Positions 1 through 37,170 of a stretch of DNA of 37,170 nt are shown here, in pieces (position 1 is the stretch's first letter; every line of letters begins with the position of its first letter). Position numbers and translations under genes: made by a program. Source of the stretch: a virus; the IMG/VR virus record IMGVR_UViG_3300025759_000260, positions 1 to 37,170 of that record; one strand, 5' to 3'. The notes under the pieces were generated by a model. It had not been told where the DNA came from. It worked only from the letters and a program-made list of their open reading frames with translations, and made no database searches.

Positions 1-892
1 CCTTGAACAACTTATCCGCTTCTTCGGCTCCAAACAATGTAAAGTAAGCGTTCCTAGCGGCTCGATATATTTGTTGGTTGGAACTTCTAGTGGAACCTCC
101 CGAATCTGTGTCACGATCCCAATCAAATTTATCTTCCCCTTGTGTATCTTTCCCTTGTTTATCTTCGGTAACCGTCTTTGGACCCTCATCTTCGGGTTCT
201 TGAGAAATTGAGCTAGGTGTAATTTTAGAAAGTGCCGACAAAGCAGAGGTCGCCGTTTTCGTCATATCGGCAAAGTCCGATTTAAGCCCCGCCGCTCCGC
301 TTGATTTCTTCCCTACTAGGAGCGACCGTAGCTCGTTCTTCTTTGTTGGGTCTGAGATTTCGAGAATAGCTTTTCTAGCTTGGTTAAATCTCCCTCTCTC
401 GATTAGGAGTTTTACCATCGACTCCGTTTCAGAATCTTGAGATTCTCGCTGCGCCTTAGTTTTTGCTTCAGCTTCATCAATTTCTGTTTGGGGTATACCA
501 AGGGCCGCTTTGATTGTTGGGTCTAGGCGATCCGCAATAGACAAACTAGATTCCAACTTATTTAAAGCAGCTTGTCTTTCTACGGGGTCTTCTATCTGTA
601 GAATTGTATCTACCTCACCTACAACCCCATCGACTTTTTTTTGGGCGGCTAATTTTAATTCAGCATCTCTCGCTGCCTTTTCTCTACGCTCTTTTTCTGC
701 CTCTATGAGTTGCCGCGCTCTCTCGGCTTGCATTTTTTTTTCCTCGGTTTCCTTAATTGACTCTCTGACGGGGTTTATAGACTTAGTATAATAGTCCGAA
801 AACCTCCGCTGGCTTTCAGAACCACCGACACCTGGGCCGAAGTAACTTCCTTTTAAGGGGCCAATATTCTGATTGTAAAAATCGTCTGCCAT
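1..892 (-). CDS. Hypothetical charged, helix-rich protein (3' end cut by window edge)
   Basis: An open frame runs leftward from an ATG at 892 and leaves the window without a stop, giving 297 visible residues that begin MADDFYNQNI. The first 40 residues are Gly/Tyr-rich. Residues about 45-90 are a highly charged Glu/Lys/Arg/Gln helix with coiled-coil character, and the rest is Ser/Thr/Asp/Lys-rich with low-complexity stretches. I recognise no family. It is the last visible gene of a leftward block of repeat-rich proteins (22 bases after the neighbouring gene), so an internal or structural virion protein is a reasonable guess from context only. The C-terminal part is missing. Confidence 0.75.
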   Translation of the reverse strand, partial: MADDFYNQNIGPLKGSYFGPGVGGSESQRRFSDYYTKSINPVRESIKETEEKKMQAERARQLIEAEKERREKAARDAELKLAAQKKVDGVVGEVDTILQIEDPVERQAALNKLESSLSIADRLDPTIKAALGIPQTEIDEAEAKTKAQRESQDSETESMVKLLIERGRFNQARKAILEISDPTKKNELRSLLVGKKSSGAAGLKSDFADMTKTATSALSALSKITPSSISQEPEDEGPKTVTEDKQGKDTQGEDKFDWDRDTDSGGSTRSSNQQIYRAARNAYFTLFGAEEADKLFK

Positions 893-914
893 AATAATTG
901 CTAATTTAATGTAA

Positions 915-2372
915 TTAGTCGTTGACACCTTCAGTTCCAAAACCAGTAATAAAGTTGCCGCTATTTCTTATGATGGTGGGTTTTTGTTTTCGAGAGAATC
1001 GAGCCGCTTCCTTTGCAAAGTCAATGTCTGCACCAGGTAATTGCCGCTCTGGGATAGGCGATCCTGTCCGCTTTGCTTCAGCGACCGCTTCTTGATATTC
1101 CGCTTCAAGCCTATCAAATAGTCTAGGATCATCGTAGCGCATTTTATCGAGTATGTCTTCGTTATACTTCCTTTTCGCAGCTTCGGGAGACATGCGCCCT
1201 TCGGCTACCATTTTACTGTATCTGTCTATGATTCGTGAGTCAGGAGCAATTTTCTTGGTCCCCTTAGATAGCGAAGTATATGTTCCGGGGGCTACCCCAC
1301 TATATTTGTCTGCTTGCATCTGATACCATTCGGCTAGTCCCCCATCTCCGTTCATTCCAGTAAATCCTTGCGCCCTTAAATTTGCTGCTTCCGTGCCATA
1401 CCAAGCGGCTTTTTCTTCACCGGAAGGTTCTTCTCCAGAGTTTTCTTTTTTGTATTTTTCTACAAATTGAGTAAATCTATCTTTTGGCTTCCCCGCAGCA
1501 GCGGCCTTCTCCGCAGCGGCTCTTACTCTCCGCAGTGTCTCCGCTTTAGCAAATGCGGGTTCGTTTTTGAAGCGTTCTACCCGCGCATATGGAACCCCAG
1601 CCGCGTATGCTTGGCTAGACGCTGCTTCAAGTGCTTGCTCTTTGGCTGCGCCCTCCTTCATTTTCATCGCTTTTAGTAGATTACCCGCAGCCTCTTGCCT
1701 AGCCTCCACGTCTTCATCAGATATAGGAGCTGATGCTTTGTAGTCTTCTCTCTCTATAAAACGATTTATAACTGGCTCAGGCACTCCCGCATCCTCAGCT
1801 TGTTTTTTAGCGGCTTGAAAACCTTCGCCTAGCTGGTCGCCTCGCTGGACTGCGGCTCGTAGTGCTTCGGCGGCATCCTGTCGCGCTCGCAGTTCTTCAT
1901 TATTCTTCGGGGGGGTATATGGTGCGGGTTCTCGGCTTGTGGGTTTACTTGGGGCTGTAGGGGTAGTCGCAGGTTTAGCCGCAGGTGCTGTAGGTTTAGC
2001 CGCAGGTGCTGTAGGTGTAGCCGCAGGTGCTGTAGGCGTAGCCGCAGGTGCTGTAGGTTTAGCCGCAGGTGCAGCCGCAGGTGCAGCCGCAGGGGTCGTA
2101 GGTTTAGCCGCAGGTGCTGTAGGATTAGACACAAGTTTAGACACAGGGGTAACCTCTGGGATTGAAATACCTCTACTCCTTAGCATCTTGCTCACATCGA
2201 AATCAGGTGTTTTTGGTAAGATAGATTTAGCCGCAGTTGGCGTATCGCGGGATTCAGATTTTTTTCCGGCCAAGGCTCTCCCAACAGATTGTAATACTCC
2301 CTTTCGATCCTCGGAAGAACCCTTATCCTGTTTACTGCCGAATTGCCCTCGTTTTCTCTTGCGTTGTCTCAT
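915..2372 (-). CDS. Large Ala/Pro/Thr-repeat protein, possible virion protein
   Basis: This 485-residue protein has a basic N terminus (MRQRKRKRGQ) and then an extended segment of about residues 83-140 made of heptads close to KPTAPAA or TPTAPAA. A long Ala/Glu/Lys-rich helical region follows. In that helical region a motif of the type RQDAAEALRAA...G...AGVPEPVINRF appears at least twice (about residues 165-215 and 225-270), so it looks internally duplicated. The Pro/Ala stretch resembles flexible linkers joining domains. No enzymatic motif is visible. It sits between two other low-complexity genes on the same strand, which suggests a structural or internal virion role. Function is unassigned. 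Confidence 0.8.
   Translation of the reverse strand: MRQRKRKRGQFGSKQDKGSSEDRKGVLQSVGRALAGKKSESRDTPTAAKSILPKTPDFDVSKMLRSRGISIPEVTPVSKLVSNPTAPAAKPTTPAAAPAAAPAAKPTAPAATPTAPAATPTAPAAKPTAPAAKPATTPTAPSKPTSREPAPYTPPKNNEELRARQDAAEALRAAVQRGDQLGEGFQAAKKQAEDAGVPEPVINRFIEREDYKASAPISDEDVEARQEAAGNLLKAMKMKEGAAKEQALEAASSQAYAAGVPYARVERFKNEPAFAKAETLRRVRAAAEKAAAAGKPKDRFTQFVEKYKKENSGEEPSGEEKAAWYGTEAANLRAQGFTGMNGDGGLAEWYQMQADKYSGVAPGTYTSLSKGTKKIAPDSRIIDRYSKMVAEGRMSPEAAKRKYNEDILDKMRYDDPRLFDRLEAEYQEAVAEAKRTGSPIPERQLPGADIDFAKEAARFSRKQKPTIIRNSGNFITGFGTEGVND
1972..2125 (-). repeat. 21-bp tandem repeats coding the KPTAPAA heptads
   Basis: Imperfect 21-bp units (plus-strand form gtttagccgcaggtgctgta + g) are repeated about six to seven times, in frame with the surrounding gene. 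Some units are shortened to 9-12 bases (gcagccgcaggt), as expected from slippage or unequal recombination. Unit length is a multiple of three throughout, so the gene stays open. Confidence 0.85.
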
Positions 2373-2393
2373 TGTAAGTTCCTAATAAAAGTA

Positions 2394-3086
2394 TTAACGG
2401 CTCTTTTGTTTTTTCTTCCTAACGCTATTTAAAACGTCCCTCTTATTGCCCAACATACTGGGTCGTTCAGACCCTACTTTACGACCATACCCTGCACCTG
2501 GGTTAGATTTGGGGTTTGCTGTTGGAGATTTCATAGTCGCGGGGACAGACACTTGTTCAACAATCTTAGGCTTACCTATGAAAGTTCTAGGCGCGTTTGT
2601 AGGGCTAGTGGTTGGTGGTTTGACCAAGGCGGGACTAGGTGGAGTCTCGGTGAACGCAGGGCTAGGAGTAGGCTTACTACCCAGCATACTGGGTCGTTCT
2701 GTTCCAACAGGCCGACCATACCCTGCACCTGAGTTAGAATTGGGGTTCGCAGTTGGAGACTTAACACCTGTGGGGCTGGGAGGAGTAGAGGTTGGTGGTT
2801 TGACCAAGGCAGGACTAGGTGGAGTCTCGGTGAACGCAGGGCTAGGGGTAGGCTTACTCCCCAACATACTGGGCCGTTCTGTTCCAACAGGGCGACCATA
2901 CCCCGCACCTGAGTTAGATTTAGGGTTCGCTGTATTTCCTCTGTTCCCACCAATCGGTTTACCATACCCTGCACCTGGGTTAGATTTAGGGTTCGCAGTT
3001 GGAGACTTAACACCTGTGGGGCGAGGGGGAGTGTCCGTGTTCATCCCGCCTTGGCGGTTACGCCTACCTTTTCTTCCTTTGCTCAT
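2394..3086 (-). CDS. Repeat protein with 60-residue SPTANP/RPSMLG units
   Basis: This 230-residue Pro/Ser/Thr/Gly-rich protein starts with a basic patch (MSKGRKGRRN). It is mostly copies of a long unit containing SPTANPKSN, GAGYGR, VGTERPSMLG and TETPPSPALVKPPT. Two units match almost completely at 180-bp spacing; others are partial. The composition predicts a disordered chain with no catalytic site. The peptide GAGYG is repeated five times. It is probably a virion-associated or tether protein, like its neighbours, but that rests on context. A long plus-strand open frame across the same bases is a shadow created by the repeats. Confidence 0.75.
   Translation of the reverse strand: MSKGRKGRRNRQGGMNTDTPPRPTGVKSPTANPKSNPGAGYGKPIGGNRGNTANPKSNSGAGYGRPVGTERPSMLGSKPTPSPAFTETPPSPALVKPPTSTPPSPTGVKSPTANPNSNSGAGYGRPVGTERPSMLGSKPTPSPAFTETPPSPALVKPPTTSPTNAPRTFIGKPKIVEQVSVPATMKSPTANPKSNPGAGYGRKVGSERPSMLGNKRDVLNSVRKKKQKSR
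2611..2918 (-). repeat. 180-bp tandem repeat inside the SPTANP repeat gene
   Basis: Bases 2611-2738 and 2791-2918 are nearly identical over about 128 bases, offset by exactly 180 bases (60 codons). They differ at only a handful of positions. Further partial units lie at about 2446-2530 and 2930-3020. Confidence 0.85.
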
Positions 3087-3091
3087 GTCGT

Positions 3092-3415
3092 CTACCAGAG
3101 GTGTTTACAAGCCCAATACCGGGCCGTAGTTTTGTCTTTTGCGGTTTTGCAGTTATGTCGGGCGCGGAAGTTCTTCCTACGCTTGGGGTCTTTGTGTTGT
3201 CTGAAGTCTTGGTAATCCCTGTGGCCGTATGAAATTTTCTTTATCTTCTCCCCCTGCTTGGCGAGAACGACAAACTTCTTTTTTGAATCTTTCGGGGCGC
3301 GTTTAGGCTTATTGAATCCTGGGAAGGATTCACCTTTGTATTGTATCCGGCCAGAGGGCAAGCGTTTGAATTTCTGTGACACCACTAAAAATAATCTATT
3401 TCCCACCAAACGCAA
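3092..3415 (-). CDS. DUF5754-like small basic protein
   Basis: This is a very basic protein of about 96-107 residues. Its core reads KKISYGHRDYQDFRQHKDPKR followed by RARHNC and ends TARYWACKHLW. The pattern (FG.kgy.Dy..HkD..R...Y..RH, then T..fW..wlLW at the end) is what I recall of the DUF5754 family, known from large eukaryotic DNA viruses and some phages. Its biochemical role is not known to me. The frame opens with a TTG at 3415; GTG codons at 3385 and 3382 are equally good starts just before the conserved part. It is the first gene of the leftward block that begins below the structured element at 3455-3589. Confidence 0.7.
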   Translation of the reverse strand: MRLVGNRLFLVVSQKFKRLPSGRIQYKGESFPGFNKPKRAPKDSKKKFVVLAKQGEKIKKISYGHRDYQDFRQHKDPKRRKNFRARHNCKTAKDKTTARYWACKHLW

Positions 3416-3454
3416 GGGATGTCGCGCCCCCCATATGCCCCAACAGAGGAGGAG

Positions 3455-3589
3455 CGTGTGTTTTAATGCGCTTCTTATAATACTCTATAAAAAGTCTTTT
3501 AAGACTTCAGTTGTGTTTGTCTGACTCAGATAAACACAACCAGCCTCATACGAGACTTTTTTTAAGGGGGTATAATAATAAAACACACG
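3455..3589. repeat. Nested inverted-repeat element, copy 1 (hairpin / terminator-like)
   Basis: Three concentric pairs of complementary arms are visible. The outer arms are CGTGTGTTTTA (3455-3465) with TAAAACACACG (3579-3589). The middle arms are AAAAAGTCT with AGACTTTTT. The inner arms are TTGTGTTTGTCT with AGATAAACACAA around a 5-base loop. The whole forms a long, interrupted hairpin of about 135 bases. The middle arms carry an A run on the left and a T run on the right, so the element could terminate transcription in both directions. A second copy lies at 36199-36332 in the same orientation. No ORF accounts for the conservation. It sits just upstream of the leftward gene block starting near 3415. 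Confidence 0.85.
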
Positions 3590-3646
3590 TTTTTAGGGCA
3601 AGTAATTGCTCCCTGTTATGGATTATATAGCACCCCGAACCATGTA

Positions 3647-3735
3647 TCCCGATTCCTGTAGGCGGAACCCCGCTCGACACTACTCAGGATTCGGGATTCC
3701 AGGTGTTCACAATTTCTCCGATATGTTGTGAACAC
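3647..3735. promoter_or_regulatory. Inverted repeats in the intergenic region
   Basis: A perfect 10-bp inverted repeat, GTGTTCACAA (3703-3712) and TTGTGAACAC (3726-3735), encloses a 13-base spacer. Just to its left CCCGATTCCTG and CAGGATTCGGG form a second pair with one mismatch. These look like an operator pair or a small RNA fold. The rest of the gap from 3590 to 3862 shows no gene I trust. Confidence 0.5.
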
Positions 3736-3862
3736 GTAATTCTAGACTAATTTAGTAGGATATAAGGGGGTGGTTATTACACTTATAGTGTGTAAAAGAC
3801 CCCACCCACCCCATGAAATTCTGGTTGCGTTTGCAGGAAACAGGATTCAAGATGCGGGATAT

Positions 3863-4174
3863 ATGAAATTGAAACCGAAAACAGTAGAAATAGATTACTC
3901 CATAACTTTTGAGAAACCCTTTCTGCATTTTGGGGAGGACGGACTTACGATAATCGTAGACATCGAAGAATTGGTGGACGATGGAGACGAAGGGAATCAA
4001 CTTCTAGTATCTTGGGAAGAAGTGGTTGACTTTTGCGAGGGTTCAGTTATTGATCTTGAGGATTTTGACGTGATCATCGAGAACTTCAAAACAGTTGCTG
4101 ACCGCCTTGAAGAAATCAAAAAACGACATTGGGATTTATACAATAAATCCCTAGCTAGTCGTTCAACAACATAG
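3863..4174 (+). CDS. Hypothetical acidic protein
   Basis: This 103-residue protein from ATG 3863 (MKLKPKTVEIDYSITFEKPF) has an acidic beta-rich first half and a helical C-terminal third (ENFKTVADRLEEIKKRHWDL). The frame is open upstream to a GTG at 3770, which would add 31 residues without recognisable structure, so I prefer the ATG. The 3' end overlaps the end of the convergent terminase gene by 20 bases. No family is recognised. The acidic composition and the position beside an inverted repeat would fit a small regulatory protein, but nothing shows this. Confidence 0.55.
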   Translation: MKLKPKTVEIDYSITFEKPFLHFGEDGLTIIVDIEELVDDGDEGNQLLVSWEEVVDFCEGSVIDLEDFDVIIENFKTVADRLEEIKKRHWDLYNKSLASRSTT

Positions 4175-5933
4175 AGTCGTTGTTGATCAGGGATTGCGAC
4201 ATCGCCTTGATCGTCCTCTTGGGGCGCATGGTGAACGGAGATCCCTCCTTCGGTGGGTCCATAGCTACCAACCCGTGCCTCTGCCTAGCGCAGTCAAGAG
4301 CGAGGAAGGCGGCATCAGCAATATCCGGTGACCTCCCGAACCTGGTCTTGAAGTCGGGCTTAGACTCAATCTTGATCTTGAGTGACCCAGACTTCACCAT
4401 ATCGTAGTTCCTAGCTACGATCTCTGCCGCCAGTTCATTCCCGATTCCTGAGATCTGTCCCGTCCGCATCAGTTCCTTACCCACGAACCAGAGTTCCGAT
4501 ACACGGTTCGTGTAGAGGTCGATGCCAGTAAGCCGACTGTTTGAGGACACCCGTTTGTCTGATGGCTTGCCCCCAAAGGATACACGTAAGATTTGAGGGG
4601 ACCACTCGCCAGAGAGGACATCGCAGAACGGCGCACCCGCACCAGTGGAGTCTACCGCTAAGTTATCCGGGGAGATGCCCTCCTTCTTACAGATGTTCAT
4701 GACCTGGGTGACGATCTGGTAGGTTCGTGGCACAGCCTTGTTCGATGAGTCATCTGTTAGCTGAAATAGCTTCCCGAACTCGAAAACAAACTGCCCCGTG
4801 GTCGAGTATCCAACCAGACCCGTAAAGAGAATCGTGCGGTCGCCTCCGTTGGTGAAAGCGGGGTCTAGCCCTGCGACCTTAACCGGAGTCCCTGCCCACG
4901 ATGCAGGGTTCATGGCTCCGCTCTGGGAGATTTCCGACTCCAGGTATATGCCCTCGTTCTCATCGCTATCGAAGAACACAGCGCGGACCATTCGCATATA
5001 TGCCCTCGACTCTTCGCCCAGCAACTTCTTATCCTCGTCTAGTTTCTCTTCTGTTGGGAGGTAGGTATACTTTGTCTCCCCAGCCATGATGTTGGGGCTG
5101 CGCTCACCGTCAAGCCGGATATACTTGCCGCCCCACTTTGTTTTCCATTCATCTGCGTGGAGGATGTCCATAGACTCCCATCCCAATAACGGCTCAGACC
5201 AGACCCCGAACGCATCAAACCTCGATGACGGGTTACTCATACCGATGATCTGAAGTTCCGGGTTCTTCGACAGGTTAGACAGACCAGCGTTGAGGATTGC
5301 CTCACTCAGTTCCGAAAGCTCGTCCCCGATGAGTATCACCTTCTTCTGCTTAATACCGATGAACTTTCCTACCGCTTCTCTTGTCTTGGACTTCTCTGCG
5401 GCGATGAGCGAAAGACCAGCCTTCTCGATCAGAGTGCCTTTTTCATTAATGTAAGCGATGTTTCCGATGGAGTCCCTGATCTTACCCGGCATCCCTTCCA
5501 CCACTGACAGTAAAGAGATCACTGAACCCCAAATCCTTTTTCGTGCCTCCCGAAGCGTGGTCGATGTCATCAGGACTAAGGTTTCGCTGGGCCGTGATAA
5601 CCAGTTCACGATCCCCCAAGCGGCCATAGTGTGTGACTTACCAGAACTTGCCGAACCCCCCACTGCGAGATACTTGTTGGATATCGCCTCTTTAATCATG
5701 AGGTCCGCCCACGGATGTCTCTCTAAGAGCGGCTCAGGCAGGTCTTCGTTATTCCATATAACATCAGCAATGCGCCAAAAGTAATATTCTTTAGCTTCTG
5801 GTTTTTTATGATTCGCAAATCCGTATAGGAGTGCGGTAAGGGTGCTGGTCACAGGGATCTTCAATCCCCCCACCATCATTTTATCACCAGCGTTGGTGAC
5901 TCTGGGTTCTAGTTTATTGACGGGCATGGACAC
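4155..5933 (-). CDS. terL: Terminase large subunit (DNA-packaging ATPase/nuclease)
   Basis: This 592-residue protein has the full two-domain plan of TerL. The ATPase carries a Walker A loop GGSASSGKS at residues 92-100 and a Walker B segment VILIGDELSE at about 199-208, with acidic D204/E205. The RNase H-like nuclease has its three acidic stations at GLDPAF (D357), VDSTGAG (D428) and SPDIADAA (D537/D540). TerL pumps DNA into the prohead at the portal vertex and cuts the concatemer. Length is typical for the larger members. It is transcribed alone leftward, with the small-terminase candidate diverging 58 bases upstream and a convergent gene overlapping its end. Confidence 0.95.
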   Translation of the reverse strand: MSMPVNKLEPRVTNAGDKMMVGGLKIPVTSTLTALLYGFANHKKPEAKEYYFWRIADVIWNNEDLPEPLLERHPWADLMIKEAISNKYLAVGGSASSGKSHTMAAWGIVNWLSRPSETLVLMTSTTLREARKRIWGSVISLLSVVEGMPGKIRDSIGNIAYINEKGTLIEKAGLSLIAAEKSKTREAVGKFIGIKQKKVILIGDELSELSEAILNAGLSNLSKNPELQIIGMSNPSSRFDAFGVWSEPLLGWESMDILHADEWKTKWGGKYIRLDGERSPNIMAGETKYTYLPTEEKLDEDKKLLGEESRAYMRMVRAVFFDSDENEGIYLESEISQSGAMNPASWAGTPVKVAGLDPAFTNGGDRTILFTGLVGYSTTGQFVFEFGKLFQLTDDSSNKAVPRTYQIVTQVMNICKKEGISPDNLAVDSTGAGAPFCDVLSGEWSPQILRVSFGGKPSDKRVSSNSRLTGIDLYTNRVSELWFVGKELMRTGQISGIGNELAAEIVARNYDMVKSGSLKIKIESKPDFKTRFGRSPDIADAAFLALDCARQRHGLVAMDPPKEGSPFTMRPKRTIKAMSQSLINNDSMLLND

Positions 5934-5991
5934 AAAATAGCACGTAGGATTCTAGTTGCACTAAAAGATACATGAGGCAGACTATTTTAAT
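5934..5991. promoter_or_regulatory. Divergent intergenic region between terL and the replication operon
   Basis: These 58 A/T-rich bases separate two outward-facing start codons, so promoters for both directions, or at least the rightward operon, would be expected here. TTGCAC (5956-5961) and TATTTT (5983-5988) are present, but their spacing of 21 is too long for a standard sigma-70 promoter. No Shine-Dalgarno sequence precedes either start. Confidence 0.35.
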
Positions 5992-6603
5992 ATGGCTACC
6001 AGAAAAGAAAGAGATCGCCAAAAGAAAGCAAAAATAGCACGGGCGATAGAATTAGACTCTGCCGGATGGGGTAGGGCTTCCATTGCGAAAGAACTGGGGA
6101 TTTCAAGCTCGACTCTGTATGCCTGGTTCAAAGAAATGAACGTGCCTTCAAAAGAAGAGGTGAACAATAACCCCATCGACTTAGTTGAAGACGACGACCC
6201 CGTAAGCACGGAACTCCAAGAGCAGACTAAAAAGATTCTTGACCCCGACTTCCTCAACAGTGCCGACAAACTTGAGGCGCACAAAGAAGAGGCAGAGGTT
6301 ATTCTTCGTAATATTGATGACTCTAAAAGTCTAACCGAACAAGAAAAGATTCGCTCGTTCTTGGGGAACGCCTACCTCCAACACTTACGAGATGTGGTTG
6401 GTAAGCTCCCCCCAATCCGAAACGTAAAAGACTTGGAGACATATCACAAACTTCTCTTTGAGTCGTTCGGCATTAACGCGAAAGAAAACAACAAAGGGAC
6501 CAAGCACATTGAAATCTCGATTCTCAACAACTCAAAAGCCAGCAAAGGCGAAGCTGTAAAAATTAAAAACCGTAAAATCATCGACGTAGAAGTGGAAGAC
6601 TGA
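5992..6603 (+). CDS. Helix-turn-helix protein, candidate terminase small subunit
   Basis: The protein has 203 residues. Residues 10-50 form a transposase/homeodomain-type helix-turn-helix (KIARAIELDSAGWGRASIAKELGI, then SSSTLYAWFKEM), as in many phage small terminases that recognise packaging sites. An acidic linker follows, then a helical segment of about residues 75-160 and a basic tail. Position next to terL supports a TerS role. However, it lies on the opposite strand and heads the replication operon, so a transcriptional regulator of the divergent promoter region is the main alternative. The next gene starts 2 bases after its stop. Confidence 0.65.
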   Translation: MATRKERDRQKKAKIARAIELDSAGWGRASIAKELGISSSTLYAWFKEMNVPSKEEVNNNPIDLVEDDDPVSTELQEQTKKILDPDFLNSADKLEAHKEEAEVILRNIDDSKSLTEQEKIRSFLGNAYLQHLRDVVGKLPPIRNVKDLETYHKLLFESFGINAKENNKGTKHIEISILNNSKASKGEAVKIKNRKIIDVEVED

Positions 6604-6605
6604 TT

Positions 6606-6905
6606 ATGAAAGGGGATGCTGTTAACCACCCAACTCACTACAAGTCTCACCCCTCTGGGGTTGAAGTAATCCAGATCACCGAACACATGAATTTTTGCTT
6701 GGGGAACGTGGTGAAATACATTTTGAGAGCGGAACACAAGGGGGCGACCATTCAAGACCTGGAGAAAGCCCAGTGGTATCTGAAGAGAGAAATCGAGCGG
6801 AGGAAGAAAGAAACTGAGATCGGGGAGGAAGTTGCCCCGTGCGACCCTCTGGACAACAGTAACCCAACGGATACTGTCACTGACTTTTTAAAACACTACT
6901 CATGA
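6606..6905 (+). CDS. DUF3310 family protein
   Basis: The 99-residue protein opens with the DUF3310 signature: VNHPTHYKSHPSGVEVIQIT, then NFCLGNVVKYILRAEHKG, then DLEKAQWYLKREIE. This domain is very common in phages, where it is often labelled a nucleotide kinase although the activity is poorly established. The acidic tail after residue 70 is variable. Its stop overlaps the start of the resolvase by 4 bases (ATGA), so the two are probably translationally coupled. Confidence 0.85.
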   Translation: MKGDAVNHPTHYKSHPSGVEVIQITEHMNFCLGNVVKYILRAEHKGATIQDLEKAQWYLKREIERRKKETEIGEEVAPCDPLDNSNPTDTVTDFLKHYS

Positions 6906-7381
6906 TTGTTGGGATCGACAACGGCATCGACGGGGGTATATGCGCCATCTCCCCCCACGGCAAGATCATTGATAAATGCCCCATGCCCATCCTAAAGCGG
7001 AAAGAAAAGCGTGAGGTTGATGTTTCCGCGTTCAAGAAGTGGATTCTAGACCTCAACACTGAACCCTTTATCCTGATTGAAGAACCTCTGAAACATGCGA
7101 AGTCTAGCCAAGCTATGAGGTCAATGTCCATCAACTTTGGAAAACTTCTTGGAGCTTGTGAGATCAAAGAGTGGCTTGTCGCCGCCGTAGAACCAAGAGA
7201 ATGGCAGGTAGAAATTCTTGGTAGGGTAGCTGCTGGACAAACTAAAACAGCCGCCCTCGACTTGGTTTCCGAAATTGCTCCAGAAGAAGATTGGACAAAG
7301 AAAGGCAGATCCACAAAACCCCACGACGGTATGATTGACGCATACCTGATAGCAGAATTTGGAAGGAGAAAATACCAATGA
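6902..7381 (+). CDS. RuvC-like Holliday junction resolvase
   Basis: This 159-residue protein has the RNase H fold of RuvC. The strand MIVGIDNGIDGG carries the first acidic residue (D6). FILIEEPL (E60/E61) is the second station. HDGMIDAYLIAEF (H141, D142, D146) supplies the C-terminal acidic cluster on the last helix. Such phage enzymes cut four-way and branched DNA during recombination and before packaging. It lies between DUF3310 and a small gene, with ATGA overlaps on both sides. A second, unrelated junction-nuclease candidate (endonuclease VII type) is at 18334-18807. Confidence 0.88.
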   Translation: MIVGIDNGIDGGICAISPHGKIIDKCPMPILKRKEKREVDVSAFKKWILDLNTEPFILIEEPLKHAKSSQAMRSMSINFGKLLGACEIKEWLVAAVEPREWQVEILGRVAAGQTKTAALDLVSEIAPEEDWTKKGRSTKPHDGMIDAYLIAEFGRRKYQ

Positions 7382-7656
7382 ATGTGAGTAAAGACAAAGA
7401 CGTAAACCAAGCAGTTAAAGAACTCTGCCAGCATTTGCGCGGCGCAGATAAGAAGAAGTTTCTTTCTGTGGTCAGAGAACTGGAAGCTAGGACGCAAGAG
7501 TGCGAAAGACTCCGAAGACCTACCTTGACTCGATACGCAAAAGATCTCGTCTGGAAAAAACATCTTGACGAAATAAAAGGGAAGGAGCAGACTCCCTACC
7601 CAGAATTGGAAATTTACACAGACCCAACCAGAGAAAACTGTAATCAAGAATTATGA
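7378..7656 (+). CDS. Hypothetical protein of the replication operon
   Basis: This is a 92-residue charged, helix-rich protein (MNVSKDKDVNQAVKELCQHL) ending in a Pro/Tyr/Glu-rich tail. I recognise no domain. AAGGAG about 8 bases before its ATG is one of the few Shine-Dalgarno-like sequences in the window, though it is also coding sequence of the resolvase. It overlaps the resolvase and clamp genes by 4 bases each, so it is firmly in the operon. Confidence 0.75.
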   Translation: MNVSKDKDVNQAVKELCQHLRGADKKKFLSVVRELEARTQECERLRRPTLTRYAKDLVWKKHLDEIKGKEQTPYPELEIYTDPTRENCNQEL

Positions 7657-8729
7657 AACTAGAAATCGAAAAAGAAAAATTAATGCGATTGTTCAGCGCG
7701 GCGAACAAAGCAACCGCCCCCAAGAGCAATCTCCCCGCCTTGGGGAATGTCCTCCTTAAAGCGGAGGGAGACAAGTTGTCCATCAGTGGGACCAACCTTG
7801 ACCAAGAAGTCGTAGCTACGGATACGGCTGAAGTGAAAGAGGAAGGCAGCGTCCTGATCCCTGGATCACGAATGAGGAGCTTGGTGGGGTCAATGTCTGG
7901 TCCCGTAAAGATCAAGAAAGTCCGAAACGATATAGAGGTATCCTCAGAGGGCTTCTCAGCGAAGCTCAAAGGACTCCCAGTGGATGAGTATTGTGGACCC
8001 GCACTGACAGGGGAACCAGAGGTTTTTAATTTTAACGGGGAAAGATTTTCAGAAGCACTGAACTCGGTTGTATTCGCCGCCAGTGCCGATGCGACACGCC
8101 ACATGCTCAATGGGGTATATTTTGAGGCAGACGAAAATGGATGTCGCGTAGTCGCCACAGATGGCAGGAGACTGTCCGTCTGCTCGATTGAAGATGGAGA
8201 ACATCCCAAGGCTGGGGTAATCCTCCCCACCTTAGCGGCAGACATCATTTCTGAAGCGGCAGGTTCGCAGGAGGAGATTGAGTTCCACGTTGCAAGTTCT
8301 TATGTCCGGCTGGCGACCAAAACAACCCAGGTATTTAGCAAGACGATTGCTGCGGAGTTCCCTGATTACCGAAAGGTGATGCCTTCGCCAGAGGACACTG
8401 ACCGCATTGCTTCCTTTGATAAGTTTGAGCTAAGTTCAGCATTCCGCAGGACAGCCCTCTTCTCAAACCCGAAGTCCCCGGTAACTCGCTTGGAGTGTGT
8501 TTCCGGTTCTCTCACCATCACCTCAAAAGCTCCCGAAGAAGGAGAAGCGAACGAGGTTGTGGAGGGAGAAGGACAAAGTTTCTCCACTGCCTTGCAGCCC
8601 CACTACATGCAGCAGTTCTTGAAAACGACTAAGGGAGAGTCCGTTACAATTTGTGTCGGTGACTCGGCTGACCCGATCAGGGTGTTGTCTGAGGACACCG
8701 AATACGTGGTAATGCCCGTGAGAAAGTAG
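7653..8729 (+). CDS. dnaN: DNA polymerase III beta subunit (sliding clamp)
   Basis: At 358 residues this has the length of bacterial beta clamps, with three successive clamp domains. Recognisable stretches are KATAPKSNLPALGNVLLKAE in domain 1, ATRHMLNGVYFE and VATDGRRLSVCS in domain 2, and SFSTALQPHYMQQFL with the terminal EYVVMPVRK in domain 3. The protein forms a ring that holds polymerase on DNA. Most phages recruit the host clamp or encode a gp45-type trimer, so a full DnaN homologue is notable. It may serve the family A polymerase encoded at 14272-16032. The reading frame is intact. Confidence 0.93.
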   Translation: MKLEIEKEKLMRLFSAANKATAPKSNLPALGNVLLKAEGDKLSISGTNLDQEVVATDTAEVKEEGSVLIPGSRMRSLVGSMSGPVKIKKVRNDIEVSSEGFSAKLKGLPVDEYCGPALTGEPEVFNFNGERFSEALNSVVFAASADATRHMLNGVYFEADENGCRVVATDGRRLSVCSIEDGEHPKAGVILPTLAADIISEAAGSQEEIEFHVASSYVRLATKTTQVFSKTIAAEFPDYRKVMPSPEDTDRIASFDKFELSSAFRRTALFSNPKSPVTRLECVSGSLTITSKAPEEGEANEVVEGEGQSFSTALQPHYMQQFLKTTKGESVTICVGDSADPIRVLSEDTEYVVMPVRK

Positions 8730-8733
8730 GGGA

Positions 8734-10017
8734 ATGAAATCTCTATTTTTGAAGCAGGAAGAGTCCAAAGGATTCTTTGTAGCGGCACACACTAAAGGCC
8801 AGAACACCCTCGACACATCCAGTGTAGGGACAGGGAAGACAGTAGTCGCAGCCCACCTTGCCTTGGATTGGGATGGTCCCGTGGCAGTTATCTGCCCAAA
8901 GGCAGTAGTCCCTTCATGGGAGCGTGAGTTGAAGGAGCATGGTGTGGAGCCTTGCTTTGTATTGAACTATGAGAAGATCCGCAATGGGAGAACTCAGTGG
9001 ATGAGCAAGAAGGGAAAAAAGCTAATGACTTGGAACCTCCCCCCCAAGTGCTTAGTCTTTATTGATGAAATTCATGCCTGTAAGTCTCCGTTCACCCAGA
9101 ATGCCCAGATGCTAATCTCTTTAGTCCAGCAGGGGTATAGGGTTCACGGGATGTCAGCTACGGCAGCGGAAGACCCAACAGAGATGAGGGCATTGGGTTT
9201 CATGTTGGGGCTTCATAACCTCAATAAAGATGAGTCGTGGTTCTCCTGGATGAAGAGGAATGGATGTGTGAAAAACGATTGGAACCAGTGGATCTGCGTC
9301 CGTAAGCACACCTTACCCGCCATCAAAGAGAAGATGTATTCTTCCAACGTCAAAAAACTGACAGTGAAAGACTTCCCCGACTCCTTCAAGCATAACCGGG
9401 TCTTCGTAAAGCCGATACAATTCTCCAGCTATAAAGATATTATCAAAGCCTATGACGAACTGGGCATCACCCCTGAGATCATAGACAAGCTACTGGAAGA
9501 CCATACAGTCGAGGATAGCGAACACGTTCTGGTGAACCTGTTGAGGGCTAGACAGTTAGCAGAAGCTATGAAGGTTCCTGACCTAGCGGACATGGCCGAA
9601 GAGTTGAGGCTAGAGGGGAACAGCGTTGTTCTATTCGTAAACTTCTCAGACACGGTAGATGCCCTCTGCACCAGGCTCGACTGCCTTAAGATTGACGGTA
9701 GGCAGACTGCTTCTGAACGCCAAGATGCGATTGATTCTTTTCAAGAAGATAAGGTCGAGGTTCTCGTAGTTAATATCGCGGCTGGGGGGACAGGCATATC
9801 TCTCCACGATGTTAATGGAGAGCGACCCAGAGTCTCTCTGATTAGCCCCACGTTCTCAGCAAAGCACTACTTACAGTGCTTGGGGAGGATTCACCGAAAC
9901 GGTGCTAAGTCAGATGCGGTTCAGCAAATCATTGTGGCCGCTGACTCGATTGAAGAACACGTTGTGAAAGCGATAAACAAGAAAATACAAAACATGGAGA
10001 TGCTACATGGAAATTGA
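8734..10017 (+). CDS. SF2 DNA helicase/translocase (SNF2-like)
   Basis: This 427-residue protein has the SF2 motif set: VGTGKT (Walker A, residues 31-36), VFIDEIHACKS (motif II, DEIH at 111-114), SATAAED (motif III from 141), VLFVNFSDTVDALC (start of RecA domain 2), VNIAAGGTGISLHD (motif V) and QCLGRIHRNG (motif VI, 381-390). A compact helicase with no extra domains fits phage SNF2-type enzymes used in replication or recombination. GGGG stands just before its ATG and may be a weak ribosome site. Its end overlaps the next start by 11 bases. Confidence 0.92.
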   Translation: MKSLFLKQEESKGFFVAAHTKGQNTLDTSSVGTGKTVVAAHLALDWDGPVAVICPKAVVPSWERELKEHGVEPCFVLNYEKIRNGRTQWMSKKGKKLMTWNLPPKCLVFIDEIHACKSPFTQNAQMLISLVQQGYRVHGMSATAAEDPTEMRALGFMLGLHNLNKDESWFSWMKRNGCVKNDWNQWICVRKHTLPAIKEKMYSSNVKKLTVKDFPDSFKHNRVFVKPIQFSSYKDIIKAYDELGITPEIIDKLLEDHTVEDSEHVLVNLLRARQLAEAMKVPDLADMAEELRLEGNSVVLFVNFSDTVDALCTRLDCLKIDGRQTASERQDAIDSFQEDKVEVLVVNIAAGGTGISLHDVNGERPRVSLISPTFSAKHYLQCLGRIHRNGAKSDAVQQIIVAADSIEEHVVKAINKKIQNMEMLHGN

Positions 10018-10291
10018 AGAGATATTCAAAATTGATTTTGCTAAAGCCAAAGCGATAGCCTTCTTAGAGATCGAACGCTATAAGCTCGACATCAAAGGAA
10101 AAGAGACTTCTATTGACGAGGAAGCTGCAATCCTTTTCGGCATCATCGCTGGCATGGCATACTCAGAGATAGAACATAAAGTTTGCTACGAGAAGGAGTC
10201 AAAATACTCAGAAGATTATGTTGACTTCCTTGAGCGCATAGTGAAGATGAAAACAGTTAACCCAGAAAAATCTAAATTATCATACAACTAA
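10007..10291 (+). CDS. Hypothetical small helical protein
   Basis: This 94-residue Lys/Glu-rich protein (MEIEEIFKIDFAKAKAIAFL) has three or four predicted helices and no family that I recognise. The central piece EEAAILFGIIAGMAYSEIEH resembles short phage accessory proteins. It starts inside the helicase gene and its TAA shares bases with the next ATG (TAATG), so it is transcribed and probably translated together with both. Confidence 0.7.
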   Translation: MEIEEIFKIDFAKAKAIAFLEIERYKLDIKGKETSIDEEAAILFGIIAGMAYSEIEHKVCYEKESKYSEDYVDFLERIVKMKTVNPEKSKLSYN

Positions 10292-10536
10292 TGGACACAC
10301 CAGATCATTCAAATCGAGGACACGCAGAGTTCGGCCCGTCAGGATTGAAGTATGTGGCAGCTTGTCCCGGCTTCCACGGAACAGAAGGCACTTCAGAGGC
10401 AGCGGAACGAGGAACCAGGATTCATGAAGCTCTAGAAGTCCATGACCCTAGTGCGCTCCACGACGAAGAGGAGGTCGCAATCTACGAGCAGATCGTCGAG
10501 ATGGAGCGCGAGTTTATGTCGAACTTTGAGAAATAA
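10291..10536 (+). CDS. N-terminal half of a split RecB/Cas4-like nuclease (DUF2800-type)
   Basis: These 81 residues match the opening of PD-(D/E)XK phage nucleases of the DUF2800 type: AEFGPSGLKYVAACPGFHG, then SEAAERGTRIHEALE, the segment that normally supplies the first helix and the His of the active-site region. The frame then stops at FEK. The rest of such an enzyme, starting at the equivalent of its next strand (EIVLDIELDYGLSTFGTCDRL), is found 1.8 kb downstream at 12333-13205. Together 81 + 290 residues equal one normal-sized nuclease. It is either a two-subunit enzyme or an inactivated one. Confidence 0.75.
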   Translation: MDTPDHSNRGHAEFGPSGLKYVAACPGFHGTEGTSEAAERGTRIHEALEVHDPSALHDEEEVAIYEQIVEMEREFMSNFEK

Positions 10537-10539
10537 AAT

Positions 10540-10734
10540 ATGAATGAAGACCCAAATGAGGCTTCTTTGGTGCTTCAATACAAAGTTTTAAAACACGACC
10601 TTGACGAACTGTTGAAAAGCATTTCCGATAATTCCGCTGACCTTGACATTTATGAGCAGCGCAGCCTTCTCAGAGATGGGATAAAGGTGATCTCAAAGAG
10701 ATGCGCTAAGGTGATTGAATTGACCGAAGACTAA
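10540..10734 (+). CDS. Hypothetical helical protein
   Basis: This 64-residue protein (MNEDPNEASLVLQYKVLKHD) is acidic and helical throughout, with heptad-like spacing (YKVLKHDLDELLKSI), so a short coiled coil is likely. No family is recognised. It begins 3 bases after the stop of the N-terminal nuclease fragment and is the first gene of the block that separates the two nuclease halves. Confidence 0.6.
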   Translation: MNEDPNEASLVLQYKVLKHDLDELLKSISDNSADLDIYEQRSLLRDGIKVISKRCAKVIELTED

Positions 10735-10783
10735 TTTTAGCTGGGGGTTGGGGTCGAAAGCTCCCAATTTTAAATGAGACAGC

Positions 10784-10813
10784 ATAGATGTCCGCCCAGT
10801 AGCTCTCTCTAAA
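10784..10813 (+). repeat. 30-bp direct repeat, left copy
   Basis: The 30 bases beginning ATAGATGTCCGCCCAG and ending CTCTCTCTAAA occur identically at 11496-11525. The two copies bracket the DUF6948-like gene and the glycine-repeat gene. Each copy also lies directly before a start codon (21 and 9 bases upstream), so it may act as a duplicated leader as well as a recombination site. Confidence 0.95.
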
Positions 10814-10834
10814 CAACAACAAAAAAAAAACAAA

Positions 10835-11197
10835 ATGAAAAATAATACAATAACCATTGACGGAATTGAATATATACGAGCCGACCAAGCTAGGGCGACC
10901 AAACTTGACGGAATGGAATACGTCATTATTCGGAGTGCCGATAGCGGAGTCCACGCTGGATATTTGAAAAAAGAAACCGCAGACGGAACGGTTACGCTTC
11001 TGTCGGCGCGTAGGCTGTGGTATTGGGAAGGGGCTGCGAGCTTATCGCAACTCGCGTCCGAAGGAACAAAATCTCCTGATAAATGTAAATTTCCTTGCGA
11101 AGTTGAGGAAATCAAAATTTTCAGGGTTTGCGAAATAATTGCAGCGACTGAATCAGCGATGCAAAGCATCGCAAACGTGGAGGTATGGGCAGTTTAA
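10835..11197 (+). CDS. DUF6948-like phage protein
   Basis: This 120-residue protein carries the phrases YVIIRSADSGVHAGYL, ARRLWYWEGAASLSQLASEG and CKFPCEVEEI, then ATESAMQSIANVEVWAV. These are typical of the DUF6948 family, a widespread phage family of unknown function. The 5' leader is a striking A-rich stretch without Shine-Dalgarno. It lies within the cassette bounded by the 30-bp direct repeats and overlaps the glycine-repeat frame by 13 bases. As I recall, this family is often followed by Gly-Tyr repeat sequence in other phages, so the pair may be a conserved unit. Confidence 0.75.
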   Translation: MKNNTITIDGIEYIRADQARATKLDGMEYVIIRSADSGVHAGYLKKETADGTVTLLSARRLWYWEGAASLSQLASEGTKSPDKCKFPCEVEEIKIFRVCEIIAATESAMQSIANVEVWAV

Positions 11198-11499
11198 TCG
11201 AAACCCAAATGAGAGGCTATGGAGATGGCTCTGGAGATGGCTATGGCTATGGCACTGGCACTGGCTCTGGCCATGGCCCTGGCTATGGCCATGGCTCTGG
11301 CTTTGGAGATGGCCATGGCACTGGCACTGGCTCTGGCCATGGCCCTGGCTCTGGCTCTGGCACTGGCACTGGCTCTGGCCATGGCCCTGGCTCTGGCTCT
11401 GGCACTGGCTCTGGCTCTGGCTATGGCACTGGCTCTGGCTCTGGCTATGGCTCTGACACTGGCTCTGGAGTTGGAGGTGGAGATGGCTTCTTTGGATAG
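11185..11499 (+). CDS. Glycine-dipeptide repeat protein (G-X)n
   Basis: This frame codes about 104 residues in which every second residue is Gly from position 11 on (GYGDGSGDGYGYGTGTGSGHGPG and so on). The alternate positions are Ser, Thr, Tyr, His, Asp or Pro. ATG 11185 has GGAGG only 1 base upstream; ATG 11209 is an alternative. The hexamer-based DNA also leaves the other two forward frames open: one would give Ala/Leu/Met repeats, the other Leu/Trp/His. The Gly frame is preferred for its start position and for the TAG falling at the repeat border, but the true frame is not proven. Function is unknown. Confidence 0.5.
   Translation: MGSLIETQMRGYGDGSGDGYGYGTGTGSGHGPGYGHGSGFGDGHGTGTGSGHGPGSGSGTGTGSGHGPGSGSGTGSGSGYGTGSGSGYGSDTGSGVGGGDGFFG
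11219..11472 (+). repeat. Degenerate hexanucleotide tandem repeat
   Basis: About 42 units of the form GGCNNN (mostly GGCTCT, GGCACT, GGCCAT, GGCTAT, GGCCCT, GGAGAT) follow each other without interruption. Higher-order blocks such as ggccatggccctggctctgg recur. All forward frames remain open, as expected for a repeat unit free of T-A-R combinations. Confidence 0.9.
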
Positions 11500-11525
11500 A
11501 TGTCCGCCCAGTAGCTCTCTCTAAA
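11496..11525 (+). repeat. 30-bp direct repeat, right copy
   Basis: This copy is identical to the one at 10784-10813. It contains the stop codon of the glycine-repeat gene (TAG at 11497-11499) and ends 9 bases before the ATG of the next gene. The flanking bases outside the 30-mer differ between copies, so the boundaries are sharp. Confidence 0.95.
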
Positions 11526-11534
11526 AATTGAAAA

Positions 11535-11783
11535 ATGAATAAAGATTTATTCTCAGGTTTTGATCCAGACCATCTATTGGTAATGGACGGGTATGATGAC
11601 TGCATCGTTGGGGTAGTAGAACGCTTCGGCCAAGAGCCTATCGTATGCTATGACAAAGAAAAGGTTCTTCAGCGGCTAGAGGCAGACGGCATGGGCAGAG
11701 ACGATGCTGAAGAGTTTTTCTACTTCAACCAGATCGGGTCGTGGCTAGGGGATTTAACTCCGTGCTTTGTATCGCTTAATTAG
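11535..11783 (+). CDS. Hypothetical conserved phage protein
   Basis: The protein has 82 residues. The stretches YDDCIVGVVERFGQEPIVCYD, EADGMGRDDAEEFFYFNQIG and GDLTPCFV form a compact alpha/beta pattern that I have seen in unannotated phage proteins. The function is not known to me. Its leader AAAAATTGAAAA recurs before the next two genes. It lies immediately right of the direct-repeat cassette. Confidence 0.7.
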   Translation: MNKDLFSGFDPDHLLVMDGYDDCIVGVVERFGQEPIVCYDKEKVLQRLEADGMGRDDAEEFFYFNQIGSWLGDLTPCFVSLN

Positions 11784-11819
11784 GTTGCATTTATAAATAA
11801 AAATTGAAATTAAAAACGA

Positions 11820-12035
11820 ATGAAACACCACTACCCAAATTGCCGAGGAGGACCAGACTGCGATTGCGACGACGAGCTAGACACGGACTCGCTCAAAGTC
11901 GGCAGCATCATCCGATACTGGACGGAGCGACTTATGGTCGATCATATCGACTGGGATAAGGGAGTATTATGGGCATCCTGTGCAATGGGCAAAGAGTTTG
12001 AGGTTCCTTTTGGTGAATTTGATATTATTCGCTAG
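11820..12035 (+). CDS. Small Cys/His N-terminal hypothetical protein
   Basis: The protein has 71 residues. The N terminus MKHHYPNCRGGPDCDCDDE holds two His and three Cys that could bind a metal. It is followed by a small beta-rich domain (SIIRYWTERLMVDHIDWDKGVLWASC). No family is recognised. An A/T-rich leader with AAAATTGAA precedes it. It is part of the block separating the two nuclease fragments. Confidence 0.6.
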   Translation: MKHHYPNCRGGPDCDCDDELDTDSLKVGSIIRYWTERLMVDHIDWDKGVLWASCAMGKEFEVPFGEFDIIR

Positions 12036-12102
12036 GGAAGGACATTGCGCCCACCACGAAGAGTTTTATGAAAAATTGAAGAATGTATTTTAGAAATTTC
12101 GC

Positions 12103-12336
12103 ATGGATTTAAAATATGGTCCGTTGAGAGACAAGATACTCAAAGAATTGAGTGATGGGGAAGTTCTCACTTCCAAAGAAATAGAAGAGAAGGTTGCTTG
12201 GCCCAAAAAAACCAACATAGTAAAAACCTTGTCAGATTTGAAAATAGACTTGGTGGTTAGAAAAGACTCAAGAAAGTTGTTGAAAATATTCCCCGAAAAA
12301 GCTAGGGGTCAGTTTAAATGGAGATTAGTAAAATGA
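12103..12336 (+). CDS. Small winged-helix-like DNA-binding protein
   Basis: The protein has 77 basic residues. The layout LRDKILKELSDGEVLTSKEIEEKV, then NIVKTLSDLKI, then RKDSRKLLKIFPE and FKWRLVK fits a winged helix-turn-helix (three helices then a beta hairpin), probably DNA-binding. This is inferred from secondary-structure pattern only. It overlaps the start of the downstream nuclease fragment by 4 bases (ATGA), which indicates co-translation. Confidence 0.55.
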   Translation: MDLKYGPLRDKILKELSDGEVLTSKEIEEKVAWPKKTNIVKTLSDLKIDLVVRKDSRKLLKIFPEKARGQFKWRLVK

Positions 12337-13205
12337 AAGAAGACTACAATGAAATCGTTTTAGACATCGAACTGGACTATGGGTTGTCCACGTTTGGAAC
12401 ATGCGACAGGCTTACCATTTACAACGGTAAAAAAGCACTTCTCGCGGATTACAAAACGGGGATAAGTCAGATTGACCACCCGTCGAAAAACTACCAGGCA
12501 AAAGCCTACACCTTGGGAGTATTCCAAAAATATCCCGAAGTAGAAGAGGTCACGTTTGTTTTCTACATCCCGCTTTACAACGAATCCCCTCACCACACAT
12601 TTACCAGAGAGGATGTCCCCGCGTTGAGAAAGGAACTGTCTACGGTGATCGCTTTAGCCACTGGCACACGACACTACTGGCAAGATGGAACCCCTCCGAC
12701 TCAAAACCTAAACCCAACACAAAATTGCAGGTTCTGCCGACACGAAGAGTCGTGTCCTGCCCTGGTGGGGTTGGTTTCGGAAGTCGCTAAAAAAGTAGGG
12801 CATCAATTTGAAGGTGTTGATTTTGATGAGGCAGATGATCCCGAACAAGTTGAAGTCCTTTATGACCTCGCGAAAGTCGTTGAAAAGTGGGCTATGTCCT
12901 ACAAAAGAAAAGCGGTCCAACTGGCGAAAGAGGGGATGGTCTTCCCAGGGCTGAAATTAAAATCAATGGGCGCAACGTCTAAAATAGAAGACGTTGGTGG
13001 ACTCATTGAGACAGCTAAAGATTTCGGAATCACCGAGGACCATCTTTTGAAGTTAGCATCTTTCCCTATCGGAAGGCTTGCGAAAGCGGTATCTGAAACC
13101 GCGAAAACAAAAGAAAAAGCAGCAATAAAAACAGAATTTCTTGACACGCTTGAAGAGAAGAGCATTATGTCAAAGTCTGAAGAGAGGTTCACACTCTCGA
13201 AATAG
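12333..13205 (+). CDS. C-terminal catalytic part of a split RecB/Cas4-like nuclease (DUF2800-type)
   Basis: The 290 residues begin with the strand EIVLDIELDYGLSTFGTCDRL. KKALLADYKTG, the D-...-(D/E)XK core with D and K in 'ADYKTG', follows. Then comes NYQAKAYTLGVF, where Q-A-K-A-Y is the usual motif after the core. CRFCRHEESCPAL holds three Cys, which may bind metal or an iron-sulfur cluster as in Cas4/AddB relatives. The N-terminal helix of the fold is absent here and is encoded at 10291-10536. I chose ATG 12333 because it overlaps the upstream stop (ATGA); ATG 12318 is also open. Likely role: exonuclease in recombination, paired with the next gene. Confidence 0.8.
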   Translation: MKEDYNEIVLDIELDYGLSTFGTCDRLTIYNGKKALLADYKTGISQIDHPSKNYQAKAYTLGVFQKYPEVEEVTFVFYIPLYNESPHHTFTREDVPALRKELSTVIALATGTRHYWQDGTPPTQNLNPTQNCRFCRHEESCPALVGLVSEVAKKVGHQFEGVDFDEADDPEQVEVLYDLAKVVEKWAMSYKRKAVQLAKEGMVFPGLKLKSMGATSKIEDVGGLIETAKDFGITEDHLLKLASFPIGRLAKAVSETAKTKEKAAIKTEFLDTLEEKSIMSKSEERFTLSK

Positions 13206-13232
13206 AAACAACAAAACAAAACAAAAACAAAA

Positions 13233-13868
13233 ATGGCAAAATCGGAAATAGTAGAAGATAAGAAAGAACTGTCGTCCGCGACTCCAGGATTCATCATCGA
13301 CCCGGAGGACATCGACATCCCCAAAGTAAACCTGGTTCAGAAAATGAGTCAGATCGACGGACCCCTTGGGTCAATCATGCTGGATCAAAAGCACTGCATC
13401 GCAGAAGCCGATGAACCTGTTGCGGTTTCAATCGTATCCGCCCGTAAGGGTTGGCGTGAAGACATTCCATTCGATGAGGACGAGATGCCTCGCATCGCGT
13501 GGAACCACGAAGACCGTGATGCCTTGGAAGCAGACTCAGGATATAAGATCCTTGAGTTCGCTGACATCCGCATCCTCTTCCACGGAGGTGAGGATGCTGA
13601 CCAAACGGTATACACCGTGCCGATTGGAGATAATCAGTATGCTCTTGGACGGATCAACGTCCAGAAGGATGCCTACCGCAACACATACAAGCGTCTTGCT
13701 ACGTTTGCAGCAGTGAACGCAGGGGCGGATCTTTCGGCTAAAGTTTGGAATATGAAGTCTATCTTGCTCACCAAAGGCAAGTATAGCTGGTATTCTCCTA
13801 GCTTAGAAAACTCCTCAGAGGTAGCCGCTGATGAGGTGGTTCAGTTCTTGGAAATGTTTCAGCAATGA
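13233..13868 (+). CDS. Putative ssDNA-binding/recombination partner protein
   Basis: This 211-residue acidic protein is beta-rich in the middle. It contains IDIPKVNLVQKMSQ, GPLGSIMLDQKHCI and YSWYSPSLEN, followed by a variable acidic tail with EMFQQ at the end. The order nuclease then this gene, 27 bases apart, matches phage exonuclease plus annealing or SSB-type protein pairs, and the sequence layout resembles such SSB-like proteins. I do not recognise a precise family, so the role is inferred. The leader is purely A/C-rich (AACAAAACAAAAACAAAAATGG), without Shine-Dalgarno. Confidence 0.6.
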   Translation: MAKSEIVEDKKELSSATPGFIIDPEDIDIPKVNLVQKMSQIDGPLGSIMLDQKHCIAEADEPVAVSIVSARKGWREDIPFDEDEMPRIAWNHEDRDALEADSGYKILEFADIRILFHGGEDADQTVYTVPIGDNQYALGRINVQKDAYRNTYKRLATFAAVNAGADLSAKVWNMKSILLTKGKYSWYSPSLENSSEVAADEVVQFLEMFQQ

Positions 13869-14038
13869 GCTACGACATTGAACTCGTCAAGGAACACGTA
13901 GCCAACATCGAGGCTGTGCGTTCCGAATTAGAACAGAAACTCGATGAACTTGAAGCCGCTAAAGAACACTTGGAGACTGAACTCAAAAGACTAGGCGCAG
14001 CCCATCAAGTGCTTTCTGATTCGTTGGAAGAAGCATAA
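13865..14038 (+). CDS. Small coiled-coil protein
   Basis: A 57-residue ORF starts with MSYDIELVKEHVANIEAVRS. ATGA overlaps the stop of the preceding gene. The sequence is a nearly continuous amphipathic helix (SELEQKLDELEAAKEHLETEL) with Leu in heptad positions, so a dimeric coiled coil is likely. It ends 17 bases before the terminator and is the last gene of that transcript. Function is unknown. Confidence 0.65.
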   Translation: MSYDIELVKEHVANIEAVRSELEQKLDELEAAKEHLETELKRLGAAHQVLSDSLEEA

Positions 14039-14055
14039 ACAACAAAAATAATATA

Positions 14056-14088
14056 GGCTCCGCTCATTATGGGCGGAGTCTTTTTTTT
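14056..14088 (+). terminator. Rho-independent terminator
   Basis: An 8-bp stem, GGCTCCGC (14056-14063) with GCGGAGTC (14073-14080, one G-T pair), closes a 9-base loop and is followed by eight T. It lies between the coiled-coil gene and the next ATG at 14093, inside an otherwise continuous rightward operon. Confidence 0.92.
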
Positions 14089-14092
14089 ACTT

Positions 14093-14275
14093 ATGACAAA
14101 TATTGAAGACGTTGATACAGATGAAATGATAGACTTCCTCCACTCGTTGGTAGAAGCCCTAGAACCCGACCCCGACCAGACAGAGCGTTTAATCGGGTTC
14201 TTAGAGGAGGAGAGCATCCTCTTGGAATACTGGACAGATGAAAACGATGTCTTTTGTTGTGGGAAGCAAAAATGA
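14093..14275 (+). CDS. Small acidic hypothetical protein
   Basis: The protein has 60 residues (MTNIEDVDTDEMIDFLHSLV), strongly acidic and helical, with a Cys pair near the end (VFCCGKQK). The open frame begins at 14069, but that start lies inside the terminator hairpin, so ATG 14093, just 4 bases after the T run, is the better choice. It overlaps the DNA polymerase start by ATGA. No family is recognised. Confidence 0.65.
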   Translation: MTNIEDVDTDEMIDFLHSLVEALEPDPDQTERLIGFLEEESILLEYWTDENDVFCCGKQK

Positions 14276-16032
14276 AAACATACGCGCTGGACTTTGAGTC
14301 CTACTACGACAAGGAATGCTCCATATCTGTTCTGGGACCGCTAGGTTATTTCTCTCACCCAGACTTCGATGCTTACATGGTGAGTGTTGTAGGAGATGAC
14401 GGATATGTTTATGTGGGACACCCGAAAGAATTTGATTGGAGTCTCTTAGAAGGAAATAGAGTCCTCTCGCATAACGCTGCTTTCGATGAAACCCTTTACC
14501 TATTCGGCATAGGAATGAACTGGTGGGATGAAGTCAACTACGCTGAGTGGCACTGCACCGCAGATATGGCAGCGTATTGTGGCCATCCCAGAAACTTGAA
14601 GGGAGCTTCAAAAGCTGTCTTGGGCATAGATCTCAGTAAAGAAACCCGCGACACCATGAAGGGGCAGAAGTGGGATGGCATGGACTCTCTATTCAAGGAA
14701 GAGGTTCTTGAATACGCGACCAAGGACTCTGAATATTGTTTGGCTCTTTGGCAGAAACTTGAACCCCTGTGGCCGAAAAAGGAAAGAGAGATCAGCGTTA
14801 TGAATCGGAAAGCAGCCCAGGGAGGTATCCCAGTAGACTCCGACTACATTGAGGAGTGTATTGCTACCCTCAATAAAGAACTTTTTTTGGCCGAACAAAA
14901 CATCCCCTGGATTGGGGAGAAGAAACTTTTATCGAGAGCGGCCTTTAACGATGAGTGCAGGAAGAACGGGCTAGTCCCCCCTGCATCACTGGCGAAAGAT
15001 AATGAAGAAACCGAACGCTGGTTTCGCGCCCACAGTAAAAAGTTTCTTTGGATCGGGGCAACTAGGAACTGGAGACGAATAAATGCGCTCAAGAAAAAAA
15101 TGTTATCCTTCCGGGCCGCTACTATGCAGAATGGAAGATACTACGGGGGGTTGATGTATTGGGGGGCGCACACGGGAAGATTCAGCGGCAGCGGCGGGAA
15201 CCTAAACCTTCAGAACATGCCGCGTGGTGAACTGTTCGGGGTAGACATGAGGAAAGTAATCTGCGCCCCAAAAGGAAAAAAACTCGTAGTGGTTGACTTA
15301 TCACAGATCGAAGTTAGAACATTATCCTGGTTGTCGGGGGACTCAGGGATGCTAAAGAGAATCGAGGAATCAGATGACATCTACGAAGCGTTCGCTATCC
15401 AGTTTGGGCTGTGGGACGAGTCGAAAGGGTCTTTGAAAAAGGAAGACCCTTCTCTCAGGCACACCGTAAAGACGATGGCTCTTGGATGCGGCTACGGAGT
15501 GGGGGCGAAAAGATTTAGTGAGTTTAGCGGAACAACAGAAAAAGAAGCCGCTAAGTCTGTAGCACTCTACCGGAGCAGCCTCCCTAAAGTAACTAGGTAT
15601 TGGAGGGACTTAAATGATTCTTTGAATGTTGCTTATGATTCAGAATGCCCTTTTGAAATCTCTTTGCCTTCTGGCAGGAAACTTAGATATGGGAGTTTGT
15701 ATTCCAATAAAACATCTAGGGGAATAGAGCTAGTAGCCAAAATTACAAAAGGGTCAAACAAAGTCGCTATGAAACTTTGGGGTGGGATTTTAGCGGAAAA
15801 CGCCGCCTCTGCATTGGCGAGGGATATTTTCACTGACGCGATGCTCCGAATCAGAAAAGAAGGATATTGGATACTGTTCCATGTCCACGATGAGGTGGTC
15901 GTAGAGGTGGACGAAGACAAAGCTGAGAAGGCTCTGGAGGACATAACTAGGATATTATCCACGCCACCAGAGTGGATTTCAAAGATTCCACTTGAAGCCG
16001 AGGGAAAAATACTGCAAAGATACGAAAAATGA
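14272..16032 (+). CDS. DNA polymerase, family A (pol I type) with 3'-5' exonuclease
   Basis: The protein has 586 residues from ATG 14272; a TTG six codons upstream is a weaker alternative. The proofreading domain shows YALDFES (D7, E9), LSHNAAFDET (D72) and ATKDSEYC. The polymerase domain shows HTGRFSGSGGNLNLQN, motif A VVDLSQIEVRTL (D342, E347), motif B RHTVKTMALGCGYG (R396, K400, Y408) and motif C HVHDEVVVEV (HDE at 539-541). All catalytic residues are present. It is a T7-like replicative enzyme without a 5' nuclease domain. Its stop overlaps the primase-helicase start by 4 bases. The beta clamp gene upstream could be its processivity factor. Confidence 0.95.
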   Translation: MKTYALDFESYYDKECSISVLGPLGYFSHPDFDAYMVSVVGDDGYVYVGHPKEFDWSLLEGNRVLSHNAAFDETLYLFGIGMNWWDEVNYAEWHCTADMAAYCGHPRNLKGASKAVLGIDLSKETRDTMKGQKWDGMDSLFKEEVLEYATKDSEYCLALWQKLEPLWPKKEREISVMNRKAAQGGIPVDSDYIEECIATLNKELFLAEQNIPWIGEKKLLSRAAFNDECRKNGLVPPASLAKDNEETERWFRAHSKKFLWIGATRNWRRINALKKKMLSFRAATMQNGRYYGGLMYWGAHTGRFSGSGGNLNLQNMPRGELFGVDMRKVICAPKGKKLVVVDLSQIEVRTLSWLSGDSGMLKRIEESDDIYEAFAIQFGLWDESKGSLKKEDPSLRHTVKTMALGCGYGVGAKRFSEFSGTTEKEAAKSVALYRSSLPKVTRYWRDLNDSLNVAYDSECPFEISLPSGRKLRYGSLYSNKTSRGIELVAKITKGSNKVAMKLWGGILAENAASALARDIFTDAMLRIRKEGYWILFHVHDEVVVEVDEDKAEKALEDITRILSTPPEWISKIPLEAEGKILQRYEK

Positions 16033-18206
16033 GATACATCAAAAATCTGAGAGATAAAGAAGCCCGAAACATTGAACCAAGTAAACTCCCGAAGAATAAA
16101 CCGAACTTCGCAAGTAAAGCGGAGTTTAGAGATTGGAGTTCCTCCGTGGACACTGACCACGCCTTCATTAGTATGTGCGAGGGAGATACCCCTGGAGAGA
16201 GAGTTTCAAACAGCAACCACGTTAATAGAGTATTGGGGTTCATTGCAGACTATGATGCCCCGGTGGATTGGGATGTCGCAGAGATACAAATAAATGATAC
16301 GACTCCCTACGCGCCGAAGTGGATTTGCAAAACCTTCAGTGGATACGCCAGAGCTATTTGGGAGTTTGAAGAGCCGCTCCCCATTGATAAAAACCTTTAT
16401 GACACCTTCATAAGAGAGATTGGCAAAGCCACGAAAGCACAGCGATTGCTGGCGGGGTTCGATGATTGCGCTTTCAAGCCTAACCAATATTTTGAAGCGG
16501 GAGAAGATTGGAAAGAAATAGGCAAGCCCCTGCCCTGCTCCGTTATTCATGCGGCTCTTAACAGAGCGATCCAGAAGAAACCAATCGTAGCGTCAGACAT
16601 CACAGTCCCGCTCGATGTTATTGCCGAAAAAGTAGAAGAAGTCTTCCCCGGTAGGTGGTTAGGGGACTTCGAAATCGGGGCGCGAGGTCCACTATTCTGG
16701 ATAGGGGATGGGATCAACCGCGAAGGTTGCCAAGTCGGAGAAGATGGAATGATCTGCTACAGCGACAGAGCAGGAAAAGGGTTTGTGTCGTGGAGAGACA
16801 TCTTCGGTTCTGCTTTCATTGAGAAATATGAGGAGAAGAAAATTGCAGTGGTCCTCGATGACTACTGGTTCAATGGGAGGTCATTTTACAAGCTGCTGCA
16901 CGGGTGTGCTGTTACAATACCGAAGGACCAGTTAATTCTGGAGCTTAGACAAAAGGGGTTCTCGACAAAAACCAAGAAAGGGCAGTCCATCTCTGAAGTG
17001 GATTCGGCGGTATTGATGGTCAGCAACCAAAACCGCGTAGACGAAATTGCACCAGTTGTCTTCTCAAACGAGAGGTTAGTGACCTATAATGGACACCGAA
17101 TCCTTAACAACGCATCCAATAAAGCAATCCAGCCAGCGGACTCAGGCGACCCAAAAAATTGGCCCTTCCTACACGGGTGGCTTTCCCAACTGTTCAGCCC
17201 AGCGGAGGACAGACCAGCCACAGATTACTTTTATTCTTGGATGAAGCGTTTCTATGATGCGGCCTTAAACTTCAAGTTTCAGCAGGGGCAAGCACTCCTC
17301 TTAGTGGGAATGACTAACAAAGGGAAGTCACTGCTTTCTAACCGGGTGATCGGGGATTTGGTTGGGGGATTCGCTGACGCGAGCGACTATTTGAGCGGAC
17401 ACACCAAATTCAATAAAGACCTGGGCAGGTCAGCGGCCTGGGTAATTGATGACACGGTTAGTGCGGCATCTTTTGAAGACCAACGAAAAGCGACTGAGCT
17501 TATCAAGAGAGCAGTAGCCAACCCAAGAATCGAGTATCAAGCGAAGTATGCTGACACGCTTTCAGTCCCGTGGACGGGCAGGGTGATTATGTCTCTGAAC
17601 ATGGATGCGAATAGCCTCACGGTTATCCCCGCGCTTGACTCATCAAACCGGGATAAGATTATGGCACTCCGTATTTCAGATTTCGCAACGAGTGATTTCC
17701 CCCCTAGCCATGACCTTGAGCAAACTATTGAAATGGAACTCCCTCACTTTGCAAAATTTCTTCTTGATTGGCAGATCCCGCAAGAACTAAATGATTTCAG
17801 CAGGTTCGGAGTTGACTCATTCATTGATGAATCAATCGTCTCTGCCGCATACGACAACTCAAGTAGAAGTGCTATCGCAGAGCTTGTAGAGTTCTTTGTA
17901 GAGAAATACAGAGACGCAGAAAACTTAGATGACGAATCTTGGAGGGGGACATTGACGAACTTCCAAGTCCTAGTGCATGAATTTAACAACGGACGTTCTG
18001 TTGGTATGTCACAAAACCTAGAGTTTGTTCGAAGAGGGTTTTGTGCTATGGAAGAAGCTCATAAAGCCAACCCAAGACTGCGCCCGATAAAATCTTCGGG
18101 ACATGGTGGGGGAAAGAAGTGGACAATAGATTTAAGTCCAAAATATGACATAGACAATTACTTGTCCTTCAATGATTCTGAAATAGACACAAACGAACCC
18201 TTCTAA
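16029..18206 (+). CDS. Primase-helicase (AEP-like N-terminal domain plus SF3/D5-type ATPase)
   Basis: The protein has 725 residues. VLGFIADYDAPVDWD (residues 68-82) looks like the first catalytic motif of archaeo-eukaryotic-type primases (D74, D76). The C-terminal half is a D5/SF3-like helicase: GMTNKGKS (Walker A, 427-434), AAWVIDDT (Walker B, 470-476) and VIMSLNMDA with sensor Asn 524. It would unwind DNA at the fork and prime synthesis for the polymerase immediately upstream. It ends the rightward operon; its stop overlaps the stop of the convergent gene. The helicase call is secure, the primase call moderate. Confidence 0.85.
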   Translation: MRYIKNLRDKEARNIEPSKLPKNKPNFASKAEFRDWSSSVDTDHAFISMCEGDTPGERVSNSNHVNRVLGFIADYDAPVDWDVAEIQINDTTPYAPKWICKTFSGYARAIWEFEEPLPIDKNLYDTFIREIGKATKAQRLLAGFDDCAFKPNQYFEAGEDWKEIGKPLPCSVIHAALNRAIQKKPIVASDITVPLDVIAEKVEEVFPGRWLGDFEIGARGPLFWIGDGINREGCQVGEDGMICYSDRAGKGFVSWRDIFGSAFIEKYEEKKIAVVLDDYWFNGRSFYKLLHGCAVTIPKDQLILELRQKGFSTKTKKGQSISEVDSAVLMVSNQNRVDEIAPVVFSNERLVTYNGHRILNNASNKAIQPADSGDPKNWPFLHGWLSQLFSPAEDRPATDYFYSWMKRFYDAALNFKFQQGQALLLVGMTNKGKSLLSNRVIGDLVGGFADASDYLSGHTKFNKDLGRSAAWVIDDTVSAASFEDQRKATELIKRAVANPRIEYQAKYADTLSVPWTGRVIMSLNMDANSLTVIPALDSSNRDKIMALRISDFATSDFPPSHDLEQTIEMELPHFAKFLLDWQIPQELNDFSRFGVDSFIDESIVSAAYDNSSRSAIAELVEFFVEKYRDAENLDDESWRGTLTNFQVLVHEFNNGRSVGMSQNLEFVRRGFCAMEEAHKANPRLRPIKSSGHGGGKKWTIDLSPKYDIDNYLSFNDSEIDTNEPF

Positions 18207-18211
18207 GGGTT
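18196..18211. promoter_or_regulatory. 16-bp palindrome at the convergent stop codons
   Basis: AACCCTTCTAAGGGTT is an inverted repeat with 7-bp arms around CT. It contains both the TAA of the plus-strand primase-helicase and the TAG of the minus-strand gene. There is no T run on either side, so it is at most a weak terminator hairpin. Confidence 0.5.
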
Positions 18212-18388
18212 GGGGTCATCAAATTGGATTTCTGAAGCGATTTCCGCAATAATCCAAGACAGGCATAGAAGTATGTCTGTCTTTTTGTATCCCTCATCAA
18301 TCAAGTATCGAATTGATTTAGTTATAGTGTCGTCTATCGCTTTTTGTTCTTCCCCAAAAAGGGAGTCTCCAAACTCTTCGGATGCCAT
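18203..18388 (-). CDS. Small acidic hypothetical protein
   Basis: The protein has 61 residues (MASEEFGDSLFGEEQKAIDD), acidic and helical, with a hydrophobic centre (ILLCLSWIIAEIASEI) that is more likely an amphipathic helix than a membrane span. It starts inside the endonuclease VII-like gene (55-base overlap) in another frame and ends against the convergent primase-helicase. It is the last gene of the leftward late block seen here. No family is recognised. Confidence 0.55.
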   Translation of the reverse strand: MASEEFGDSLFGEEQKAIDDTITKSIRYLIDEGYKKTDILLCLSWIIAEIASEIQFDDPNP

Positions 18389-18807
18389 TTTTCTAAGTAT
18401 TCTTTGAACTCTTGAGTTCTTTTTTTACCAAAGGGACGTTTATTTCCGATCTTCCTTTTACTACCGGAGTAACCTCGCTCTGTTAGGTATTCCTTAGCTT
18501 TATCTATTACCCCAGGACTATCTTTTAAAAGACCCAGAGCAGCATTGCATTTCCTACATAGAATACCTCTAATCTCGTTGTTTTTGTGGTTGTGGTCTAC
18601 GGTATAGTTCTTCTGGCTTAAAGGTTCTCGACAGATGTCACATTTACCTCCACTTTTCGATAGGATAGATAAGAATTTTTCAAAGCTAGTGTTGTATTTC
18701 TTTACTTTAACCGACAAGTCTCTATTCCATTTCTTCCAATACTGTGCTTCCCGCTGTTTTTTTCTTTTTATTTCTCTTTTCTCTTCTTCCTCACTTTTTT
18801 TAGACAT
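18334..18807 (-). CDS. Endonuclease VII-type HNH nuclease
   Basis: The protein has 157 basic residues. A charged N-terminal helix precedes CDICREPL (C56, C59), YTVDHNHKNNEIRGILC (D71, H72, H74) and CRKCNAALGLLKDSP (C84, C87). That is the zinc-binding beta-beta-alpha-metal fold of recombination endonuclease VII (T4 gp49 type), which resolves branched DNA before packaging. Relatives also occur as homing enzymes. The position at the end of the late operon favours a DNA-processing role. The C terminus is Lys-rich. Confidence 0.88.
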   Translation of the reverse strand: MSKKSEEEEKREIKRKKQREAQYWKKWNRDLSVKVKKYNTSFEKFLSILSKSGGKCDICREPLSQKNYTVDHNHKNNEIRGILCRKCNAALGLLKDSPGVIDKAKEYLTERGYSGSKRKIGNKRPFGKKRTQEFKEYLEKWHPKSLETPFLGKNKKR

Positions 18808-18831
18808 AATAAATAGGGGGACGTATAGTCT

Positions 18832-19617
18832 TCATGAGGAATTAGTTAGGGATAATAGTCTAGTCCTATACTCAGGCATAGGCATTGATAGGGAACCACC
18901 AGGATCTACCTTTCTTCCAGGCGAAACTTCATCGTGACCAAGGATGTAGGGGACTTGGAAACAATCGTATTGGTCCCACAACCACAGTAAAAGTTTAGTT
19001 AAACTATTTTCCTGCTCCTTGGTAAACTTGTAGTAATACCCTGGAGCAATGTTTTTGTTTTTTCTTACTTCTAAGCGACACTTATCTTCGGGGTAAGGCT
19101 CAGTCCGGTCAAACCAAGCAGTCCTGCGCCCATCCAAATGACCTGGACATATAACCTCGATACCGACCACTCTGTTGGAAACGTAAGACCCCAGCCCGTC
19201 GTAGTAACTTTTCCCCGCGTGATACCCCCACTGATTCAGTGGGAAGTTTTGTCCAACATTCCCTTCTTCGTCGATTACAAAATAGGTGAACCCCTGCCTT
19301 GCCTGATAAGACAAAGCGGACTTTAGGCTCTGGTTTTCTCTACCAGCCGTCCAGTGGACGATTGCGCCCTCTGGCCCACCACTTGGATACCTCCCTCTTG
19401 TCTTAGACGGGGTAAAATTTGTCTCTGCTTGGGGATACCACAAAGACCGCTGGTTGGATCTCTTAGATTCTTTACTACTAAGAGAGATAGAGTTATCGCG
19501 ATCAACTGCTGCTGACTCACCCAACAAACGGTTAACTACTCTCAGTGCTTTAGCGTGGCTATCGCTTGTCCAGTTTTTAAGATGCCACCGGAGCGTATAT
19601 AGATCATTCTTGTTCAT
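18832..19617 (-). CDS. N-acetylmuramoyl-L-alanine amidase (endolysin)
   Basis: The protein has 261 residues with an amidase_2/PGRP fold. GAIVHWTAG (H88) is the first zinc ligand. FTYFVIDEEGNVGQNFPLNQWGYHAG is the typical central strand and loop, and GHDEVSPGRKVDPGGSL (H228, D238) gives the remaining ligands. It cuts the bond between N-acetylmuramic acid and L-alanine in peptidoglycan at lysis. The first 75 residues, before the fold, are Ser/Arg-rich and may bind the wall or be a spacer. No signal peptide is seen, so release probably depends on the holin nearby. Confidence 0.93.
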   Translation of the reverse strand: MNKNDLYTLRWHLKNWTSDSHAKALRVVNRLLGESAAVDRDNSISLSSKESKRSNQRSLWYPQAETNFTPSKTRGRYPSGGPEGAIVHWTAGRENQSLKSALSYQARQGFTYFVIDEEGNVGQNFPLNQWGYHAGKSYYDGLGSYVSNRVVGIEVICPGHLDGRRTAWFDRTEPYPEDKCRLEVRKNKNIAPGYYYKFTKEQENSLTKLLLWLWDQYDCFQVPYILGHDEVSPGRKVDPGGSLSMPMPEYRTRLLSLTNSS

Positions 19618-19624
19618 CGCCTAA

Positions 19625-20491
19625 CTAAAGGTTTCGAAGCTTTGCGCTGGGGAAATACTTTTTCGCGTTAGATCTTAGCTTATCTCGATCTCCGGCCTTC
19701 TCCTCTTCTGTATTTAGTCTAGAGAGGATCTCATTAGTAATTCTTGCGTCTACCGTCTCTTCATACAATCCTTGAAAACCTTTTTCAAAAGGTGAGTTAG
19801 ACAAACCTCTTAAAACTGGCTCGCCTACGTTTTTTTGAATAGCCGCGTCCACCCCCCTTAAAAATCTGTATGCCGGAGCTAGGGTTCTATCATTTCCTAC
19901 AGTGTCAATCTGAGATTCCGCCATATTTCTTCGAAGCATATCAAAAAGTCGCGGCTCCTCTCTTTGTCCTACGTCATTTAATGCCAGTGCCGCCCCGGCT
20001 AACTCTCGATTCGGCTTCGGCTTTGGCTTCGGCTTCTGCTTCTGCTTCGGGGGCATAAGCTTCGGGGCAGGGGCTGTGGCCACGAACTTCGGGGCAGGGG
20101 CCGAAGTCTTAGGTTTTGAAGGAGACTTCACCTTTTTTCCGCCTTTTAAAGCCAAGGAAAGAACAGCTTGAGATGTTATATCTGCTGCTGCTTCTGGGTC
20201 TTCTTCAGCTTCACTAACAAAATCAGACCCTGCTTTAGCAACCCTTTGCGCGTAGCCTTTTGCTCCTAAGTCTGAAAGACTTTTTAATTCATTTTTTGAA
20301 AAAGAAGCTACATCTCTAACTACCCCCTCCGGGTCAGATATTATATTTAAAAGGTCGCCCACGTCTTCTGGAATTGATCTTTTTAGCTCAGAATAATATT
20401 CAGCCCACCCCTCTTTGGTTTTAAACCAAGGAGTATCTTTTGAGTTTTCGGCAACCTTGTTTTCAACCGCAGATAAAAAAGAATCACTCAT
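19625..20491 (-). CDS. Hypothetical protein with Lys-Pro repeats
   Basis: The protein has 288 residues. The first 120 are helical and acidic, the middle (about 125-160) is Ala/Pro/Lys-rich and includes QKQKPKPKPKPK, and the C-terminal 120 are basic and helical (RRNMAESQIDTVGN). There is no membrane span or catalytic motif. It sits between the o-spanin and amidase genes, so it could be a lysis-region or virion protein. Neither is shown by the sequence. Confidence 0.7.
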   Translation of the reverse strand: MSDSFLSAVENKVAENSKDTPWFKTKEGWAEYYSELKRSIPEDVGDLLNIISDPEGVVRDVASFSKNELKSLSDLGAKGYAQRVAKAGSDFVSEAEEDPEAAADITSQAVLSLALKGGKKVKSPSKPKTSAPAPKFVATAPAPKLMPPKQKQKPKPKPKPNRELAGAALALNDVGQREEPRLFDMLRRNMAESQIDTVGNDRTLAPAYRFLRGVDAAIQKNVGEPVLRGLSNSPFEKGFQGLYEETVDARITNEILSRLNTEEEKAGDRDKLRSNAKKYFPSAKLRNL

Positions 20492-20506
20492 GTAAATCCA
20501 ATCTTT

Positions 20507-20758
20507 TTATTTTTGACCATAAGGCTTTCCTGTTAGCAAAGCCATTATATAGCTGTAGTGAGAATGAAACTTCTGCCCCCTACCCTCGATCACACCTTCC
20601 TTAAACTGATAGGTCTTACCCTTTACCAAGGTCAGGGTAGGCGGATCGTAGAGTGCGGAGTTGTTCTTCTGCGCCTCGCTTTCTTCTAGCGAGGACTTCG
20701 ATACGCAGCTTGTCAGCAGGGGTAGCGCGATCACCAAGACGATGGATTTCATCTTCAT
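20507..20758 (-). CDS. o-spanin lipoprotein (Rz1-like)
   Basis: The protein has 83 residues from ATG 20758 (MKMKSIVLVIALPLLTSC). It is a classic lipoprotein signal peptide: basic start, hydrophobic core and lipobox LTSC with C18 as the lipidated Cys. The short mature part has no Pro enrichment. It begins inside the i-spanin candidate in another frame and ends beyond it, the overlapping Rz/Rz1 arrangement. Spanins fuse inner and outer membranes at the last step of lysis, which implies a Gram-negative-type host. The frame extends upstream to 20944, but those extra residues are only a shadow of the neighbouring genes. Confidence 0.8.
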   Translation of the reverse strand: MKMKSIVLVIALPLLTSCVSKSSLEESEAQKNNSALYDPPTLTLVKGKTYQFKEGVIEGRGQKFHSHYSYIMALLTGKPYGQK

Positions 20759-20870
20759 ATTTATGGATCTCTCGCTGTATTGAACGCATTTCCCGAATGG
20801 GAAAGACAAACTTGTAATAAGAAGCAACAGCAGACAAAGCTGAAGTGACTGCTGCCAGGGCTGCACCCAT
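20616..20870 (-). CDS. i-spanin-like membrane protein (Rz-like)
   Basis: The protein has 84 residues. MGAALAAVTSALSAVASYYK is a moderately hydrophobic N-terminal anchor, followed by a charged coiled coil (REMRSIQREIHKYEDEIHRL and LARRKRGAEEQLRTL). An N-terminal anchor plus periplasmic coiled coil is the plan of inner-membrane spanins. It follows the holin stop with no spacer and overlaps the lipoprotein gene. It is shorter than lambda Rz but similar to compact i-spanins. Confidence 0.75.
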   Translation of the reverse strand: MGAALAAVTSALSAVASYYKFVFPIREMRSIQREIHKYEDEIHRLGDRATPADKLRIEVLARRKRGAEEQLRTLRSAYPDLGKG

Positions 20871-21044
20871 TTACTCTTTTTCAGCTTTCTGGCGGACAGA
20901 CCAGACGATACCAATAAGCGTGATAATACTACCAACCGCTTCAAGCATCATCTGTTCGTCGAGGCCAATGCCCTTAGTGACCAAAAGCCCCCCGGAAAAA
21001 GTGAGAAGGTGGCGTACGACTCCTAGAATGGATTCTTTATTCAT
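20871..21044 (-). CDS. Putative holin
   Basis: The protein has 57 residues from ATG 21044. It has two hydrophobic helices, RHLLTFSGGLLVTKGIG (about 11-27) and AVGSIITLIGIVWSV (about 35-49), and a charged C terminus (RQKAEKE). Small size, two membrane spans and position directly upstream of the spanin pair indicate a holin that triggers lysis. A TTG at 21089 would add a Lys/Thr-rich N terminus but is a less likely start. Confidence 0.75.
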   Translation of the reverse strand: MNKESILGVVRHLLTFSGGLLVTKGIGLDEQMMLEAVGSIITLIGIVWSVRQKAEKE

Positions 21045-21101
21045 GTGGTTTTTTGTGTTTTTGGGTTTTGTCGTTTTGAATTTATTCAAAACATAAATTG
21101 G

Positions 21102-21458
21102 TTATAGTATGTTTACTACCCTGGAAGCTGCCCCACCGAAAGGCTCTATGTTCATTTCGGGTTTCACCATGCCACGGTAGGCACTCTTTTCTTGATCTAG
21201 CAACGCATTGCAGACGTTCCAGTGGTAGTCAGCGCGTTGAACATCTGCGTTGTCTTCTGCTACCGTAGCTAAAAGACCATGTTTAATAGCATTTACGTTA
21301 GAAAGATAGACAATATCATCGTCGTTAAAGAGCGTCTCAAACCCACGCTTTAAAAGAACAAACACTGATTTGTCTGAACTAGATGGGTTGGAGAGCCTAA
21401 ACCTACGGTATCGAGCTACTTCGTTTCCTCTACCTTTCGCTAATGTGAGAGTCGCCAT
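21102..21458 (-). CDS. Hypothetical virion-associated protein
   Basis: The protein has 118 residues (MATLTLAKGRGNEVARYRRF) of mixed alpha/beta character. The middle is FETLFNDDDIVYLSNVNAIKHG and the end EPFGGAASRVVNIL. I recognise no family. It sits 21 bases after a polyserine virion gene and just before the holin. In comparable phages, small proteins here belong to the tail or neck. That is an inference from order only. Confidence 0.65.
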   Translation of the reverse strand: MATLTLAKGRGNEVARYRRFRLSNPSSSDKSVFVLLKRGFETLFNDDDIVYLSNVNAIKHGLLATVAEDNADVQRADYHWNVCNALLDQEKSAYRGMVKPEMNIEPFGGAASRVVNIL

Positions 21459-21479
21459 ATTAATAATAGTATCTTTTTT

Positions 21480-22250
21480 CTACGGTGGTGCGGGTGAGCT
21501 TGATGAGCTTGATGAGCTTGATGAGCTTGATGAGCTTGATGAACTTGATGAACTTGATGAACTTGACGCACTTGACGAGCTTGACGAGCTTGATGCACTT
21601 GACGAGCTTGATGCACTTGACGAGCTTGATGCACTTGACGAGCTTGAACTTGAACTTGAAGAACTCGACTCAGCGTCTTCCACTGCTTGAACTTCTACTT
21701 TTTCATAAAAGCCTTTGAACCGTATCTCCAATACAGAAACTGCTTTTGTGGCGTGAGGCTCCGTAGTTATCATGCTCGCGCTCCCATCCAACACGAACTC
21801 ATGGACTTTCTTAGATCCATCCGACCTCTCGTAAGTTACGAACACAGACCCTTCAGAGGGGAGTGCCGTCCGGGGCGTGATGGGAACAACCTTTATCTGA
21901 TAAAGAGAAGACTCGTTTAAGTCAATAATAGTAGGGTGTAAACCGTCATCGACAATTCCGTAAACTGGGCCTGGACCCCCCGAATAAAGGCCAGAGGTCT
22001 TGTAGTCTTGCCACCTAGCCCTCATATCACTAGGTAAGTTATCAACCACAGCAGATAGCACGGACTCCGCGTTTTCTGGTAGAGAAAAGTATTCGTGGTC
22101 TGTTACGATAGTCCTTTCAAACACCAAATCTCTCCAGTATCCCAAACCATATAGTCTGGGGAGAACTTGATTCAAATAAGGCAAAAACTGAGATTCAGAC
22201 TCAAGATAGCTTGAGAGAGTGGTTTTTAAGGTAGCTACGGTAACTGCCAT
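21480..22250 (-). CDS. Putative neck/tail protein with polyserine tail
   Basis: The protein has 256 residues from ATG 22250; a TTG six codons earlier is less likely. The first 195 residues form an ordinary globular domain (TTLSSYLESESQFLPYLNQV, VVDNLPSDMRARW, FVTYERSDGSKKVHEFVLDG). After EAVEDAES comes a run of about 60 Ser broken by occasional Ala, ending PAPP. The helical opening, with its Tyr/Leu-rich stretch, resembles adaptor or tail-tube proteins of short-tailed phages, though I cannot name the family. The Ser tail is built on 9- and 18-base DNA units. Confidence 0.75.
   Translation of the reverse strand: MAVTVATLKTTLSSYLESESQFLPYLNQVLPRLYGLGYWRDLVFERTIVTDHEYFSLPENAESVLSAVVDNLPSDMRARWQDYKTSGLYSGGPGPVYGIVDDGLHPTIIDLNESSLYQIKVVPITPRTALPSEGSVFVTYERSDGSKKVHEFVLDGSASMITTEPHATKAVSVLEIRFKGFYEKVEVQAVEDAESSSSSSSSSSSSASSSSSASSSSSASSSSSSSSASSSSSSSSSSSSSSSSSSSSSSSSPAPP
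21484..21672 (-). repeat. 9-/18-bp tandem repeats coding polyserine (with Ala)
   Basis: On the coding strand the units are AGC-TCA-TCA and AGT-GCA-TCA-AGC-TCG-TCA variants, all in frame. The length is a multiple of three, and Ala (GCA or GCG) appears only at fixed steps, showing 18-base higher-order duplication. Confidence 0.9.
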
Positions 22251-22415
22251 AGGGCATTCTAACGGCAAAACCCCTTTTATTCAAGTCAGAAGCCTAATCA
22301 GAATATGGGGCTAAATCCAATTATTAGGGGGTTTCGGGGGTATTGCTACACTATGAGTGAATTTTCTTGAAAATAATCTAATCTTCTATTAGAGGTCAGT
22401 AGTAATTTAATTGAA

Positions 22416-23410
22416 ATGAGAAAAATAATATTCCAAAACAAACTTAGCTTAGGGGATGTCGTGGTATGCACCGCAGCAATTCGTGACCTCCATCGTGCGT
22501 ATCCAGGGGAATTTAAAACAGGTTACACAGGAACCGCGCCAGAACTATTTAAGAATAACCCCCACATAGAAAATTTTAATGATACGGGGGGAGTTGAGAC
22601 AATAGTATTAAAATACCCCGCAATCAACACAAGCAATCAACGCCCCTTACACTTCATTGGGGCTTACCATGAGTTCTTGGAAGAAAAGCTCTACCTTAAA
22701 ATCCCCGTAACAGAGTTCAAGGGCGACATCCATTTGTCCGATGAAGAGAAGGGGTGGACGAACCAAGTTCAAAACATCACTAAATATGAGGTTCCTTTTT
22801 GGATTATAGTTTCGGGCGGTAAGTATGATTTTACTTGTAAGTGGTGGGATCACAAAAAGTATCAACAAGTGGTCGATTCTCTAAAGGGGGAGATACTATT
22901 CGTGCAAGTAGGGTCTGATAACCACCACCACCCTCCCCTCAAAGGGGCGATTGATTTAAGGGGGAAAACCGATGTCAGGCAGCTAGTCAGACTCGTCTAC
23001 CATAGTTCTGGAGTCGTGTGTCCGGTTACAGGAATTATGCACATGGCAGCAGCGGTCCCCACAAAGCAACCGGGGTCTACAAGACCTTGTGTAGTGGTCG
23101 CAGGAGGAAGGGAGCCAGTTTCTTGGGAACATTACCCCCCTCACCAGTTCCTCCATACACAAGGGATGCTGGACTGTTGTAAAAAAGGTGGGTGTTGGAA
23201 GTCTAGGGTGGAGCCTAGAAATGACGGGTCTAAGCAAGACTCCTGCCTGTGTAGCTTACCTGTTATCCCCGAGGGAGGGGGAATTGCCGTCCCTAAGTGC
23301 ATGGACATGATCTCCTCCGACGACGTTGTGAGGTCAATAAGAAAATATATCGAAGGGGGAGCTTCCCCGACTGTTAACGATATAATTTGGTCTGGGGTGA
23401 AGCAGCACCT

Positions 23411-23417
<7 letters not shown>
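22416..23417 (+). CDS. Glycosyltransferase family 9-like (ADP-heptose transferase type)
   Basis: The protein has 333 residues. The GT-B opening is IIFQNKLSLGDVVVCTAAIRDLHRAYP (residues 4-30). The C-terminal donor side shows GVVCPVTGIMHMAAA (199-213) and CVVVAGGREPVSWEHYP (225-241), followed by a Cys-rich stretch (C254, C255, C260). Enzymes of this family add sugars, often heptoses, to surface glycans or proteins. It lies on the plus strand inside a minus-strand structural operon, between two polyserine genes, so it was probably acquired separately. The donor sugar and acceptor cannot be read from sequence. Confidence 0.82.
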
Positions 23418-23533
<116 letters not shown>

Positions 23534-23538
23534 ATTAT

Positions 23539-24192
23539 CTATTCGTCTGGGTAAGCTGAGTTAATGAACTTCTCGTTATGTATAAATTGATTCTCAGTTC
23601 TATCAGGGAATCTAAGGTTTCGGAACCCTTTGCGAATCCCACTCAGACGAACGCAAACTCTTTTGGGCCTCATGAACAAGGGGAGAGACAAGATTATTTC
23701 TTGACCCTCAACCCTGGCGTATTTCACACCCCCTGAGTCCCCGATAGCAGAAATTACCCTAACCGTATCTGGCTCACACACTTCTAAAAATTTTTCATCT
23801 AGCGGGGTCTTACTCAACCTCTTAGTAGGAAAAATCTCTACGTGGTCATCAAAGCGAACTTCCGGCATCTCAGCAATAAATAAAGCGGCATACCCTGTTT
23901 CATTCCAAGAACAAGGGACGATAGCGGTGGACTTAGAACTACTACTGCTGCTAGGGGGGCTACTACTGCTACTACTACTACTACTTTCTTCGCTAAATAT
24001 AAAAGCAGGGTCATTTAAATATAAACCTATCGGGGAAAAATCAGAAATGGGGTTGTCGGGCCAAGGCCCAACCTCTATGGGTCCATACAGCAGATCCGGG
24101 TTAGGAATCTGAGTTTCTACGCCAGTTAAGTTCCCAAAAGACTCTTCGGGCGGGGGTGCGTTCACCTGGGGATACTGAAAATCTTCGGCCAT
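23539..24192 (-). CDS. Hypothetical virion protein with internal polyserine linker
   Basis: The protein has 217 residues. The N-terminal 65 residues are Pro/Asn/Gly-rich (MAEDFQYPQVNAPPPEESFG). Two serine runs of AGT/AGC codons split by Pro-Pro follow (about residues 70-88), then a beta-rich C-terminal domain of about 125 residues (YAALFIAEMPEVRFDDHVEI ... KRVCVRLSGIRKGF). The Ser run therefore joins two domains. No family is recognised. It follows the 421-residue gene after 4 bases, so both belong to one structural transcript. Confidence 0.72.
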   Translation of the reverse strand: MAEDFQYPQVNAPPPEESFGNLTGVETQIPNPDLLYGPIEVGPWPDNPISDFSPIGLYLNDPAFIFSEESSSSSSSSSPPSSSSSSKSTAIVPCSWNETGYAALFIAEMPEVRFDDHVEIFPTKRLSKTPLDEKFLEVCEPDTVRVISAIGDSGGVKYARVEGQEIILSLPLFMRPKRVCVRLSGIRKGFRNLRFPDRTENQFIHNEKFINSAYPDE

Positions 24193-24196
24193 TAAT

Positions 24197-25462
24197 CTAC
24201 GGGTAGACTCCGTTCAGTTGAAGTTCCGTAGACTCAACGATAAACATATCTAGGCTTGTTTGTCTTACGGACACATTTATCAAATAATCTCCAACTAAGT
24301 CAGTCCCGTTAAAGCCCGACGTAGCGGCTAACGAGGTAGGCTGAATGTTTCGTTCAATATTTAAGCCAGTAGGTGCGGTAGAAGATCCGTTAGTAGTTCC
24401 GTTTATACCAACAGTAATCGCTCCGTGTATAGCAGCAGGGAGAGTGAACTGCCTAGCAGATGCTTGTGCAACAGGGGGGTTAGTGCTATATGCGGCATAC
24501 TTGTAAGATATGTCTTGTCGTTTTGGACGGGGTAGCAACGTCGAAGAGGACAATATGGAGTTTACTTTTGTTTCTGGGTTTGTAGTTAGGGTTCTTTCGA
24601 TTTTTGTTTTGAAAGGTCCAGAAGAGGGGGCGGTAACCGGGAACTCTGCCGTGCTGTCTTCACTATATTGCCCTATGTTATCCCCATTAGAATTAGACCC
24701 CGTAACCCAAGCAGAAACAAAATCAAAATCTACTGAGTCTAGTCTCTGAGGAATCCCTTCATACTTTTGAGATCCATAAATAGTCTCAAGATCTCTGTCG
24801 GCAATGACTCCCTCACTATCCTTAATACTCTGATTGATAAGCACATCGTGAAAATTATTTCCGTGCCTTACTTCATTAGTGTCCCCTGGAGAGTTAGTGA
24901 TACCTGCGCCCTCAAGGGTATATCCCGAAGGCACGACGGTCTTAGTTACCTTGATGTTTCCCTCTAGGTTTGCATCATACACGTAATCAACCGTTTGTGG
25001 AACTACAAATCTTCTTTGGACTGCTATGTAAATTCCAGATAAAGGATCTCCCACGCTTTTAATGGTATCCCCCACAAACCCATAGTCTGTAAACACGCTG
25101 TCTACTGTTCCGCCGGATGGGGGAGTCAAAGAAGACGGGTAATCGCTCCTTTTGATGATGTAAGTTCTAGTAAGCTCAGAACCATCCCGAAGCTCGTAAT
25201 TATACGAATCCTGTGAGTCCCTAGTGGCTGCGTAATAATACCTGTAAAGCTGCCCCTCCGAACTGTCTTGCTGCACGTAGACAAGTTCATGATTGGGCCA
25301 TTTAGTAGAGTCGGGATGGCTAGTTCCGTAAGCGGGTATATTCTTCCCCACTCTCTGAGTATCTACCGTCTCATAAAATAGAATGTCAGCTACGTTAGGG
25401 CTGACAAAAGTAAGAACTCTTTGTCTTTTGGGAGCAGGTTGGTTTCCAAAATTGACGGGCAT
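24197..25462 (-). CDS. Hypothetical large structural (tail/fibre-like) protein
   Basis: This 421-residue protein is rich in Thr, Ser, Asp, Tyr and Gly with a continuous beta-strand pattern and no catalytic motif. Segments such as GTSHPDSTKWPNHELVYVQQ, VGDTIKSVGDPLSGIYIAVQ and AAIHGAITVGINGTTNGSS, with the ending DMFIVESTELQLNG, look like tail or appendage proteins. The context of structural genes on either side supports that. Family membership is not recognised. Confidence 0.72.
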   Translation of the reverse strand: MPVNFGNQPAPKRQRVLTFVSPNVADILFYETVDTQRVGKNIPAYGTSHPDSTKWPNHELVYVQQDSSEGQLYRYYYAATRDSQDSYNYELRDGSELTRTYIIKRSDYPSSLTPPSGGTVDSVFTDYGFVGDTIKSVGDPLSGIYIAVQRRFVVPQTVDYVYDANLEGNIKVTKTVVPSGYTLEGAGITNSPGDTNEVRHGNNFHDVLINQSIKDSEGVIADRDLETIYGSQKYEGIPQRLDSVDFDFVSAWVTGSNSNGDNIGQYSEDSTAEFPVTAPSSGPFKTKIERTLTTNPETKVNSILSSSTLLPRPKRQDISYKYAAYSTNPPVAQASARQFTLPAAIHGAITVGINGTTNGSSTAPTGLNIERNIQPTSLAATSGFNGTDLVGDYLINVSVRQTSLDMFIVESTELQLNGVYP

Positions 25463-25474
25463 ATCTAATCTATA

Positions 25475-25729
25475 TTAAGGCTGATAAGAACCCGATGAAC
25501 TCGATGATCCAGATGAACTCGATGATCCAGATGAACTCGATGATCCAGATGAACTCGATGATCCAGATGAACTCGATGAACCCGAAGAACTCGATGAACT
25601 CGATGAACTCGATGAACTCGATGAACTCGATGAACTCGATGAACTCGATGAACTCCCCCCACCCCCCGCGTTTCCAATTAGCGTGGGGTTGTCGACCCCA
25701 TATAGGGTATTAGCTTTAGTTAACTTCAT
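25475..25729 (-). CDS. Small polyserine/glycine protein
   Basis: The protein has 84 residues. The N terminus MKLTKANTLYGVDNPTLIGNAG looks like a genuine globular or anchoring segment and is followed by GGGG. About 23 uninterrupted Ser come next, then SSSSSG units ending GSYQP. The Ser tract uses TCA-TCG-AGT codons, unlike the tracts of the neighbours. It is 12 bases upstream of the 421-residue gene. A repetitive, flexible protruding peptide is the likely shape; function is unknown. Confidence 0.65.
   Translation of the reverse strand: MKLTKANTLYGVDNPTLIGNAGGGGSSSSSSSSSSSSSSSSSSSSSSSSGSSSSSGSSSSSGSSSSSGSSSSSGSSSSSGSYQP
25492..25652 (-). repeat. 9- and 18-bp tandem repeats coding polyserine and SSSSSG
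   Basis: The coding-strand units are AGT-TCA-TCG (about seven copies, right part) and GGA-TCA-TCG-AGT-TCA-TCT (about four copies, left part). Units remain in frame. Confidence 0.9.
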
Positions 25730-25774
25730 TTCTCGTTGTGTCTAGTTTCCCTCTTTTCTATAAGAAGTGCAAGT

Positions 25775-26533
25775 CTAAATGTAATAAGGCAGGGGACTCC
25801 CCTCCTCTATTTGGCGAATAAATTCTTTCATCATAGGGTGTTCCAGATACTTCTCCCACCTAGTTTGCCCCGGAGCGGGAGGCTTCCCGAAAGAAGAACC
25901 TCCTCCGTGTTTAGACTCTTTGTCCATTCCTAAGTTGTGAAACTGAATCCCCAATTTAGCCGCCTTGGATATCCTGTATTCTTCACTACTAATCCAGTTC
26001 TCAAATCTAACTGCGGTGGTATTTGGAGGGAGGGGGGTATACTTGCGATAGTGTTTTAGCATCTTGTAATTACCTGTTGGGTCAGTTCCCGTCATCCACT
26101 CTCCCCAAACTTTCAATGTATCCTCAGAGATAGAAAACTGAGACTTGGGTTGTTCCAACCTAGCCAGCCTTGACGCGAACACATCTCTCAAATCCCTAGT
26201 CACAAATACGTTGACCGAGTCTACCCCAGTATCTAGCTCCCTAACCCATTTTGCCGCATCCCACTCTTCAAAACCCAAGACTAATGTCCCAGTTAATTTA
26301 TCCAAAGGAGTCCTACAAGATTCTGGTAAGTCAGGCATTTCATTTCCTAAGTTAAACCGATTCCCTTTTATATCTGGGGAAGAATTTACAAAGTTCAAGT
26401 AAGTGAGTTGGTCTTCTCCCTCCTCGATTAAAGATGCAATTATCCAGTTCGTAATTGCATGAAGCCCTGACCTTTGAAGGCCAAATACTCGATACTCTCT
26501 TCGATGTTCAAACTTGATGTCCCTTATGTCCAT
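25775..26533 (-). CDS. Sulfotransferase-family protein
   Basis: The protein has 252 residues. The P-loop-like 5'-phosphosulfate site is RVFGLQRSGLHAITNWI (residues 15-31). The second cofactor-binding station is FVTRDLRDVFASRLARLE (110-127), with the typical RDxRDxxxS pattern. This is the PAPS-dependent sulfotransferase layout, although a related P-loop kinase fold cannot be excluded. Such enzymes move sulfate to hydroxyls of sugars or proteins. It lies next to the small polyserine gene and diverges from the methyltransferase by 15 bases. It is rare in phages and fits modification of a glycan or virion component. Confidence 0.78.
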   Translation of the reverse strand: MDIRDIKFEHRREYRVFGLQRSGLHAITNWIIASLIEEGEDQLTYLNFVNSSPDIKGNRFNLGNEMPDLPESCRTPLDKLTGTLVLGFEEWDAAKWVRELDTGVDSVNVFVTRDLRDVFASRLARLEQPKSQFSISEDTLKVWGEWMTGTDPTGNYKMLKHYRKYTPLPPNTTAVRFENWISSEEYRISKAAKLGIQFHNLGMDKESKHGGGSSFGKPPAPGQTRWEKYLEHPMMKEFIRQIEEGSPLPYYI

Positions 26534-26548
26534 GTTATAGTTTTCCCC

Positions 26549-27205
26549 ATGATAGTAAACATACTAGAAGATAATCATAATATTTCAAAACCATTTAGGG
26601 ATAAACTAGGCGTCAGTTCGCTAAAATCTAAGCGGATAGAAACTAATAACGCGATGGCTCTCACATCAGCGAGATTATCAGAAGTTGCTTGTCTTCTAGC
26701 TAAGAAATATAAAATAGACTGCATCATCGAGACGGGAACTTTTCTGGGAAGGGGGACCACAACTTCTTTTGCTTTCACAGGACTAGATGTTCACTCTTGT
26801 GAGACTAACTGGGCGTCTTACAATAAGGCTCTGGAAAACGTAGGATACCTACCTCATGTGTTCCTCAATCACGCGAACTCCCTAGAACGAAAAGACATAC
26901 CCAGCAACTGGGTTGAGAGAATACAAATTCAAAATGTAGCGGAAGAAGAAAACTGGCTGTCTAAAATACTCCAAGAGAAAAAAGACCAGCGTGTTATGGT
27001 AGGACTTGACTCAGGTGGGCCTAACGGACAAAAGGAACTAGGCGTTATCTTAGAAGCTGCAAAAAGAGAGGGCAATATAAAATGCCTTATTCTAGACGAC
27101 CTCGATAGGATCAAACACAAGGAGTCCCCGAAGAGACTGCGTGATGAACTTGGTATAGACGTATATCAAGTCGAGGCGAGATGGGGCTTCGCAATAATTG
27201 ACTAG
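26549..27205 (+). CDS. Class I SAM-dependent methyltransferase-like protein
   Basis: The protein has 218 residues from ATG 26549; the frame extends to a TTG at 26474, which would overlap the sulfotransferase, so I use the ATG outside it. CIIETGTFLGRGTT (58-71) is motif I, HSCETNWA (82-89, E85) the acidic strand-2 residue, and VGLDSGGPNGQKELG the strand-4 loop. The layout resembles sugar or small-molecule O-methyltransferases. It sits on the plus strand within the minus-strand late operon, divergent from the sulfotransferase, and may act on the same substrate. The acceptor is unknown. Confidence 0.7.
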   Translation: MIVNILEDNHNISKPFRDKLGVSSLKSKRIETNNAMALTSARLSEVACLLAKKYKIDCIIETGTFLGRGTTTSFAFTGLDVHSCETNWASYNKALENVGYLPHVFLNHANSLERKDIPSNWVERIQIQNVAEEENWLSKILQEKKDQRVMVGLDSGGPNGQKELGVILEAAKREGNIKCLILDDLDRIKHKESPKRLRDELGIDVYQVEARWGFAIID

Positions 27206-27239
27206 GGGTTAGCTCCCGCGAACTACCGATCTAACTTTC

Positions 27240-27542
27240 TCAGTTAGCTTGACTAATATTATCTAAATGTCGCTCAATGGCTGAGAACAATTCGGCGCGT
27301 TGCTTTTGCTCTTCCGCTTCAATAGTCCTGCGATGGAGTGCATCTGCCTCTAGGAAACCTACCCGGTCTTTGTAACTGCTAAGTTCCCGCTCAATAGAGG
27401 CGAATCGAGCATCAACTTGGTCTTGATACTCGCCCCATAGTAGCCAGGAGCAAACACCCAAGACAATGGCGAGTCCGAAGTAATTTACGGCCCAACGAAG
27501 TAGTTCGGGCTTTACCTCAGATACGGCTTGCGCCCAACTCAT
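27240..27542 (-). CDS. Small membrane-anchored coiled-coil protein
   Basis: The protein has 100 residues. One membrane span (YFGLAIVLGVCSWLLWG, about 21-37) is followed by a charged coiled coil of 60 residues (RFASIERELSSYKDRVGFLE). The plan resembles an i-spanin or a membrane-tethered accessory, but a separate spanin pair already exists at 20.5-20.9 kb. It could therefore be a second lysis factor or an ejection or membrane-interaction protein. The first gene to its right is 20 bases away. Confidence 0.68.
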   Translation of the reverse strand: MSWAQAVSEVKPELLRWAVNYFGLAIVLGVCSWLLWGEYQDQVDARFASIERELSSYKDRVGFLEADALHRRTIEAEEQKQRAELFSAIERHLDNISQAN

Positions 27543-27562
27543 GTCAGTCCCTCCTAGTTCCC

Positions 27563-27826
27563 TTAATTAACTGCTTTGTAAGCAATCACTGATCCAGTGT
27601 GGACGGTGAAGGATTTGATGCTTCCCAAGATAGTAAACCCAGCGGGGAAATGGATGTTGGAGTCAATGGTGTCTCCATCCAGCGCATCCATCGTAATAGA
27701 GGTAAACTTGGTGTTACTGGTGACACACTGAATAGCGCAGTATTCTCCACTGACTGGGCTTCCCGTCGTGCTAACGAAAGTTGCGCCGCCCCTACCTGCT
27801 GATTGTTTTTCGATGTCGTTTGTCAT
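27563..27826 (-). CDS. Small beta-rich virion accessory protein
   Basis: The protein has 87 residues. Alternating strands (GEYCAIQCVTSNTKFTSITM, then GDTIDSNIHFPAGFTILGSI, then FTVHTGSVIAYKAVN) match a recurrent small phage protein with PAG-T-I-G and V-I-A-Y-K-A ends. Such proteins sit near capsid genes and may be decoration or fibre-base proteins. No function is assigned. The spacing to the next gene is 11 bases. Confidence 0.65.
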   Translation of the reverse strand: MTNDIEKQSAGRGGATFVSTTGSPVSGEYCAIQCVTSNTKFTSITMDALDGDTIDSNIHFPAGFTILGSIKSFTVHTGSVIAYKAVN

Positions 27827-27837
27827 GTTATCTAAAC

Positions 27838-28155
27838 TTAATACTTAGACGCACCTTTTTCAACAGCTATAAGGAAGCCCATAGGGCCGTCGTCGCTGTC
27901 GTAAACTCCGTCGTCTTCTTCCATAGACTCTCGTTCTTTCTGGCTGTTAACTACATAGTCGCGAACCGAATCAACGTAAGCGTTAGACAACGTAACTTTA
28001 GATTGAACCCAGGCTTGAGATAAAAGTGGGCAGTGGGGGTGTTTCTCTAAGTGTCTAAGCAGATCGACTGCGTTAGCGTGGATGTTGCGAAGCTGCTGCT
28101 CCGCCATCTCCAGATCCTTAACTTCCCCATGATCTTTCTTGTCTGCGTAGTTCAT
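27838..28155 (-). CDS. Hypothetical helical protein of the head operon
   Basis: The protein has 105 residues. The first 70 are helical with an HLEKHPHCPLLSQAW insertion, and the tail is strongly acidic (EEDDGVYDSDDG). TAATG joins it to the stop of the preceding gene, so the two are co-translated. No family is recognised; it may be a head-completion or chaperone-type protein. Confidence 0.65.
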   Translation of the reverse strand: MNYADKKDHGEVKDLEMAEQQLRNIHANAVDLLRHLEKHPHCPLLSQAWVQSKVTLSNAYVDSVRDYVVNSQKERESMEEDDGVYDSDDGPMGFLIAVEKGASKY

Positions 28156-29114
28156 TACATATAGTCCTTGTAGATTTTAAGTGCCAGTTGGCTGTCGGAA
28201 AGATCAGGATTCTCAGCTTTCGCTTTTTTCAAGATTTCCATTTTGCCTTTGTCCATAGATGACACGGGATCGAAGGAACTGCCCATGATCATCTTAAACA
28301 GGCGACCTGCTTCCTCCTCATTCATATCTGGGACAGGCTCTGCGCGTGGTGTAAGCTTTGCGCGTGGTATAGGCTCTGCACGGAGTGTAGGCTCTTTGAA
28401 TAAGGAGTCAGCTTTCTCAGCCGCTTCCTGCTCCACCCCTTGACGAGACTCGTAGTCACCTATACTCTCCTCAAATGCTTCCTCAAACCCAGCATCCGCG
28501 TCTCTTAGGCTTTTCTTGTAGCCCTTCCTTTCAGCTTTCTTCTCAGCCATTTCCTTGTCTTCTCTTGTGGCCCTAGCCCTAGTATTTCTTAGCTCACGCT
28601 CCAGAGATTTTTGGGTAGCTCTATTACGATCATTACGAGCGGCTCGCATAGCCTCTGGGTCGATTCCACCTAGCTCTCTCTGCAACTGCGCTGTATCGGA
28701 GTCTGCAACTGCTTGTTGTTCTGCGAGCCTTTTCTCTACCGCTTCGGTCATGCTCAACCCATATTCCGTTGGGTCATCTCTCACTTCAAACATACTACCC
28801 GCAGGAGCGGACGGGACATTTTCCCCTCTCTTTATCTCTCCCTGCCGAATGTCAAAGCGTTTTTGTTCCTCCGCTTTAACCATTTCAGCCAGTGCCTTGA
28901 GTCGTTCTTCCGCTATCTTTTTATCAGCGGCATACCTTTCCCGCCCTTCTCTAGTCCCCATAAGGTAGGCGAAGCGTCCTGATTCTTTTTGAGCTACATC
29001 AGGGTTAAATGTTCTAGTTTGAGACTGTTCTTCAACAAAGTTAGTGAGACTATCTGAGTCCAAACTGTTGAGTTTCTCTTGGATTCGCTTCTTTTGAGCA
29101 GTAGTGAAAGACAT
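28155..29114 (-). CDS. Charged coiled-coil virion protein
   Basis: The protein has 319 residues from ATG 29114; an upstream TTG is less plausible. It is Lys/Glu/Arg/Ala-rich almost throughout, with long coiled-coil stretches (ERLKALAEMVKAEEQKRFDI) and a short tandem PRAEPIPRAKLTPRAEPVP near residue 265. The C-terminal SSFDPVSSMDKGKMEILKKA looks globular. The sequence suits an internal or tape-measure-like virion protein, but no family is recognised. Confidence 0.65.
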   Translation of the reverse strand: MSFTTAQKKRIQEKLNSLDSDSLTNFVEEQSQTRTFNPDVAQKESGRFAYLMGTREGRERYAADKKIAEERLKALAEMVKAEEQKRFDIRQGEIKRGENVPSAPAGSMFEVRDDPTEYGLSMTEAVEKRLAEQQAVADSDTAQLQRELGGIDPEAMRAARNDRNRATQKSLERELRNTRARATREDKEMAEKKAERKGYKKSLRDADAGFEEAFEESIGDYESRQGVEQEAAEKADSLFKEPTLRAEPIPRAKLTPRAEPVPDMNEEEAGRLFKMIMGSSFDPVSSMDKGKMEILKKAKAENPDLSDSQLALKIYKDYM

Positions 29115-29170
29115 AATAATAGATAGTGATTTTACAGGTAGCCCCATAACAGAGGCTACCTGCAAAAAGT

Positions 29171-29359
29171 TTAGCTGAATGTTACGCCGAGGGCTTCTCC
29201 AAGCTCCTGGACAGAGATAGTCTTAACCTTCTGCTCAGAGACATCAAAAACTTGAACGAGGTCTGCTCGCGCAACTTTTTCGGTGTCTGAAACGTCAGCG
29301 GTTGTGAGGTCGTCACCCGCAAGGGTTTCGATGGTTGGTGCGTCGTCTAGAGTAGGCAT
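29171..29359 (-). CDS. Small acidic protein next to the capsid gene
   Basis: The protein has 62 residues (MPTLDDAPTIETLAGDDLTT), with the end VQVFDVSEQKVKTISVQELG. This pattern, V-F-D-(V/S)...VKTI...EL, is common in short proteins that follow capsid genes in phages. It may be a capsid accessory or fibre protein. The role is inferred from place. Confidence 0.6.
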   Translation of the reverse strand: MPTLDDAPTIETLAGDDLTTADVSDTEKVARADLVQVFDVSEQKVKTISVQELGEALGVTFS

Positions 29360-29427
29360 GGCATACTTAGGGTTAGCTATAGCAAGAGAGGGGTGGGATT
29401 ACCACCCCCCTCAAACTAAGCGGGTTA

Positions 29428-30723
29428 TTACGCAGCGGGAGTTGTGGATGTCCGCTTGAACAAGATGACAAAACCGAAGTCGGTCTTGATTGGCTTCGTC
29501 GCGCTGGCGAGAACGCCACGGAAGAAACCGATAGTGCCATCGGGGTTGGTGATCTCGTTAGGGATGTTCGTCCACTTGAAGTCACCACGGTAGCTAACAG
29601 GATCGAAGGAGATACCTTGCGCTCCGCTGAACGGATTCGGGATCTGAGACTCACAAACGTGTGGGTGGATCACGAAAGCTGCTTCATATTCAGCAGAATC
29701 GTAAGCACTGTTTGGAGTGGTCACACCACTGGAAACCGTGTAAGGAAGAACGCGGGTAATCTGATCCGTATTCGCCAGAGTGAAGCGAGGAGCGAGGTCA
29801 TCGACAAGGTGATAGAAACCACGGAAGGATTTCTCAACACCGAGGGGTGCGATGAGGTCGCTTACCTTGCTGTTGTTGTAACGAACATCGTCGCGGAAAC
29901 CTGCTTCAGTCTGAAGCTGGTAGGAAGCCTCAGAACTCAGCACAAGGCCAAACACGGGGCGTCCGTTCTCACGACCATAAGCCTCGCTACCTGCACCCTT
30001 GCGGACGAGGTTGAAGTAAGACTTATCGAGGAGAGCGTTAGAGATGTTGCTCGTTGGGACAGTGAAGGAACCAGCAGTGCCAAGATCGACTGTGCCAGTA
30101 AGCTCAGTGCCTTCAAAACCGGACTGAATAGCCGTTCCAGAAGCAACAGCACCGATGTAGCTGTCAGAGACTTTCGAGAACTCATCACGGTAGCGATTCT
30201 CCCAAGTGTATCGGGAAGACTCAGCCATGTTGTCCATGATAGCACGAAGCTGTTCCTGACGGTGAGCGGCGAATCGGAGGTCTTCCAGCGAGATGCGTGG
30301 AGACTCGATCACTGCGCGGTCGATGTTGTATTTTTTAAGCTGCTTGGAGAACTGAACATACGAACGATTGTCGGTAGCACCAGTTCCGCGACCACCCTGG
30401 ACATCATCAGCAGCGTCCTTGAGGGGCTGTCCGAGGTCAGAGGTGTCAAACGCATTAGCGGCAGCATTCAGAGTTCCGAGTGCAGACCAGTTAACACCAG
30501 CAGTATCACCAGCAGAGTCGGTAGTCGGGATAGCCCGGTCATAGACGAGGGTGCTGAGTTGATAGCCCATCCCGTCTGGGAAGGCAGTTTGCTTCATCAG
30601 ATCCATCCATGCAGAAGTGTGGAGGGTCCGAGTGTATACGTCTTGGTTGATTCGGTTGGCTTCTTCAGCCAGAATCGTGTTAATTGCAGTGGTTCCTGCG
30701 GAACCGAGGTCAAATGTTGACAT
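29428..30723 (-). CDS. Major capsid protein
   Basis: The 431-residue protein starts MSTFDLGSAGTTAINTILAE and shows the usual capsid features: an N-terminal helix, then a mixed alpha/beta core with many Asn, Gly and Thr. Recognisable pieces are RYTWENRYRDEFSKVSDSY, SSEASYQLQTEAGFRDDVRY, PHVCESQIPNPFSG and the C-terminal FFRGVLASATKPIKTDFGFV. Location directly after a scaffold-type gene and terminator, with its own long leader, is what is expected for the most highly expressed gene. No protease is encoded next to it. The long plus-strand ORF over it is a shadow. Confidence 0.88.
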   Translation of the reverse strand: MSTFDLGSAGTTAINTILAEEANRINQDVYTRTLHTSAWMDLMKQTAFPDGMGYQLSTLVYDRAIPTTDSAGDTAGVNWSALGTLNAAANAFDTSDLGQPLKDAADDVQGGRGTGATDNRSYVQFSKQLKKYNIDRAVIESPRISLEDLRFAAHRQEQLRAIMDNMAESSRYTWENRYRDEFSKVSDSYIGAVASGTAIQSGFEGTELTGTVDLGTAGSFTVPTSNISNALLDKSYFNLVRKGAGSEAYGRENGRPVFGLVLSSEASYQLQTEAGFRDDVRYNNSKVSDLIAPLGVEKSFRGFYHLVDDLAPRFTLANTDQITRVLPYTVSSGVTTPNSAYDSAEYEAAFVIHPHVCESQIPNPFSGAQGISFDPVSYRGDFKWTNIPNEITNPDGTIGFFRGVLASATKPIKTDFGFVILFKRTSTTPAA

Positions 30724-30984
30724 GGTAAGAAAAAATAATTTGGGGTTAGTCCAAACACCTATTTTTTAGATGCCTGTGTTGTCCAATCAAGGTTTCTTAG
30801 GACTGCTTATAAGGCCAGAACAACCACCTAGTTTGGTAAAAGTCGTAGTATTAATTTAAGTAATAGGACTAATTAAAGGCTAGAACAACCTACTTAAATT
30901 AAATTAACTTATAAAAGTTTCCCATATAGTCTTGATTTTGTCAAATAAGCCCACCTTATCTTCCCTCAAATTAAAATACCTAAT
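30724..30984 (-). promoter_or_regulatory. Leader/promoter region of the capsid gene with tandem repeats
   Basis: The gap between terminator and capsid start is A/T-rich and has no ORF. On the minus strand two copies of GGTTGTTCTRGCCTT...AGTCCTA lie 66 bases apart (plus positions 30799-30825 and 30865-30890). Read as promoters they give TTGTTC-17-TATTAC and TTGTTC-18-TAAGAA. A perfect 12-bp inverted repeat, TTAATTTAAGTA (30851-30862) with TACTTAAATTAA (30891-30902), straddles the upstream copy. A TTGACA on the minus strand at 30939-30944 lacks a well-spaced -10. Confidence 0.5.
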
Positions 30985-31022
30985 AAAAAAGCCCCCAACC
31001 CATTACAGGAAGGGGGCTTTTT
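30985..31022. terminator. Bidirectional Rho-independent terminator
   Basis: The arms AAAAAAGCCCCC (30985-30996) and GGGGGCTTTTT (31012-31022) enclose a 15-base loop. The A run on one side and T run on the other make it work in both directions. It follows the scaffold gene on the minus strand. Confidence 0.92.
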
Positions 31023-31044
31023 GTTAATTAGGAGTTAAGTTTTA

Positions 31045-32271
31045 TTAACCAACCCCTGATAGTCTTTGGCTAATGGCATCCTCGAAAGAAACATTTGACC
31101 CAGCAGAATTAGCAACTCTACCGGAATCCGGCACTGATCCGCTAGTTCCAGGCTCTGCTTCTTCATACTCCGCAAGCCTGTCAGTGAGGTTTTCTAGTTC
31201 TGCTTGCAAGGCACTGTATTCTTTTACCAAGGAGGGCAGCATTTGGGCCGCTACCGCGTTGTAGGCTGCATCCACTGGGTGGATAACGGCAGGGTCAGTG
31301 CCAGCCGCTTTTTCAGTGATTGCATCGAAGTCAATCCCCTCAAATCCAGCCAGAAACGGAACCTTCTCTTTGACTCTCCCCACTACGTTTCTCGTAACCA
31401 CTTGGCGTTCTTGCGCTTTCTCAGCCGCTAGTTGATTCTGCCTCTGCTCCTCCAAGTTTTGAGCTTCATAGTAGGCTTCCTCCAGGTTATTAATCATATT
31501 TGACCTGTGATCCAAGATAGGGTTAATGTCCTCCAACACCCTGTAAATCTTAGCTTTGTCTCTGTCGGAAACATCCTCTAAGATTTCAGACAATGCCTCA
31601 TCTTGGTCCTCCCCCTCATCCATAGAGATAACGTCAATAAGCGCATCTGAATCAATGTCGTAATGGTCCGCGACCTGTTCCGCTTTATTCAATAGCTCAA
31701 GGAGAGGCGCAGTAACTGTTTCCTGATAGCTAGTGGTGTTCTCCAAGTCGGTGAACATCTTCTGCTGTTCATACTCAGCAAGCTGTTCACGCATCGTTTC
31801 GATGTCCTCATTATCAACTGCGCCACTCAGTTCTTGAATCTTACTCTCATATTCTGTGGTCCGCTGCCGAAGTTCGTCCACCTCTGATCGAAGAACCTTT
31901 CTTTCCTCTTTGAGTTGCTTAAAACGCCTAGCAGCTTTTGGAGTCCAATCGGCAGTGTCCTGAGTTTCCAAGTCATTGGTGGGGTCAAAATCATTTTCGG
32001 ACTCTTGAACTTCTTCCCCCTCCGCTAAAGGCTCAGAGGACTCTTCTTCCGTCTCTGCTTCCGGGGCTTCAGATTCCGGTTGCGGGACTTGGGGTTCGGG
32101 TTCGGGAACTTCTGGTTCGGGTTGAGCTTCTTCAACGGGGTTATCCAAGCGGTCTAACGCCTCTTCAAATGCTTGCGAGAAAGAGTTTTCCACTCCCCCT
32201 ACATCAAGGTCTGCTTCATTTAATTGTGGCTCCGACTCTGCGGCGAAGTCCATTACGGCTTGTTCACTCAT
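31045..32271 (-). CDS. Scaffolding protein
   Basis: The protein has 408 residues, very acidic, with a Glu/Pro-rich stretch (PEPEVPEPEPQ) near residues 50-75 and long coiled coils (FKQLKEERKVLRSEVDELRQ at about 115-135 and EYEQQKMFTDLENTTSY). It has a C-terminal basic/Ser end. An acidic helical protein placed between portal and capsid is the hallmark of phage scaffolds that direct prohead assembly. There is no sequence-level family proof. A terminator follows it directly. Confidence 0.75.
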   Translation of the reverse strand: MSEQAVMDFAAESEPQLNEADLDVGGVENSFSQAFEEALDRLDNPVEEAQPEPEVPEPEPQVPQPESEAPEAETEEESSEPLAEGEEVQESENDFDPTNDLETQDTADWTPKAARRFKQLKEERKVLRSEVDELRQRTTEYESKIQELSGAVDNEDIETMREQLAEYEQQKMFTDLENTTSYQETVTAPLLELLNKAEQVADHYDIDSDALIDVISMDEGEDQDEALSEILEDVSDRDKAKIYRVLEDINPILDHRSNMINNLEEAYYEAQNLEEQRQNQLAAEKAQERQVVTRNVVGRVKEKVPFLAGFEGIDFDAITEKAAGTDPAVIHPVDAAYNAVAAQMLPSLVKEYSALQAELENLTDRLAEYEEAEPGTSGSVPDSGRVANSAGSNVSFEDAISQRLSGVG

Positions 32272-32575
32272 TACTTAGGCTTATGTGCGCCCACTCTTGG
32301 GGCAGTTTATTTTGTGTTGTTTTGGGCTGGGTTAGTTTTTCCAGATCCTGGAAAGCGTCTCGATACCCAGCATACCACGCTTGTTTCATGGCATTAGCTT
32401 CTGGGTCTGAAGATAAAGTTGCGAAAGTAGGTCCAGCCGCTTCCTTCAATGTCGCGGCGGCAAGTTTGAAAACATCACTATCTAGCATCTCACGCAGTTC
32501 TGCGGGAGCCGCCATATCTCTAAACCACTGTTCAATCGGTATTGGTGGTTTCATTTTTCTATTTAATTTACTCAT
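32264..32575 (-). CDS. Hypothetical head-region protein
   Basis: The protein has 103 residues (MSKLNRKMKPPIPIEQWFRD), helical, with FKLAAATLKEAAGPTFATLS and MKQAWYAGYRDAFQDLEKL. The W-Y-A-G-Y-R-D-A pattern recurs in small phage head genes. Its end overlaps the scaffold start by 8 bases. Function is unknown. Confidence 0.68.
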   Translation of the reverse strand: MSKLNRKMKPPIPIEQWFRDMAAPAELREMLDSDVFKLAAATLKEAAGPTFATLSSDPEANAMKQAWYAGYRDAFQDLEKLTQPKTTQNKLPQEWAHISLSNE

Positions 32576-32580
32576 TTATT

Positions 32581-32979
32581 TTAACTACGTGCTTTTTTAC
32601 TAGCTTCTTGTGCGGCGGCTGTATTTTTTACAAACTGCTTTCCTTTTCTCATCCCCTCTCTCTTCTTTCTGCTAGTGGCAGCATACTCAGAAGCTGAAAG
32701 AGATTTTATTGCCTTCTCAGGTAAATATCTTTCGCCCGTAGCCTTTGGGCCTTGGGTAGATGGTTTCCCACTCTTAGTTCGCCATTTCTGCTTTGTCCAC
32801 TTACTAAGAGACTTTTGTGATTTTTTCTTTCCCCCTTTGTAGCCCCCTCCAGCGGCCTTATACTTCTGGGCGACTATCTGCGCCTTACGAGCAGACCACT
32901 GCCCCGGCTTTCCTCCTTTTCCAGAAGCCTTGACCCTTTGGATTATTCTCTTCCGCAGTCCTGGTTTAGTGTATGCCAT
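32581..32979 (-). CDS. DUF5872-like basic protein
   Basis: The protein has 132 residues and is extremely basic. PGLRKRIIQRVKASGKGGKP, GQWSARKAQIVAQKYKAAGG, GYKGGKKKSQKSLSKWTKQK and WRTKSGKPS give the W-S-A-R-K-A-Q, G-G-Y and K-W-R-T-K-S-G-K hallmarks of the DUF5872 family, which I know from large algal and amoebal viruses and some phages. The strong positive charge would suit DNA binding in the capsid. The function is not established. Confidence 0.72.
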   Translation of the reverse strand: MAYTKPGLRKRIIQRVKASGKGGKPGQWSARKAQIVAQKYKAAGGGYKGGKKKSQKSLSKWTKQKWRTKSGKPSTQGPKATGERYLPEKAIKSLSASEYAATSRKKREGMRKGKQFVKNTAAAQEASKKARS

Positions 32980-33011
32980 CTTATTTGTCAGTTCCCCCCT
33001 ACTGGAGTCAC

Positions 33012-35288
33012 TTACGGTAACTCCATCTGGTCACGGAGGTCCGCAGCAGCCTTAGCATCTCTAAGTGCTTGCTCCTGCTCAAACTTTCTTTGGCGAAGCT
33101 CCATCTCAAGTTCTGCTTTCTGTCGGCGGATCTGCATGTCCACTTGCGCTTGCTGCATCTTCAAGTCAGCGGCGTTAGGTTGGGGCGGTGCGTCCATTCC
33201 CTCTTGCCCTTCGGGTGACATCTCTGCGGCATTGGCTTGTGCCTCCGCTGCCTCCCGCTGCATCTTCTGCATCTTCTTAGCGGTATTATTGATCGCCTCT
33301 TCAGCATACTGAAGGACTTGCTTCGTGTTGCTGATGAGCGGCTGCAAGTCTGCGTCTCCGGCTGCAAGTTGCAGGGTGTCGCTGATGTGTTGGTAAAATG
33401 CTACAAGGGTCTGGTAAACTTGAACAGGGTCCACTGTCCCCTCGTCCATTCCCGTGATAATCTCTTGCAGGGCCGGAACGTGGATTTGCAGGTGCTTGCC
33501 GTGCAGTTCGTTCGACAGTGCCGGAACCTGCTTACCCTCCATAAGGTCGCTGTTCTCAAAGTAGGCGATCTTGTCGTCTACGGTTGGGCGACTACCTGGC
33601 TCCTTCGGCAAGTATCTGTCCGCAAGGTCATGTCCTACGCTGGTGGCTACCACATCGCGGTCGAGGTTGCGTTGACCCACTTCGTCGAAACGCCCGGACA
33701 ACGCTTGCATCTCGCGGAGCGCAACCAACCGCCCTGCCTTTGAACCGTTACCAATGGCGCGTAGTGCCTTGGTCTTGGTAAGGTCTAGCTTCTTGATAAA
33801 CTCTCTGGGGACTCCGCGAACCTCGCAGCGGCGGTAGAACTCCTTGATTAGTGGGTCTTGGCGTTTGCTATCGACAACGCGGCGAACAATCTCGCGCATC
33901 AACCGCGTCCACGACACATAAAACAGGTTCAAGGACGCACCTGACAAGCGGGTGCTGATCTCCAGGTCCGCTGAAACCTGTAACGAGTTCCTGTATGGTG
34001 AACCCTGTGTCGGGCTATAGGTGGAGAATGTGTCGGTGTTCTGCGCCAACTGGTTGCTAAGGTCATCCAAGGCAGGTTTCACTGCAGTCCCCAAGTTCGG
34101 GATCGCTCGCTCCACGACTCGCAAATCAGGACTCAGGACTGCGTATCCACCGTAGTAGGTGAACTGCAACTCGTCCAGGGCGCGTTGGTTCTCTGCCTGG
34201 AGCATGGGTGCGGAACCCAGCATAGCTCCGTCTACCATCTGGCAGCGGAGTCGGTTGCTTGTCTGGATGTGTGAAAAGATCCGCTGACCAAGACCCCGAA
34301 TGCTGTGGTAGGTTCCGTTGCTGCCCACCCCGTAGGCGAACATGATGTAAGCCTGTTCGGGAGACGAGAAACGACTCAGCTTCTTATACAGGAAGTCCTT
34401 GGGGTTATCTTCGGCACTGATGTAGTGGCTAACCGTCCCGTCCATTTCCCGAACCCAGAAGTGCAGGACCGCTACAGTCGGGTTCTGGATTCCGGTGTAG
34501 AGGTCGTTGTTCTTGAGTTCGGCTTGCAGTGACTCGTAGTCGGTATACATCGAACCACTGTCCCCGTAACGGCGACCTGTGGTCTTGGCGTTCTTCATGA
34601 TGACGCGCTTCACTTCATCGCAGTTCCAACCGATTTTCTCAGCGGCCTTCTCGTTCTTGATGAAGTGAAACAACTCATGCAGCAAGTAGTCCCTGCGACC
34701 CACCGCAACGTCAATGCAGTTCTCTGACGCAGGGGTCTGGCGCGGGATAAGGATGTCGGTGAACCCGCCCACCCGAAACTTCCAATCTTCCGGGGTGTCA
34801 AAGTAGGCGACCCCCACACCGTGCTTGATGAAGGTGGTGCAGAGCCGCAGGTAACTGCTGTGGAACTCGGGCCATGAACGCATCATGTGGGTCAGTTCCT
34901 CCCCAACGATGTCCTCAAACACCCCGCGCTCACTAGCCTCTCCGATGGTCCCCTTGACCTCAACGAGTTTCTCCAGCGAGGTGTATAGGTCCACGTAAGC
35001 TGACACGGATATGTCCAGCAGTCGAGTAGCCTCACCGAAGTTAAGGTTCGTCTTCATCGCCTGTCCACTAGCTGCCAACTTGTCGTTGTTGTAGGGGGCG
35101 GCTCCGTCAAACATTCCGTCAATCCTAGCGCGGTTAACTGCGGACTTCTCGTCTGCTTTGCGGAGGGTCTGGAAAATGGAGATTGCAGCCTTAACGTCTT
35201 TCAGCCTAGACTCGACGGGCTTGCCTTTTTCATCAAGTGACCCCAAATCGAGGGCATCAATTTCGAGGTGTCGGGATTGACTACTCAT
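33012..35288 (-). CDS. Portal protein
   Basis: This 758-residue protein has the portal plan: an N-terminal alpha/beta wing, a central stem and crown (FYVSWTRLMREIVRRVVDSK, RAIGNGSKAGRLVALREMQA), and a long Gln/Glu/Ala-rich coiled-coil C terminus (QEQALRDAKAAADLRDQME). The region of about residues 45-120 with DISVSAYVDLYTSLEKLVEV and the motif SLQVSADLEISTRLSG fit large portals of short-tailed phages. Portals form the dodecameric DNA gate that binds TerL. It is the third gene of the leftward block and 59 bases follow the previous stop. Confidence 0.87.
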   Translation of the reverse strand: MSSQSRHLEIDALDLGSLDEKGKPVESRLKDVKAAISIFQTLRKADEKSAVNRARIDGMFDGAAPYNNDKLAASGQAMKTNLNFGEATRLLDISVSAYVDLYTSLEKLVEVKGTIGEASERGVFEDIVGEELTHMMRSWPEFHSSYLRLCTTFIKHGVGVAYFDTPEDWKFRVGGFTDILIPRQTPASENCIDVAVGRRDYLLHELFHFIKNEKAAEKIGWNCDEVKRVIMKNAKTTGRRYGDSGSMYTDYESLQAELKNNDLYTGIQNPTVAVLHFWVREMDGTVSHYISAEDNPKDFLYKKLSRFSSPEQAYIMFAYGVGSNGTYHSIRGLGQRIFSHIQTSNRLRCQMVDGAMLGSAPMLQAENQRALDELQFTYYGGYAVLSPDLRVVERAIPNLGTAVKPALDDLSNQLAQNTDTFSTYSPTQGSPYRNSLQVSADLEISTRLSGASLNLFYVSWTRLMREIVRRVVDSKRQDPLIKEFYRRCEVRGVPREFIKKLDLTKTKALRAIGNGSKAGRLVALREMQALSGRFDEVGQRNLDRDVVATSVGHDLADRYLPKEPGSRPTVDDKIAYFENSDLMEGKQVPALSNELHGKHLQIHVPALQEIITGMDEGTVDPVQVYQTLVAFYQHISDTLQLAAGDADLQPLISNTKQVLQYAEEAINNTAKKMQKMQREAAEAQANAAEMSPEGQEGMDAPPQPNAADLKMQQAQVDMQIRRQKAELEMELRQRKFEQEQALRDAKAAADLRDQMELP

Positions 35289-35347
35289 GTGTGATCTAAA
35301 TACTTAACATAACTCATAGTCAACCTCAGTCAACCAGTTGGAGCCTT

Positions 35348-35500
35348 TCAACGGGGGAAGATGTTTTTGAATGTGTCATAAACAAACACCAGTGACATCA
35401 ACATAGCAAACCCAAAAATAAACACGAAAAGCAGAACCGTTGATATAATAACACCACCCAACCCTGTATCCTGTAGGGTGTCTCTTCCACCCACAATCAT
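35348..35500 (-). CDS. Small single-pass membrane protein
   Basis: A 50-residue ORF from ATG 35500 (MIVGGRDTLQDTGLGGVIIS) has a hydrophobic span of about 25 residues (TVLLFVFIFGFAMLMSLVFV) and a short charged end (YDTFKNIFPR). Its ATG overlaps the stop of the upstream gene (ATGA), which supports real translation. It is too short for usual annotation. It might act at the membrane in assembly or infection, but no function can be read. Confidence 0.6.
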   Translation of the reverse strand: MIVGGRDTLQDTGLGGVIISTVLLFVFIFGFAMLMSLVFVYDTFKNIFPR

Positions 35501-35973
35501 CCTTCCTGAGCCTCTTCTTCTACTAGGAGCTTGATCTTGTCCACCGACATATGGACCCGCTTGCCTGTGTTCTTCTCCTGTAGCACAAGATACTCTTTGC
35601 TGAAACGGGGTGCAGGGTGCAGGACAAAGGGAACCCTGCGACCGCGCCCTTTTCGGTAGGGTTTAACGCGGTAGACCACTCCGGCCCCATCAATGGCGTA
35701 GTCCTCAAACCCAGGGATGGCTCGCCCACCCCACTCCTGGAATATCTTCTCATAGGTCAGGGTCTGGTCGAGGATCGGAACACCGCCCACGAAGTCTTCG
35801 TGATAGACCTTGCGCCTAATCCCGTCCGAACACTTGATGATGCAGTATGCCATGTTGGAGTTACGCACTACCTCGTAGCGAGTCTTCAACTTCTTTCTGA
35901 GGGGGACATAGACCATGACCCCACTTTCGGTCATCACATGGTCTGGGAAGTCAGGGTGTTTGTGTAGATTCAT
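35497..35973 (-). CDS. Double NUMOD4-like domain protein
   Basis: The protein has 158 residues. The second half carries EWGGRAIPGFEDYAIDGAGV followed by VYRVKPYRKGRG, close to NUMOD4 (W..IPGFE.Y.....G.V), a DNA-binding module normally found beside HNH homing nucleases. The first half (HPDFPDHVMTESGVMVYVPL and YCIIKCSDGIRRKVYHEDF) repeats the same layout more loosely. No HNH catalytic residues are present. It is the first gene of the leftward late block, so a DNA-binding regulator is one possibility and a remnant of a homing enzyme another. Confidence 0.65.
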   Translation of the reverse strand: MNLHKHPDFPDHVMTESGVMVYVPLRKKLKTRYEVVRNSNMAYCIIKCSDGIRRKVYHEDFVGGVPILDQTLTYEKIFQEWGGRAIPGFEDYAIDGAGVVYRVKPYRKGRGRRVPFVLHPAPRFSKEYLVLQEKNTGKRVHMSVDKIKLLVEEEAQEG

Positions 35974-36198
35974 TATATTTTACGTTTTAAGGTGTTTTTA
36001 TGTGTATCCGCTGTGGTTACCCTCTGAAACCCCAAAAACGCCTCAGAATCCAATCTGGGGCCATTACGGGGTATCTCTACCAAGTAGTCGTAACCTGGTT
36101 CGTTGAGAGTGCGCGGAGACATCGTTCGCCGCCAGAGTAGCGGACACAGGGTTCGGGGTCAAGCAGAAGTTGTGTTTTAATGCGCTTTCGATACAGGA

Positions 36199-36332
36199 AC
36201 GTGTGTTTTAATGCACAGCATCTTCTTATAAAAAAGTCTTCTAAGGTTTCAGTTGTGTTTGTCTGGCTCAGATAAACACAACAAGCCTCATAGGAGACTT
36301 TTTTTAGGGGTATATAACAATAAAACACACGT
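36199..36332. repeat. Nested inverted-repeat element, copy 2
   Basis: This is the same architecture and orientation as the copy at 3455-3589. The outer arms ACGTGTGTTTTA (36199-36210) and TAAAACACACGT (36321-36332) are a perfect 12-bp pair. The middle arms TAAAAAAGTCT and AGACTTTTTTTA match over about 10-11 pairs. The inner arms TTGTGTTTGTCT and AGATAAACACAA are as in copy 1, with loop GGCTC instead of GACTC. Changes between copies fall largely outside or compensate within arms: copy 2 AGTCTTCT pairs with AGGAGACT more fully than copy 1. Confidence 0.85.
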
Positions 36333-36737
36333 TATTTTCTTTCGCACAGAGGGGTCGCGCCATCCCCCGTTCCCCCATCCAATTTTCCCTGTTTCCTCTT
36401 TCCAGAATCATGGATCGGGGTTCGGGAATCGGAGACTCGAAATCCCGTAAATTTTTTCACAGACACGTATGTACACAGCAGTCACGCGCACGACAAGTCG
36501 CCCCCCCACCCGTGGCGTGGGCGCACTGGCAAGGGCGGGAGTGATTCCCCTTCCCAGATTCCCACTCCAGGCTTCCGGCTTCACGGTGCATGAATCATGA
36601 TGGAGGAATCAGGGCAAAGGATTCAGGTGACGTTTTCAAAATCGGGTTTTCAAAGTGAGGTCACGCCACACGATATATAAAACTTTCAATTTAATATTGA
36701 CAGGCCACTTCATTTGATTTAAATATTCCCATTGACA

Positions 36738-36754
36738 GGGAATCGCAGATTCCC
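36738..36754. promoter_or_regulatory. Operator-like palindrome next to a -35-like box
   Basis: GGGAATC (36738-36744) and GATTCCC (36748-36754) form a perfect 7-bp inverted repeat with a 3-base centre. TTGACA at 36732-36737 abuts it, 44 bases before the ATG of the next gene. It could be a repressor site, but no -10 with normal spacing follows. A second TTGACA at 36697 with TAAATA after 17 bases is a better promoter candidate. Confidence 0.4.
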
Positions 36755-36780
36755 GAACCCTTAACCCTATATATTGAATT

Positions 36781-37101
36781 ATGACAATCGAAGACCTGAT
36801 GAATACCGACGCATTCCTTTCAATACAAGAATCCGTCTATGGTAATGCCGGATGGATTAACGACGCTGAAAGGAAAGAAAGAATTGAAGCAGCAGCAGAA
36901 CACGGAGGGGAAGGCTCCTCCCATGCCGAAATCATCCAGGACTGGAGAGAAGCTCTTTCGCTTCTCTCCGTCATTGATTCCGATTTCCCCGAAGAGGGGG
37001 GAGATTTGACAGAGGGAGAGTATGATTCCCTTGAAAAGGAGATTGATGATTGCGAGGCATGGCACGAAGTCAATGGTACTTTATGGGAGCAAGTAGGCTG
37101 A
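36781..37101 (+). CDS. Hypothetical acidic protein
   Basis: The protein has 106 residues (MTIEDLMNTDAFLSIQESVY), strongly acidic and mostly helical, with aromatic spots (IIQDWREALSLLSVIDSDFP). It ends WHEVNGTLWEQVG. No family is recognised. It is the only rightward gene in the right part of the window and is preceded by an operator-like palindrome. It may be an early gene facing away from the late operon, with more rightward genes beyond the edge. Confidence 0.65.
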   Translation: MTIEDLMNTDAFLSIQESVYGNAGWINDAERKERIEAAAEHGGEGSSHAEIIQDWREALSLLSVIDSDFPEEGGDLTEGEYDSLEKEIDDCEAWHEVNGTLWEQVG

Positions 37102-37110
37102 TTCCCGTTC

Positions 37111-37166
37111 CCTCAATCCTCAATCCTCAATCCTCAATCTCTAATCTCTAATCTCTAATCCTCAAT
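37111..37166 (+). repeat. Heptanucleotide tandem array (CCTCAAT / CTCTAAT)
   Basis: Eight consecutive 7-base units are seen: CCTCAAT x4, CTCTAAT x3, CCTCAAT x1. The array starts 9 bases after the stop of the last gene, and 4 bases (CATG) follow to the window end. The ATG at 37168-37170 may be a start codon of the next gene. Confidence 0.92.
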
Positions 37167-37170
37167 CATG

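Follow-up and report, generated by a model that had tools for sequence, protein, structure and literature searches.

Which role is played by a long nested palindrome that a virus genome carries twice, both times next to the genes of its virion? The window, that is, the whole stretch of DNA analyzed, is a virus record of 37170 bases, and two near relatives (52 and 54 kb) overlap it. In genome G001, window positions 11.5–36.8 kb are followed by ~20 kb absent from the window and then by window positions 1–2.5 kb; therefore, the window appears to cover only part of a phage of ~57 kb, the full map of which would be circularly closed or permuted. The phage family is uncultured, mostly marine, and common in metagenomes. 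Relatives occur in MAG contigs labeled Blastopirellula, Opitutae, and Altibacter, and because of these mixed labels, the host is uncertain. Copy 1 of the element, at what is termed the T site, has the leftward terminase on one side and a leftward block starting with a DUF5754 gene on the other. Copy 2, at the P site, has the leftward portal/capsid block on one side and rightward genes on the other. Hence, both copies lie directly upstream of a leftward gene block, as the earlier note on this DNA had claimed. In the window, a rightward 103-aa ORF (3863–4174) separates the terminase and copy 1. Among named phage records, no relatives of the portal-like protein and no BLAST match of the element itself were found, and the open-access papers searched yielded no literature on such paired palindromes.

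The leftward block beyond the T site also holds a giant protein of about 3740 aa (L139:1–8956 and L138:17734–20000, − strand), with a subthreshold match to an ADP-ribosyltransferase polyvalent protein. The rightward region of G001 encodes an ArdC-like antirestriction protein (L138:11657–12526, + strand). Further repeats occur in the window: 9-bp tandem repeat arrays at 21469–21648 and 25452–25685, which code for long runs of serine in late genes read leftward; a 12/18-bp repeat array at 11179–11520 with many overlapping low-complexity frames; and a 47-nt direct repeat (10784–10830 and 11496–11542, 83% identical) flanking this array at 11.2 kb.

The duplicated structured element itself is confirmed. 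The two copies are 84% identical over 144 nt (blastn, E ~1e-40), and the three concentric arm pairs described previously—including the middle stem of an A-run and a T-run and the inner loop—are real in both (Table 1). The inner stem features 14 bp and a 3-nt loop in either copy. The outer arms are 11/11 complementary in copy 1 (3455–3465/3579–3589) and 94% complementary in copy 2 (36198–36213/36318–36333), and those of the window (TGTGTTT) and of G027 (TTTAGTATCTTATAG) are repeats of the inner half-site. Folded as RNA of the + strand, copy 1 reaches −52.0 kcal/mol (z −7.6) and copy 2 −59.6 kcal/mol (z −12.6), as judged against 200 shuffles, of which 0/200 matched either copy. The − strand folds are less stable, with −44.2 for copy 1 and −45.5 for copy 2. 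In a GC-corrected scan of the + strand in 150-nt pieces, both copies are the top structured places of the window. The earlier note recognized no known RNA family; in agreement, a search of the window and of 120 kb from six relatives against Rfam gives 0 matches at the gathering threshold.

Table 1. Positions of the two element copies, their parts, and the neighboring genes in the window
Feature	Position	Strand	Remarks
T-site element, copy 1, three nested inverted repeats	3455..3589	.	79–99% conserved in close relatives
Inner palindrome, copy 1: GTTGTGTTTGTCTG-ACT-CAGATAAACACAAC	3510..3540	.	Near-invariant across 10 close copies
Middle stem, copy 1: A-run AAAAAGTCT (from 3489) with GAGACTTTTTTT (to 3563)	3489..3563	.	
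Outer 3′ arm, copy 1	3579..3589	.	Pairs with 3455–3465
P-site element, copy 2	36199..36332	.	
Inner palindrome, copy 2	36252..36282	.	
Extra half-site GTTGTGTTTTAATGCGC adjoining copy 2	36169..36187	+	
Promoter-like TTGACC-17-TACTCT between copy 2 and late block	36134..36162	−	Seen by eye, absent from the consensus-scan output; identical in G004
Protein of 158 aa, two repeated modules, first I-HmuI-like	35497..35973	−	Candidate binding partner
Portal-like protein, late block, P-site anchor	33012..35288	−	Named from position and length; no Pfam/PHROG match
Terminase large subunit, T-site anchor	4155..5933	−	
DUF5754 gene, first of late block downstream of the T site	3092..3385	−	Start codon by comparison with relatives

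Both the T and the P element are kept in phages with 97 to 100% identical portal or terminase. Ten close copies show hardly any change in the inner stem and the 5′ outer arm and a decay of the 3′ outer arm—in several relatives to ATCACACG, with the 5′ arm retained. In nine close copies, 0/34 predicted pairs are changed on both sides; thus, what the clade of the window shows is kept sequence rather than covariation. In G005 (L126) and G006 (L127), the T copy is P-type in its left half and T-type in its right half, with the junction in the inner palindrome, a mosaic that indicates conversion between the T and P sites.

Related genomes do carry further copies, at the same two sites. Relatives of ~70% identity feature long palindromes there: the T palindrome mostly 0 to 200 nt after the terminase and the P palindrome about 500 to 700 nt upstream of the portal. 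With a T–P match defined as a score of at least 45—palindrome finder and threshold were chosen after the first genomes had been seen—a match occurs in 28/50 genomes having both sites, compared with a mean of 2.0 and a maximum of 7 in permuted pairings, a count in which clade members are non-independent and the permutation includes cross pairs within clades. These 28 genomes contain a dyad common to the sites of one genome, as expected of the operator of a sequence-specific regulator; in 22/50, the match is missing. In 14 genomes, the median T–P score within the genome is 121 versus 18 for orthologous T–T and P–P comparisons. Orthologous sites of different genomes are mostly unrelated in sequence, even among close relatives: G015 and G035 have 90% identical TerL and unrelated elements. 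Since the element sequences are genome-specific, one covariance model built from both copies of the window would probably fail to detect the majority of relatives. An exact scan for the outer-arm pattern was discarded, with 5/13 stretches (L005, L011, L012, L015, and L017) being poorly folding chance matches.

The relative orientation of T and P varies: some genomes have them as direct repeats, others as inverted repeats. Two P copies, in tandem in G030 and G031, occur in these genomes and in others, and a third copy elsewhere in G011 and G029. In G016 and G019, the T–P match is kept despite a weak hairpin. Between T and P, the hairpin loops are conserved, differing at 7/58 positions, and the internal-loop bases are variable, differing at 51/182. 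Tandem repeats of the type CCGCTCAGAGATT surround the P site of G013 (L156, near 6860–7240), and similar CCGCTCA repeats are found in G014 and G025.

The elements share an architecture: a common lower stem of about TAAAAACTTTTC/GAAAAGTTTTTA, an asymmetric internal loop, and a genome-specific palindrome of 13 to 18 bp. Some palindromes are without any loop, e.g., GGAGTTACATTGGTTTCCGGAAACCAATGTAACTCC in G060. The lower stem reads CTTTTC/GAAAAG in many genomes and AGTCTC/GAGACT in the window; its most constant part, as seen in a clade of 19 copies, is the A-run and T-run. In this clade, 62 cells are changed on both sides versus 24 when shuffled (0/500), and 89.6% are paired versus at most 57.3% when slid; because some rows are T and P of one genome, the 19 rows are not independent events. 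The stem-preserving differences of the earlier note are, therefore, to be divided: in the window alone they are weak—of 21 upper pairs, 18 are unchanged between the copies, 1 is kept, and 2 are broken—and covariation support for the arms comes from the wider family only. In the inner palindrome, pair-keeping changes are nearly all two-sided Watson–Crick exchanges, and the inner pairs 24 to 37 of the 19-copy clade feature no one-sided pair-keeping change. A directional RNA is expected to favor G–U on its own strand. Sense-strand mismatches in 46 hairpins comprise 20 GT, 14 AC, and 25 other, hence no clear RNA bias, and the strand preference of the fold energy is inconsistent across genomes. Together with the variable orientation, this disfavors the phage-encoded structured RNA proposed earlier and points to a paired, orientation-free element acting at the DNA level.

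The surroundings were judged from predicted promoters and operons on metagenomic contigs. At T sites, TTGAC and a −10 of TANNNT with normal spacing follow the terminase in 53% of 49 genomes versus 2% when shuffled. These promoters are of the type TTGACA-17-TAATTT and lie downstream of the palindrome, which places the T element outside the late-gene leader. At P sites, a promoter downstream of the element is recognized in only 16%. At palindrome-free T sites (G024, G026, G033, G055, and G061), the −35 lies 2 to 32 nt after the terminase match, compared with mostly 93 to 203 nt at palindrome-bearing ones. The T palindrome is, thus, a separable module, since the promoter directly follows the terminase where the palindrome is absent. 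The P element lies upstream of a gene of 138 to 171 aa, and its A-run contains, in several genomes, the stop codon of a small gene read leftward; more generally, the A-run often adjoins a stop codon, namely that of the terminase at T or of such a small leftward gene at P. In late genes downstream of T (L197 of G029, L201 of G030, and many relatives), the −10 often lies 5 to 8 nt before GTG/ATG, which suggests that their mRNAs may be leaderless.

The gene adjoining the P site encodes the I-HmuI-like protein of Table 1. Its AlphaFold2 model has a mean pLDDT of 86.6, and the first module aligns with residues 1 to 60 of the homing endonuclease I-HmuI (VIA-align Z 8.5, rmsd 1.9, 59 residues; next best 3.8). 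Neither Pfam nor, at E <0.001, Foldseek gives a match. As modeled, it is possibly a DNA-binding protein with an I-HmuI/NUMOD4-type module and without a recognized nuclease motif. The gene also occurs in genomes without a detected T–P pair, and the protein is neither exceptionally variable nor the fastest-changing one. Allowing for portal identity, its similarity and that of P give a partial r of 0.06, a physically confounded comparison; co-evolution of protein and element was discarded, the pattern seen in bins being inseparable from linkage. A search for genes whose presence follows the T–P pair found only partial associations.

Searches for known classes of paired sites were made as well. 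For a site pair of a tyrosine recombinase, PF00589 is found in 0/20 genomes and in 14/14 controls, a search that covered phage-encoded enzymes of the tyrosine type. For a hairpin telomere of the ResT/TelK type, PF16684 is found in 0/20 genomes and in one control. Both phage-encoded candidates were rejected. PF00940, which stands for a single-subunit RNA polymerase with N4-type hairpin promoters, is found in 0/20 genomes, but the controls are also silent. The giant late protein carries no signature of a virion RNA polymerase, the sub-cut-off ART-PolyVal match being the only one.

The reading preferred here, with a tentative probability of about 0.4, is a pair of cis-acting recognition sites that form the upstream boundaries of two late (virion) operons and are bound by a phage-encoded factor; we infer the binding, the protein involved, and the regulation of the late operons. 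Nearly as likely, and likewise doubtful, is a bidirectional intrinsic terminator or insulator that ends upstream leftward transcription, with the stem free in sequence and its likeness kept by conversion of copies and arms. Like phage bidirectional intrinsic terminators, the elements feature an A-run, a hairpin, and a T-run, adjoin stop codons, and precede promoters. In most T and P copies, a T-run comes after a stable hairpin when read in the same direction as the upstream gene, with weak folds in G016 and G019. The constancy of the A-run and T-run within the lower stem, the stop codons abutting the A-run, the strong folds, and the tandem P copies in G030 and G031 all suit a terminator, and the mosaic copies in G005 and G006 suit its combination with conversion. 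However, bidirectional terminators do not share the AT-rich, nested build with internal loops, the length of 75 to 145 nt, the matched pair per genome, or the difference in sequence between genomes; conventional GC-rich hairpins occur elsewhere in the family, e.g., AAAAAACCCGC..GCGGGTTTTTT. A simple terminator scan shows no clear enrichment at the elements and does not single them out, the folds in G016 and G019 are poor, and in genomes such as G026 and G033—both without a T palindrome—the promoter 2 to 32 nt after the terminase match leaves too little space for a terminator. The uniformity of the two copies and of the two arms could result from conversion alone, and the recognition-site and terminator readings are compatible with each other.

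The remaining explanations are less probable. Replication origins, fork-arrest sites, or packaging sites, bound as a pair by one initiator or terminase protein of the phage, are unlikely. Each genome has two like-organized sites, one of them adjoining the terminase, and SPP1 sets a precedent with oriL and oriR, which are similar in organization and both bound by the phage protein gp38 (PMC6316719). However, oriL and oriR consist of direct repeats and an AT-rich region (PMC6316719) and the elements here of long palindromes; the presence of the elements is lineage-dependent, and the turning points of the cumulative GC skew near T are not decisive, as they coincide with a switch of gene direction. 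A transcribed RNA element—be it a processing site of RNase III or an antitermination leader of the put type—is improbable. With an asymmetric internal loop between its lower and upper stems, the element resembles an RNase III substrate, and the + strand fold is the stronger one in the window. Against this stand the inconsistent strand preference, the lack of a clear G–U excess, the free orientation, the lack of an Rfam match, and the T promoter downstream of the element. The put sites of HK022 resemble the elements as structured copies at operon heads, of which there are reportedly two. They act as a directional RNA (PMC9378689), whereas the elements are without strand preference and, at T, lie upstream of the promoter. 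Just as improbable is a selfish or neutral palindromic cassette, spread and homogenized by recombination without a function for the phage. The discrete unit of 75 to 145 nt, present or absent between terminase stop and promoter, its free orientation, and the third copies in G011 and G029 would fit such a cassette, but not the two fixed syntenic sites over large divergence, the conserved A-run/T-run stem, and the inner stem, which hardly varies in the clade of the window. REPs and similar palindromic repeats are likewise extragenic palindromes at termination-like positions (PMC3733652); unlike the two to four copies at fixed sites here, they have a high copy number per genome.

For a pair of recognition sites bound by a phage-encoded factor, the genome-specific dyad would most likely be bound, as double-stranded DNA, by a symmetric phage-encoded protein with a binding specificity that differs between phages. 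Stoperators of cluster A mycobacteriophages are short, asymmetric, numerous sites of a phage repressor. The elements resemble stoperators and operators as repeated sites of one genome with a phage-specific sequence; unlike stoperators, they are two to four long dyads, and a repressor is only putative. Since the common dyad would be bound by one phage-specific protein, both late operons could be switched or insulated together via the matched sites. The I-HmuI-like gene adjoining P is a mere candidate for the putative binding protein. The conserved lower stem, A5-C-T/A-G-T5, may also stop transcription arriving from upstream, and conversion may exchange copies between T and P and, thereby, help to keep them alike. 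Possibly, though the proposal remains a doubtful one, each phage has, at the boundaries of both late operons, a long palindrome of its own, along with a phage-encoded factor to match; site and factor would change together and set the specificity of late genes or of competition between close relatives. Distant palindromes that match within a genome and change completely between close phages are a record of either fast co-evolution of site and protein or strong conversion between distant sites—and either reading is directly testable.
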